Source: Akkermansia muciniphila (GTDB taxonomy: Bacteria > Verrucomicrobiota > Verrucomicrobiia > Chthoniobacterales > Chthoniobacteraceae). From it: a stretch of DNA of 47,056 nt. The position numbers were made by a program, and so were the translations under genes. Shown here piece by piece: positions 1-47,056 of this stretch (positions are counted from its first letter, which is position 1; the number at the start of each line of letters is the position of its first letter). The stretch is from contig CAMCYN010000003.1 of assembly GCA_945883955.1 (NCBI GenBank), positions 1 to 47,056 on the forward strand, given 5' to 3'. The notes under the pieces are model-generated. The model was not told the DNA's origin. It made no database searches and worked only from the letters and a program-made list of their open reading frames with translations.

Positions 1-1
1 C

Positions 2-649
2 GCCTCTCAATTGACTCGTTCCAATGTCACCGGAACCGCTTTCTCCACTTACACGGTGCGTGTGGCGGATTCGACCAATGCGGGAGCGGCGGTCGAAGTG
101 TCGGCAACGTTGTCCGAGCGAACCCTACAAAGCCCGACGACGGAGTCGGTGGCGACCGACTACACCAAGTGGTGGGTGTATTGGGTGGAGGGTGTGGCTG
201 ATAATCCGGCCGACAACCGCTATGGCTACTGGATCTCTGAGCGTCTCGTCAACCAGACGAGTGGCGCGGTCACGGCCGGGCGTTCCGCCTGGGTATTGAG
301 TGATTCGTCCGGAAACGTGACCTCCGACACCTGGCTTGCTGCTACTCAACAGGTGCAGGAAGAGGCAGAGAATACTCGCAGTGAGTTCTCCGTGATCGCA
401 AACCGTACCGCCGGAGCGAACCTTGATACCTTCGTCATCAGCGGACGTGTGGAGACCGACGGGGAAGCGGCGGTTTACGGAGCCCCAGACCAAATTGAGG
501 GTGAATACAAAGTAGGCACGTTATTGGAACTGGATTTGAGCTGGGACATCGAAATGACCCTGGAGGCTGGTGATGCGGACCTGGACGCGGTAGTTGGAAT
601 CTTGTCCTCTGCGCTGCAAGCAGCTTCTGAGGCTCCGGCTGGAGACTAA
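2..649 (+). CDS. Hypothetical protein, 5' end outside the window
   Basis: The reading frame is open from the left edge of the window to a TAA at 647-649, so about 215 C-terminal residues are visible and the true start is probably upstream. The visible part is acidic and rich in Ser, Thr, Ala and Val, with alternating hydrophobic/polar stretches that suggest beta structure, including a WWVYWVEG segment and a DLSWDIEM segment. It ends in an Ala-rich acidic tail. I recognise no family. No membrane segment or cysteine is visible in this part. A strong intrinsic terminator follows 22 bases after the stop, so this is the last gene of its transcript. A TTG at position 11 could serve as a start, but the frame remains open upstream of it, so I treat the gene as truncated by the window edge. 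Confidence 0.6.
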   Translation, partial: ASQLTRSNVTGTAFSTYTVRVADSTNAGAAVEVSATLSERTLQSPTTESVATDYTKWWVYWVEGVADNPADNRYGYWISERLVNQTSGAVTAGRSAWVLSDSSGNVTSDTWLAATQQVQEEAENTRSEFSVIANRTAGANLDTFVISGRVETDGEAAVYGAPDQIEGEYKVGTLLELDLSWDIEMTLEAGDADLDAVVGILSSALQAASEAPAGD

Positions 650-671
650 GGAGTAAGAGTTCCACAACCAG

Positions 672-706
672 AGGCCGCGTCTCTTAATAAGGACGCGGCC
701 TTTTTG
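672..706 (+). terminator. Rho-independent terminator
   Basis: A perfect 10-bp GC-rich stem (AGGCCGCGTC at 672-681 with GACGCGGCCT at 692-701) closes a 10-base loop and runs into a T tract. It follows the truncated first gene and separates it from the epimerase gene. Confidence 0.92.
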
Positions 707-798
707 TTTGAAGCGGCTGTTGCTGTTCTTTGGGGAGGCGGCTGGTTGCCGCTTGTATGGGTGGCGAGGTCGCGGGTAGGAGTCTGCCCCCTGAGTTT

Positions 799-1830
799 AT
801 GCAAACGTTCCCCGAATTTACGTTGGTCAACCCGTCCGGATTGGAAATGCGGCTTACGAGTTACGGTTGCACCGTGCTCAGTTTGCGAGTGCCCGACCGG
901 TTCGGAAACCTTGCCGACGTGGTGCTGGGATTTTCTGAACTGGAGCGCTACCCGACCGATTCTCCACACTTTGGATGTGTCGTAGGACGGTTCGGCAACC
1001 GGATTGCCAACGGGCGTTTTAGTCTGGATGCCGAAGAATACTCACTGAACTGCAACGAGACGGCAGGAGGGGTTCCGTGTCATCTCCATGGCGGACATGT
1101 CGGATTTGGAAAGGTTCTGTGGGACGGGGAATATGTGAGCAAGGCCGGCGCGGTTGGGGTTCACTTCAGCCGGTTGAGCCCGGATGGCGAAGAGGGCTAT
1201 CCGGGAAATCTCATGGTGCATGTAACCTACTGGTTAACCGACGCCGGGGACTTCCAGATCGATTATCTGGCCACGACAGACCGGCCAACACCGGTGAATC
1301 TTACCCATCACACCTTCTTCAATCTCAAGGGCGAGGGATACGGGGATATTCTCGAACACGAAGTGCAGATCCACGCCGACAGTTTTGTTCCAGTCGGCTC
1401 GAACCTTATACCGCTGGGGCAACTCGAACCGGTGGCTGGTTCTGCGTTGGATTTTCGGAAGCCTCACTCGATAGGAGCCCGAATCGAGGCGGCAGAGGAG
1501 CAGTTGCGGGTAACTCGCGGGTACGACCATTGCTGGGTGATGCGTGAAACGCCGGGGGAACTACTCTCGAGTGCCTTTGTGTATGAGCCGGAAACTGGTC
1601 GCACGCTTGAGGTGCTGACCACTGAACCCGGCGTGCAGTTCTATACGGGTAACTTTCTGGACGGTTCCTTACGAGGCAAGTCGGGACGAGCGTATGAATT
1701 TCGCGGCGGGTTCTGTTTTGAGCCGCAGCATTTTCCGGATTCTCCAAACCAGTCGGCATTCCCGTCGACGATTTTGCGACCTGGGCAAAAGTACATAAGC
1801 ACAACGGTTTACCGATTTGGTGTCGCCTGA
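799..1830 (+). CDS. galM: Aldose 1-epimerase (galactose mutarotase family)
   Basis: Galactose mutarotase interconverts the alpha and beta anomers of aldoses, feeding the Leloir pathway; no signal peptide is seen, so it should act in the cytosol. The protein from this start has 343 residues, normal for GalM. Family motifs occur in order: a GRFGNRIANGRF segment, the HLHGG loop with a substrate-binding His, NLTHHTFFNL with the catalytic-acid His near residue 171, a YDHCW segment carrying the conserved Asp, and FCFEPQHFPDSPN with the general-base Glu near the C terminus. Open sequence continues upstream to an ATG at 757 and a TTG at 730, but the added residues do not look like mutarotase. ATG 799 places the conserved fold at the N terminus. 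An AGGAG at 778-782 is rather far away, so the start is uncertain. No galK or galT is nearby. Confidence 0.88.
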   Translation: MQTFPEFTLVNPSGLEMRLTSYGCTVLSLRVPDRFGNLADVVLGFSELERYPTDSPHFGCVVGRFGNRIANGRFSLDAEEYSLNCNETAGGVPCHLHGGHVGFGKVLWDGEYVSKAGAVGVHFSRLSPDGEEGYPGNLMVHVTYWLTDAGDFQIDYLATTDRPTPVNLTHHTFFNLKGEGYGDILEHEVQIHADSFVPVGSNLIPLGQLEPVAGSALDFRKPHSIGARIEAAEEQLRVTRGYDHCWVMRETPGELLSSAFVYEPETGRTLEVLTTEPGVQFYTGNFLDGSLRGKSGRAYEFRGGFCFEPQHFPDSPNQSAFPSTILRPGQKYISTTVYRFGVA

Positions 1831-1864
1831 TACGAAGCGCTAAGCCGAGCGTGGGTGGGGTGGG

Positions 1865-1928
1865 TTGTGTCCGATGGACACAAAACAATGTCAGAGCCGA
1901 ACGGGGGGGCGTTGAATAGAGTTCGGCT
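1865..1928 (+). other. Two perfect inverted repeats between galM and the next gene
   Basis: TTGTGTCC (1865-1872) and GGACACAA (1876-1883) form an 8-bp stem around a 3-base loop. AGCCGAAC (1895-1902) and GTTCGGCT (1921-1928) form a second perfect 8-bp stem with an 18-base loop, just before the next ATG at 1952. Neither is followed by a good T run. They could be a weak terminator of galM or an operator/leader element of the oxidoreductase gene; the sequence does not decide. Confidence 0.4.
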
Positions 1929-1951
1929 GTTTCAATAACCCCCAATTCCCC

Positions 1952-3076
1952 ATGCCAAACTCCAAAGTAAATATCGCCCTTGTCGGACTCGGATTCGGTG
2001 CCGAATTTATTCCTATCTATCTGCGTCATCCCAACGCCCATTTGCAGGCCATCTGTCAGCGGGACAAAGCGAAGCTGGACGCGGTAGGGGATGAATTCGG
2101 GGTAGAGGGACGGTACACGGACTTTCTGGAACTGCTCAAGGATCCCAAGGTGGATGCCGTCCACATCAACTCGCCGATTCCCGATCACGGGTGGATGAGT
2201 ATCGCGGCGCTGAAAGCCGGAAAACACGTCAGCTGTACGGTGCCGATGGCGACCACGATTGAGGAGTGTCGCGAGATTGTGGAACTCGCACAGCAAAGCG
2301 GTCTTAAATACATGATGGCCGAGACGGTGGTGTACGCGCGGGAGTACCTGTATATGCGTGAACTCCGCGATAACGGGACACTGGGGAAACTACAATTTGT
2401 GCAGGCCAGCCATCAGCAGGACATGGATGGATGGCCCAATTACTGGCCGGGGCTGCCTCCGATGTGGTACGCCACGCACTGCGTAGGACCGGTCAGCGGT
2501 CTGGCCAACGCTTCGGCCGAGTACGTGAGTTGTTTTGGATCTGGAACCGTCCGAGCTGAACTTCAGGCGCATTACGGCTCCCCGTTTGCGGTGGAAACGG
2601 CGCATATCAAGTTTAAGGACAGCGATCTGTCGGCACGAATCGTCCGAAGTCTCTTTGATACGGCCCGTCAGTATCGCGAGAGCATTGACGTTTATGGTGA
2701 CAAGGCTTCGGTGGAATGGCCGCTGATTGAGCACGAGCCTCTGGTATTGCACCGGGCAAAACTTCCGGAACCCGAAATCCCGCTGAAAGTGACGGCGCCC
2801 GATTATGCGTCGCGTCTGCCCGAGGCGATCCGTTCGTTCACGACTAAAGGTGTTTATGCTGACGGCGAAGACACGCACTTGTCCTTTACCCAAGGGTCCG
2901 GTCACGGTGGATCTCACCCGCATTTGGTGCACGAGTTTGTGAGTGCCATTGTGGAAGACCGGGAACCGTTTCCAAATGCCAAACAGTCGGCAAATTGGAC
3001 GTGCGTAGGTCTTTGTGCTCATCAGTCGGCTTTGAAGGGTGGCGCAATCGAGGCGCTTCCCAGCTTCACCTTGTAG
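1952..3076 (+). CDS. Gfo/Idh/MocA-family oxidoreductase, CTVPM type
   Basis: A predicted NAD(P)-dependent sugar or cyclitol dehydrogenase of 374 residues without a signal peptide. The N-terminal Rossmann fold starts at residue 7 with an ALVGLGFGAEF nucleotide-binding loop. The usual HxFxEKP motif, whose Lys is part of the active site in most of the family, reads KHVSCTVPMATT at residues 91-102, so Val97 stands where the Lys should be. This variant recurs in a subgroup of the family known to me from environmental bacteria, so it is not a sequencing fault. The C-terminal half has the alpha/beta substrate domain, including a WYATHCVGP segment near residue 171 and an HPHLVHEFV segment near residue 323. 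Substrate cannot be told from sequence. A hairpin follows the stop. The ThuA-domain gene downstream may belong to the same sugar-utilisation context. Confidence 0.85.
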   Translation: MPNSKVNIALVGLGFGAEFIPIYLRHPNAHLQAICQRDKAKLDAVGDEFGVEGRYTDFLELLKDPKVDAVHINSPIPDHGWMSIAALKAGKHVSCTVPMATTIEECREIVELAQQSGLKYMMAETVVYAREYLYMRELRDNGTLGKLQFVQASHQQDMDGWPNYWPGLPPMWYATHCVGPVSGLANASAEYVSCFGSGTVRAELQAHYGSPFAVETAHIKFKDSDLSARIVRSLFDTARQYRESIDVYGDKASVEWPLIEHEPLVLHRAKLPEPEIPLKVTAPDYASRLPEAIRSFTTKGVYADGEDTHLSFTQGSGHGGSHPHLVHEFVSAIVEDREPFPNAKQSANWTCVGLCAHQSALKGGAIEALPSFTL

Positions 3077-3086
3077 GTTTTGGCTG

Positions 3087-3118
3087 GTCGGGAAGGTCTG
3101 CCACCAGGCTTTCCCGAC
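3087..3118 (+). terminator. Hairpin after the oxidoreductase gene, probable terminator
   Basis: GTCGGGAAGG (3087-3096) pairs over 10 bp, with one G-T pair, to CTTTCCCGAC (3109-3118) around a 12-base loop. The downstream bases are T-poor (GCTTGTCTC), so termination may be partial. Its position also argues against starting the next gene at 3080. Confidence 0.5.
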
Positions 3119-3199
3119 GCTTGTCTCGCTAGCGAACTTTACCAAACAGACGGTATCTGCGCCGCCCGGAAGTCGAATGGACGGCAGGTATTAACTGGC

Positions 3200-3955
3200 A
3201 TGAAAACTTCAATTCGATTTTCCCCAAAATATATCGCGGTCGCTCTCACTTTGGCTATGGCCAGTGTCGCCTCCGCCGAACCAGGCATCCTGCGGGTGCT
3301 TTTCCTTGGGCACGAAAGTCCGCATCATAATAGCAATCTGTATTATCCGATTTTACGTGAAGCGCTGGCCTCCGAATCCATACAGATCGACTACACGACC
3401 AAGGTAGACTCGTTATCACCCGAAAATCTTCAGGGATACGATGCCGTGTTACTTTATGCCAACCACGGCAAGATTACGCCGGAACAGTTTTCCGCTTTGA
3501 ATGAATTTGTAGGAATGGGGCACGGTTTTGTTCCAGTTCACTGTGCTAGCGCCTGCTTTGGACACAGCCCCGAATTTGTGAGCCTGGTCGGCGGCCGGTT
3601 TAAAAGTCACAAGAGTGGGATTTTTCGGGCGACTATTGTCAATGCGCAGCATCCAGTCATGAACGGCTTCTCTGAATTCGAGACCTGGGATGAAACGTAT
3701 GTTCATTCCAACCATAATGAGAATGGCCGGACTGTTTTAATGGAACGTCTTGAAGGCGAGGTGCGCGAGCCGTGGACGTGGGTAAGGGAGCAGGGGAAGG
3801 GGCGTGTTTTTTATACCGCCTCCGGGCATGACGAGCGGACCTGGAAGGATGCCGGGTTTCAAAGACTTCTCCGCAATGGGATTGTCTGGTCGGTGGGAGA
3901 TATTCGGCGCAGCGAGTGGGAAAAGCGGGCGCTTGTTTCTCCGAAGACCCCCTGA
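3200..3955 (+). CDS. Exported ThuA domain-containing protein
   Basis: This 251-residue protein has a ThuA-like (class I glutamine amidotransferase-fold) domain. ThuA proteins are linked to trehalose and other sugar utilisation, often beside Gfo/Idh/MocA oxidoreductases, but their reaction is poorly defined. Residues 1-26 (MKTSIRFSP then a hydrophobic stretch ending ASVASA) form a clear Sec signal peptide, so it should be periplasmic. The rest carries the family landmarks: VLFLGHES near residue 32, YDAVLLYANHG, FVPVHCASACF at the flavodoxin-like nucleophile elbow, GGRFKSH, HPVMNGF, DETYVHS, and GRVFYTASGHDERTW. ATG 3200 is chosen because it opens the signal peptide; the frame is open back to 3080 but crosses the upstream hairpin. 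It is 123 bases after the oxidoreductase gene. Confidence 0.85.
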   Translation: MKTSIRFSPKYIAVALTLAMASVASAEPGILRVLFLGHESPHHNSNLYYPILREALASESIQIDYTTKVDSLSPENLQGYDAVLLYANHGKITPEQFSALNEFVGMGHGFVPVHCASACFGHSPEFVSLVGGRFKSHKSGIFRATIVNAQHPVMNGFSEFETWDETYVHSNHNENGRTVLMERLEGEVREPWTWVREQGKGRVFYTASGHDERTWKDAGFQRLLRNGIVWSVGDIRRSEWEKRALVSPKTP

Positions 3956-4020
3956 TCTTCCAGCGGCTGCTTTTCGTTAAAAACGGGGGGCTGCCGCACC
4001 CTTCCCCACACTACTGCCGG

Positions 4021-4482
4021 TTACAGTCGGATCCCGGCCACGGCCCTCGGGGGGGATGTATGCAACGGGATATGGACCCGTTCGATTTTCCACGCACGAT
4101 TTTCGCGCACCAAGCCGAAGGTGGCGTTTAGGACTTCTCCCGGTTGCAAAAAGAAATTTACGGGAACCTCCACCGAAGTTCCTTCCGAATTCGGCATGCC
4201 GAATTCCCAGCGCACGGCCTGACGGATGGCTACGCAATCGGCACGGGCCATTTCGATAAAATGATCCAGGTTGAGGCGTTCCTGGTATTGGCTGGAGGCT
4301 TGAAGATAAGCCTGCTGGTAATGCTGGGCGCGGAGAGCCAATATTCCGGCCTGAACCACGTCAAAAAGTTCGGAGGGAACGGGTTCGCGCTCGGTTGCTC
4401 TTTCCTGAATCTGGACGATCGCCGAGAGGACGCAGGCGCTTAGCGTAAACGCCACAATACCTAGCCGGGTGCTTAACTTCAT
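4021..4482 (-). CDS. Small exported or membrane-anchored protein, DUF4864-like
   Basis: 153 residues. Residues 1-24 start MKLSTRLGIVAFTLSACVLSA and form an N-terminal hydrophobic signal or anchor. The remainder has a predicted helix pair (an ALRAQHYQQAYLQAS segment followed by YQERLNLDHFIEMAR) and then a beta-rich end (VEVPVNFFLQPGEVLNATFGLVREN, with WKIERVHI). This layout resembles DUF4864/NTF2-like proteins, which I offer only as a resemblance. Its ATG overlaps the TGA of the DUF971 gene, so it is translated as the last gene of the yggS-DUF971 operon. Function unknown. Confidence 0.7.
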   Translation of the reverse strand: MKLSTRLGIVAFTLSACVLSAIVQIQERATEREPVPSELFDVVQAGILALRAQHYQQAYLQASSQYQERLNLDHFIEMARADCVAIRQAVRWEFGMPNSEGTSVEVPVNFFLQPGEVLNATFGLVRENRAWKIERVHIPLHTSPPRAVAGIRL

Positions 4483-4838
4483 GGCAGCAACGCGTTTTCG
4501 CAGAGTTTGCGTAGGTAGTTAAAGGCGAAGAGCCCCGAGCTGTGTCCGTCCGCCCAAACGGGTTGGAGCGCGTAGCCGCCGATGGTCTGGTAGCTGCGCA
4601 GTTCAAAGCTTGCGGGTGAGAATGTTCTCTGGGGCCGGTCGACATGCCCCATCACATCCGCTTCGCCCTGGCATACTGCGCATGGACATCCGCGTCGGAG
4701 CTGCTCGAGATGGATAAACGATTCGACCCCATCATTCCATGCAATGGCCAGTTCCGACCCAACTTGAGCGATCTGAACAGGAGTGAGACGGGAGGTCATG
4801 CCGGGCGGGGTGTTGGGGTGCAGCGTCGGAGCATTCAT
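4479..4838 (-). CDS. DUF971 domain protein (gamma-butyrobetaine hydroxylase-like N-terminal domain)
   Basis: 119 residues matching the short bacterial DUF971 family, the same fold as the N-terminal zinc-binding domain of gamma-butyrobetaine hydroxylase. Visible landmarks are an IAWNDG strand, the HLEQLRRGCPCAVCQGE segment with Cys51, Cys53 and Cys56, and the hallmark IGGYALQPVWADGHSSGLFAFNYLRKLC near the C terminus. In other bacteria such proteins are associated with iron-sulfur cluster carriers (ApbC/Mrp), but the role is not settled. The gene starts 16 bases after the yggS stop and its stop overlaps the start of the following small exported protein, so the three genes should be one transcript. 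Confidence 0.85.
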   Translation of the reverse strand: MNAPTLHPNTPPGMTSRLTPVQIAQVGSELAIAWNDGVESFIHLEQLRRGCPCAVCQGEADVMGHVDRPQRTFSPASFELRSYQTIGGYALQPVWADGHSSGLFAFNYLRKLCENALLP

Positions 4839-4854
4839 GATGGCTTACCCTTTC

Positions 4855-5580
4855 TTAATCGTCCAGAAGTTCGCCAGTGGATGGGCGCCATGTTTTTCCT
4901 GATCGCGCTCCAAAAAGGGCGGAGCCGATCCGAACCAGGGTGGCGCCTTCTTCTACGGCTACGGCGTAGTCCTCACTCATTCCCATGGAAAGATGGGTGA
5001 GCGGAAGCCGTTCCTGACTTTCCAGCCGGTCCTTGAGCTCTCTGAGAGCTGTAAAGTATTTGCGAGAATGTTCTGGGTTGGGAGCGGGCGGTGGAATTGT
5101 CATCAAGCCCTCGATTTGAAGTCGTTCCAGACTCAGTAAATCTTCGATTTGCTCGACGAGTTTTGCCGGACGAAAGCCGAACTTGGTGGATTCCCCCGCA
5201 ACATTAACTTCCAGTAAAATCTTCGGAAAAAGGCCCAGCTCAAGAGCGATACGGTCGATGTCCCGGGCCGTTTCGAGGGAATCGACCCCATGGAAGAGTT
5301 CAAACAGGGGGAGCGCCTGGCGGATTTTATTCTTTTGAAGGTGACCGATGAAATGCCAGCGTGCCCGGCCCGGGACGAGCGGGATTTTAGCTTTGGCCTC
5401 TTGCAGCCGGTTTTCGCCGAAAAGAGTGATTCCCGCTGCCAGGGCTTCCTGAACGGCTTCAGGGGGGTGTGTTTTGGACACGGCCACAAGGCCGATGGAG
5501 TCCGGGTGGCGTCCGGAGCGTTTGGCGGCGTCGGCGATGGTGGTCAAAATTTTGGTGAAACGATCAGTCAGCGTTGGCAT
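4855..5580 (-). CDS. yggS: YggS/PROSC-family pyridoxal phosphate homeostasis protein
   Basis: YggS binds PLP in a TIM barrel resembling the N-terminal domain of alanine racemase and keeps free PLP in balance; it has no known catalytic product. The 241 residues are family length. Lys36 in the LVAVSKTHPP motif is the PLP Schiff-base lysine. GENRLQEAKAK, WHFIGHLQKNKI, EVNVAGESTKFGF, GLMTIPP, LSMGMSEDY and VRIGSALFG follow in order. The frame is open to 5664, but those added residues do not match the family and would overlap the divergent LysR gene, so ATG at 5580 (MPTLTDRF) is preferred. It is the first gene of a three-gene reverse-strand operon. Confidence 0.95.
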   Translation of the reverse strand: MPTLTDRFTKILTTIADAAKRSGRHPDSIGLVAVSKTHPPEAVQEALAAGITLFGENRLQEAKAKIPLVPGRARWHFIGHLQKNKIRQALPLFELFHGVDSLETARDIDRIALELGLFPKILLEVNVAGESTKFGFRPAKLVEQIEDLLSLERLQIEGLMTIPPPAPNPEHSRKYFTALRELKDRLESQERLPLTHLSMGMSEDYAVAVEEGATLVRIGSALFGARSGKTWRPSTGELLDD

Positions 5581-5643
5581 TGCGATGATTGGAATGCTTG
5601 ACCGCACGGAGCGGGATGGGCAAGGTGCCACGCACCTGAGCGC

Positions 5644-6582
5644 ATGTACATCCAGACACTCCAAGTTTTTTGCGATCTTGCCGAGTCTGGAAGTTTCTCG
5701 AGGGCTGCGGTGGCAAACGGTGTGTCACAGAGTGCTGTTTCCCAGCAAATTCGGGCCTTGGAAAAGGAACTGGGCGTTTGCCTAGTGGATCGAAGTCGAA
5801 GCGGGTTGTCTTTATCGGCCCAGGGACAGGTGTTTTTGCGCGCTGCCCGTGAAATTCTAGCGATCTATGACCAACTCCCAGCCCGGCTCGCAGATGTGGA
5901 TCAGGGCGCGACGGGCAATTTGCGGATCGCTGCAGTATATAGCATTGGCCTGTATGAGTTACCCGGCCGTGTGAAACATTTTCGAGAAACCTACCCCGGT
6001 GTAAATGTGCAGGTAGAATATTGCAGGGCTTCTCAAGTCTATGCCTCCGTGTTGGATGGGAGTGTAGATGTTGGATTGGTGGCTTTTCCCTCCCGGCGAA
6101 CTGGGCTTCACGTTGAGGTTTTTGACGAGGATGAACTCGTCTTGATTTGTCCGCCCCGACATCCATTGGTGAGCAAATTGGATGTCTCACTAAAAGATCT
6201 TAATGGGCAACGCTTTGTGGCGTTTGGTCCGGATATCCCGACGCGCAAGGCTGTGGATCGTTATCTGAGGGATCAGGGGGTGCGGTTGGTGCCGCATCTG
6301 GAGTTTGATAATGTGGAGATTGTCAAACGTGCAGTGGAGGTGGATGGATGCGTTTCGCTTGTGCCTCGAAAGACCGTTCTGGGAGAGGTGGAACGCGGTT
6401 CTTTGGTCGTCCGTGAAATTCTCGGCCCGCCGCTGGTGCGGCCCCTTGGAATTCTGTTTCGACATAACCGGCCGCGTCCTCCGGCCTGGAAGGCGTTTCT
6501 GGAGGCGTTTCGCAAACGACACACTTCTGAGAAAGAATTGGTGGTTTTGCCGGATTCTTCAGCATTGCCGGCAGGTTCGTGA
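5644..6582 (+). CDS. LysR-family transcriptional regulator
   Basis: 312 residues. The N-terminal winged helix-turn-helix spans about residues 1-60 (TLQVFCDLAESGSFSRAAV, then the recognition-helix segment SQSAVSQQIRALEKELG and the LSLSAQGQVFL wing). A linker helix and a two-lobed type-2 periplasmic-binding effector domain follow (residues 90-295; GNLRIAAVYSIGLYELP, VDVGLVAFPS, LICPPRHPL). The overall look is closest to CysB/CbbR-type LysR proteins. It is divergent from yggS with about 60 bases between the starts, so yggS or its own gene is a natural target, but no clear T-N11-A palindrome stands out there. Effector unknown. Confidence 0.9.
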   Translation: MYIQTLQVFCDLAESGSFSRAAVANGVSQSAVSQQIRALEKELGVCLVDRSRSGLSLSAQGQVFLRAAREILAIYDQLPARLADVDQGATGNLRIAAVYSIGLYELPGRVKHFRETYPGVNVQVEYCRASQVYASVLDGSVDVGLVAFPSRRTGLHVEVFDEDELVLICPPRHPLVSKLDVSLKDLNGQRFVAFGPDIPTRKAVDRYLRDQGVRLVPHLEFDNVEIVKRAVEVDGCVSLVPRKTVLGEVERGSLVVREILGPPLVRPLGILFRHNRPRPPAWKAFLEAFRKRHTSEKELVVLPDSSALPAGS

Positions 6583-6635
6583 GGGTTTGAGATTGAGAGA
6601 AGCCTCAGCACAGCTTTGTCTGTCTGCCCTTTCGC

Positions 6636-7184
6636 ATGATCTATTCGCTGAATTTGGAAAATGCCCTCCTCATTGTGGGCGTGCTGCTGGTGCTTTGTCA
6701 TCTCCCTGCATTGTTTGCGGAAGCCGCGATCAAACGGTGGCTTTTGGGCTTTCCCCGGTCCGGGAATATCGGGTCGGTACTTTTTACACTAGCGGCAGCT
6801 TGGTTCATGGGACTGGTGGCTTACACGGACCTCGGAGAGTTTACTTCCATGCGGCGAAATTTTTTGTTGGCGACGACCGCGGGGTATATTCTTGGCTTGC
6901 GTTACATGCGCGAGTTTCTGGCCGTACGGTCCTTGGGAATGCTGGCCCTACTGGCCGCGGAACCCCTTTTGGAGGCGGCCTGGATGCGCCCGGAGTTGAG
7001 CCGTCTCTGGCTGGTTTCTTTGGTGTTCGTGTGGATTGTGGGCGGACTGTTTTGTATCGGGATGCCGTACCTGTTGCGGGATGCCATCACATGGCTCAAT
7101 GCGTCGCAATGGCGTTGGAAAGCAGCGGCCTGCATGGGAGTTGGGTACGGGATTTTACTTTTGGGCGTACGGTTTACCTTGTGA
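6636..7184 (+). CDS. Polytopic inner-membrane protein, unknown function
   Basis: 182 mostly hydrophobic residues with about five predicted membrane helices (near 8-28, 47-66, 77-95, 97-115, 123-150 and perhaps 160-180). Charged loops include KRWLLGFPRSGN and YTDLGEFTSMRRN. I recognise no family. It begins 53 bases after the LysR gene on the same strand and ends 66 bases before rpsO. A longer overlapping frame covers the same DNA but has no protein-like features. Confidence 0.7.
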   Translation: MIYSLNLENALLIVGVLLVLCHLPALFAEAAIKRWLLGFPRSGNIGSVLFTLAAAWFMGLVAYTDLGEFTSMRRNFLLATTAGYILGLRYMREFLAVRSLGMLALLAAEPLLEAAWMRPELSRLWLVSLVFVWIVGGLFCIGMPYLLRDAITWLNASQWRWKAAACMGVGYGILLLGVRFTL

Positions 7185-7250
7185 GGTGGAGGAATCGCTT
7201 GATTCTCTCGGGGCGTGAGGCATAATCTACGCCCCACAAAACAAGGATTT

Positions 7251-7505
7251 ATGGCAGAAACCACGGACATTCAGGCACTTCGCCTTCACGATAAAGATAC
7301 GGGCAGCGCCGATGTACAGGTTGCTCTCCTCACCAAGCGCATCAGTGAGCTTACCTCTCACCTCCAGTCGCATGTGAAGGACCACCACTCCCGTCGCGGG
7401 CTCTTGATGCTTGTGGCCCGCCGCCGCAAACTTCTCGATTACCTCAAGCGCACTGCGGAGGATCGCTATACGGCGATCCTTGAAAAGCTGAATCTCCGTA
7501 AGTAA
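7251..7505 (+). CDS. rpsO: 30S ribosomal protein S15
   Basis: S15 binds 16S rRNA at the h20/h21/h22 junction early in 30S platform assembly. The 84 residues compare with about 88 in most bacteria. The signature is plain: [52 protein letters not shown] and a [12 protein letters not shown] end. ATG 7251 is preceded by AAGGA at 7243-7247 and gives the normal N terminus; the frame is open upstream to 7215 but the extra residues are not S15-like. It stands directly upstream of pnp, the widely conserved rpsO-pnp order, with a hairpin between them. Confidence 0.97.
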
Positions 7506-7527
7506 GGAGCAGTCAAAAGTTTCCAGG

Positions 7528-7550
7528 CGCCCCCGGTACTCCCGGGGGTG
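7528..7550 (+). terminator. Hairpin between rpsO and pnp, probable attenuating terminator
   Basis: A stem of about 9 bp, with one G-T pair, (CGCCCCCGG at 7528-7536 with CCGGGGGTG at 7542-7550) and a 5-base loop lies 22 bases after the rpsO stop. It is followed only by TCCCATTTTG, a poor T tract, so partial termination with read-through into pnp is likely, as at the rpsO-pnp junction of E. coli. Confidence 0.6.
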
Positions 7551-7646
7551 TCCCATTTTGTGGCCTATCATTCGGTAGGCCCAAATTGTTTCCCCCAAGA
7601 AACATCAACCCTTCCCGACCTCAAAGCTTTCCCGCCCTTGGACGTC

Positions 7647-7716
7647 GCCCAGCCCGCTCACTTTCTCTTTCTGAAGTAGAATGAATGGAGTGCGAGCTGG
7701 CTGGGCTACGAGCCAG
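7647..7716 (+). promoter_or_regulatory. Structured pnp leader with two competing stems
   Basis: GCCCAGCC (7647-7654) pairs perfectly with GGCTGGGC (7699-7706), extended by GCTC (7656-7659) with GAGC (7694-7697). A shorter alternative stem pairs CTGGCT (7697-7702) with AGCCAG (7711-7716) and uses the same 3' arm. Both lie 44-113 bases upstream of the pnp ATG. A further small stem, GGCCTA/TAGGCC, is at 7562-7581. In E. coli the pnp leader forms an RNase III-cut stem through which PNPase represses itself; the analogy here is inference. Confidence 0.4.
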
Positions 7717-7759
7717 GGGGCAACCTATAGGCAGACGGTCGGGTCTTAAATAAACAAGT

Positions 7760-9904
7760 ATGATCCATAATGTTACGAGCCAGATAGGCTCCTCCCCCAT
7801 CACCATCGAAACTGGCAAGCTTGCAAAGCTCGCTGATGGCGCCGTAGTCGTCACTTCCGGTGAAACGGTTATTATCGTTTCCGCCGTATCTGCTACCCGA
7901 ATCAAGGAAGGTCAGGATTTCTTTCCCCTCACAGTTGATTACCGCGAAAAAGCGGCTGCCGTAGGTAAATTCCCCGGCGGTTACTTCCGTCGTGAAGGTC
8001 GTCCTAGCGAAAAGGAAATCCTCACGGCCCGGATGACGGATCGTCCCCTGCGTCCGCTTTTCCCCAAGGGTTACCTCTACGACACCCAGATCATCACCAC
8101 GCTCCTGAGTGCCGATGGTGAAAATGATCCCGACATTCTGTCCATCAACGGCGCTTCTGCCGCGCTGATGGTGTCTGACATTCCGTTCGCCGGTCCGGTC
8201 GGTGCCGTTCGCGTGGGCCGCATCCACGGTCAGTTTGTTGCGAACCCAACCCACACGCAGCGTCTCGATAGCGATCTGGATCTGGTTTACGTGGGAACTC
8301 GTGATGAAGTCATCATGATTGAAGGTGCGGCTAATGAGATCCCTGAGGCGGAGTTCCTAAAGGCTCTTGAGTTCGCTCAGGCGCAGGCCCGCGTAATCGT
8401 GGACGCCCAGTTGGAACTTGCCGCCAAGGTAGGTAAGGCCAAGCGCGAAGTGCCGTTGATGCTTGTTAAAGACGAGCTCCTTGAAATTGCTTATGCCGTG
8501 GCTGGCGACCGGATTGAAGGTGCCATTTACCTTCCCAGCAAGGTCGCCCGTGGAAAGGCGGTTGAGGCTTTGAAGAACGAAGTCGCCGCCGCTGTGAAGG
8601 CCAAGTATCCCGAGGCTACCAGTTTTGAAGTCAGTCAGGCTTTCGATTACCTGCAGAAAAAAGCCTTCCGGATTTCGATTCTGGACCGTGGTGTGCGTTG
8701 TGATGGACGTAAGCTTGACGAGCTTCGTCAATTGGGGGCCGAGGTTGGCTTCCTGCCTCGTTCGCACGGTTCGGCTTTGTTCCAGCGTGGAGAAACTCAG
8801 GCGGTGGCTCTCGCCACTCTGGCAACCACTGGCGAAGCTCAGGATCTTGACGGATATACCGGCGGCGAAACGACCAAGCGTTTTATCCTTCACTACAACT
8901 TCCCGCCGTTCTCGGTGGGCGAAACTGGCCGTACCGGCAGTCCGGGGCGGCGCGAAATCGGTCATGGCGCGCTGGCTGAACGATCGATTGCCCCGGTTAT
9001 TCCCGCCGAGGCTGATTTCCCTTATGCCATCCGTGTATCGTCCGAGATTATGGAATCGAATGGTTCTACCTCAATGGCGAGTGTCTGCGGTGGAGTGCTG
9101 GCGCTGCTGGATGCGGGGGTGCCTCTAACTAGCCCTGTGGCTGGAATTTCTGTAGGTCTTGTGACCGAGTTTGAAGGAGAAACACTGAGCCGTTACTCTT
9201 TGCTTTCTGACATCCTTGGAAGCGAAGATCACTTCGGGGATATGGATTTCAAAATCTGTGGAACCCACACGGGCATCACAGGTTTCCAGCTCGATCTCAA
9301 ACTTCCGGGTGTTTCCAGTAAGATCGTCACGGAAGGTGTTCTGCAGGCGAAGGTTCTCCGGACCCAGATTCTTGGGTACATGGGCACCATCCTTGCCGCT
9401 CATCGTAGTGATCTCTCCAAGTACGCTCCACGTATCGAGACTATCCAGATTCCGGTCGACAAGATCGGTCAGCTCATCGGGCCAGGAGGTAAGAACATCA
9501 AGAGCATCGTAGCCGAAACCGGTTGCGAAATTAATATCGGTGACGACGGCAAGGTGAGCATCTACTCCAACAACCCAGAAGGTATGGATCGTGCTCGTCA
9601 GATTATCACCGGCATGACGGCGGAAATCGAATCCGGCCAGATGTACCAGGGCCGCGTGGTTTCGGTAAAAGATTTCGGCGCCTTTGTCGAAGTGTTGCCC
9701 GGAAAAGACGGTCTCTGTCACATCTCCGAACTCGCTGACTTCCGCGTGAACCGCACCGAAGATGTCGTAAAGGTCGGCGACGTGATCTGGGTGAAGTGCA
9801 TCGGGATCGACGACAAGGGTCGCGTGAAACTTTCGCGCAAGGCCGCAATGAAAGAGCGTGATGAATTGGCTGGCGGCAAGCCTGCACAGGATCCGCAGGC
9901 GTAA
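7760..9904 (+). CDS. pnp: Polyribonucleotide nucleotidyltransferase (PNPase)
   Basis: PNPase is the trimeric 3'-5' phosphorolytic exoribonuclease of the RNA degradosome. The 714 residues are full length. Two RNase PH-like domains are visible. The first covers about residues 1-140 with [27 protein letters not shown] and [12 protein letters not shown]. The second covers about 320-540 with [35 protein letters not shown] and [14 protein letters not shown], the latter near the phosphate site. An all-alpha linker joins them. A KH domain ([15 protein letters not shown], near 575-590) and an S1 domain ([15 protein letters not shown] to VKLSRKA, near 628-698) finish the protein. ATG 7760 fits the usual N terminus. 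A strong terminator follows. Autoregulation through the leader is likely by analogy. Confidence 0.97.
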
Positions 9905-9939
9905 GCGCTGACGCTCTAGGCGTCTCTTTTAAGAATATC

Positions 9940-9981
9940 AGGGCCGTCTTCCTTTATGGGAGGCGGCCCTAATTTTTTTTT
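9940..9981 (+). terminator. Strong Rho-independent terminator of pnp
   Basis: A 13-bp stem containing a few G-T pairs (arms 9940-9952 and 9958-9970) has a 5-base loop and is followed by a T tract at 9973-9981. Confidence 0.93.
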
Positions 9982-10087
9982 CGCTGCTGGGTTGTTTCTG
10001 ATAGCGACTCCAGCCAGCTTTCTGGCTCTTCCTAACCGAACTGCGGCGTAAGCGTTCCGACAGTTTTTCACAGAATAATCCCCTCAT

Positions 10088-11395
10088 ATGCCTGAAAATC
10101 TACCTGCGACGGTTTCCCGTCGTGACCTCATCAAAACCGCCGGTGTGTTTAGCGCCGGCATGATGGCCTTTCCCTATGTCATGCGCGGACAAGCCGGCGC
10201 GGACAACACACTCATTCGCGTTGGCCTGATCGGCTGCGGTGGGCGTGGAAGTGGTGCGGCGGATCAAACTCTCAGCGTTCCGGATTCCAACGTGAAGTTG
10301 GTCGCTATTGCCGACGCCTTTGAGTCGAAGGTGGAGACTGCAGCCAAAAATCTGAAGGCGAAGCACGGAGACAAGGTGGATCTTCCTCCAGACCGCTGTT
10401 TCTCCGGACTCGACGCTTACAAGAAAGTGTTGGAACACTGCGATCTGGTCATTTTGGCGACGCCTCCCGGATTCCGTCCGAAGCATTTTGACGCCGCTGT
10501 ACAGGCTGGAAAACACGTCTTCATGGAAAAGCCTGTGTGTGTGGATGCCGTTGGGGCACGGCGCGTTTTGGAAGCGGCAAAAGAAGCGGACAAAAAGGGA
10601 CTCAAAGTTGTCGTCGGTCTGCAGCGTCATTACGAAGAGCGCTATCGTGAGACCTACAAACGCGTAAAAGACGGAATGATCGGCGACATTATCCAGGCGA
10701 ACGTCTACTGGAATGGTGCGGGAATCTGGTGGCGCAAGCGGACCGAAGGCATGACCGAGACAATGGCCCAGGTAAATAACTGGTACCACTTCAACTACCT
10801 TTGTGGTGACCATATTTGTGAGCAGCACGTTCACAATATTGACGTAGCCAACTGGTTCCTCGGGGAAACTCCCGTGAGCGCCTTCGGGGTCGGCGGACGT
10901 CATTTCCGCAATGCGGATCAGCCCAGTGAAATATTTGACCACTTTGCCGTGAACTTAATTTACCCCAGTGGCGCTTCGGTGGCCAGTCAGTGCCGCCAGT
11001 ACCCCGGTCAGGGTCGTGTAAGTGAAGATTTCCGTGGCACCAAAGGGATTTGTGAAATCGGCAAAATCACCGATTACAAAGGCAACGTCATCTGGAAGTT
11101 TGAGGGCAAAGGTGCCAATCCCTATCAAGTCGAGCACAACGAGTTGCACGATTTTATCCGGAAAAACATCCCGCATAACGACGCCCATTACGGTGCCACC
11201 AGTACCTTCAGTGCAGTACTTGCGCGGAATGCGGCATACACCGGCAAGGAACTAAAGTGGGCGAACGCGCTTGCATTGAATGACTCTCTGATGCCAGACG
11301 AGCTCGATCCAAATGGCCCTGCCCCAGTCAAGGCGAACGCTGACGGCAGCTATACCCTGCCGAATGCTCGTGATTACAAGCTGGCGGGTTCCTAA
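10088..11395 (+). CDS. Tat-exported Gfo/Idh/MocA-family oxidoreductase
   Basis: 435 residues. The N terminus carries a twin-arginine signal (SRRDLIKTAGVFSAGMMAFP, residues 10-29), so the folded, cofactor-loaded enzyme should be sent to the periplasm. The Rossmann loop IRVGLIGCGGRGSG starts near residue 43. The active-site EKP motif is intact (HVFMEKPVCVD, Lys148). CGDHICEQHVHNIDVANWF (near 239-257) carries the conserved Asp/His pair of the substrate site. Periplasmic family members with this signal are very common in Verrucomicrobiota and Planctomycetota; substrates are mostly unknown, and nucleotide supply outside the cytosol suggests a tightly bound NAD(P). The gene stands alone between two terminators. 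Confidence 0.9.
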   Translation: MPENLPATVSRRDLIKTAGVFSAGMMAFPYVMRGQAGADNTLIRVGLIGCGGRGSGAADQTLSVPDSNVKLVAIADAFESKVETAAKNLKAKHGDKVDLPPDRCFSGLDAYKKVLEHCDLVILATPPGFRPKHFDAAVQAGKHVFMEKPVCVDAVGARRVLEAAKEADKKGLKVVVGLQRHYEERYRETYKRVKDGMIGDIIQANVYWNGAGIWWRKRTEGMTETMAQVNNWYHFNYLCGDHICEQHVHNIDVANWFLGETPVSAFGVGGRHFRNADQPSEIFDHFAVNLIYPSGASVASQCRQYPGQGRVSEDFRGTKGICEIGKITDYKGNVIWKFEGKGANPYQVEHNELHDFIRKNIPHNDAHYGATSTFSAVLARNAAYTGKELKWANALALNDSLMPDELDPNGPAPVKANADGSYTLPNARDYKLAGS

Positions 11396-11421
11396 GTCCT
11401 CGGCCTGAGTTAATTTAACAG

Positions 11422-11465
11422 AACAGCCGCGTAGTCCTTTCGGGGTACGCGGCTGTTGTTTTTGC
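11422..11465 (+). terminator. Rho-independent terminator
   Basis: A perfect 12-bp stem (AACAGCCGCGTA at 11422-11433 with TACGCGGCTGTT at 11446-11457) is followed by GTTTTTG. It ends the Tat oxidoreductase transcript and lies just beyond the 3' end of the convergent peroxidase gene. Confidence 0.9.
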
Positions 11466-11527
11466 GGCTGGTTCCTTCCGAATCCGGTTAGCCCGCGTTG
11501 AAAGTGCGCAGACGGGACTTGCGAGGT

Positions 11528-12079
11528 CTAACGAGCATTGAGTGCTTTTTCGATCGCAGTTTTGAGTTCTGCGTCATCGGGTTCCGTGCCGGACGGAAAC
11601 CGTGCGGTGGGCACTCCATCCCGGCCGATCAAAAACTTGTTGAAGTTCCATTTTACCGGTCCTGGGAATGGGGAGGCGGGGCCAGTGAGTCCTGCAAAGA
11701 GCGGGTGTGGCTGGTTTCCAAGGATTTTCACCTTGGCGAACATTGGGAAGGTCACTTTGTATTTGGAGGAGCAAAACGCCTGGATTTGTTTATCGTCACC
11801 GGGTTCCTGAGCGCCAAAGTCGTTACAGGGGAAGCCGAGAACTACGAGTCCGCGATCTTTATAGGCTCGATAGAGTGCTTCCAGTCCTTCGTATTGGTTG
11901 GTGTACCCGCACTCGCTGGCGACATTGACCACAAGCAGCACCTTGTTGGCGAAGGCGCCCAAATGTGTTTCTTTGCCTTGGATATCCGTGACCGGAATGC
12001 CCATCAGATCCGGAGCTGAAGCGGCGTGAAGGCTGGTTATCAACAGTGGAAAGGTTAGGAGGAAGAGTCGGCGATTCAT
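11528..12079 (-). CDS. Exported glutathione peroxidase-family thiol peroxidase
   Basis: Reduces H2O2 and organic or lipid hydroperoxides with thiol donors, usually thioredoxin in Cys-type bacterial members. The 183 residues begin with a Sec signal peptide (MNRRLFLLTFPLLITSLHAA), so it acts outside the cytosol. The catalytic tetrad is visible: Cys57 in ASECGYTNQY, Gln91 in GFPCNDFGAQEPG, and Trp144-Asn145 in KWNFNKFL. The extra Cys85 in GFPCNDFG lies near Gln91; it is the usual second Cys position in two-Cys GPx proteins of the thioredoxin-dependent type only if structure agrees. It starts 12 bases after the stop of the DEAD-box helicase gene, so the two probably share a transcript. Confidence 0.93.
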   Translation of the reverse strand: MNRRLFLLTFPLLITSLHAASAPDLMGIPVTDIQGKETHLGAFANKVLLVVNVASECGYTNQYEGLEALYRAYKDRGLVVLGFPCNDFGAQEPGDDKQIQAFCSSKYKVTFPMFAKVKILGNQPHPLFAGLTGPASPFPGPVKWNFNKFLIGRDGVPTARFPSGTEPDDAELKTAIEKALNAR

Positions 12080-12091
12080 TTCAACAGGAGG

Positions 12092-13729
12092 TTATTCCCG
12101 GCCGGGAGACGCCTTGCGAGGAGGTCTCGGTGCTCCGGTCTTTGGGTGCAGGCGAGCTGCCCCTGTCGGTGCCCACGGGGCCGGTTCGGACGTGGGTCTC
12201 GGAGGACGGGATGCGGCGGCTGGTCGATAGGCTGGACGGTCCTTCTGGTAGGAAGGGCGTTCGGGCCGATCCCGGGTATAGGCCGGGCGATCTTTTGGAT
12301 AACTCGAACGTTCTTCGCTGCGCGGGATGTATTCGGGCCGTGGTCGGGCGGCTTTGCTAGGCGCGTCGGACTCCGTTTCAGACGAGGGCTTTACCTCCGG
12401 GCTGGGAGCGGAATTGTTGCGCGCCTTGGACAGGGCGGCCTTGCGGTTGCCCAGAAGGTAAAGGAGCGCTTCCACGGCTGCTTCCGGCGTGGTCTGGGCG
12501 AGAAGGCCCTTGGCCAGGTCCTTGTTGCTATGACCGTATTCGTTCGCAGTGATCAACGTTAGCGCGAGTTTGACAAGTTCCTCGGTTTTACGATGGGCTG
12601 CTTCACCTGGCGTGGGGAGGCGCTCCCGACGGATTTTCACCCGAGTCATCCGTTGGATGCGATCCAGAGCGTAGACTTCCCGGCTGGTCACAAATGTGAT
12701 CGCTCGTCCGCTGCGGCCGGCGCGACCAGTGCGCCCAATTCGGTGGACGTAGTCTTCCGGATCACGTGGGATGTCGTAATTGATAACAGCTTCAATGTCA
12801 TCGACATCGATCCCACGTGCAGCGACGTCGGTAGCTACCAGAAACTCGAGTTTTCCGTCCCGGAAGCGACGCATGACGCGTTCGCGCATTGCCTGCGACA
12901 TGTCTCCGTGAAGCCGATCGGCTTGGTAACCTTCGGCCACAAGGTGTTCGGTGACGCCGTCGACGGCGCTCTTGGTGGAGCAAAAAATGATTCCGAAGCG
13001 GATATTGGTCGCTTCTAGGACCCGGCAGACTGCGCCGACCCGCGAACCGTGGGAGACTTCGTAATAGCACTGATCGATGTCGGGAGCGGACTCGGCGCGG
13101 GTTTCCATCCGGACCCATTGGGGCTCCCGGGTATAACGCTTGATGAGTTGCTCGACCTGCGACGGCATAGTGGCCGAGAAAAAGGCGGTTTGCCTCGCTT
13201 CCGGAGCCTGTTGCAGGATGGTGGCAATATCGTCCCGGAATCCCATGTCCAACATCCGGTCAGCCTCATCAAGGATGATCATGCGGATATTGTCTAGTTT
13301 GAGCGAACCGCGATCCAAATGATCCATGAGGCGCCCCGGAGTGCCCGCGATGATTTGCGCGCCATCTTGAAGGCCCCGATATTGAACTCCGTAGGCCTGA
13401 CCTCCGTAAATGGCCAGTTCCCGAACTCCACGCGTAAAGGCCGCAAGTTTAGCTACTTCTCCGGCGATCTGAACGGCGAGTTCACGCGTGGGGCAGAGGA
13501 TTAGAATTTGCGGAGCTTTAAGCGAAGGATCCACGGCCTGAATTGCGGGAATGGCAAAAGCGGCTGTTTTTCCTGAGCCCGTGCGCGAGAGGCCGGCGAC
13601 ATCTTTGCCGGAGAGGAGGATTGGAATAGTCGCAGCCTGAATAGGGGAGGCCTGCTCAAATCCCATCTGTCCGACGGCCTTCAATAATTCCGGCGAAAGG
13701 CCGAGGTCACAAAATGGTGCTGATTGCAT
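12092..13729 (-). CDS. DEAD-box ATP-dependent RNA helicase with basic, proline-rich tail
   Basis: 545 residues. The two RecA-like helicase lobes occupy about residues 1-370 with a full motif set: Q motif (FCDLGLSPELLKAVGQMGFEQASPIQ), motif I SRTGSGKT, PTRELAVQ, GTPGRLMDHL, DEAD in LDEADRMLDMGF, SAT, VATDVAARGIDV and HRIGRTGRAGRSG. After a helical segment, the last ~100 residues form a disordered Arg/Pro tail with imperfect repeats of KDRPAY. Such tails bind RNA non-specifically in CsdA/RhlE-type helicases that act in ribosome assembly, mRNA decay and cold growth. The nearest named family cannot be fixed by eye. The glutathione peroxidase gene follows at 12 bases. Confidence 0.93.
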   Translation of the reverse strand: MQSAPFCDLGLSPELLKAVGQMGFEQASPIQAATIPILLSGKDVAGLSRTGSGKTAAFAIPAIQAVDPSLKAPQILILCPTRELAVQIAGEVAKLAAFTRGVRELAIYGGQAYGVQYRGLQDGAQIIAGTPGRLMDHLDRGSLKLDNIRMIILDEADRMLDMGFRDDIATILQQAPEARQTAFFSATMPSQVEQLIKRYTREPQWVRMETRAESAPDIDQCYYEVSHGSRVGAVCRVLEATNIRFGIIFCSTKSAVDGVTEHLVAEGYQADRLHGDMSQAMRERVMRRFRDGKLEFLVATDVAARGIDVDDIEAVINYDIPRDPEDYVHRIGRTGRAGRSGRAITFVTSREVYALDRIQRMTRVKIRRERLPTPGEAAHRKTEELVKLALTLITANEYGHSNKDLAKGLLAQTTPEAAVEALLYLLGNRKAALSKARNNSAPSPEVKPSSETESDAPSKAARPRPEYIPRSEERSSYPKDRPAYTRDRPERPSYQKDRPAYRPAAASRPPRPTSEPAPWAPTGAARLHPKTGAPRPPRKASPGRE

Positions 13730-14008
13730 CTAGTCTTGTCTCATGGCGGGAGCACCAAGGCTATTTCTTTTCGAACCTGCGCCCCGCAGGGGCTGTGAGT
13801 ACGCTCAGGATTTCTAAATTTATTTTCGTAGCCCGGCCCGCCAGCGAGCGAATCAGAGGCGAAAGCTATAAATATCGCTAACCTAATCCGGTCGGTTGTC
13901 TTATTGGTGTACTCTTTGTCCTGATGCGCGAGTCTCGGTAAATCTGAGAAAAGCCCATTCCTATCCCATCCCGACTCAGATATTGCTCGCATAACTCCAG
14001 TGTTAAAT

Positions 14009-14998
14009 ATGTCGACGGAAAGCAAACCCACCCCAGTCAACCTTGTGTCCAGATGCCTGATTACGGTCCGGCAATGGTTCGATTCAGACTACTTTCCCGA
14101 GGGAGCCGAGGTGGTGCGCCAACGCCCGGAACGCTTTGAACCGCGCCGGTGTTTGCCTTTTGTTTTTCTACATCTGGGATGTCTGGGAGTCGTTTGGACC
14201 GGCTGGAGCTGGACGGCGGTGGTAGTGGCGGCGGCACTCTATTTTGTGCGGATGTTTGCCATTACGGGATTTTATCACAGGTACTTTTCCCATAGGAGTT
14301 TCCATACTTCCAGGTGGATGCAGTTTATCTTCGCCGTAGTAGGAAATACTTCCGTGCAGCGCGGCGCGCTCTGGTGGGCTTCCGTTCACCGCCACCACCA
14401 CAAGCATTCTGATCAACCCGAGGATGCGCACTCGCCCCGAATCAGCGGCTTTATCTGGTCCCACATTGGCTGGATGACCAGTAGCAAAAATTTCCCCACC
14501 AATTATGACTCCATCCGGGATCTGGCGAAGTTCCCGGAATTAGTGTTTCTTAATCGTTTTGATTTGGTGGTGCCTGCAATCTTCGGAGCCGCCCTCTACG
14601 TGGCGGGGGCTCTGCTGGCTCGCTTCGCCCCAGGGCTTGAAACCACTGGAGGGCAGCTGTTTGTCTGGGGCTTCTTTGTAAGCACGGTGATATTGCTTCA
14701 TGGAACGTTGTTCATCAATTCGATGGCTCATGTCATTGGCGGTCGGCGGTTTGAAACTCAGGATGACAGCCGGAATAACCTCATTTTGGCTCTGATTACG
14801 CTAGGCGAGGGGTGGCATAACAATCACCACCGTTACATGTCTTCGGCCCGACAGGGCTTTTATTGGTGGGAGGTGGATATTACCTACTACTTGCTTAAAG
14901 GGCTTGCTGCCATGGGACTTGTGTGGAACCTGCGTGCGGTGCCTGACAGTATATATTCCGAGGCCGAAGCCGTTCTGAAGGCTAAAGAAGCGGTCTGA
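14009..14998 (+). CDS. Membrane acyl desaturase (fatty acid desaturase, three His boxes)
   Basis: A di-iron membrane desaturase of 330 residues that inserts a cis double bond in an acyl chain (acyl-CoA or phospholipid substrate not resolved), using O2 and an electron donor. The three histidine boxes are HRYFSH (residues 90-95), HRHHHKH (128-134) and HNNHH (near 270). Hydrophobic segments lie near 52-88, 185-235 and 285-300. The layout is that of stearoyl-CoA-type delta-9 desaturases. ATG 14009 is chosen; a GTG three codons earlier is possible. It starts the operon that ends near 21985: only 14 bases separate it from the FAD protein. The place at the head of the operon suggests it supplies the unsaturated chain that the downstream enzymes modify. 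Confidence 0.9.
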   Translation: MSTESKPTPVNLVSRCLITVRQWFDSDYFPEGAEVVRQRPERFEPRRCLPFVFLHLGCLGVVWTGWSWTAVVVAAALYFVRMFAITGFYHRYFSHRSFHTSRWMQFIFAVVGNTSVQRGALWWASVHRHHHKHSDQPEDAHSPRISGFIWSHIGWMTSSKNFPTNYDSIRDLAKFPELVFLNRFDLVVPAIFGAALYVAGALLARFAPGLETTGGQLFVWGFFVSTVILLHGTLFINSMAHVIGGRRFETQDDSRNNLILALITLGEGWHNNHHRYMSSARQGFYWWEVDITYYLLKGLAAMGLVWNLRAVPDSIYSEAEAVLKAKEAV

Positions 14999-15012
14999 GG
15001 CCAGTTCTGCCT

Positions 15013-16284
15013 ATGAAGAAGCTGGCGATTATAGGCACTGGGATTTCAGGTCTCGGTTGCGCTCATTTCTTACAGAAGCGCTTCGATCTGACGCTCTATG
15101 AACAGAACGATTACACGGGCGGCCATACCAATACGATCACCGTCGATGAGGCCGGTCGCCCCGTGTCGCTCGACACGGGGTTCATGGTTTATAATGAGGT
15201 CACCTATCCGAATCTAACCCGTCTCTTCCGGGAACTCGATGTGGCGACCAAGCCGACGGACATGTCGTTTAGTGTGCAGCACCTCCCTACGGGTCTGGAA
15301 TACAATGGAACGAGTCTGGATTTGCTTTTTGGGCAACGGCGAAACCTCTTGAACCCCCGATTCTGGAAGCTGCTAGCCACGATTAACCGTTTCAATAACG
15401 AGGCGGTTCCGGCACTGGAGGACTCTCGTTATGCCGAGATGAATTTACGCGAGTACGTGGCGGATCGCGGATACGGAACCGACTTGCTAGAGCGCTATCT
15501 CGTTCCCATGAGCAGTGCTGTCTGGTCGACGCCGCCCGAACTGATGCTCGAGTTTCCGGCCACGACTCTGCTGCGCTTCTGGCACAATCACGGGTTCCTC
15601 GGGCTTCAAACCCAGCATCCTTGGCGCACGGTTGTGGATGGATCGCGCTCTTATGTGCATAAGATGATCGCGCCCTTTAAAGGTCGGATCCAGTTGGGGC
15701 GAAAGGTGATGCAGGTTTCTCGTGTCGGAAACAAAGCCGTGATTACCTGCGCGGACGGGACAGTAGCAGAATTCGACAAAGTCATTCTGGCCTGTCATGG
15801 CGATCAGGCCCTGCAATTGCTCGCCGATCCTACGGAGCTTGAGCGGAGGCTTTTGTCAAAATTTCACTACCAACCCAATTCCGCGACGGTGCACCGGGAC
15901 TGCTCGGTAATGCCGCGTACCCGACGGTGTTGGGCTTCCTGGAATTACCGGATAGGGAACAAACCTGATGGCCCAGTTGCCCCAACCATCCACTACTGGA
16001 TGAACCGTCTGCAAGGAGTGTCCGAGAACGAAAATTATTTTGTCTCGCTCAATGCAGAGGCGGAGGTAAATCCCGACTCGGTGCTAAGACGGATTCAGTA
16101 CGACCATCCGCTGTTTAATTGCGCCGCGATCGCTGCCCAGAAAGAGTTGCCTGAGCTCAACAACCTCTCACCACACCAGGCCACTTACTACAGCGGGGCC
16201 TGGTTCAAGTATGGCTTCCACGAAGATGGTTTCACGAGCGCCATAGAGTGTGTTCGGGCCATTACCCAAGAAACGATATGGTAG
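15013..16284 (+). CDS. COG2907-type FAD-dependent oxidoreductase, candidate fatty-acyl oxidase/desaturase
   Basis: 423 residues of the amine-oxidase/phytoene-desaturase-like flavoprotein group. The N terminus MKKLAIIGTGISGLGCA has the GxGxxG dinucleotide loop, followed by LTLYEQNDYTGGHTNT with the ribose-binding acidic residue and the second Gly pair. A VSLDTGFMVYNEVTYPNL segment and a HPWRTVVDGSRSYV segment match this group. Genes of this type are found next to DUF1365 and cyclopropane-synthase-like genes across bacteria. In Rhodobacter sphaeroides such a neighbourhood makes furan fatty acids, with UfaD desaturating the methylated chain and UfaO adding oxygen; I cannot state from memory which of the two this protein matches. 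Its TAG overlaps the ATG of the DUF1365 gene by seven bases. Confidence 0.88.
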   Translation: MKKLAIIGTGISGLGCAHFLQKRFDLTLYEQNDYTGGHTNTITVDEAGRPVSLDTGFMVYNEVTYPNLTRLFRELDVATKPTDMSFSVQHLPTGLEYNGTSLDLLFGQRRNLLNPRFWKLLATINRFNNEAVPALEDSRYAEMNLREYVADRGYGTDLLERYLVPMSSAVWSTPPELMLEFPATTLLRFWHNHGFLGLQTQHPWRTVVDGSRSYVHKMIAPFKGRIQLGRKVMQVSRVGNKAVITCADGTVAEFDKVILACHGDQALQLLADPTELERRLLSKFHYQPNSATVHRDCSVMPRTRRCWASWNYRIGNKPDGPVAPTIHYWMNRLQGVSENENYFVSLNAEAEVNPDSVLRRIQYDHPLFNCAAIAAQKELPELNNLSPHQATYYSGAWFKYGFHEDGFTSAIECVRAITQETIW

Positions 16285-17123
16285 CGCGGGCCATCTGCTC
16301 AGTCGGCATCGATGGCAAAGCGGGGCAGCAGTCCTGCTTGTACGAGTGCAAGGTGATGCATCACCGGCTGACACCGAAGGATAATCGCTTTAGTTACCGG
16401 ATTTTCCTCTTCTGCATCGACCTGGATGAAATTGATACTGTGACCTCCAGAGTCGCGGGATTCAGCCATAATCGCTGGAACCTATATAACTTTCGCGATC
16501 GGGATCACCTGACTGTGATCGAAGGCGGGAGTGTTAAAGAGAATCTGATCGCTTATTTGGCACAGAATGGAGTGAGTTTTCCGGAGCAAGGGCGGGCCAT
16601 TCTTGTGACTTTGCCCCGAGTGCTCGGATATATTTTTAATCCGGTGTCGTTCTATTTTTGTTTCGATGCACAAGGGTCTCCTGTTTGCGCCGTAACGCAG
16701 GTGGGTAACACTTTCGGGGAAATGAAACCCTATCTTTTAGCGCTCCCCCCGGTGAATGGGGTTTTTCGGTTGATCACGCCTAAGCATTTTTACGTATCGC
16801 CGTTCTCTGCCCTCGATCTGGAGTTTGATTTCAAGCTTCGGGTCCCAGGCGAGCATCTGGAAATCCATATTGACGACTGCCAGGGGGAGGATCGGGTGTT
16901 GTTAAGCGCGCTGACTGGGCAACGAGTGCCTCTGACGACGGCCCGCCTTGCGTGGCTGACCCTCAAATATCCGTTGATCACGCTAAAGGTCATTTTTTTG
17001 ATACATTGGCATGCCTTTCTGCTCTGGGTCAAAGGGTTGCCATTTCATTCCAAGGCCGCTAATCCGCATTTGCAGCGCAACGTGCTCAATCCCCACGCCT
17101 CCATCGCCAAAGAAACGTCATGA
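16278..17123 (+). CDS. DUF1365 (COG3496) protein of the fatty-acid modification operon
   Basis: 281 residues. DUF1365 landmarks: QQSCLYECKVMHHRLTPKDNRFSYRIFLFCIDLDEI near the N terminus, LPRVLGYIFNPVSFYFC (near residue 114), and a KHFYVSPF segment (near 170). No signal peptide. DUF1365 proteins almost always sit beside a COG2907 flavoprotein and a Cfa-like methyltransferase, as here, and have been implicated in furan fatty acid synthesis in alphaproteobacteria, but the chemistry of the fold is unclear. ATG 16278 overlaps the upstream stop (ATGGTAG), and its own TGA overlaps the next ATG (ATGA), so translation is coupled on both sides. An ATG is not found further upstream in a family-like context. 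Confidence 0.88.
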   Translation: MVARAICSVGIDGKAGQQSCLYECKVMHHRLTPKDNRFSYRIFLFCIDLDEIDTVTSRVAGFSHNRWNLYNFRDRDHLTVIEGGSVKENLIAYLAQNGVSFPEQGRAILVTLPRVLGYIFNPVSFYFCFDAQGSPVCAVTQVGNTFGEMKPYLLALPPVNGVFRLITPKHFYVSPFSALDLEFDFKLRVPGEHLEIHIDDCQGEDRVLLSALTGQRVPLTTARLAWLTLKYPLITLKVIFLIHWHAFLLWVKGLPFHSKAANPHLQRNVLNPHASIAKETS

Positions 17124-18397
17124 ACGAAACTGCTACGGTTGCCTCAACGCCAACGGAACGGGGGGCAAATTCTCCGGCTGGCCTTTATCAGGCACTGGTG
17201 TTGCGGGTACTTGAGAAAATGGTTCACGGGCACTTGCGCCTGGAATTGCCGGATGGCCGGATTCGCGAGTTTGGCATTCCGGGTGTACGCGTGAGCGCTC
17301 GGATCCGGGTTCGAAACCCGATGTTTTTTCAAAAGTGTGTCCTTTTTGGGGACGTTGGGTTCGGGGAATCCTATGTCGACGGAGATTGGGATACCGAAAA
17401 CATCGAGCGTGTGATCGCTTGGGCGATTGAAAATGTAGACCACACCCCGTCGATGTCGGGCGCTAAAGCTCGAGCGCTGATGTTCAACCTGTTAAAGAGT
17501 TACAACAAGTTGCAGCACTGGTTGCGGCCCAATAGTCTGTCTACGAGCCGGCGGAACATTGCCGAACATTACGATCTCGGAAACGAGTTCTATCGCCTCT
17601 GGCTCGATCCCACTATGACCTATTCCAGCGGACGGTATACTCTTCCTGGGCAGTCTCTGGAGAGTGCCCAGATTGCGAAATACGACGCGCTTTGCCAAAA
17701 GTTGCGGATTCGCTCAACGGATCACGTTTTAGAGATCGGGAGCGGATGGGGCGGCTTTAGTGTTCACGCGGCCAGGAACTACGGTTGCCGGGTGACGACT
17801 GTCACAATTTCTGAGGAGCAGTTTAAATTAGCTAAACAACGTTTTGCGGAGGAGGGGTTAGCTGGCCGGATTGAGATTCTGTTGCTGGACTACCGTCATC
17901 TTTCGGGAAGGTTTGATAAAATAGTTTCGATCGAGATGATGGAGGCGCTTGGAGACCGGTATTTAGAGACCTATTTTTCCAAGATTAACGAGCTCCTTAA
18001 GCCGAACGGGCTAGTTGGTTTGCAGTTTATCACTGTTCCCGATTCCCGGCATGCAGAGTTGCGCAAGGGGGTGGACTGGATTCAAAAGCATATCTTTCCA
18101 GGCTCCCTACTTCTAAGCCTTGGCCGGGTAAACCGGGCGTTAAACCGAACGGGAAATCTTACATTACACGAACTCGAGGATCTTGGCGCTTCCTATGCAA
18201 AGACGCTTCATGTTTGGTGGGAACGTTTTAATAAGCAGTTGGACGCGGTAGCGGCGCTTGGGTTTGACGAGCGCTTCGTCCGAAAGTGGAATTATTATCT
18301 ACAGTATTGCGAAGCCGCCTTTGCGTCCCGGAACATCACTGTGGTTCAGGGGATTTATACCCGCCCGAATAATTCCGACTTACACACGATTTATTAG
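17120..18397 (+). CDS. Cyclopropane-fatty-acyl-phospholipid synthase homologue, probable chain methylase
   Basis: 425 residues of the Cfa family: SAM-dependent enzymes that transfer a methylene or methyl to the double bond of a phospholipid acyl chain. The N-terminal domain has VRVSARIRVRNPMFF and FGESYVDGDWD; the catalytic domain has HYDLGNEFYRLWLDP, the SAM loop VLEIGSGWGG (203-212) and TVTISEEQ. Aligned by eye with E. coli Cfa, the bicarbonate ligands are Cys139 to Ser170, Glu239 to Glu275, His266 to Gln302, Ile268 to Ile304 and Tyr317 to Tyr359. Loss of the Cys and His suggests that bicarbonate, the base for ring closure, is not bound as in Cfa, pointing to methyl-alkene rather than cyclopropane product, as for UfaM. 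ATGA coupling to the DUF1365 gene. A 125-base gap follows. Confidence 0.88.
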   Translation: MNETATVASTPTERGANSPAGLYQALVLRVLEKMVHGHLRLELPDGRIREFGIPGVRVSARIRVRNPMFFQKCVLFGDVGFGESYVDGDWDTENIERVIAWAIENVDHTPSMSGAKARALMFNLLKSYNKLQHWLRPNSLSTSRRNIAEHYDLGNEFYRLWLDPTMTYSSGRYTLPGQSLESAQIAKYDALCQKLRIRSTDHVLEIGSGWGGFSVHAARNYGCRVTTVTISEEQFKLAKQRFAEEGLAGRIEILLLDYRHLSGRFDKIVSIEMMEALGDRYLETYFSKINELLKPNGLVGLQFITVPDSRHAELRKGVDWIQKHIFPGSLLLSLGRVNRALNRTGNLTLHELEDLGASYAKTLHVWWERFNKQLDAVAALGFDERFVRKWNYYLQYCEAAFASRNITVVQGIYTRPNNSDLHTIY

Positions 18398-18522
18398 TGT
18401 GAGCTAATGGCTCCTCGTTCTCTCATGAATTCGAAATCTCATATCCAGCCACCTCTGTTTGAGGCGCGGGGCGGCGACAAAGCTTGCGGGGTGAACCCGC
18501 CCTGCCCAACTCGGGGGGCGCG

Positions 18523-18861
18523 ATGATCTGGTTTTTGCGAATCGCGTTTGCCCTCGTGATGGTCGCGATGCTTGCAGTGACAAGCTGGGCCAGCACCTTT
18601 GTCGCGCTATGGGAGATCCCGAAGTCCGTCTATGCGCATCCGTGGTTTATTGCGACGTTGTTTGATACGTATTTTGCCTTCCTTACCTTTTACGTGTGGG
18701 TTGCCTACAAGGAAACCTCTGCCCTTGCTCGGTTCCTGTGGCTGATAGCGATCCTGCTTCTGGGGAATATTGCCATGGCCGGTTACATGCTCTGGAAACT
18801 CTGCCAGCTTCCACACAATGCCCGGATGGACGAACTGCTTTTGCGGAGTCCTAAAAAATGA
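18523..18861 (+). CDS. DUF1475-like small membrane protein
   Basis: 112 residues with three predicted membrane helices: near 3-25 (FLRIAFALVMVAMLAVTSWAS), 38-58 (around FIATLFDTYFAFLTFYVW) and 65-90. The pattern fits DUF1475, a short membrane family of unknown function. An ATG at 18523 begins directly at the first helix; open sequence to 18484 adds only a non-hydrophobic stretch. Its TGA overlaps the ATG of the DUF2062 gene. It occupies the place that other small membrane proteins (for example DUF2878 types) hold in proteobacterial operons with COG2907, DUF1365 and Cfa, which hints at a shared membrane role, but this is inference. Confidence 0.75.
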   Translation: MIWFLRIAFALVMVAMLAVTSWASTFVALWEIPKSVYAHPWFIATLFDTYFAFLTFYVWVAYKETSALARFLWLIAILLLGNIAMAGYMLWKLCQLPHNARMDELLLRSPKK

Positions 18862-19358
18862 GCATGCTCAATGGGAGCCCTCAAGTTGAGCGGGAGTCAG
18901 TCTGGAGGAGGCGGTTCCTCAATCCGGTGGTAAAGCAAATGCGTACGGGTATTACGCCAGAAAAAGTAGCTCTCTCCATAGCGCTTGGAGTGACCTTTGG
19001 TGTTTTCCCGATCCTCGGCTCCACTACTTTGCTGTGTGGATTTGCAGCCTGGTTTCTTCGTCTCAACCAGCCGATTATCCAACTGGTCAACTGTCTGGTG
19101 TACCCCCTGCAGATTGCTCTATTATTGTTGTTTTACCGGGCTGGTGAGTCGCTTTTTGGCAAGGACCATACCTCACTTTCCATCTCGCTGCTGACAGAGC
19201 AATTCAAGGCTGATCCAGCGGAGTTTTTCAAAAGCTTTGGCCTGATTGGACTTCAGGGGATTGTTGTGTGGCTATTGTCTGCGCCTCTCCTGATCGGTCT
19301 GGTTTACCTCATCTTGCGCAGGCCTTTGCGTGTCCTTGCGTCGCGTGTTTCGGCCTGA
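18858..19358 (+). CDS. DUF2062 membrane protein
   Basis: 166 residues. The DUF2062 signature is clear: a basic N terminus, GITPEKVALSIALGVTFGVFPILGSTT (residues 32-58) and a second half with NQPIIQLVNCLVYPLQIALL. Membrane helices are predicted near 40-70, 75-97 and 128-155. DUF2062 proteins are linked to envelope and lipid functions in various bacteria, but the activity is unknown. It starts inside the DUF1475 stop (ATGA overlap) and ends 7 bases before the DUF1295 ATG, so it is part of the same operon. Confidence 0.85.
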   Translation: MSMLNGSPQVERESVWRRRFLNPVVKQMRTGITPEKVALSIALGVTFGVFPILGSTTLLCGFAAWFLRLNQPIIQLVNCLVYPLQIALLLLFYRAGESLFGKDHTSLSISLLTEQFKADPAEFFKSFGLIGLQGIVVWLLSAPLLIGLVYLILRRPLRVLASRVSA

Positions 19359-19365
19359 TTCTTCT

Positions 19366-20172
19366 ATGTTTGCGCTCCTCGGTTTCGGCACCCTTCTGTG
19401 TATTGTCTCGTTCGCCATCATCTGGGCCTTGTGCGTGCGTGTGAAGAATTACAGTTTTCTGGATGTCGCCTTTTCATACGGATTAGCGATTCTGGCTCCG
19501 CTTTACGCGTGGAACGGATCCGGGAGTTTTGAGCGCAAGTTCTCCTTCACCGTGCTGGGAGTGATCTGGAGTTTACGGCTTGGCACTTACATTTTGCTTC
19601 GCGTTGTACGCCATCATCCCGAGGAGGACTCGCGCTACCAGGCGTTGCGAGACCGCTGGAAGGGGCCGTGGATGTTCCTTCTCTTTTTTGAGATGCAGGC
19701 GGTTCTGGTCCTCATCTTTTCACTCCCGTTTTTTCTCGCTGCCTTTAACGAATCGCCTGGACTTCGTCCTGTTGAACTCATCGGCTTAGCGCTGGCCGCG
19801 CTGGCACTTGTCGGGGAGGCAACCGCGGATTGGCAGATGCAGCAGTTTAAAAAGAATCCTGATGGCCGGGGTCAAGTTTGCCAGGTTGGGCTTTGGAATT
19901 ATTCCAGGCACCCGAACTATTTTTTTGAATCCATGGTGTGGTGCGGATTTTCCGTGGCGGCGTTCGGGTCATCCTGGGGGTGGATCTGTCTGGTTTGCCC
20001 TCTTCTGATGTTTTACTTTCTGCTTCGTGTGACCGGTATCCCGCTCACAGAAGAATATGCCCTCAAAAGCAAAGGCGACGCCTACCGCGAGTATCAACGG
20101 ACCACGAGCGCTTTCGTTCCGTGGTTTAAGAAAGCTTCCGGAACCTCGCATGAATCCTCTTCCCTCTCATGA
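19366..20172 (+). CDS. DUF1295 integral membrane protein (steroid 5-alpha-reductase/ICMT-like)
   Basis: 268 residues with about seven membrane helices. The C-terminal half carries the DUF1295/steroid-reductase-like motif set: [34 protein letters not shown] (near residues 155-188), then [31 protein letters not shown]. The Arg-His-Pro-Asn-Tyr core is the one used for NADPH or SAM handling in 5-alpha-reductases and isoprenylcysteine methyltransferases. In a lipid operon it could reduce a double bond or methylate a lipid-linked group; the sequence does not decide. ATG 19366 is chosen; a GTG at 19330 inside the previous gene would add 12 residues. Its TGA overlaps the ATG of the following methyltransferase. 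Confidence 0.88.
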
Positions 20173-21215
20173 TCTCGATAGACCAACTGCTTGAAACCAA
20201 TGCTGTTCCGGACGCACTAATTCGCGTTGGAATCCGTCGTTTACTGCGCGAGACCCTTCAGGAAAAGCGGCGATCCAATGTGGAGACGCGACGTGCGGCA
20301 TTGCTGGAGCATATCGCCGGTCTCAAACAAAGCCCGATTGCGATCCAGACCAAATCGGCTAACGAGCAGCACTACGAAGTCCCGACCCGGTTCTACCAAC
20401 TGGCTTTGGGGAAGCGGCTAAAATATAGCTCTGGATATTGGGACGCGACCGTGAACTCCCTCGATCAGGCGGAGGAGCGGATGCTGGCTTTGACGTGTGC
20501 TCGGGCGGAATTGAAGGGTGGGCAACGTATTTTGGAGCTCGGATGCGGCTGGGGGTCTCTTTCGCTCTGGATGGCCGAGCATTATCCCGAGGCGCAGATT
20601 ACGGGAGTGTCGAATTCCCGGACGCAAAAGGAGCACATTGATGCGGAAGCGAAGCGGCGTGGATTAACCAATCTGACCATCATTACCGCAGATATGAACG
20701 TGTTTGAAATTGCCCGGGGATTCGACCGGGTGGTTTCTGTGGAGATGTTTGAGCATATGAAGAATTATCAGGTGCTCATGAAAAAGGTTTCCGGCTGGTT
20801 GAACCCTGGCGGGAAACTCTTCGTGCATATCTTCACGCATCGTGAAGTGGCGTATCATTACGAAGACCGGGGCCCGTCTGACTGGATGACGCGGTACTTT
20901 TTTGCGGGCGGCCAAATGCCCAGTGACGACTTGTTGCTCTATTTTCAGGACGATCTCCGGATTGAACAACACTGGGGCGTTTGCGGTACCCATTACGCGA
21001 AGACCGCCGAAGCCTGGCTGGACAACATGGACGCGAATCGGGAGGAAATATGGCCACTGTTTGCCGCAACTTATGGTGAGGCGCAGACCAGGCGTTGGTG
21101 GGTTTACTGGCGGGTCTTTTTTATGGCGTGTGCCGAGCTGTGGAACTTCAAGGATGGCGAGGAGTGGATTGTTTCTCATTACCTGTTCGTTAATCCCAAT
21201 CCTGCGACAGCCTGA
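20169..21215 (+). CDS. Second Cfa-superfamily SAM methyltransferase (coclaurine N-methyltransferase-like)
   Basis: 348 residues. SAM-binding [20 protein letters not shown] is at 121-140 and [12 protein letters not shown] at 189-200. The segment [25 protein letters not shown] (238-262) is close to plant coclaurine N-methyltransferases and their bacterial relatives rather than to E. coli Cfa. By-eye mapping to the Cfa bicarbonate site gives Ser88 for Cys139, Glu195 for Glu239, His220 for His266 and Phe222 for Ile268. The enzyme is thus a methyltransferase distinct from the product of 17120-18397. In Rhodopseudomonas palustris a second methylase, FufM, adds a methyl to a furan fatty acid; this is a candidate counterpart by operon logic only. 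ATGA coupling to the DUF1295 gene. Confidence 0.88.
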
Positions 21216-21229
21216 CACCGCTGCGTTTG

Positions 21230-21985
21230 ATGAACCCGATACCCTTTATTCTGTGCCTTTCGTTTTCGACTGCGTTCACGCTGGCGGCGGGGAATGGAGT
21301 GGGAGACTTGATCAAAAAGGGCGATACCCTTGATGGGCAACTCAAGACGGCAGCCGCTTTGGCTGTTTATCTGGAGGCAGAGAAACTCGAGCCGGACAAC
21401 GTGGAAATTCTTCAGCGGCTAGCCAAGTCGTATGACGAATCGATGGTGGATACGACCTCCAGGGAGGAGCAACGTCGGCTGGCCGAGTTGGGAATGAGCT
21501 ACGCAAAACGGGCTGTTGCGATTGATCCCAAGAATGCCAAGGCGCAGCTGTCGATGGCCATTACGTATGGGCGGCTCGCCCCTTACCTGGATAGCAAAAC
21601 CAAAATTGCGTATTCAAAATTGGTGAAAGAGCATGCGGAAAAAGCTCTTGCGATTGATCCTTCTTGTGACTACTCCCACCACGTACTCGGAGCGTGGAAT
21701 TACGAACTCGCCAATCTCAACCCGATTTTGAAGGCGTTGGTGAAGCTTATCTACGGGGGATTACCGGCGGCTTCCATGGAACAGGCCGAAGCTCATTTTC
21801 TAAAAGCCGTGGCTCTGGCTCCCCAGAGAGTATCCCATCACATTGAACTTGGCCGGACTTATGCCGCTTTGAAAAAGAAGGATTTGGCTCGAGAGGAGTT
21901 AAACAAAGGGCTGGCTTTGCCGAGTCGCGAAAAAGATGACCCTTCGACCAAACAAAGGGGACGAGATGCGCTCTCGAACCTGTAA
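21230..21985 (+). CDS. Exported TPR-repeat protein, RMDN-like
   Basis: 251 residues. MNPIPFILCLSFSTAFTLAAG is a Sec signal peptide without a lipobox Cys at the cleavage point. Tetratricopeptide-type helical pairs follow: AAALAVYLEAEKLEPDN, EILQRLAKSYDESM, YAKRAVAIDPKNAKAQ, HAEKALAIDPSCDYSHH, AEAHFLKAVALAPQRVSHH and AREELNKGLALP. The motif order resembles the regulator-of-microtubule-dynamics (RMDN)-type TPR proteins found in many bacteria. A TTG directly before the ATG is not needed. It ends the lipid operon, 14 bases after the second methyltransferase, and a small terminator follows. It could scaffold periplasmic partners, which is inference. Confidence 0.82.
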   Translation: MNPIPFILCLSFSTAFTLAAGNGVGDLIKKGDTLDGQLKTAAALAVYLEAEKLEPDNVEILQRLAKSYDESMVDTTSREEQRRLAELGMSYAKRAVAIDPKNAKAQLSMAITYGRLAPYLDSKTKIAYSKLVKEHAEKALAIDPSCDYSHHVLGAWNYELANLNPILKALVKLIYGGLPAASMEQAEAHFLKAVALAPQRVSHHIELGRTYAALKKKDLAREELNKGLALPSREKDDPSTKQRGRDALSNL

Positions 21986-21987
21986 AC

Positions 21988-22006
21988 GGCAGCACTGCTG
22001 CTTTTT
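21988..22006 (+). terminator. Short Rho-independent terminator of the lipid operon
   Basis: GCAGC (21989-21993) pairs with GCTGC (21997-22001) around ACT and runs directly into TTTTT. It starts 3 bases after the TPR stop. The stem is short but GC-rich. Confidence 0.55.
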
Positions 22007-22099
22007 GCAAGATATCGTTAGCGCTTTGGGTAGGGACGGCGTGAGTCTCCGTAGATAACTCTTTCTGCGCTGCGGTTGAGGGGCTGTAATACTCCCTCA

Positions 22100-22915
22100 A
22101 TGAAATTCGGAATTTGTAATGAGATCTTCCAGGGCTGGTCCCTAGAGCAAGCCTTCGCTCGCGCAGCCTCCGCTGGCTACGATCTTGTGGAGATCGCGCC
22201 TTTTACAATTGCGAAATCGGTCAGCCATCTGTCTGCCTCCGAGCGGGTGAGGATTCGGGAGGCTGCTGCGGGTGCCGGGATCGGGATTGCGGGTTTGCAT
22301 TGGGTGCTGGTACAAGCCGAAGGGATGTATCTGACTCACACTGACGCGGTAGTCCGTCAAAAGACCTCTTCGTACTTTGTGGATTTGGTCAATTGTTGCG
22401 CGGACTTGGGCGGGAACCGGATCATTGTTGGTTCTCCCAAACAAAGGAACCTTCTCGATGGAGTCTCGTATCAGCAGGCATGGGAACTCGCTCGTGAAAC
22501 GTTTGGCGATTCGGTCAAATGTGCCGAGGACCGTGGAGTTGTCATCTGTTTTGAACCGCTATCACCGGCCGAAACGGACTTCGTAAATACAGCCGAGGAG
22601 GGGATCCGGTTTGCCCGGGAATTTCAGAGTCCGGCTATGTCAGTCATTTTGGATGTGAAGGCGATGTGCTCTGAGCAGAAGCCGATCCCGCAAATCATCA
22701 AGGAGAGCACCGGGGCGTTTGAATATTTCCACGCCAACGATCGGAATCTGCGGGGACCAGGCTTTGGGGACGTAGATTTTGTTCCGATTGTCCAAGCCCT
22801 GCGTGAGGCGAAGTACGACGGGGTGGTTTCGGTCGAGGTCTTCCATTTTGAGGAAGGTCCGGAGCGAATTGCAGACGAGAGTATAGCGTATCTAAAGCGT
22901 GTTTTTGGAAGCTAG
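22100..22915 (+). CDS. Sugar phosphate isomerase/epimerase family TIM-barrel protein
   Basis: 271 residues of the xylose isomerase-like/AP endonuclease 2 TIM-barrel family (hydroxypyruvate isomerase, ketose 3-epimerases, inosose dehydratase). Metal-ligand segments line up: FEPLSPAETDF (Glu, near residue 154), ILDVKAMC (Asp, near 190), YFHANDRN (His, near 215) and VSVEVFHFEEG (Glu, near 246). No signal peptide. ATG 22100 opens MKFGICNEIF at the first barrel strand; the eight upstream residues in frame are not needed. The gene stands alone between the lipid operon terminator and dcd. Substrate unknown; with the Gfo/Idh/MocA genes elsewhere it fits sugar or cyclitol metabolism. Confidence 0.87.
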   Translation: MKFGICNEIFQGWSLEQAFARAASAGYDLVEIAPFTIAKSVSHLSASERVRIREAAAGAGIGIAGLHWVLVQAEGMYLTHTDAVVRQKTSSYFVDLVNCCADLGGNRIIVGSPKQRNLLDGVSYQQAWELARETFGDSVKCAEDRGVVICFEPLSPAETDFVNTAEEGIRFAREFQSPAMSVILDVKAMCSEQKPIPQIIKESTGAFEYFHANDRNLRGPGFGDVDFVPIVQALREAKYDGVVSVEVFHFEEGPERIADESIAYLKRVFGS

Positions 22916-23008
22916 TCTGCGTGCTTTTGTCGGAATCCTTCGGTCAATGCAGTGGGATGGCGGTAAGTTTGCTGCTATTCGAGTAATTATTTAGCGAAAT
23001 ATTATCCC

Positions 23009-23593
23009 GTGATACTTAACGATCTTCAGATCAAACAATTTGCAGAAGGCGGCATGATCAGCCCCTTTGAACCTAATTTGGTGCGCCATCTTCCAGATGG
23101 GACTCCGGTGATGTCATTTGGCCCTTCCAGCTATGGCTATGACCTGAGGTTGTCCCCTCGCGAATTTCTTATCTTTCGGCATATCCCCGGAACCGTCGTG
23201 GATCCTAAGGCGTTTAATCCTAAAAATTTGGAAGTGACTACCCTTCAGAAGGATGCCTCTGGCTCGTATTATATCCTTCCCGCTAGGAGCTACGGTTTGG
23301 GAGTCGCTGTCGAGGAATTGCATCTCCCTGCAAATGTGACCGCGATTTGCGTTGGCAAAAGTACTTATGCGCGCTGTGGAATCATCGCGAACGTGACTCC
23401 CGCCGAGGCAGGATGGAAGGGTCATCTGACGCTGGAATTCTCCAATTCAAGTGCGGCAGACTGCCGGATTTACGCCAACGAGGGCGTTGTACAGATGCTG
23501 TTCTTCCAAGGCGAGATTTGCGGAACCTCCTACCGCACACGCCGAGGGAAATATCAAAACCAGCGCCAACGGGTGACACTCCCTAGAGTTTAG
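23009..23593 (+). CDS. dcd: dCTP deaminase
   Basis: Converts dCTP to dUTP for dTTP synthesis. 194 residues, the same length as E. coli Dcd. Motifs: SFGPSSYGYDLRLS (near 36-49), the GKSTYARCGIIANVTP core (116-131) with the catalytic-site Arg122, WKGHLTLEFSN with the conserved Glu143, and YANEGVVQMLFF. Form closest to the GKSTYAR subgroup with a C-terminal TYRTRRGKYQNQ tail that closes over the triphosphate. The start is a GTG at 23009; the next in-frame ATG would remove the N-terminal strand. The gene converges on pdhB with 37 bases between the stops. Confidence 0.95.
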   Translation: MILNDLQIKQFAEGGMISPFEPNLVRHLPDGTPVMSFGPSSYGYDLRLSPREFLIFRHIPGTVVDPKAFNPKNLEVTTLQKDASGSYYILPARSYGLGVAVEELHLPANVTAICVGKSTYARCGIIANVTPAEAGWKGHLTLEFSNSSAADCRIYANEGVVQMLFFQGEICGTSYRTRRGKYQNQRQRVTLPRV

Positions 23594-23630
23594 GGAAGCC
23601 TGCCCCGTTGGGCGGTATTGGATCGCCGAA

Positions 23631-24608
23631 CTAACGGCAGATGCTCAACACTTTCGCGACGATGTCTATCGGCCGCGGAAGTTGCCGTTTTTCGAGCTCA
23701 GGACTGTAAATGGCCGGGGCGTCAATCGCGCTCAGGCGAAGGACTGGTGCGTCCAAGTCATCGAAGCACTTTTCCTGAATCATCGCTGCGATCTGGGCGT
23801 CTACGCCGCAGAAGGGTTTATTCTCCTCGATCAGGACAACGCGATGGGTCTTTCTGACCGTTTTTAAAATGGCGTCTTCATCTAGAGGCCGAATAGAGCG
23901 TAGGTCGAGAACTTCGGCGCTAATATCGTGCTCGGCGGCAAGTAATTCTGCGGCTTTAAGCGCGGTCAGCGCGGCGCGTCCGTGGGCGATCAGGGAAACA
24001 TCAGTCCCTTCGCGTTTTACGTCAGCCACTCCCAGCGGGATCAGATATTCCTCGTCTGGAACCTCCCATTTTTCACCGTAAAGCAGGGTGTTTTCCATGA
24101 ACATCACCGGATCGTTATCCCGGATGGCTGATTTCAAGAGGCCTTTGGCGTCATAGGCAGTGGCGGGACAAACGACCTTGAGACCGGGCACATTGGCAAT
24201 CCAGTTTTCAGGCGTGTGGGAATGAGTGGCTCCGACGTTGGTTCCGCCGTTTGCAGGGCCACGGATGACGATCGGACAGTTGATTAACCCGCCGCTCATA
24301 TAACGGACCATCCCGGCATTATTGACGATTTGATCCCACGCAACCGTGGAGAAACTCCAGAACATCAGTTCCATGACAGGGCGTAGCCCGAGCATGGACG
24401 CTCCGATGCCCATCCCAATAAAAGCGGCTTCACTAATAGGGGTATCGGCGACCCTCTTGTCCCCGAAACGTTTCCAAAGGCCTTCGGTGACTTTGTAGGC
24501 GCCGTCGTATTCGGCGACTTCTTCACCTAAAAGTACAACGTTCTGATCGCGTTCAATTTCCTCGGCCATCGCGTGGCGGAGTGCTTCCCGGTAAGTGATC
24601 TCTGGCAT
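23631..24608 (-). CDS. pdhB: Pyruvate dehydrogenase E1 component, beta subunit
   Basis: With PdhA it forms the alpha2beta2 thiamine-diphosphate E1 enzyme that decarboxylates pyruvate and passes the acetyl group to lipoyl E2. 325 residues, family length. Visible: EITYREALRHAMAEEIERD, LLGEEVAEYDGAYKVTEGL, RVADTPISEAAFIGMGIGAS, a GGLINCPIVIRGPANGGTN segment with the conserved beta-subunit loop, and LIEENKPFCGVDAQIA near the C terminus. A TTG and ATG far upstream would add over 70 residues overlapping pdhA, so ATG 24608 (MPEITYRE) is chosen. It follows pdhA at 79 bases. No E2 or E3 gene is in the window. Confidence 0.95.
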   Translation of the reverse strand: MPEITYREALRHAMAEEIERDQNVVLLGEEVAEYDGAYKVTEGLWKRFGDKRVADTPISEAAFIGMGIGASMLGLRPVMELMFWSFSTVAWDQIVNNAGMVRYMSGGLINCPIVIRGPANGGTNVGATHSHTPENWIANVPGLKVVCPATAYDAKGLLKSAIRDNDPVMFMENTLLYGEKWEVPDEEYLIPLGVADVKREGTDVSLIAHGRAALTALKAAELLAAEHDISAEVLDLRSIRPLDEDAILKTVRKTHRVVLIEENKPFCGVDAQIAAMIQEKCFDDLDAPVLRLSAIDAPAIYSPELEKRQLPRPIDIVAKVLSICR

Positions 24609-24687
24609 GGAAAAAAAGAGTGTAGTTTTTATGATAACTCCGCCGTCTGAACGAGCGGTAGGAGTGTAAAAAGATCCGTTCGGAGGA

Positions 24688-25758
24688 TTAGTCGTTGAAG
24701 AAATGCCGTCCGGTGCGTCCTGCCAGTGTCTGGCGATCAACTTCAAAATAGACATCCTCGGTAATGGACTCCTCACTCGGGATAGGGCTTTCCTCGGCAA
24801 AGCGCACGCTATCGTCGGCTTCCTGTCTGGCCGCATTATCAATGACGTCGTACTGCTCTTCGGTAAGAACCTGCTCCTCGATCAGGCGGCTTTTGAAGAG
24901 TTGGATGGGATCATGCAGTTGCTTGTAACGCTCAATCTCGTCCTCGCTGCGGTAGATCTTGTGTTTGGCGTCAGCCACGGAGTGTCCGTAATAGCGGTAG
25001 GTAGAGATTTCCAAAACCGTGGGACGAGACTCGTTGTGAGCCCTTTCCATGGCTACCTGAACCTTGGCCCGGACTTCATAGACATCCTCGCCGTTGAGAG
25101 TGTCCCATTCGATGCCGAATCCCGCGGCGCGTTCTGCCAGGCAGGACGGGTAGACGCTGGAGCGGGCGAGGCTTGTGCCCATCGAGTAACCATTGTTTTC
25201 GATGATGTAGATGACCGGTAAGTTCCACAGGGAGGCCATGTTGAGGCTTTCATAGAAACAGCCCTGATTCACCGCGCCATCGCCCATAAAGCACATCGCC
25301 GACCCCTTAAGGCCCTTGTATTTCACGCCATATGCGAGCCCGAGGCCAAGAGGGGTTTGTCCCCCGACGATGCCGTGTCCACCCCAGTAGTTTTTGTCCG
25401 GTGCAAAAAAGTGCATGGAACCGCCCTTTCCTTTGGAGCAGCCGGTGGCTTTCCCAAAAAGTTCGGCCATACATTCATTCATGTTCATTCCCACGGCCAG
25501 AGCGTGTCCGTGATCGCGGTAGGCGGTGATGACGTGGTCATCGTGGCCCATTAGTGAGCAGGTGCCTACGGCAACGCTTTCCTGACCGATATAGAGGTGA
25601 AGAAATCCACCCATCTTGCCTCCCTGGTAGCTTTTAAGGGCTGCCTGTTCAAATCGCCTAATTCGTATCATCTCGCGAAGGAGAAGCACTTTATCAGCAG
25701 GCTGGAGGCCGGCATTAATGGGGGCCGATGCAAATTCGCAAGTGTGTGTATTTTCCAT
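24688..25758 (-). CDS. pdhA: Pyruvate dehydrogenase E1 component, alpha subunit
   Basis: 356 residues, the usual size. The thiamine diphosphate motif GDGAVNQGCFYESLNMASLWNLPVIYIIENN runs from about 176 to 206, preceded by FLHLYIGQESVAVG, TAYRDHGHALAVG, GSMHFF and HGIVGGQTPLGLG. The phosphorylation-loop-like TYRYYGHSVADAKHKIYRS near 270 is the hallmark of E1 alpha of pyruvate and branched-chain types; the GHSVADAKHKIYR wording favours pyruvate. ATG 25758 (MENTHTCEF) is selected; open sequence reaches 25827 but lacks family residues. First gene of the pdhA-pdhB pair, in a 348-base gap opposite the chemoreceptor gene. Confidence 0.95.
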   Translation of the reverse strand: MENTHTCEFASAPINAGLQPADKVLLLREMIRIRRFEQAALKSYQGGKMGGFLHLYIGQESVAVGTCSLMGHDDHVITAYRDHGHALAVGMNMNECMAELFGKATGCSKGKGGSMHFFAPDKNYWGGHGIVGGQTPLGLGLAYGVKYKGLKGSAMCFMGDGAVNQGCFYESLNMASLWNLPVIYIIENNGYSMGTSLARSSVYPSCLAERAAGFGIEWDTLNGEDVYEVRAKVQVAMERAHNESRPTVLEISTYRYYGHSVADAKHKIYRSEDEIERYKQLHDPIQLFKSRLIEEQVLTEEQYDVIDNAARQEADDSVRFAEESPIPSEESITEDVYFEVDRQTLAGRTGRHFFND

Positions 25759-26106
25759 GACGGGTGGGCGGTTGCGGCAACTGATGGAATGTACGCCTCT
25801 TGCAGGGGTCAGGCAACCCCGGAACATGGCGGTTGGGTGTCTATGTGTAGTGTATGAAGACGAAGGAAGGCTCCGAGCTCTGCTAGTGAAGATATCCTGA
25901 GCATGGGAGCGCGGCCCCGGGCGGCGCTACTCCGCTCTAGGCTTCCTGTCGAGGGCCAAGATTGCCTTGGCTATCAAACAGCTGCCGAGAAGAGTGTGTT
26001 GCATTACTTTAATAATAGAGAGGCATAGTCTATTTTGGGTTGTGCCGCTTAAACGATTAGCCGAGTGGAGATCCATAACGGTCCGTATTCAAATGAGCTG
26101 CCTCGT
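25759..26106. other. Intergenic region between divergent pdhA and chemoreceptor genes
   Basis: Holds no convincing gene. The half near pdhA is GC-rich; the half near the chemoreceptor is AT-rich around 25999-26035 (TTGCAT followed by AT-rich DNA and TATTTT), a plausible promoter area for the receptor, but no consensus pair with good spacing stands out. A GTG at 26065 could extend the chemoreceptor N terminus into it. Confidence 0.4.
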
Positions 26107-28059
26107 ATGCTGAAACGTATTTTATCTGCAGTTGGAATTTTCGTAGCTGGGTTTGCGCTGGTTGTTTCCATTGTCATTTTTCAGATCCGGCAGGTTGCAG
26201 CCACTCTGGTGGGGATGGGGGAGGTGGCCATCCCTATGGTACGGGTTGCGGTGGATGTCAGTGATCAGACACGCGCTCTGGAATATGCAATTTCAGAGCT
26301 TTTCTTGGCCAATGACGACGAGCGGCAAAGCGTCGCCAGAAAAAATGCGGGTGAAGCGACACGGAAGCTTAAAGATGGGCTGGTAATCATTCAGGGAAAG
26401 AGGTTTGCGCGTATTCACAACCTGACCATTTTCGTGCCGCCGCAGACTCTGGCAAAAGAGGGCAAACTCCAGAATGGTCTGGGAGGTGCGCGCCAGCTTA
26501 CTGTCGGGGCGTTCTTGGAGCAGCTCACCAAGCAGGCGGACGAACTGATTGAAGATTCCTTACAGGCGCAGGAAATTAACGAGCGGCGTGTCTCTTTTGA
26601 AAAAAATATCGACGCTTCGAGGCAGGAACTTGGGAAGTTATATCGCTCGGCCTTTGCGTTAGAAAAACTTGATAGCACCGCCTTTGAAAACCTGAGCCAC
26701 GCAATCTTGACTGCGCTGTATGGCAAATCTATCGGGGAGTTAACCTTGGAGGGGCATGACAAGTTTGACGATGCGGTGGTGGTTTTTCAGAAGTCCGCAT
26801 TATCCTCCGAGCAATCCAAGCTTGTGGCGGACTTGACGTCACAGTTTGAAAGAACCTTCGAGCTGGCCACAGATTATCTGGCGGTCTCGGAAACCTACGC
26901 CAGATTTTCCGCCAAAGCGGTCGCAGTACGGTCAGAGGTGGGTTTTTTGCGGCGCTTTGCCGAGAATCGATTCAACACGGGTTACGCCGGTCTCAGCGGA
27001 AAAATGACCGAGATCATCCGCTTTAGTGTCACACTCTCCCTAGGGTGTATCATTTTGGGAATTGCCGTTGCTGTGAATATTGCGCGCCGACTTACCAATC
27101 CCCTGACTCGCGCTGCGGAACTGGTGGATCGGGTGGCCAACCATGATCTGACTCGGCAGATCAAAGTGAATACGGAGGACGAGGTTGGGCGAATTGGGAC
27201 GGCTCTCAATTTGATGGTGAACGACTTGCGTAAAGACGTGCGGTCATTGGGAGGGGATTCTGCCTCGCTTAAGGTTGCTTCCGCACATTTGCATCAAATC
27301 AGCCGCGAACTGATCGCGAATGCCAACGATACCAGCAATCAGGCCAGTGTGGTGGCCGCAGCGGCGGACGGCGTGAGCCAGGATCTCGAGTCGGTGGCCG
27401 TTTCCATCGAAGAGATGAGTGTGAGTATGAACGAGATTGCCCGGAATGCGGGGCAGGCATCTCATGTGGCCAATCGGGCATCGATTGCTGCAGAGAATAC
27501 GAATGCCACGGTGACTAAGCTCGGGGAGAGTAGCGCGCAGATCAGTACTGTTATCCAGGTGATTACAAATATCGCGGCGCAAACAAATCTGCTGGCCTTA
27601 AACGCCACGATTGAAGCGGCGCGGGCGGGCGAGGCGGGGAAAGGTTTTACGGTTGTGGCAAGCGAAGTGAAGCAACTTGCCCAGCAAACAGCCAAGGCTA
27701 CCGAAGAGATCGGCAGCTGTATCGCGGCCATTCAGGCCGATACTCAAAGTGCCGTGGTGGCCATCCGCGAAATCGGCGGGATTATTCAACAGATTGATAC
27801 CCTTCAAAGCAGTATTGCCGGGGCCGTTCAGCAGCAGACCGCTGCAACTGGTGAAATTTCGCGCAGTGTCAGTACCGCCTCTCAGTCTAGCCGCGAAATC
27901 TCCTCACGTATTGGAGCCGTGGCTTCTGCCGCAATGGAAACGAATACGGAAGCTGAGCAAACGGCCCAAGCCGCCGAACAGTTGGTACGTATCTCGGCTG
28001 GATTACGAAGGGTGGTAGAACAGTTCACCCTTCCGAAAAATACCGAGACCATGCTTTAA
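26107..28059 (+). CDS. Methyl-accepting chemotaxis protein, orphan
   Basis: 650 residues. A first membrane helix (residues 5-26) and a second (near 303-325) bracket a roughly 275-residue periplasmic sensor region that is mostly helical, like four-helix-bundle or HBM-type sensors; the ligand is not evident. HAMP follows ([27 protein letters not shown]) and then the MA signalling domain, with the hairpin tip [22 protein letters not shown] near residue 490 and the [11 protein letters not shown] methylation helix. No CheR-binding pentapeptide is seen at the C terminus. ATG 26107 opens the first helix; a GTG at 26065 would add 14 residues. It is 12.5 kb from the che cluster and shares its tip with the receptor at 41295-42995. 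Confidence 0.9.
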
Positions 28060-28179
28060 CCAGCCCTTGGCTCGCACCTGCCTTTTCCGGCTCCGATGCC
28101 GATCGATACTCGCCATCCAAATTGGCCGACCGGTCTCTCTGAACGTGAGGCTTCAGGGAATAAACGTATGGGGCCAAGG

Positions 28180-30033
28180 TTATTCGACAGTGACGCTCTT
28201 TGCCAAATTTCGTGGTTTATCCACGTCGCATCCCAATGTCACTGCCGTGTGGTAGGCCAAGAGTTGTAGCGGAATAGTCGTCAGCAGAGGCGAGAGGTAA
28301 TCCGGACAGGCCGGGATGAGGATGGTGTCATCACAGAGTTCTTCGAGCCGCTTGCAACCAATAGTGCCGATGCCAATGACCGGGCCTTTCCGGGCTTTTA
28401 CTTCTTCGATGTTACTTACGTTCTTTTCAAACACGGTGTCTTCCGGGGCAATAAAAACGCTGGGCACCTCCGGGGTGATCAGGGCGATGATCCCGTGCTT
28501 GAGTTCTGCACTGGGATGCCCGCTGGCGTGGATATAGGAGACCTCCTTCATCTTAAGTGCTCCTTCCAGCGCGACCGGATAATTAAACTGGCGTCCCAAA
28601 AACATCATGGACTGCGCGCCTGCGTACTTCTGCGCAATGAGACGGATTTGTTCGTTGAGCTCTAGAATCTGGCGGACCTTACCGGGGATGGCTTCCAGTT
28701 CGTGCAAAATCTGAAGACCTTCGGTGGTGGAAAGATGGCGTATTCGGCCCATTAAAAGCGCGATCAGCGTGAGTACCGTACACTGGCTGGTGAAGCTCTT
28801 GGTGGCGGCCACGCCGATTTCGGGGCCGGCATGCATATAGACTCCGCCGTCGCTTTCGCGCGCAATGGTGGAGGCTACATTGTTGCAAATGCCGAGGGTT
28901 CTGTGGCCTTTGCGCTGACTTTCTCTAAGCGCGGCAAGCGTGTCTGCCGTTTCGCCGCTCTGGCTGAGCGCAAAAATGAGGGCGTCTTTGGGCAGGGGCA
29001 GATTGCGGTAGCGGAACTCGGACGCAAACTCCACTTCGGTAGGCAAATGTGCGAGCTGTTCGATGAGATATTCCCCCACCATCGCGGCGTGGGAAGCGGT
29101 GCCGCAGCCAGTCAAAACTACGCGTTCCACGGAACGGAGTTCCGCATTGGTCATGTTGAGTCCGCCGAGTTTGGCGGTGGCTTCTTCCTGGGACAGTCGG
29201 CCTCTTAAGGCGTCCTGAATCGTATCGGGTTGCTCAAAGATTTCCTTGAGCATGAAGTGGGGATAGTCGCCTTTCTCGGCGGCTCGGCCGTCGAATTCGA
29301 CTTCACTGATTTCGTAGCCGCTTTCTCCTCCGGGGAGAGTGCTGATTTCAAAGGCGTCCGCAGAGAGTGTGACGATATCGAAGTCCTTCAGGTAAACAGC
29401 CTCCCTTGTGTGGGTTGCGATTGCGCTTACATCGCTTGCGAGGAAGTGCTCGCCCTTGCCTATGCCGAGCACAAGAGGGCTTCCCCGCCGGGCGCCAATG
29501 ATCACCCCGGGGATATCCTGATGCACAACGGCGATCCCATACGTGCCGACGACCAGTTTGAGGGCCGAACGAATGGCGGCCTGCAGGCGTTCTTTGGTGG
29601 GTTCTCCTTCGAGCTCATCGAAATGTTTGCCGATAAGGTGCGCGAGTACTTCCGTGTCGGTCTGGGACTGGAAGGTATTGCCGTACAGTTCCTGGAGTTG
29701 CGTGCGCAGGGAGGCGTAGTTTTCGATCACTCCGTTGTGCACGATGGCCAGCTTGCCCGAGCGGTCGGTGTGCGGGTGGGCATTTTGTTCGGTAACACTG
29801 CCGTGAGTGGCCCAGCGGGTGTGGGAAATGCCTTGATGTCCAGTGGCGGGGAGTTCGTGCAAGGTTTCGGCCAGGTTGGCTATCCGGCCGATGCGTTTGC
29901 GGATCTGCAGGCAGCCGTTGCTCAAAATGGCCACGCCGGCACTGTCGTACCCCCTGTATTCGAGGCGTCTTAAGCCATCCAAAAGAATGGGGGCCGCTTG
30001 CTGCTTGCCGATGTATCCTACGATGCCACACAT
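28180..30033 (-). CDS. glmS: Glutamine--fructose-6-phosphate aminotransferase (isomerizing)
   Basis: Makes glucosamine 6-phosphate for peptidoglycan and LPS. 617 residues, full length. The mature N-terminal nucleophile is Cys2 in MCGIVGYIGK; EYRGYDSAGVA, HTRWATHGSV and HNGVIENY complete the glutaminase domain (1-240). Two SIS isomerase domains follow, with LTGCGTASHAA, ALSQSGETADTLAALR, GPEIGVAATKSFTSQ and the C-terminal DVDKPRNLAKSVTVE that forms the glutamine-channel loop. It is divergent from glgC with 142 bases between starts. I see no glmS ribozyme core in that gap, as expected outside Firmicutes-type regulation. Confidence 0.97.
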   Translation of the reverse strand: MCGIVGYIGKQQAAPILLDGLRRLEYRGYDSAGVAILSNGCLQIRKRIGRIANLAETLHELPATGHQGISHTRWATHGSVTEQNAHPHTDRSGKLAIVHNGVIENYASLRTQLQELYGNTFQSQTDTEVLAHLIGKHFDELEGEPTKERLQAAIRSALKLVVGTYGIAVVHQDIPGVIIGARRGSPLVLGIGKGEHFLASDVSAIATHTREAVYLKDFDIVTLSADAFEISTLPGGESGYEISEVEFDGRAAEKGDYPHFMLKEIFEQPDTIQDALRGRLSQEEATAKLGGLNMTNAELRSVERVVLTGCGTASHAAMVGEYLIEQLAHLPTEVEFASEFRYRNLPLPKDALIFALSQSGETADTLAALRESQRKGHRTLGICNNVASTIARESDGGVYMHAGPEIGVAATKSFTSQCTVLTLIALLMGRIRHLSTTEGLQILHELEAIPGKVRQILELNEQIRLIAQKYAGAQSMMFLGRQFNYPVALEGALKMKEVSYIHASGHPSAELKHGIIALITPEVPSVFIAPEDTVFEKNVSNIEEVKARKGPVIGIGTIGCKRLEELCDDTILIPACPDYLSPLLTTIPLQLLAYHTAVTLGCDVDKPRNLAKSVTVE

Positions 30034-30175
30034 AAATAAAAAAAACCGTCTCTACCGTAGCGAGGAGGGGCAATTGCACAAAAGGAGAAATGGGGAAAAG
30101 GGATTCGCAGGCGGCCGCTCGCTCGCTAGTCTTTCGTCCATTCCACCCCGAGAAACTAGAACCACTATTTAGTCC

Positions 30176-31468
30176 ATGAGTCTCCAGAATTGGCCTTCCA
30201 TTTCCGATAAAACCCTCGCCATCATCATGGGAGGCGGTGCCGGATCCCGTCTTTTTCCACTAACCAAGGAACGCGCAAAACCCGCAGTTCCTCTGGCGGG
30301 AAAGTATCGGCTCGTGGATATTCCGGTCAGTAACTGCCTCAATAGCGGTCTGCGTAAAATCTACGTGCTCACGCAGTTCAATAGCGTTTCGCTCCACCGC
30401 CACATCCACGCCTCCTACAAGTTTGACCACTTTTCCCAGGCCTTCGTGGAAATCTTGGCGGCCCAGCAGACTCCTAGCGGCGAGCGTTGGTATCAGGGCA
30501 CAGCAGATGCCGTCCGGCAGAACCTGCGCGACTTCCTGAATTCCTCCTTTGAATACTTTATTATCCTCTCCGGAGATCAGTTGTACCGGATGGATTTCCG
30601 CGACGTGCTCCGTCAGCACATTGAACAGGGCTCGGATCTCACCATCGCAACCATTCCTGTGTCGCGCCAGGAAGCTACAGGCTTCGGAATCATGCATACC
30701 GATTCACAGCGCCGGATTTGTGAGTTTGTGGAAAAGCCCAAGGATCCCGCCTTGTTGGACACGCTTCGAATTCCTGCGGATCTTCTCAAAGAACTCGGCA
30801 AGCCCGAGGATTCTGATCTCTATCAGGCCTCCATGGGGATCTATGTGTTTAACCGCAAGGCGCTTGTGGAGGCGCTGGAGAATCAGCAGGAGGACTTTGG
30901 CAAACACGTCATCCCCGGCATGATTCACACTTCCAAAGTGTCCGCCTATATCTTCCAGGGGTATTGGGAGGATATTGGAACGATCCGCTCCTTCTTCGAT
31001 GCCAACCTCGCGCTGGCCAACAGCGAGCCACCCTTTAACTTCTTTGATACTGCGGCCCCGATTTTCACCCATGCCCGCTTCCTGCCTGCCAGTAAGATCA
31101 ATGCTGCCACCATCCAGCACGCGATCATTTCCGATGGCTGCGTGATTACAAACGCATCGGTTGAACGGGCCGTGATCGGCATTCGCAGCTTCATTGAATC
31201 GGGCTCGTCCGTAAAAAACTGCGTCATGATGGGGGCGGATTATTTTGATTCCGAACAGGTAAGAGCTTCTGAACTCCCGTCGTTGGGGATTGGCCGGAAT
31301 TGCGTCATCGACACTGCGATCATCGATAAAAACGCCCGGATCGGGGACAACGTAATAATTACCCCAGAAGGAAAACCCGAGCACATGGACGGCGAGAATT
31401 TCTTCGTCCGCGACGGAATTGTTGTCATTCCGAAAGACGCGGTGATTCCGTCTGGAACCCGGATTTAA
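30176..31468 (+). CDS. glgC: Glucose-1-phosphate adenylyltransferase (ADP-glucose pyrophosphorylase)
   Basis: First committed step of glycogen synthesis: ATP + glucose 1-phosphate to ADP-glucose. 430 residues, family length. The nucleotidyltransferase domain has IIMGGGAGSRLFPLTKERAKPAVPLAGKYRLVDIPVSNCLNSG, VLTQFNSVSLHRHI, YQGTADAVRQN, LSGDQLYRMD, EFVEKPKDP and GYWEDIGTI. The left-handed beta-helix C-terminal domain starts near residue 290 (ISDGCVITNASVERAVIG, IGRNCVIDTAIIDKNARIGDNV). Allosteric effector class cannot be read by eye. ATG 30176. Its terminator overlaps the end of the convergent P-loop/DRTGG gene. Confidence 0.96.
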   Translation: MSLQNWPSISDKTLAIIMGGGAGSRLFPLTKERAKPAVPLAGKYRLVDIPVSNCLNSGLRKIYVLTQFNSVSLHRHIHASYKFDHFSQAFVEILAAQQTPSGERWYQGTADAVRQNLRDFLNSSFEYFIILSGDQLYRMDFRDVLRQHIEQGSDLTIATIPVSRQEATGFGIMHTDSQRRICEFVEKPKDPALLDTLRIPADLLKELGKPEDSDLYQASMGIYVFNRKALVEALENQQEDFGKHVIPGMIHTSKVSAYIFQGYWEDIGTIRSFFDANLALANSEPPFNFFDTAAPIFTHARFLPASKINAATIQHAIISDGCVITNASVERAVIGIRSFIESGSSVKNCVMMGADYFDSEQVRASELPSLGIGRNCVIDTAIIDKNARIGDNVIITPEGKPEHMDGENFFVRDGIVVIPKDAVIPSGTRI

Positions 31469-31530
31469 CCGTTGGCTGGTGTCTGGAACGCCGCAAAAGA
31501 AAACTGCGGCTGTTCCAGAAGCCGAATACA

Positions 31531-31564
31531 AATAGGCGTTACCCCCGGGTGACGCCTATTTTTT
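31531..31564 (+). terminator. glgC terminator that overlaps the 3' end of the convergent gene
   Basis: An 11-bp stem with one G-T pair (AATAGGCGTTA at 31531-31541 with TGACGCCTATT at 31550-31560) is followed by a T run to 31564. The right arm and loop encode the last codons and stop of the P-loop/DRTGG gene on the other strand. A second imperfect stem lies at 31483-31518. Confidence 0.8.
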
Positions 31565-32654
31565 CAAGCAGGCGATCAATCTGGACCTCCGATTCAATCA
31601 GGGCCTGGATCTTGTCGATCTTCTCCCGGTCTCCGGGGAGAGTTTTGACCGTCATGGAGTGGATGTTGCTGGCCACCGTGTAGCTATCCAGGGCGGAGCT
31701 GATCACAGGGAGTTGCGAGGCTTTGACCATTTCAAGCAGAGCTGCATCCGGGAGGGTGTCTCCGGAGAGAATGAGCCCGGCAAGTCCGTGGCCATCGGGG
31801 GAAGATTGATTGGTGGCGGCCAGAGCGGCCAACAGGATGTCTTCACGATCGCCGGGGGAAATAATGAGGGTCCCGGGCGTGAAAAAGTCGGTGACTCGAG
31901 CGGTACTCATGGCGCCGATCACCACGTTTTTAACCTGGCGCCGAGAGCGTTCCCCTCCGTGGAGGAATTTGCCTTTGATCGTCTTACAAATCTGCCCAAG
32001 AGTTGGTTTTGCCAGAACGGGGTCTTCGGGGATACAGCCCAGGAGTTCCACTCCAAGGCGGGCGAGACCGCGTCCGGCAAACTCGCGGACGACATCGAAC
32101 TTGGCGGGAATGACTTTGTTGACGATGGCCCCGAGCACTTCGACCCCCTCTTTTTCAAACAGGGCCTTGTTGAGCGCAATTTCGTCCACCGGTCTGCCAA
32201 TTCCGCCACGCGTCACCAAAATGACTTTGCTGCTGAGGTGCCTTGCGACCGTGGCGTTGGAGAGGTCAAAAACGGATCCTACTCCGGCGTGTCCGCTGCC
32301 TTCGATGATGACAAAGTCTTTTTCCCAGGCGGCGCGGTCAAAGGAGTTCTGAATCCGCCGCACGAGGTTATCCCGGTTGGATTGCTCGATATATTTGCGG
32401 GTGAAATCCGGTTCGATAGCAATGGGACTCATCGCTTCGAGAGGGGTGTGAACCTTGTAGGTCTGTTCGATAAGGACCGAGTCCTCGTCGATTTTCACTC
32501 CGTCGACACTCACAAACCGTTGGCCCACAGGTTTGATGTAACCGATCCGGCCGAGCCGTTTTTGCAGAGCCGCAAAGAGGCCCAGACACGTGGTGGTTTT
32601 GCCGTCGTTTTGTTCGGTGGCAGCGACGAAAATACGCGGGGTGACGGTATTCAT
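31539..32654 (-). CDS. P-loop/DRTGG protein, the regulatory half of a split phosphotransacetylase
   Basis: 371 residues. Residues 1-220 form a dethiobiotin-synthetase-like P-loop domain (IFVAATEQNDGKTTTCLGLFAAL with the Walker A loop, YIKPVGQRF, VIIEGSGHAGVGSVFDLSNATVA, VILVTRGGIG, GAIVNKVIP); residues 230-345 match the DRTGG domain (VKNVVIGAMSTARVTDFF, TLIISPGDREDILLAAL, GLILSGD). In E. coli these are the first two domains of the 714-residue Pta, where they affect allosteric control by NADH, ATP and pyruvate. Here they are a separate gene 9 bases after the catalytic pta gene. They likely bind and regulate the catalytic subunit; that is inference. The alternative is a stand-alone regulator with another partner. 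Confidence 0.88.
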   Translation of the reverse strand: MNTVTPRIFVAATEQNDGKTTTCLGLFAALQKRLGRIGYIKPVGQRFVSVDGVKIDEDSVLIEQTYKVHTPLEAMSPIAIEPDFTRKYIEQSNRDNLVRRIQNSFDRAAWEKDFVIIEGSGHAGVGSVFDLSNATVARHLSSKVILVTRGGIGRPVDEIALNKALFEKEGVEVLGAIVNKVIPAKFDVVREFAGRGLARLGVELLGCIPEDPVLAKPTLGQICKTIKGKFLHGGERSRRQVKNVVIGAMSTARVTDFFTPGTLIISPGDREDILLAALAATNQSSPDGHGLAGLILSGDTLPDAALLEMVKASQLPVISSALDSYTVASNIHSMTVKTLPGDREKIDKIQALIESEVQIDRLLEKIGVTRG

Positions 32655-32663
32655 GCGCGAAGT

Positions 32664-33689
32664 TCAGGAAACGTGTTTGCGGCTTTCGATTGCCTGGACT
32701 CCAACAATGGCGGCTACGCCTAGGATATCCGCTTCGGTGGCACCGCGCGGAAGGTCGGCGCAGGGTCTGGCAAGCCCGAGCAGGAGCTGACCATAAGTTT
32801 CGGCTCCTGCGAGATACTGGACGAGTTTTACTGCGATGTTGCTACTTGCCAAGTCCGGGAAAATGAGCACGTTAGCGCGTCCGGCTACCAGGCTTTGTGG
32901 AGCCTTTTTTGCCCCCAACTCAGGAAGAAGGGCCGTGTCCGCCTGCAATTCTCCGTCTATTTCAATTTCGATTCCCCTTTGGGCGGCCCGCTGGCGGGCC
33001 AATGCTGTGGCGGCTGCTACTTTTGCCGGCCCCGGCAGGCGCCCACTGCTGTGTGTGGTGAAGGAAAGCATTGCGATACGCGGCTTTAATCCGGTTAAGG
33101 TACGGCACATGATGCCCGTTTCCACCGCAATGTCCGCAAGCTGATCCACGGTAGGATCGGGTATGACAGCGCAGTCGGCAAAAAACATCACGCCGCGTTC
33201 GCCGTAACGTTTGTTAGAAAGATCCAGCGCCATACACGAGGAGACGCTCTTGATGTGCGGCAACGGGCTAATGAGTTGGAGCAGGGGGCGCAGCGTGCTG
33301 GAAGCCTCTTCATCGGCTCCCGTGACGATGGCGTCAGCCTGACCATACTGGACCATCATCGCCCCGAAAAAATTCGGATTCGACATGATGGAGTGGGCCA
33401 TGTCCGGACCGAGGTCCCGGTAACGTTTTAATTTTTCGAGCCGATCACAAAAGGCGGGGAGATCCTCCGCATGCGTCGGATCGATGATGCCCATATGGTC
33501 GAGAGAGATCGATTCGTCCCGAGCGCCTCTTTCAATGGTGGCTTTGTTGCCCAGCAATACAGGCGTTCCCAGCCCGAGTTTGGCAAACCGGGAGGCTGCC
33601 CTTAAGACTCTTGGCTCGCTTCCCTCAGGAAAAACCACCCGTTTTGGGCTGCGGCGAAGCCGCTCGTAAACGCTTGCGATGAATTTCAT
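32664..33689 (-). CDS. pta: Phosphate acetyltransferase, catalytic domain only
   Basis: Interconverts acetyl-CoA and acetyl phosphate. 341 residues, the size of stand-alone Pta (PTA_PTB domain) without the P-loop and DRTGG domains of long Pta. Visible: RVVFPEGSEPRVLRAA, a NPNFFGAMMVQYGQADAIVTGA segment, KSVSSCMAL, FFADCAVIPDPT, LSFTTHSSG, ALLPELGAKKAPQS and NVLIFPDLASSNIAVKL. ATG 33689 (MKFIASVYERL) is chosen over the in-frame ATG at 33710. No acetate kinase gene is adjacent. The reverse-strand neighbour P-loop/DRTGG protein follows at 9 bases, so the two are one transcript. Confidence 0.95.
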   Translation of the reverse strand: MKFIASVYERLRRSPKRVVFPEGSEPRVLRAASRFAKLGLGTPVLLGNKATIERGARDESISLDHMGIIDPTHAEDLPAFCDRLEKLKRYRDLGPDMAHSIMSNPNFFGAMMVQYGQADAIVTGADEEASSTLRPLLQLISPLPHIKSVSSCMALDLSNKRYGERGVMFFADCAVIPDPTVDQLADIAVETGIMCRTLTGLKPRIAMLSFTTHSSGRLPGPAKVAAATALARQRAAQRGIEIEIDGELQADTALLPELGAKKAPQSLVAGRANVLIFPDLASSNIAVKLVQYLAGAETYGQLLLGLARPCADLPRGATEADILGVAAIVGVQAIESRKHVS

Positions 33690-33791
33690 AGCGTTAACAG
33701 CTTGCCGCAAGTTGGCGGCGTTGCGAATGCCGATTTTGAGAGAATCGGCAAACCCGGTTTTTCGGTTTTTAGGAACGCTTGCCGTGTCTGC

Positions 33792-34754
33792 TCAGGGCAA
33801 TCTTGTGCCTGGCGTGATGGATTTTCGAAACACGGCGGCGATGGGCGTTTCTATCCAGCCTCGGCGGCGGATCAAAAACACCGGTTCGTGCCCCAAGACA
33901 CTACTGAAATCTCGCAAAACGGTTTGTCGGCCGGGGATGGGAGCGAGCTGGTTTTTCTGGTTGGACAGGAGGGCGGGCGGGACCGGGGTCACAGTAATGC
34001 CAAGACCCGCATCTACATATTCCAGGAGGCTGCCGGGGAAGCTACATTCGAGAACAATTTTTAGCCGCTCCCAAACTCCGGCGGCGCGGAGGAGGCGTTC
34101 CAGATGGGGGCGACAGTTTGCGGTGGGCCCTGGCAGGAGCAGGGGGTATTGGGCAATGTCGCTTATTTTCGGAGCCAGCCCGGCAAGAAGGGGGTGACCA
34201 GCCGGGGCGGCAATGGCAAAGGGGTGTTCGCTTACGCGAAAAAACTCGAGCGTTGGTTTACTGGGCCATTCCTCAAATCGCGCGGCCACGGCTATATCCG
34301 CCTCTCCTGTCTCGAGCAGGTCGATGGCCGCCGGAGAGTTGCGGTCATGAAAAGTGAGGTGCGCATTTGGAAACTGAGCCCGGGTGCATTCCACGGCGTG
34401 CCGTAACTCGTAAGCCAGGCAGGAGGGCGTAGTGGCTACGGAAAGAGACGCCGGGATTTTGGCAAGGTCGGCGGAAAAAGCTTCTTTGATCGAGTCGAAG
34501 CCTTCGACCAGGGGCGAAGCAAGTTGTGCCAGCCGAAGCCCGTTAGGCGTGGGCTTTATTTTGCGGCCAACCGACTCAAGTAACACGCAGCCAAATTCTT
34601 CTTCTAACGCCCGTACCTGCTGCCAAACGGAAGCTTTTGTAAGCAGTAAATCTTTGGCTGCGAGTGAAAAGCTGCCGGACTGAATCACAGCTAGCAGTCC
34701 CCGAAACTGTTGAAGGCGGAGTTCTTTAAAATACTGACGGTCCGTGGAACTCAT
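33792..34754 (-). CDS. LysR-family transcriptional regulator
   Basis: 320 residues. The winged helix-turn-helix spans about residues 10-75 (LRLQQFRGLLAVIQSGSFSLAAKDL, then LTKASVWQQVRALEEEFGCVLLE); a linker helix and a CysB/CbbR-like effector domain follow (SLSVATTPSCLAYELRHAVE, GEADIAVAARFEEWP, AGLGITVTPVPPAL). ATG 34754 opens MSSTDRQYF; residues further upstream are not LysR-like. It is divergent from the cupredoxin gene, and a T-N11-A type palindrome lies 7 bases upstream of its own start, so it may control itself and the copper-protein genes. It also lies 102 bases upstream of pta on the same strand and could read into it. Confidence 0.9.
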   Translation of the reverse strand: MSSTDRQYFKELRLQQFRGLLAVIQSGSFSLAAKDLLLTKASVWQQVRALEEEFGCVLLESVGRKIKPTPNGLRLAQLASPLVEGFDSIKEAFSADLAKIPASLSVATTPSCLAYELRHAVECTRAQFPNAHLTFHDRNSPAAIDLLETGEADIAVAARFEEWPSKPTLEFFRVSEHPFAIAAPAGHPLLAGLAPKISDIAQYPLLLPGPTANCRPHLERLLRAAGVWERLKIVLECSFPGSLLEYVDAGLGITVTPVPPALLSNQKNQLAPIPGRQTVLRDFSSVLGHEPVFLIRRRGWIETPIAAVFRKSITPGTRLP

Positions 34755-34760
34755 GAAGGG

Positions 34761-34777
34761 GTTTGTATGCTGCAAAC
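34761..34777. promoter_or_regulatory. Candidate LysR-type operator
   Basis: GTTTG TATGCTG CAAAC is a perfect 5-bp inverted repeat and contains TTG-N7-CAA, the T-N11-A pattern of LysR sites. It lies between the LysR ATG (34754) and the divergent cupredoxin gene (34894). Confidence 0.45.
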
Positions 34778-34893
34778 ACCGGATTGGAAAGTTCCCGACA
34801 AGATAGATGCGGTCTGCGGATTGCTCTCGTCGTATAGTTGCCACCTATTCCACTCCGCGCCTTCACGTAGTCCCCCCCAGTTTCCCTCCTCCC

Positions 34894-36180
34894 ATGAATC
34901 TTTCCCTGAAGCCTCTTTGGCTAGCCGCCTCCCTTCCGCTCTTCGCTGTACCGATGTCGGCGCTGGCTCAATCTCCCGCAACGAAAAGCGCTTCCATCAC
35001 CAAGGTGGAGATTAAGGTGATCCCGAATCTCGTGAAGTTTGATACGGTGCGTTTTGATGTTACTGCGGGAACTTCCGTCCAGTTGGCTTTCTCCAACGAC
35101 TGCGTCATGCCGCATAACTTGCTAATCCTGAAGGCAGCGGCTGAGCCTGCTGTCATTGCAGCAGTGAATGCCCTCGGCCTGGAAGGAATGGACAAGGGAT
35201 TTGTGCCGGACGTACCCGGGATTGTGGCTGCCACAAAACTACTGCAGCCAAAACAAAGTCAGGTGCTTGAGTTTACCGCCCCCAGCGAGGCGGGGGAATA
35301 TCCTTTCGTATGCACTTTTCCAGGTCACTGGTACACGATGCGTGGCGTCATGAGAGTGTTGGCAAAGGGTGCCAAAGCGGGATTAGCCGTTCGCGATAAC
35401 GAGAAAGTCGTGAATGTTCCTGATGCCCTCAAGCTTTCCGGGGTGACGCACAAGCCGCTTGGGACAATGGAAAAGCCATTGGTGATGCGTTCGTTTGTGC
35501 CTGATCCTGATTTGGATCCCGCTGTCTTTGCCCATCACGGAAAAGCTAAGCCCGCAGTAAAATATGATCCGACGACGGCGCTGGATATCTTTGAAAAGAA
35601 GCTGGATCCAGCCACCCAACAAATGGTGGAGCACCCCGTGATTATCAAAACCCAGCCCGGCATTGCTGGTGCAATCGCCGTCAATCATGGCGCGGAGTTT
35701 TCATATGTTTGGGATACGACGGAATGCCGCCTGATGTATGTTTGGCGCGGCGGTTTTTTAGATATGAATCCGTACTGGGGAAAGGAACCTGGTTCTGGTC
35801 GGGCCGCTAATTACATCCCCTGGATTATCGGGGGCCTCGTTTACCGGGCCTCGGGAAGTGCTCCGATAACCGGCTCACCGTCGGAGGCTCCGCAGTTTGG
35901 TGGATACCGGATGGTGCATGGGGTGCCGGAGTTTTGGTATCGTCTGGGCAAGCGTACGATCCGGGAACGGGTGATAGCCAAAGCCGCCGGAGGGTTTGAG
36001 CTGCAAGTTCAATCCGAAGGAGATTCCACTCCGCTGGAGTGGAAGGTTTCCGCGCAGGACGCGGGAGCTGTGACGGTTGCCAAAGAAAAATCCGCTCGGC
36101 TGACGGTCTCTTTCGCCGATCGGCCCGAGCCTTCGATGCCCGAGTTTGTGCCTTCCACTGGCAAAAAGAAAAGTCACTAG
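34894..36180 (+). CDS. Exported azurin/plastocyanin-like copper protein with C-terminal domain
   Basis: 428 residues. A Sec signal peptide occupies residues 1-25 (MNLSLKPLWLAASLPLFAVPMSALAQ). The cupredoxin fold runs about 33-158. Type 1 copper ligands fit azurin: His74 in NDCVMPHNLLIL, then Cys140, His145 and Met149 in FVCTFPGHWYTMRGVM (C-x4-H-x3-M). A roughly 260-residue domain follows (PVIIKTQPGIAGAIAVNHG, WDTTECRLMYVWRGGFLDMNPYW, GYRMVHGVPEFWYR), a unit I associate with Verrucomicrobia/Planctomycetes heme or dehydrogenase proteins. Such a protein should carry electrons, probably for the beta-propeller enzyme 37 bases downstream. Start at 34894 follows the signal; the frame is open to 34807. 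Confidence 0.85.
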   Translation: MNLSLKPLWLAASLPLFAVPMSALAQSPATKSASITKVEIKVIPNLVKFDTVRFDVTAGTSVQLAFSNDCVMPHNLLILKAAAEPAVIAAVNALGLEGMDKGFVPDVPGIVAATKLLQPKQSQVLEFTAPSEAGEYPFVCTFPGHWYTMRGVMRVLAKGAKAGLAVRDNEKVVNVPDALKLSGVTHKPLGTMEKPLVMRSFVPDPDLDPAVFAHHGKAKPAVKYDPTTALDIFEKKLDPATQQMVEHPVIIKTQPGIAGAIAVNHGAEFSYVWDTTECRLMYVWRGGFLDMNPYWGKEPGSGRAANYIPWIIGGLVYRASGSAPITGSPSEAPQFGGYRMVHGVPEFWYRLGKRTIRERVIAKAAGGFELQVQSEGDSTPLEWKVSAQDAGAVTVAKEKSARLTVSFADRPEPSMPEFVPSTGKKKSH

Positions 36181-36217
36181 CCCTGCGCCGGACATGTCCA
36201 TTCTTCGTTTTTCCCCC

Positions 36218-37702
36218 ATGAAAGCTTCTGTTCTCTTTATCTCTTTTGTTTCTGCGTCCCTTTCCTTGGCCGCGGCGGCGGATGCGCCGTATTCGGTTGA
36301 GGAGATTTCAGTGCCCAAGGGACTCGCCCCTGAAATCGGAGGACTCGGTTTTACTCCTTCGGGAAAACTGGTCGTTCTGACGCGGCGTTCCGGGGTGCTG
36401 ATGGCTCAGCCCGATACGGATCCGGCCAAGTTTCAGTGGTCGGTCTTTTCCGATCAGTCGCTTCATAATCCAAACGGGCTGTTGGTGATTTCCGATCAGG
36501 AAATTCTTGTAAGCCAAATGCCCGAGCTGACGCGCCTGAAGGATACTGACGGGGATGGAGCGGCGGACGTCTACGAGGCCCTGACACCTTTAAATTTGAG
36601 CGGCGCCTATCACGAGGTAACGGCCGGACCTGTGCCGGATGGCAAAGGAGGATATTTCCTGGCTCTGAATACGGCTTCGCACGCCGGATTCACGTTTGCT
36701 CATACTCGGGGTGACTATTCTGAAGTGAGCCGTCGGGGGCGCAATTTTGCGTCGGTAACTTACCGGGGTTGGGTCCTGCGCATTGATGCCAATGGCAAGG
36801 CGGAGCCGTGGGCCAAAGGATTTCGTTCCCCCAACGGGATCATGCTGGATCCGAATGGAGATTTGTGGGTAACGGACAACCAGGGGGATTTCCGCGCTAC
36901 CAATCCGCTCTATCACGTTCAGAAGGACCATTTTTACGGACACCCCTCGTCGTTAGTTTGGGATCCGGAGTACGTCAAAAACGACCCGAAACGCGATCCG
37001 CTCAAGCAGCCTTTTTCGGAACTCGATGCCATGCGGGCTCCTGCCGCGGTGTTGTTTCCCTATGGATTTTCGCGTTCTCCCGCAGAGCCTGTTGTGGATT
37101 TAACGGGCGGTAAGTTTGGACCGTTCGAAGGTCAGATGCTGGTTGGAGATGAGGCGGCCCCGCGAATCATTCGCGTGATGCTTGAGAAGGTAGATGGTGT
37201 CTGGCAGGGGGCGTGCGCGGACTTTTTCTCCGGAAATGGACTTCGCAACGGCACGAACCGGATGGTGTTTTCGCCCAGCGGCAAAGAGTTATACGTGGGC
37301 CAGACCATGCGTGAGTGGGCTGGGGCGATGGAAGGGCTGCAGCGGATTGTTTTCCATGGCGGAAATGTCTTCGAGGTACTCGGGATGCATCTTAAAAAGG
37401 ACGGGTTTGAAATACGGTTTACCCAGCCTGTGGATGCCGGAACGGCCGAGAGCCCCGAGGCGTTTTCCACGGAAACCTACTGGTATGAGTACGGGTCCAA
37501 ATACGGTGGCGAGGAGTTGGAAAAGAAGGTAGTGCACCCCACCCAAGTGCAGTGGAGTGCGGACAGGAAGAGTGTGCGTCTGACGTATAATGAGATGAGT
37601 GCCAAGCGAGTTTACCGCGTGACTATGAGCGGGGCGACCTCGGGCAAGAGTCCTTTGGGACACGCGATGGTGGCCTACACCGTGAACCGGCTCACAAAGT
37701 AA
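36218..37702 (+). CDS. Exported beta-propeller dehydrogenase-like protein (PVC membrane-bound dehydrogenase type)
   Basis: 494 residues with a signal peptide (MKASVLFISFVSASLSLAAA). The body is a soluble-glucose-dehydrogenase/NHL-like propeller: IGGLGFTPSGKLVVLTR, LHNPNGLLVI, LTRLKDTDGDGAADVYEAL (an EF-hand-like Ca loop with DTDGDG), KGFRSPNGIMLDPNGDLWVTDNQGDF and a NRMVFSPSGKELYVGQTM repeat. A C-terminal beta domain starts near residue 390. The DTDGDGAADVYE loop and the propeller are typical of the Pirellula/Verrucomicrobium putative membrane-bound dehydrogenase family (TIGR02604). Substrate and cofactor are unknown; pairing with the upstream cupredoxin suggests a respiratory or sugar dehydrogenase. 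The start could also be ATG 36194, eight codons earlier. Confidence 0.83.
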   Translation: MKASVLFISFVSASLSLAAAADAPYSVEEISVPKGLAPEIGGLGFTPSGKLVVLTRRSGVLMAQPDTDPAKFQWSVFSDQSLHNPNGLLVISDQEILVSQMPELTRLKDTDGDGAADVYEALTPLNLSGAYHEVTAGPVPDGKGGYFLALNTASHAGFTFAHTRGDYSEVSRRGRNFASVTYRGWVLRIDANGKAEPWAKGFRSPNGIMLDPNGDLWVTDNQGDFRATNPLYHVQKDHFYGHPSSLVWDPEYVKNDPKRDPLKQPFSELDAMRAPAAVLFPYGFSRSPAEPVVDLTGGKFGPFEGQMLVGDEAAPRIIRVMLEKVDGVWQGACADFFSGNGLRNGTNRMVFSPSGKELYVGQTMREWAGAMEGLQRIVFHGGNVFEVLGMHLKKDGFEIRFTQPVDAGTAESPEAFSTETYWYEYGSKYGGEELEKKVVHPTQVQWSADRKSVRLTYNEMSAKRVYRVTMSGATSGKSPLGHAMVAYTVNRLTK

Positions 37703-37756
37703 CATCCGCTCCTTGCCGAGCGGAGCGGTCCCGTACAAGGGTAGAGCCTGATTCTT

Positions 37757-38716
37757 ATGTCCCAGCCCAAGCCTGTTCCCGTTAGCATTCTGACCGGTTT
37801 CCTCGGAGCCGGTAAAACAACCCTGCTCAACTTCATCCTCAAGCAGCAACATGGTTACAAGTTTGCTGTGATCATCAACGAGGTTGGTAAGATCGGAGTG
37901 GATGGCCAACTCGTCGAGCGCCAGCAGGAAGAGATCGTAGAGATGAGCAACGGCTGTCTTTGTTGCACGGTCCGAAAGGACCTGGTTCGGGGCGTGCAAA
38001 ACCTTCTGAAAAAAGGAGGGTTTGATTACTTGCTCATTGAGACCACCGGTATTGCGGATCCGGGCCCCATAGCACAGACGTTTCTAAATATCCCGCAGTT
38101 GCAGCAGCTCGTCCGGATGGATTCCATCATTACGGTGGTGGATGCCGAGCAGATAGCCAAGCAGTTGACCGAAACGGAAACTGCCAGGGAGCAAATCGCG
38201 ATGGCGGATTTCATCCTGCTCAACAAGACTGATTTAGTGGAAGATGCCGCCTTGGTTGCCACAGAGGCCAAGGTGCGAGGGCTGAATCCGCATGCCACCT
38301 TGTTCCGGACAAACCAGTCACAGGTCAACTTGAAGGAGTTGCTGGATATGCACGCGTTTGACGTGGACCAAAAGCTGGCGGTCGATCCTCAGTTTCTTGA
38401 CGAACTCAGCCAGCGTCACCACCACGAGATCAACTCCATCTCCCTGGAGTTTGATCGGCCCTTTAACGTCGAGGCCCTCGAGTTATTTGTTCAGGAGCTT
38501 TCGGAGCGGGAAAAGATTTATCGCTCCAAAGGTTTTCTTTGGGTGGAGGGCAACCCCCGACGTGCAATTTTCCACGGCGTAAACAACCGCTTCACCCTGC
38601 TTTGGGATCGGCTGTGGGAAAAGCAGGAGCCTCGCAACAGCCAGTTGGTATTTATCGGAAAACAAATCGACGAGGGGCGAATTCGCTCCCAGCTCGAGCA
38701 GTGTGTGGTGCGCTAA
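37757..38716 (+). CDS. CobW/ZNG1-family metal-handling GTPase
   Basis: 319 residues. CobW-type P-loop GTPases bind Zn, Co or Fe and act as metallochaperones. P-loop GFLGAGKTT (14-22), the CxCC metal site GCLCC (Cys67, Cys69, Cys70) and GTPase G4 NKTD (156-159) are intact. A short His run (RHHHE, His221-223) precedes the C-terminal domain (residues 225-315), as in metal-binding CobW members. The gene starts 54 bases after the propeller gene on the same strand. It could load metal for a nearby protein, but Zn-type function in metal stress is equally likely. Its TAA forms one arm of a palindrome shared with cheR. Confidence 0.93.
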   Translation: MSQPKPVPVSILTGFLGAGKTTLLNFILKQQHGYKFAVIINEVGKIGVDGQLVERQQEEIVEMSNGCLCCTVRKDLVRGVQNLLKKGGFDYLLIETTGIADPGPIAQTFLNIPQLQQLVRMDSIITVVDAEQIAKQLTETETAREQIAMADFILLNKTDLVEDAALVATEAKVRGLNPHATLFRTNQSQVNLKELLDMHAFDVDQKLAVDPQFLDELSQRHHHEINSISLEFDRPFNVEALELFVQELSEREKIYRSKGFLWVEGNPRRAIFHGVNNRFTLLWDRLWEKQEPRNSQLVFIGKQIDEGRIRSQLEQCVVR

Positions 38717-38762
38717 GTAGCCCTGATGGGATGGGGAGGCTACCGGGCCTCCCTGTTAGCGC
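38710..38762. terminator. Palindrome with the stop codons of convergent cobW-type and cheR genes
   Basis: GCGCTAA (38710-38716, ending in the CobW stop) is the mirror image of TTAGCGC (38756-38762, starting with the cheR stop on the other strand). Between them GGGAGGC (38734-38740) pairs with GCCTCCC (38747-38753). The nested stems can act as a terminator on either strand; no T tract is present, so Rho-independent activity is uncertain. Confidence 0.5.
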
Positions 38763-39601
38763 CTCTTTCTAAATACGAGCGTGTTCCCAATTGTAACCTG
38801 TTCGAAAGCGTCCTCGAGTCCAAAGGTTGTTTCCGACGCGCCGAGTATGAGGTAACCGTCGGGGCGGAGCTGCCGGAGGGTTCTTTCCAGGATCAGTTTC
38901 TTGGTGTCGTTCGCAAAGTAGATCATCACGTTCCGTAACAGAATGATGTCCATCTGGGGGATGGGGGGCCAGTGAGCGGCCAAATTCATTTCACGGAAGT
39001 CGATGGACCGGCGGATGTCTTCTCGAATGACCCATTCTCCGGCGACTTGATTAAAGTGTTTGATGAGCTGAGTGGCTGGTAGTCCCCGGTTTACTTCGAT
39101 GGCGCGGAAGACGCCCGCCTTGGCTTTATCGAGCACATCGTTACTGATGTCGGTAGCTAGAATGTAATTGGTCCATCCTGCGAGCTGCGGGAAGTGATCC
39201 TTGAACATCATCATGATGCTGTAAGGCTCCTGGCCTGTGGAGCACGCGGCGCTCCAGATATTGAGAGCCCGGATGTCTGAACGGGCTGCAATCAATTCCG
39301 GAAAGATATCCGATTGGAGGGCCCGGAACGGATGCGCGTCTCTAAAAAAGGACGTGGCGTTGGTGGTCATCGCATTGATGACTTTCTTTACTAGGGATGG
39401 GTAGGAATCTCTGCGTAAGAGTCTGACAAGGTCAGCGATGGTGCCTATTCCTTCGCTCTTGGCTAGCGGTGTCAGGCGACTGTCGACCAAATAGTCCTTC
39501 TCGCCTTCGAGGACAATGGCGGCCTCCTTTAAGACCAATTCTACGATATAACGAAAGTCCTCCGGAGAAGTATTGCTGGAGGGAGTATCCGTGGGGAACA
39601 T
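38756..39601 (-). CDS. cheR: CheR chemoreceptor glutamate methyltransferase
   Basis: 281 residues, no TPR or extra C-terminal domain. CheR uses SAM to methylate receptor glutamates. The N-terminal helical domain (1-85) precedes the Rossmann domain with ALNIWSAACSTGQEPYSIMMMF (SAM loop), YILATDISNDVLDKAKAGVF and MDIILLRNVMIYF (the NxxIYF catalytic segment), and GYLILGASETTFGL. It is the last gene of the reverse-strand che operon, starting 14 bases after cheB. Substrates would be the receptors at 41295-42995 and 26107-28059, neither of which shows a pentapeptide tether. Confidence 0.95.
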   Translation of the reverse strand: MFPTDTPSSNTSPEDFRYIVELVLKEAAIVLEGEKDYLVDSRLTPLAKSEGIGTIADLVRLLRRDSYPSLVKKVINAMTTNATSFFRDAHPFRALQSDIFPELIAARSDIRALNIWSAACSTGQEPYSIMMMFKDHFPQLAGWTNYILATDISNDVLDKAKAGVFRAIEVNRGLPATQLIKHFNQVAGEWVIREDIRRSIDFREMNLAAHWPPIPQMDIILLRNVMIYFANDTKKLILERTLRQLRPDGYLILGASETTFGLEDAFEQVTIGNTLVFRKRR

Positions 39602-39615
39602 CGGGATAGTTCTGG

Positions 39616-40839
39616 TTAGGCGTTACGGTGTATGGACACACGTTGCACTATCTCTCTTGCGATATTTCCAATGGGCAAGATTGCATCCGCCAAATCGAGT
39701 TCGGCGACCGACCCGGGCATGCCCCAGACCACGCTCGATTCTGCGTCTTGGACGATCACCTGTCCGCCATTTTCGCGGATTTGTTTACATCCAGCGGTTC
39801 CATCGTTACCCATGCCAGTCAGGACAACGCCGAGTACGTGAGCACCAAATGCCTTTACCGTCGACCGGAATAGAACGTCGACGGAGGGGCGGCAGAAATG
39901 CTCTGGAGGGTTCTGATTGAGAATGACTTTACAGTGACTGGCGCTGCGCTCCAGAGTCATGTGTTGATCGCCGGGGGCCAGCCAGATTCCGCCAGGCGCG
40001 AGGATATCACCGTCCTTGGCTTCGTGAACCCGCAGAGAGCTTTGGTTGTCAAGCCGCTCTGCTACGAGCTTGGTGAAAAGCGCGGGCATGTGTTGAACGA
40101 TAGCGATCGGGATCGGGAAACTGGCCGGTAATGCCGGTAAAAGGGTGGCCAGTGCACTGGGCCCGCCGGTCGATACGCCGATCACAACAATATCGATTCG
40201 ACCGTGCTGATTTGGCAGGTGGGCCTTTGGGGTGAGCTTCGCAGTCGCCCTGGATTGAATCCTATTGGTTGACCGGCTTCGGCTGCCTCCCCAGACTGAA
40301 TCTTGTAGCAAACTAGCCCTGCCGTTAGTGATGTTGATTAGCTGAGCTGCGAGAATTGCTTCACGACTCAGATGGGCTTTTTCCGCCATCCTGTGCGACG
40401 ATATTGTATACGCTCGTCTCTCGGCAACAGAATGGGGGCCGAGAGCTTTTATTTTTGGAAGGAGCTCGTTGCGAAGGCGCAAGAGGCTCTCTTGCATTCC
40501 GCTACTCTTGGTGGGTTTAGTAACGTAACAGGTCGCTCCCATAGCCAGTGCGTCCAGCGTGGCCGAGGCGCCTTTTTCGGTTAGCGAACTACACATGATC
40601 ACCGGAAGATGGGGGTGAATATGGCGCAATTCGCGAAGTGTGGTCAGCCCGTCCATTTCGGGCATGTCTACGTCTAAAGTTACGACATCTGGCTTCAGCT
40701 CCAAGATACGCGCCAAAGCGATTCTCCCGTTAGCTGCCGTTCCAACCACTTCCACGTCGGGGTCATGGGAGAGAGATTCGGAGATCGCTAGGCGGATGAA
40801 CGAAGAATCGTCAACAACCAGTACCCGGGTTCGGCGCAT
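39616..40839 (-). CDS. cheB: CheB protein-glutamate methylesterase/glutaminase
   Basis: 407 residues, somewhat longer than typical CheB because of an 85-residue linker (about 125-210). The receiver (1-120) has Asp10/Asp11, phosphorylation-site Asp56 in VTLDVDMPEMDG and Lys108 in YVTKPTK. The methylesterase domain carries the catalytic triad Ser223 (GVSTGGPSAL), His250 (IVQHMPALFT) and Asp346 (GMGNDGTAG). CheA phosphorylates CheB to raise demethylation. It starts 17 bases downstream of cheY's stop, before cheR. Confidence 0.95.
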   Translation of the reverse strand: MRRTRVLVVDDSSFIRLAISESLSHDPDVEVVGTAANGRIALARILELKPDVVTLDVDMPEMDGLTTLRELRHIHPHLPVIMCSSLTEKGASATLDALAMGATCYVTKPTKSSGMQESLLRLRNELLPKIKALGPHSVAERRAYTISSHRMAEKAHLSREAILAAQLINITNGRASLLQDSVWGGSRSRSTNRIQSRATAKLTPKAHLPNQHGRIDIVVIGVSTGGPSALATLLPALPASFPIPIAIVQHMPALFTKLVAERLDNQSSLRVHEAKDGDILAPGGIWLAPGDQHMTLERSASHCKVILNQNPPEHFCRPSVDVLFRSTVKAFGAHVLGVVLTGMGNDGTAGCKQIRENGGQVIVQDAESSVVWGMPGSVAELDLADAILPIGNIAREIVQRVSIHRNA

Positions 40840-40856
40840 GGGCAGATGCCGGAAAA

Positions 40857-41225
40857 CTAAGGCCTGACCCCGAGAAGGGTGAGCTTGTCGGCGACTGAGT
40901 CCTTACTGAAAGGTTTCATGAGATATTCGTTGGCGCCGGATTCGAGGGCAGCCATGACGTTGTCTGCTTCTGACTCCGTGGTGATCATCATGATCTTCAT
41001 GGCCTCGTTGCCAGAACGCTGGCGGACTTCGCGTACGAACTCCAAGCCATTCATTTCAGGCATGTTCCAATCCACGCAGGCGAGTTCCGGAAAGCCATTT
41101 TGTTCTATCCACGTAAGTGCTTCCAAGCCATTGCCCGCGTTGCCAGTTTCAAAGCCGATCTCCTGCAAAATATTGCCGACGATCATGCGCATAGTGCGGG
41201 AGTCATCTACTATCAGAGCACGCAT
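40857..41225 (-). CDS. cheY: CheY-type single-domain response regulator
   Basis: 122 residues, one receiver domain. Asp7/Asp8 bind Mg, Asp52 in CVDWNMPEMNG is the phosphoryl acceptor, a Thr pair in MMITTES holds the switch Thr, and Lys103 in LMKPFSKDS is the switch lysine. No output domain, so it diffuses to a motor or other target. None is in the window. Between the chemoreceptor and cheB in the operon. Confidence 0.95.
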   Translation of the reverse strand: MRALIVDDSRTMRMIVGNILQEIGFETGNAGNGLEALTWIEQNGFPELACVDWNMPEMNGLEFVREVRQRSGNEAMKIMMITTESEADNVMAALESGANEYLMKPFSKDSVADKLTLLGVRP

Positions 41226-41294
41226 AAGGTTGTTTTTGGTAAAGCTGAGTGAGTTAGTTTGAGTACCTAGAAAGCAGTCGGAAAGAAAACTAAA

Positions 41295-42995
41295 TCAATC
41301 AAGCTTCGCGATTGGACAGGATGTCGGTTTCGGCGCGCTGTTCGCGTCCAATCGAAACTGCCCGATAAGCATGCTTAGATCTGCGCTTAACTCGGCGAGA
41401 TCATTCGCGGATAGCTTTGTTTGATTGGCTCCTTGGGAAGTGCTTGCCGCAGTATCTGCTACACTTGCGGCATTGCGGTCGATTTCACGAGCTCCCCGTG
41501 CCGCTTCCTGGATGGAACGGGTAATTTCGTTGGTCGTTAGTGTCTGTTCGTCGATAGCGGAAGCGATACTTTGCTGAAATGCACTAATCTTTAAAATAAT
41601 TCCGTGGATTTCCGCGATAGCTGTCACGGATTGGCGGGTATCGCTTTGAATGGTATCAATTCTCTTCGAAATGTCTTCTGTCGCTAAAGATGTATTCTTG
41701 GCGAGCTCTTCCACCTCGGTTGCTACCACTGCAAATCCCCTACCTGCCTCTCCGGCGCGGGCCGCTTCGATTGTCGCATTCAGTGCCAAGAGGTTGGTTT
41801 GTTTTGCGATGGAATGGATCATTTTAATGACCTTGCCAATTTCAGCACTGCTGGTTCCCAGCTTCGAAATGGACTCAGTCGCTGATTCCGCAGCACTCAC
41901 GGCGCTGCCCGTGATTTTGACAGATTGCGCCAAATTTCGAGCGATTTCACGAATGCTGACCGACATTTCCTCGGCGGCTACCGCGACACTCTCCACGTTT
42001 TCGCTCACATCCGAGCTGATTGCGGCCACAGACTTTGATTGAGTGGAGGTTTCTTCCGCATTGCTGCCCAGTTGCTGGCTTACTACAGAGAGCTCCCTTG
42101 CGGAACCAGCAAGGGTGTTGGCTCCATCGGCTACTTCCACGAGAGTGGAACGTAGGCTGGCAGTGGACGTATTCAGGGCGGAGGCTAATCGGCCTAATTC
42201 ATCCTTGGATTCCACCGGAAGTTTTACTGTCAAATCACCCCGTGCTGTATCTTCGAGGGCGTGCATTGCCTGCTGAAGAGGCCTCACGACACTACTCGTG
42301 ATTGTGATAGCGCTCCAGATACCAATAATTAAGGCGATAATCCCAATTCCAGTCAGAACCCACACGATCTGGCCCATCTCTTGTTCCTGAAGTTTCTTCC
42401 GGTTTTCGATTGTCTCGTTCTGGATTCGCAGAAAGCCTTTCTCGAGACCGCTGAGCTCATTGACCACTTCTTGTTCCGCCGGGCCGCAACGATCGGTGAG
42501 CGCTTCCAGTCCGCCTTCCCTATCGCCAGAAGCAAATTGGGCAAGGGAGCTATCCAAAGAAGTATGAAGGGAATCGATGGCTTTCTCGACCTCTGCAAGC
42601 GCTTCGAGTGTCTTGGCTCGTTTGGCACTCGAAACATCCGTGATGGACGAAAGCTTCTCTTTCGAATCTCCGGCGAGGGACAGACTAGCTTTCCTGATTT
42701 CTTTAAGCAGAGTCTTTCGCGTTTCGTCTATCTGTTGCCTGATATCCCGGATGTCGCTGTTTTTGCTTTGCGCTTTTAACGTAATCCCGCCTTCCTGGCT
42801 AATGAGTCCCTGAATGGCTTGGACAACTCCTCCCCATTGATTTGCCGTAGCCAGACTCTCGGTCGTGAGGTTGTTAAGCTTGGCGACCTGATGAGTTGTT
42901 ACATTCCGATTGTAAAAAAGGGTGCCAATCAGCAGCGCCATCTGGATCCCAAAACCCAGAAAGAGGCGAGTGCGGATAGAAAGTTTGTTGAGCAT
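41295..42995 (-). CDS. Methyl-accepting chemotaxis protein of the che cluster
   Basis: 566 residues. Membrane helices at about 10-28 and 209-233 frame a 180-residue periplasmic four-helix-bundle-type sensor with the run of helices typical of 4HB_MCP_1. HAMP (about 234-286) starts at [25 protein letters not shown], then the MA domain holds [22 protein letters not shown] and [23 protein letters not shown]. The C terminus ([11 protein letters not shown]) has no CheR-binding pentapeptide. It sits between cheW and cheY, so its signals should feed this CheA. Confidence 0.95.
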
Positions 42996-43119
42996 GAGAT
43001 TTAGCGGATCGGAGCACTCGGTGCCAAAGGCGAATAATTTGCTTACCTAATGCGGGATTTGCTGCCTGCGCGTTAGGGGAGTCGTTTGAAAATGGTTTAT
43101 TAACTAATTAATCGGGCGG

Positions 43120-43557
43120 TTAAGCGCCTGCCAATATGGTGAACTCACTTTTAAGCACCAAAAGTAACTGCGTGGGAAGTTTGCAAACGCTATCTATCAT
43201 CTTACGTGCAACCCCTGTCATTGTTTCCGGCACCGGTTCCAGTGATTGAATCGAAACTTCCATTACATCTCCAACATCATCAATTGGGAAGCAAAGGGGC
43301 CCCTCGGCTGTTTTGATGATAATATTCATCTTTGGCAGGCTTGTCCCGTCGCCCGAGACTGGGAGTTCCAACCGCCGCCGAAGGTCGATCGCCGTGACAA
43401 TTTGGCCGCGCAGGTTAATGAGCCCGCAGACTGCATCGGGAGCCAAGGGGACGATCGTTATTGGAAGGCTTCGAATCACTTCTAGGACGCAATCCACGTC
43501 GAGGCCAAAAAGTCGGCCATTCAAAATGAACGTGCAGATTTGCCGGGAATAGTTCAT
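43120..43557 (-). CDS. cheW: CheW coupling protein
   Basis: 145 residues, a single CheW domain with RQICTFILNGRLFGLDVDCVLEVIR, VCGLINLRGQIVTAIDLRRRLELP and GPLCFPIDDVGDVMEV. It links receptors to CheA. ATG 43557 overlaps the cheA TGA (ATGA), which favours it over the ATG three codons upstream at 43566. The following receptor gene is 124 bases away. Confidence 0.94.
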   Translation of the reverse strand: MNYSRQICTFILNGRLFGLDVDCVLEVIRSLPITIVPLAPDAVCGLINLRGQIVTAIDLRRRLELPVSGDGTSLPKMNIIIKTAEGPLCFPIDDVGDVMEVSIQSLEPVPETMTGVARKMIDSVCKLPTQLLLVLKSEFTILAGA

Positions 43558-45698
43558 CGGGAGCATTGCATAAATTCTGGGGCGTATATTCGAACAATCT
43601 CGCTGACATCAACAAATTCAGTGACTCTTCTTCCCACGATCGCTGAACCGAGAACTCCCGAGCGTCGGCCCGCAGTTTGCAGCTCGACAGCTTCTTTTAC
43701 GATAACCTCTACCCCCTCGATGATCAGGCCAATAGAGTTCTCCTGATGACGGTAAATGATCGTCTGGATGATGTTCGCGTCTGCTGCGGTTTCGGGCAAT
43801 CCTAAGGCACGTGCAACTGAGATCAGAGGCAAGATTCCCCCTGCATACTGAATCACCTCCTTTCCCGCACAACACTCCACATCTTTAGCTGGGAATTCTT
43901 CCAAACGATGGACCATCTCCAGGGGGAGAGCGGCTCTCGTTCCTCCCACCCGGAACACAAGGAGTTCAGTAAGTGTCTTACTTTCTGGGGAGTCCTCCAT
44001 CCGTTCTACCTCCGCATGAGCCAGTCCCGGCATGTGATCAACGTCAAAGAGGTTTGAAAGACTCCCGATTCCAAAGATATCCAATATTAAGGCTACGTGT
44101 CCGTCACCCAAGATCGTGGATCCGGCAAAGCAGGAAAGGCTCATGAGAGCCCGTCCGATAGGTTTAACAACGATCTCTTCAGCCTCGTGGATCGAGTCCA
44201 CTACAAGCCCAAAGTGTCGAGCTCCTACATGAAGAACCGCTAGATGGCGGACGGTGGACCGTTCCCCTTGAAGTTTGAGGACCTTTTGAAGGACCACCAC
44301 AGGTAGAAGGCTGCCTCGGAGGCGCACTACTGGTGTTTCATGAACAGACTCGATAATTAGATTCTGATCGAGACGAATAACTTCAAGCAGGTTAGTTTGT
44401 GGTATTGCGAAGCGCTCTCCGCAACAGCCCACAATCACTACGGGAATAATCGCCAAAGTAAGGGGGATCTTTATTCGGCAGGTAGTTCCTTTGCCCACTT
44501 CGCTATTCACGTCCACAATTCCGCCGATTTTTTCGATCTGCGTTTTAACAACGTCCATTCCGACGCCTCGGCCAGAGACCATGCTGACAGCTTCGGCGGT
44601 GGAAAACCCCGGTAAAAAGATCAGATTCACCAAGTCCTTGTGGTGCATCTTATCCGCTGTCTCCTGGGTGATGAGTTTACGCTCAATGGCCCTCCCCTTT
44701 ACTCGATCTACATTGATGCCGCCGCCATCATCGATAATTTCGATAGTAACGAGCCCTGCCGCATGAAACGCTCGCAGTAGAATGGTTCCCTCTGGATTTT
44801 TGCCTGCCGCCTTCCGAACCTCGGGAGATTCAATACCGTGGTCGACACTGTTCCTTAACAGATGCGTCATCGGGTCCTTGATGGCATCGACGATTGTGCG
44901 ATCCATCTCAGTGTCAGCTCCTTCGGTTTGCAATCGAACCTGCTTTTTACACAAGTGAGCCAAATCTCGAATGGTACGCGGTAATTTGCTCCACAGGGTG
45001 TCGATGGGCTGCACCCGGGTTTTCATCATCCGGTCCTGTAATTCAGTTGTGATGTGGCTGAGGCGGTGGGCCGCGGCGGGAAGTGGACCAGACTGAACTG
45101 TGGATGCGAGCTGAACGAGTTGGTTTCGTGTCAGGACGAGTTCGCCCACTAGGTTCATGAGGGTATCTAGAACCTCGACGTTAATTCTGACCGTATTATC
45201 GAGAGCTTTTGATGTTACGGGCAGCTCTGCCTCATGAACCGGGGCCGATGGGGCCGATGGGGCCGATGGGGCCGATGGGGCCGATGGGGCCGATGGGGCC
45301 GATGGGGCCGATGGGGCCGATTCGGGATTCTGAAGTCTGACTAGCGTGCCTATTAGCTCGCTGTGGTCAAAATCGCCCTCTCTTTTATTAGCTTCTAGCT
45401 CGGAAATGATTGCGCGAATCGCATCGCCTGTCGCAAGGAGGGCTGTTGCGATTCCCTGCGTGAAGGGAAGCGTGCCGTCTCGAATGAGCACCAAGAGGTT
45501 TTCTCCGGCGTGCGCAATCGCCTCTAGTTTGTGCAGGGCCAGAAATCCGCAAGTACCCTTGATTGTGTGGAGGGTGCGGAAAACAGACGCGATGGTCCTG
45601 GGGGAATTAGGCGTTTTCTCTAAGATCAGCAGGTCTGCATCGTACTGATCCAAGTTTTCCAAACTCTCGACAAAGAACTCGTTGAGCGGATCGGTCAT
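43554..45698 (-). CDS. cheA: CheA histidine kinase with tandem C-terminal CheW-like domains
   Basis: 714 residues. The P1 Hpt domain (1-118) has phospho-acceptor His44 in [12 protein letters not shown]. Residues 127-153 are nine perfect Ser-Ala-Pro repeats, and no clear P2 domain is seen. The dimerisation domain P3 (163-230) precedes the kinase core: [12 protein letters not shown] (N box, 279-290), DDGGGI (323-328) and GRGVGMD (376-382). P5 regulatory CheW-like domain is about 412-555, and a second CheW-like domain about 575-705 ([32 protein letters not shown]). CheA phosphorylates CheY, CheB and perhaps the divergent receiver-CheX protein. First gene of the reverse-strand operon; TGA overlaps the cheW ATG. 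Confidence 0.96.
45241..45321. repeat. Perfect 9-bp tandem repeat (nine copies) inside cheA
   Basis: GGGGCCGAT is repeated nine times without a change. On the coding strand it reads Ser-Ala-Pro nine times (CheA residues 127-153). The unit is a multiple of three, so slippage would change linker length without a frameshift. Confidence 0.97.
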
Positions 45699-45829
45699 GG
45701 GGAGGGGATTCTTGTCGCCACTTGAAGCTCAGCAGGTCTGGTGCCATACCGAAAGTGCTCACCTTTTCACTCGGCTGGCCTATGTTTCGGGTGACAAACT
45801 CAAAGGGTCTGCGTTAGAGCTATTATCGG

Positions 45830-47008
45830 ATGAAGGTTCTTGTAGCCGACGACAACGCATTAATACGTGAGCTGCTCAGGCAGGCTTTAGCGCCCCTAGA
45901 TTGGGAGCTAGAGATTGTCGTCGATGGGACTGATGCGCTCACGTATCTCAACGCGTCTGAAGAACCGGTGATTGCGCTCATGGACATGGAGCTTCCCGGA
46001 ATCTCTGGGGTCGAGCTCGCTAAACGGTTTGTCAGTCGACACCCGGAACAGGCTGTTTTCGCTTTGTTGGTTACGACCAAATGCGATCCGCTTTTGATAG
46101 AGGAGGCCTTTCGTGTTGGTGCCGTTGATGTTGTGGTTTTGCCGGTTGATCCAGGGATTATTCGTGCGCGAGTTCAATCCGCTTGTCGGCTGATGCTCAA
46201 ACTTGCAACTTCTGCGGCTCATTCACACCAACTTCAGGAGGGGGCGTCAGCGCCAACGGAACCCAATGTTCGCGCGTCGGCTTCTACCCTAACGAGTAAA
46301 TTCCAGAAGCTGACAGCTTTGACCAAAGCTTCTGGGTTTATCCTCGAAGCGGTAGTTGGCATGGGATTTGATAAGGCACGGGGAGTCGAACAGCATGTAT
46401 TCTCCGAATCGGAGCCGAGTTATGCTTCTTGGTGTTGTATTGTCGCTCCGAACTGTTCGGTTTGGGTGGATGTCTTAGTTGAAGCAGATCGAAATACTGC
46501 CATGGAGCTCTTCGAGCGCCTCACGGGTGTTCCTGCTGATTGTGCTAAAGATGCAACTGATACACTTGGCGAAATTGTAAACCTTATCCAAGGAGCTATT
46601 AAATCGGCCCTCCAAGCGGAGGGTCATGAAACGATGACTCCAGTGGTGCCGAAGCAAGTCCCGTCCTCCAGCCTGCGTAAGCTGAACGAGCATATGGTGG
46701 ATCGGGTGCGTCTCGTAATTGACGTAGAGGGATTGGTGTTCGCCGTGACTTTGTTTGCATTCAATCGCCCGATGGTGCGCAAAACTATTGAGGGATTGCG
46801 TCAGCGGGATGTGACGGCCGAAGCTCTTCCGATGCCTCACGGCGTCGACTTAAAGATGCTTGCCCGTGGAGTCATGTTGGATGACCGGTGGATTACAAAT
46901 CTCAGAAATCGTTTTGTCGGAGATAGTCGCCGACTCGCAATTAACGTCGTTGAGCCGCCCCCTTTGATTAATTTGCTCTCGGGCCTGACCGTTGCGCCCA
47001 CCGCTTAA
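45830..47008 (+). CDS. Response regulator fused to a CheX-like phosphatase domain
   Basis: 392 residues. The receiver (1-120) has ADDN with Asp7/Asp8, phosphorylation-site Asp52 in LMDMELPGISG and a Thr pair near 82, but the conserved switch Lys is replaced: VVVLPVDPG places Leu104 where Lys is expected. After a linker, a domain from about 165 to 315 resembles CheC/CheX/FliY-type phosphatases, with the family motif D-x3-E-x2-N as DTLGEIVN (Asp244, Glu248, Asn251). The last 75 residues are unassigned. The gene starts 131 bases from divergent cheA. It is a candidate CheY-P phosphatase under control of its own receiver; function is inference. Confidence 0.8.
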   Translation: MKVLVADDNALIRELLRQALAPLDWELEIVVDGTDALTYLNASEEPVIALMDMELPGISGVELAKRFVSRHPEQAVFALLVTTKCDPLLIEEAFRVGAVDVVVLPVDPGIIRARVQSACRLMLKLATSAAHSHQLQEGASAPTEPNVRASASTLTSKFQKLTALTKASGFILEAVVGMGFDKARGVEQHVFSESEPSYASWCCIVAPNCSVWVDVLVEADRNTAMELFERLTGVPADCAKDATDTLGEIVNLIQGAIKSALQAEGHETMTPVVPKQVPSSSLRKLNEHMVDRVRLVIDVEGLVFAVTLFAFNRPMVRKTIEGLRQRDVTAEALPMPHGVDLKMLARGVMLDDRWITNLRNRFVGDSRRLAINVVEPPPLINLLSGLTVAPTA

Positions 47009-47056
47009 CAAATCTTGGTATGCTGGTGACTTGAAGGAGCAGGTGCTTCGAGCCAA

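What the first reader, a model, noticed from the sequence alone, without database searches (positions are those of the whole stretch)
14009..21985. Candidate verrucomicrobial operon for furan or methyl-branched membrane fatty acids
Nine same-strand genes with 14-bp gaps and ATGA overlaps encode an acyl desaturase, a COG2907 FAD protein, a DUF1365 protein, a Cfa-like methylase, DUF1475, DUF2062 and DUF1295 membrane proteins, a second Cfa-superfamily methylase and an exported TPR protein. In Rhodobacter sphaeroides and Rhodopseudomonas palustris the enzymes UfaM, UfaD and UfaO make furan fatty acids on phospholipid chains and FufM adds a second methyl. This operon has matching enzyme types plus its own desaturase, and adds three small membrane proteins I cannot place in the known pathway. 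I know of no description of such a pathway in this phylum.
Basis: partly seen in the sequence, partly recalled or inferred. Interest (0 to 1): 0.82.

Follow-up and report, generated by a model that had tools for sequence, protein, structure and literature searches.

The report
Furan fatty acid operon, extended version
A nine-gene bacterial operon very likely makes ring-bearing antioxidant (furan) fats in the cell membrane by a pathway whose enzymes were worked out in two purple bacteria, and it points to two uncharacterised protein families as likely partners of that pathway.

Summary
The operon is real and the furan reading is well supported. Genes 2-4 match UfaD-UfaO-UfaM of two Rhodopseudomonas palustris strains in order and at 37-39% identity; the second methylase is FufM-type, 46-47% identical, in one fully supported clade of 66. 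In 288 genomes of the phylum, FufM-type occurs only with UfaO (53 of 53; UfaO in 64). DUF1295 directly precedes FufM in 38 of 53 loci and in nine of nine Rhodopseudomonas. It is a steroid-reductase relative, perhaps reducing conjugated or oxidised furan-pathway lipid (inferred). The desaturase resembles stearoyl-CoA desaturase, so furan positions may differ from 9M5/9D5 (inferred). No genome has ChrR over its cut-off. Proteobacteria carry similar operons, so this is a variant, not a new kind. The product is untested; a cotton homologue with the same active-site change makes cyclopropanes.

The parts
14009..14998 (+). Acyl-CoA (stearoyl-CoA-type) desaturase, likely supplier of the cis-monoene
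   Evidence: PF00487 80.5 bits; best solved match Acyl-CoA desaturase 1, 4ymk, E 3.8e-30
15013..16284 (+). UfaD-type FAD-dependent methyl-alkenoyl desaturase
   Evidence: PF01593; 38.6% and 38.2% identical to UfaD of two R. palustris strains
16278..17123 (+). UfaO-type furan-ring-forming protein (DUF1365)
   Evidence: PF07103 E 5.4e-76; 37.6% and 36.6% identical to R. palustris UfaO
17120..18397 (+). UfaM-type SAM-dependent acyl methylase
   Evidence: PF02353; 38.4% and 38.8% identical to R. palustris UfaM; in a 60-row UfaM group, support 96; Gln at E. coli Cfa His266
18523..18861 (+). DUF1475 small membrane protein
   Evidence: PF07343 42.5 bits, cut-off 22.3; 21 of 21 genomes over cut-off are UfaO- and FufM-positive
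18858..19358 (+). DUF2062 membrane protein
   Evidence: PF09835 54.6 bits; in 21 of 53 FufM loci
19330..20172 (+). DUF1295 membrane protein, steroid-reductase relative
   Evidence: PF06966 223 bits, Steroid_dh 35.8 bits over cut-off 22.6; with UfaO in 58 of 59 genomes; directly before FufM in 38 of 53 loci
20169..21215 (+). FufM-type SAM-dependent methylase (second ring methyl)
   Evidence: Best solved match coclaurine N-methyltransferase, E 1.5e-80, 274 bits against 108 for Cfa; 46-47% identical to R. palustris FufM; FufM clade support 100
21230..21985 (+). TPR protein with a hydrophobic N-terminus, probably exported
   Evidence: TPR models and RMD1-3 54 bits; directly in the FufM locus in 13 of 53 genomes

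Best explanation
The operon is a self-contained pathway for methylated, probably dimethylated, furan fatty acids built on phospholipid acyl chains. The desaturase makes a cis-monoene. UfaM methylates it with SAM and shifts the double bond. UfaD oxidises the product to a methyl-branched conjugated diene. UfaO closes the furan ring with O2. FufM adds the second ring methyl. DUF1295 is a membrane enzyme of the pathway, most likely an NAD(P)H-dependent reductase of a conjugated or oxidised furan-pathway lipid rather than a step of ring synthesis. DUF1475, DUF2062 and the TPR protein are accessories. Shown here by sequence: orthology, gene order, co-occurrence. Shown in other organisms (PMC7380195): the UfaM, UfaD, UfaO and FufM reactions. 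Inferred: that these reactions occur here, the DUF1295 role, and from the stearoyl-CoA-type desaturase, furans such as 7M5/7M7 and 7D5/7D7 in place of 9M5/9D5.
For: Best-match orthology to R. palustris UfaD, UfaO, UfaM and FufM and the same D-O-M order. FufM and UfaM clades. FufM-type only in UfaO genomes, 53 of 53 of 288; strong DUF1295 58 of 59; DUF1475 21 of 21. DUF1295-FufM adjacency in 38 of 53 loci of the phylum, nine of nine Rhodopseudomonas and five of five plasmid loci inspected. UfaO and UfaM are one open frame in 12 loci. In Chlamydomonas, DUF1365, DUF1295, CFA1 and CFA2/coclaurine-N-methyltransferase-like genes are induced together by singlet oxygen under SAK1 (PMC4067076, passages).
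Against: No lipid data. Cotton GhCPS1, which shares the Gln at His266 and has an N-terminal FAD domain, makes cyclopropanes (PMC3132707, passages). DUF1295 is not confined to the pathway: of 14 control genomes it rings in Caulobacter, Lactococcus and Methanosarcina while DUF1365 rings in Caulobacter alone; in 190 alphaproteobacteria 71 of 93 UfaO genomes lack strong DUF1295. Six of 64 UfaO genomes of the phylum lack it, and one genome has it without UfaO. One alphaproteobacterial genome (G323) has FufM and DUF1295 without a UfaO match. fufM alone sufficed in R. sphaeroides, so DUF1295 is not needed for that step.
Confidence: 0.72

Rival explanations
1. The operon makes cyclopropane or simple methyl-branched membrane lipids: the Cfa-like protein cyclopropanates or methylates, a reductase such as DUF1295 saturates the methyl-alkene, and the other genes tune this.
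For: Cotton synthases with an N-terminal FAD domain make cyclopropanes although GhCPS1 has Gln for His266. In G048 and G172 UfaM, DUF1295 and a desaturase lie together, apart in strand from UfaD-UfaO.
Against: UfaO and FufM have no place in such a pathway, yet FufM occurs only with UfaO in 53 of 53 genomes. The window enzymes' nearest tested bacterial relatives make furans (PMC7380195). Agrobacterium homologues gave no cyclopropane in yeast.
Confidence: 0.13
2. Furan pathway as above, but DUF1295 is a membrane methyltransferase (carboxyl or phospholipid methyltransferase kin) and not a reductase.
For: The DUF1295 profile matches isoprenylcysteine carboxyl methyltransferase 4a2n at 2.8e-4, slightly better than steroid reductase 7c83 at 6.3e-4; Pfam PEMT 25.2 bits against cut-off 25.
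Against: Steroid_dh is the better Pfam relative, 35.8 bits against cut-off 22.6; ICMT is below its cut-off. The stretch SRHPNYF is invariant in 32 sequences; its PNY is shared by 7c83 and not by 4a2n in the printed alignments.
Confidence: 0.25
3. Only the monomethyl furan is made; the second methylase acts on another lipid or small molecule, as its coclaurine-type plant relatives do.
For: Its best solved relatives are plant N-methyltransferases of alkaloids.
Against: R. palustris FufM, proven on furan lipid, is in the same clade at 46-47% identity; the family is confined to UfaO genomes in this phylum.
Confidence: 0.1

Closest known systems
R. palustris RPA2571-2569 (ufaD-ufaO-ufaM) with RPA0924 (fufM); Lemke et al. 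2020, PMC7380195
   Same: All four enzymes, order D-O-M; DUF1295 directly before FufM in the R. palustris strains examined
   Different: There the fufM pair lies apart from ufaDOM in the strains examined; here one operon with a desaturase, DUF1475, DUF2062 and TPR gene
R. sphaeroides ufaM (RSP2144) and RSP1091-1087 under sigmaE-ChrR
   Same: UfaM, UfaD, UfaO
   Different: 9M5 only, fufM supplied from outside in the paper; ChrR-controlled, while no ChrR passes its cut-off in this phylum
Acinetobacter piscicola plasmid locus NZ_CP048660 (L006)
   Same: desaturase-UfaD-UfaO-UfaM-DUF1295-FufM in the same order
   Different: No DUF1475, DUF2062 or TPR gene
Plant CPS/AtUFAMD1, AtUFAO1, AtFUFM1 (PMC10940516, PMC3132707, passages)
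   Same: Homologues of UfaM, UfaD, UfaO and FufM; Gln at His266 in cotton GhCPS1 and GhCPS3
   Different: Plant fusion is FAD domain with Cfa domain; some loci of this phylum fuse UfaO with UfaM instead; GhCPS1 and 2 make cyclopropanes
Steroid 5-alpha-reductases (SRD5A2 7bw1; bacterial 7c83)
   Same: DUF1295 shares the C-terminal module with PNY motif
   Different: Weak similarity over about 75 residues; substrate unknown

Membership tests
Bacterial furan fatty acid pathway (UfaM/UfaD/UfaO) | UfaD, UfaO and UfaM orthologues | tested here: met
   Best matches to R. palustris, 37-39% identity; UfaM group
Bacterial furan fatty acid pathway (UfaM/UfaD/UfaO) | Gene order ufaD-ufaO-ufaM | tested here: met
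   Same order in window and two R. palustris strains
Bacterial furan fatty acid pathway (UfaM/UfaD/UfaO) | Furan acyl chains in membrane lipids | not testable with these tools
   Needs lipid analysis
Bacterial furan fatty acid pathway (UfaM/UfaD/UfaO) | Control by the sigmaE-ChrR pair (R. sphaeroides) | tested here: not met
   TIGR02451 over cut-off in 0 of 288 genomes; 34 have sub-cut-off, mostly partial matches, the window's genome none. Not treated as defining for the chemistry
FufM (dimethyl furan step) | Membership of the FufM clade | tested here: met
   66-row clade, support 100, includes R. palustris FufM-type genes; 46-47% identity
FufM (dimethyl furan step) | Methylates 9M5-type furan | not testable with these tools
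   Needs enzyme assay
Cyclopropane fatty acid synthase | Bicarbonate-site residues Cys139, Glu239, His266, Ile268, Tyr317 (as listed in PMC3132707) | tested here: not met
   Window UfaM has Ser, Glu, Gln, Ile, Tyr; but GhCPS1 with Ser and Gln makes cyclopropanes, so not decisive
Steroid 5-alpha-reductase superfamily (DUF1295) | Steroid_dh profile over curated cut-off | tested here: met
   35.8 bits, cut-off 22.6
Steroid 5-alpha-reductase superfamily (DUF1295) | Reductase fold and NADPH/catalytic pocket | tested here: inconclusive
   Single-sequence model mean pLDDT 51, not used; profile also matches a carboxyl methyltransferase

The most novel reading that the evidence does not exclude
DUF1295 is a membrane NAD(P)H enedione reductase that recycles spent furan lipids. 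Oxidation turns the furan ring into an unsaturated 1,4-diketone (dioxoene). DUF1295 reduces its double bond, as its steroid-reductase kin reduce an enone, giving a saturated 1,4-diketone that can re-close to the furan by dehydration, so that the membrane furan is a regenerable antioxidant. DUF1475 would be a membrane partner of the same pathway in bacteria and plants.
Probability: 0.12. Interest if true: 0.87.

Novelty: new variant of a known kind. Interest (0 to 1): 0.6.

Why it matters
Furan fatty acids are membrane antioxidants; the paper read here worked out their bacterial enzymes in two alphaproteobacteria (PMC7380195). The survey suggests that about a fifth of sampled genomes of this phylum (64 of 288 with UfaO, 53 of these with FufM-type) may make them, without ChrR. 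It ties two uncharacterised families to the pathway: DUF1295, and DUF1475, whose only two papers in the held library are maize and rice studies (listing). That gives direct deletion tests in bacteria and candidate genes in plants and algae, and a prediction of furan position set by the operon's own desaturase.

Tried and rejected
Structure predictions of DUF1295 (mean pLDDT 51) and UfaO (47) from single sequences were too poor to use; no fold search was run. The predictor's stated rule admits only window proteins or loci from certain tools, so I sent no protein of the surveyed genomes. DUF1295 was sought in viral contigs and not found. DUF1475 has no match on 72,556 plasmid records at E 0.01. 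I first took Gln at the Cfa His266 position as a sign of a non-cyclopropane product; the cotton paper removed that and it is kept as a lineage mark only. The idea that DUF1295 serves only the FufM step was rejected because 7 of 11 UfaO-positive FufM-negative genomes of the phylum have it and fufM alone works in R. sphaeroides. Composition shows no island: operon bins 0.52-0.54 G+C, window 0.51-0.58. Scans: 4 promoter-like sites against 5.7 in shuffles; 16 terminator-like against 11.5 (sd 3.1), one of them at 21987-22000 just after the last gene. Literature: 'furan fatty acid' with 'Verrucomicrobi' gave five papers, seen as listing only, about gut, rumen or dietary studies; with 'operon' none; DUF1295 gave 14 papers, of which only PMC4067076 was opened; at least two of DUF1365, DUF1295, DUF1475, COG2907, COG3496, COG3752 gave two papers. 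A 2025 Halomonas paper on cfa and ufaM was seen in a listing only. The first-pass neighbourhood table, which hid genes in overlapping frames, was replaced.
Full report
OBSERVATION. The nine + strand genes are present and Pfam finds their families over cut-off. Spacing is as described except for a 125-bp gap between the Cfa-like gene and DUF1475. No NCBIfam model reaches its curated cut-off for any of the nine in the rows shown (25 of 28 rows shown for gene 8).

IDENTITY OF THE ENZYMES. Lemke et al. 2020 (PMC7380195; abstract, sections 8-10 and passages seen) proved UfaM, UfaD (FAD protein), UfaO (DUF1365) and FufM in R. sphaeroides and R. palustris. To test membership I reached 11 named genomes (10 Rhodopseudomonas, one Rhodoblastus) through a light-harvesting peptide. 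A FufM-type protein 46-48% identical to window gene 8 is in 9 of 11; R. rhenobacensis has only a distant Cfa-like match and Rhodoblastus none. UfaD is in 10 of 11. Against R. palustris XCP and JSC-3b the window proteins score UfaD 38.6 and 38.2%, UfaO 37.6 and 36.6%, UfaM 38.4 and 38.8%, FufM 46.7 and 46.5%, DUF1295 34 and 36%, each with its counterpart as best match. XCP has three Cfa-like paralogues, one beside UfaD-UfaO, as the paper describes for CGA009 (RPA2569, RPA3082, RPA0924). CGA009 itself was not identified among the genomes held, so RPA numbers are assigned by inference.

TREE AND ACTIVE SITE. A tree of 128 sequences (segments covering more than 60% of a model; shorter ones dropped) puts 66 FufM in one group (support 100) and 60 UfaM, the window's included, in another (96), apart from E. 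coli Cfa and the third R. palustris paralogue; these two are long branches and their pairing is unsure. At the bicarbonate site of E. coli Cfa, His266 is Gln in 60 of 60 UfaM, while 66 of 66 FufM keep His and have Phe for Ile268. Cotton GhCPS1 shares the Gln and makes cyclopropanes (PMC3132707, passages), so this marks lineage, not product. The second methylase's best solved relatives are coclaurine-type N-methyltransferases, 274 bits against 108 for Cfa; the first methylase's are Cfa enzymes. Arabidopsis FufM-like LIME1 is 37.9% identical to FufM (PMC10940516, passages).

SURVEY OF THE PHYLUM. In 288 genomes drawn from the phylum: FufM-type (E up to 1e-40) 53; DUF1365 64; DUF1295 72 at E up to 1e-3, of which 59 at E below 1e-20, my threshold; DUF1475 23 at 1e-3, 21 over cut-off, the other two being FufM-positive G102 and UfaO-negative G156. 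FufM is in UfaO genomes in 53 of 53; strong DUF1295 in 58 of 59 (exception G146), with 6 UfaO genomes lacking it; DUF1475 over cut-off in 21 of 21. Fisher values are below 1e-14 but take no account of kinship. Seven of 11 UfaO-positive FufM-negative genomes have DUF1295, so it is not tied to the second methylation. Among 14 control genomes DUF1365 rings in Caulobacter only, DUF1295 in Caulobacter, Lactococcus and Methanosarcina: DUF1295 has other uses elsewhere.

GENE NEIGHBOURHOODS. For all 53 FufM genomes I read a surrounding stretch (52 loci of 5-20 kb, and the window), and 26 further stretches around DUF1365: the 11 FufM-negative genomes and 15 FufM-positive ones where the two genes lie apart. 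DUF1295 directly precedes FufM in 38 of 53; DUF1475 is in the locus in 20, DUF2062 in 21, TPR in 13, UfaD and UfaO on the same strand within 8 kb in 36. Nine of nine Rhodopseudomonas FufM genes and five of five plasmid loci inspected, out of 294 plasmid records with a match (Burkholderia, Acinetobacter, Rhizobium, Cupriavidus, Mesorhizobium), have DUF1295 directly before FufM. In 12 loci UfaO and UfaM are one open frame; five were checked with Pfam and all five have both domains.

OUTSIDE THE PHYLUM. In 190 alphaproteobacteria UfaO is in 93 and strong DUF1295 in 26, together in 22 (p 9e-5), but 71 UfaO genomes lack it. In 80 of 97 eligible genomes FufM is in 8: 8 of 26 with DUF1295 and 0 of 54 without; one of the 8 (G323) has no UfaO match, and one is R. 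palustris XCP itself. In Chlamydomonas DUF1365, DUF1295, DUF2177, CFA1 and CFA2 (in another table of that paper called coclaurine N-methyltransferase) are SAK1-dependent singlet-oxygen genes (PMC4067076, passages). A later review says that furan modification there was under study (PMC8491031, passages).

MECHANISM. Steps from monoene to dimethyl furan follow PMC7380195. The desaturase matches mammalian acyl-CoA desaturase. If it is delta-9 and downstream regiochemistry is as in Rhodobacter, the ring should span C8-C11 (7M5 or 7M7, then 7D5 or 7D7); this is inference. DUF1295: Steroid_dh over cut-off, SRHPNYF invariant in 32 sequences, weak profile matches to carboxyl methyltransferase and steroid reductases. 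It is not needed for FufM activity in R. sphaeroides. RPA0923, next to fufM by number, is probably DUF1295; its deletion strain appears only in the strain and plasmid tables of the main text. Furan fatty acids are oxidised to dioxoenes (PMC12595405, passage). A reductase of such an enedione would give a 1,4-diketone that can re-close to a furan (general chemistry, recalled). This recycling idea is the boldest reading left open and is untested.

REGULATION. In R. sphaeroides these genes answer to sigmaE-ChrR (PMC6852236, passages; PMC7380195). No genome of 288 here has ChrR over its cut-off; 34 have sub-cut-off matches, several FufM-bearing genomes of family f11 among them matching the C-terminal half; the window's genome has none. 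Some loci of family f25 start with an ECF sigma gene, so other switches are likely.

VERDICT. A furan fatty acid operon in a new lineage and an extended form. The enzymes are of known kinds; what is added is the link of DUF1295 and DUF1475 to the pathway, its spread in the phylum, and the desaturase-based prediction.

Noticed in passing
L070, L091, L094, L095, L098, L099, L104, L105, L110, L112, L113, L118: UfaO and UfaM are fused in one open frame in 12 loci of the phylum; five were confirmed with Pfam. Plants fuse the FAD and Cfa domains instead.
   Followed up: partly
window 18523-18861; PF07343 matches: Bacterial DUF1475 homologues of one unit match either the first half (e.g. G155 4-116) or the second half (window 127-233) of the 236-position Pfam model, as if the model, which I recall as a plant family, were a tandem duplication of the bacterial unit.
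   Followed up: partly
window 11528-12079 (-): An ORF that reads like an exported glutathione peroxidase (by eye, no search) lies two genes upstream on the other strand.
   Followed up: no
L081-L083, L085, L086, L089 and L076, L087: Chalcone-isomerase-like genes (PF16036, two checked), NTF2-like and lipocalin-like genes lie in furan loci of families f23 and f25, as in proteobacterial loci.
   Followed up: partly
L164, L185, L197: Light-harvesting alpha chains 67-75% identical to R. palustris occur on contigs of MAGs titled Eremiobacterota, Gemmatimonadetes and Myxococcales: transfer or mis-binning.
   Followed up: no
G121:C1:1259206-1259891: DUF1295 matches as two overlapping pieces in this UfaO-positive genome, as if frame-split; counted as one strong hit.
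   Followed up: no
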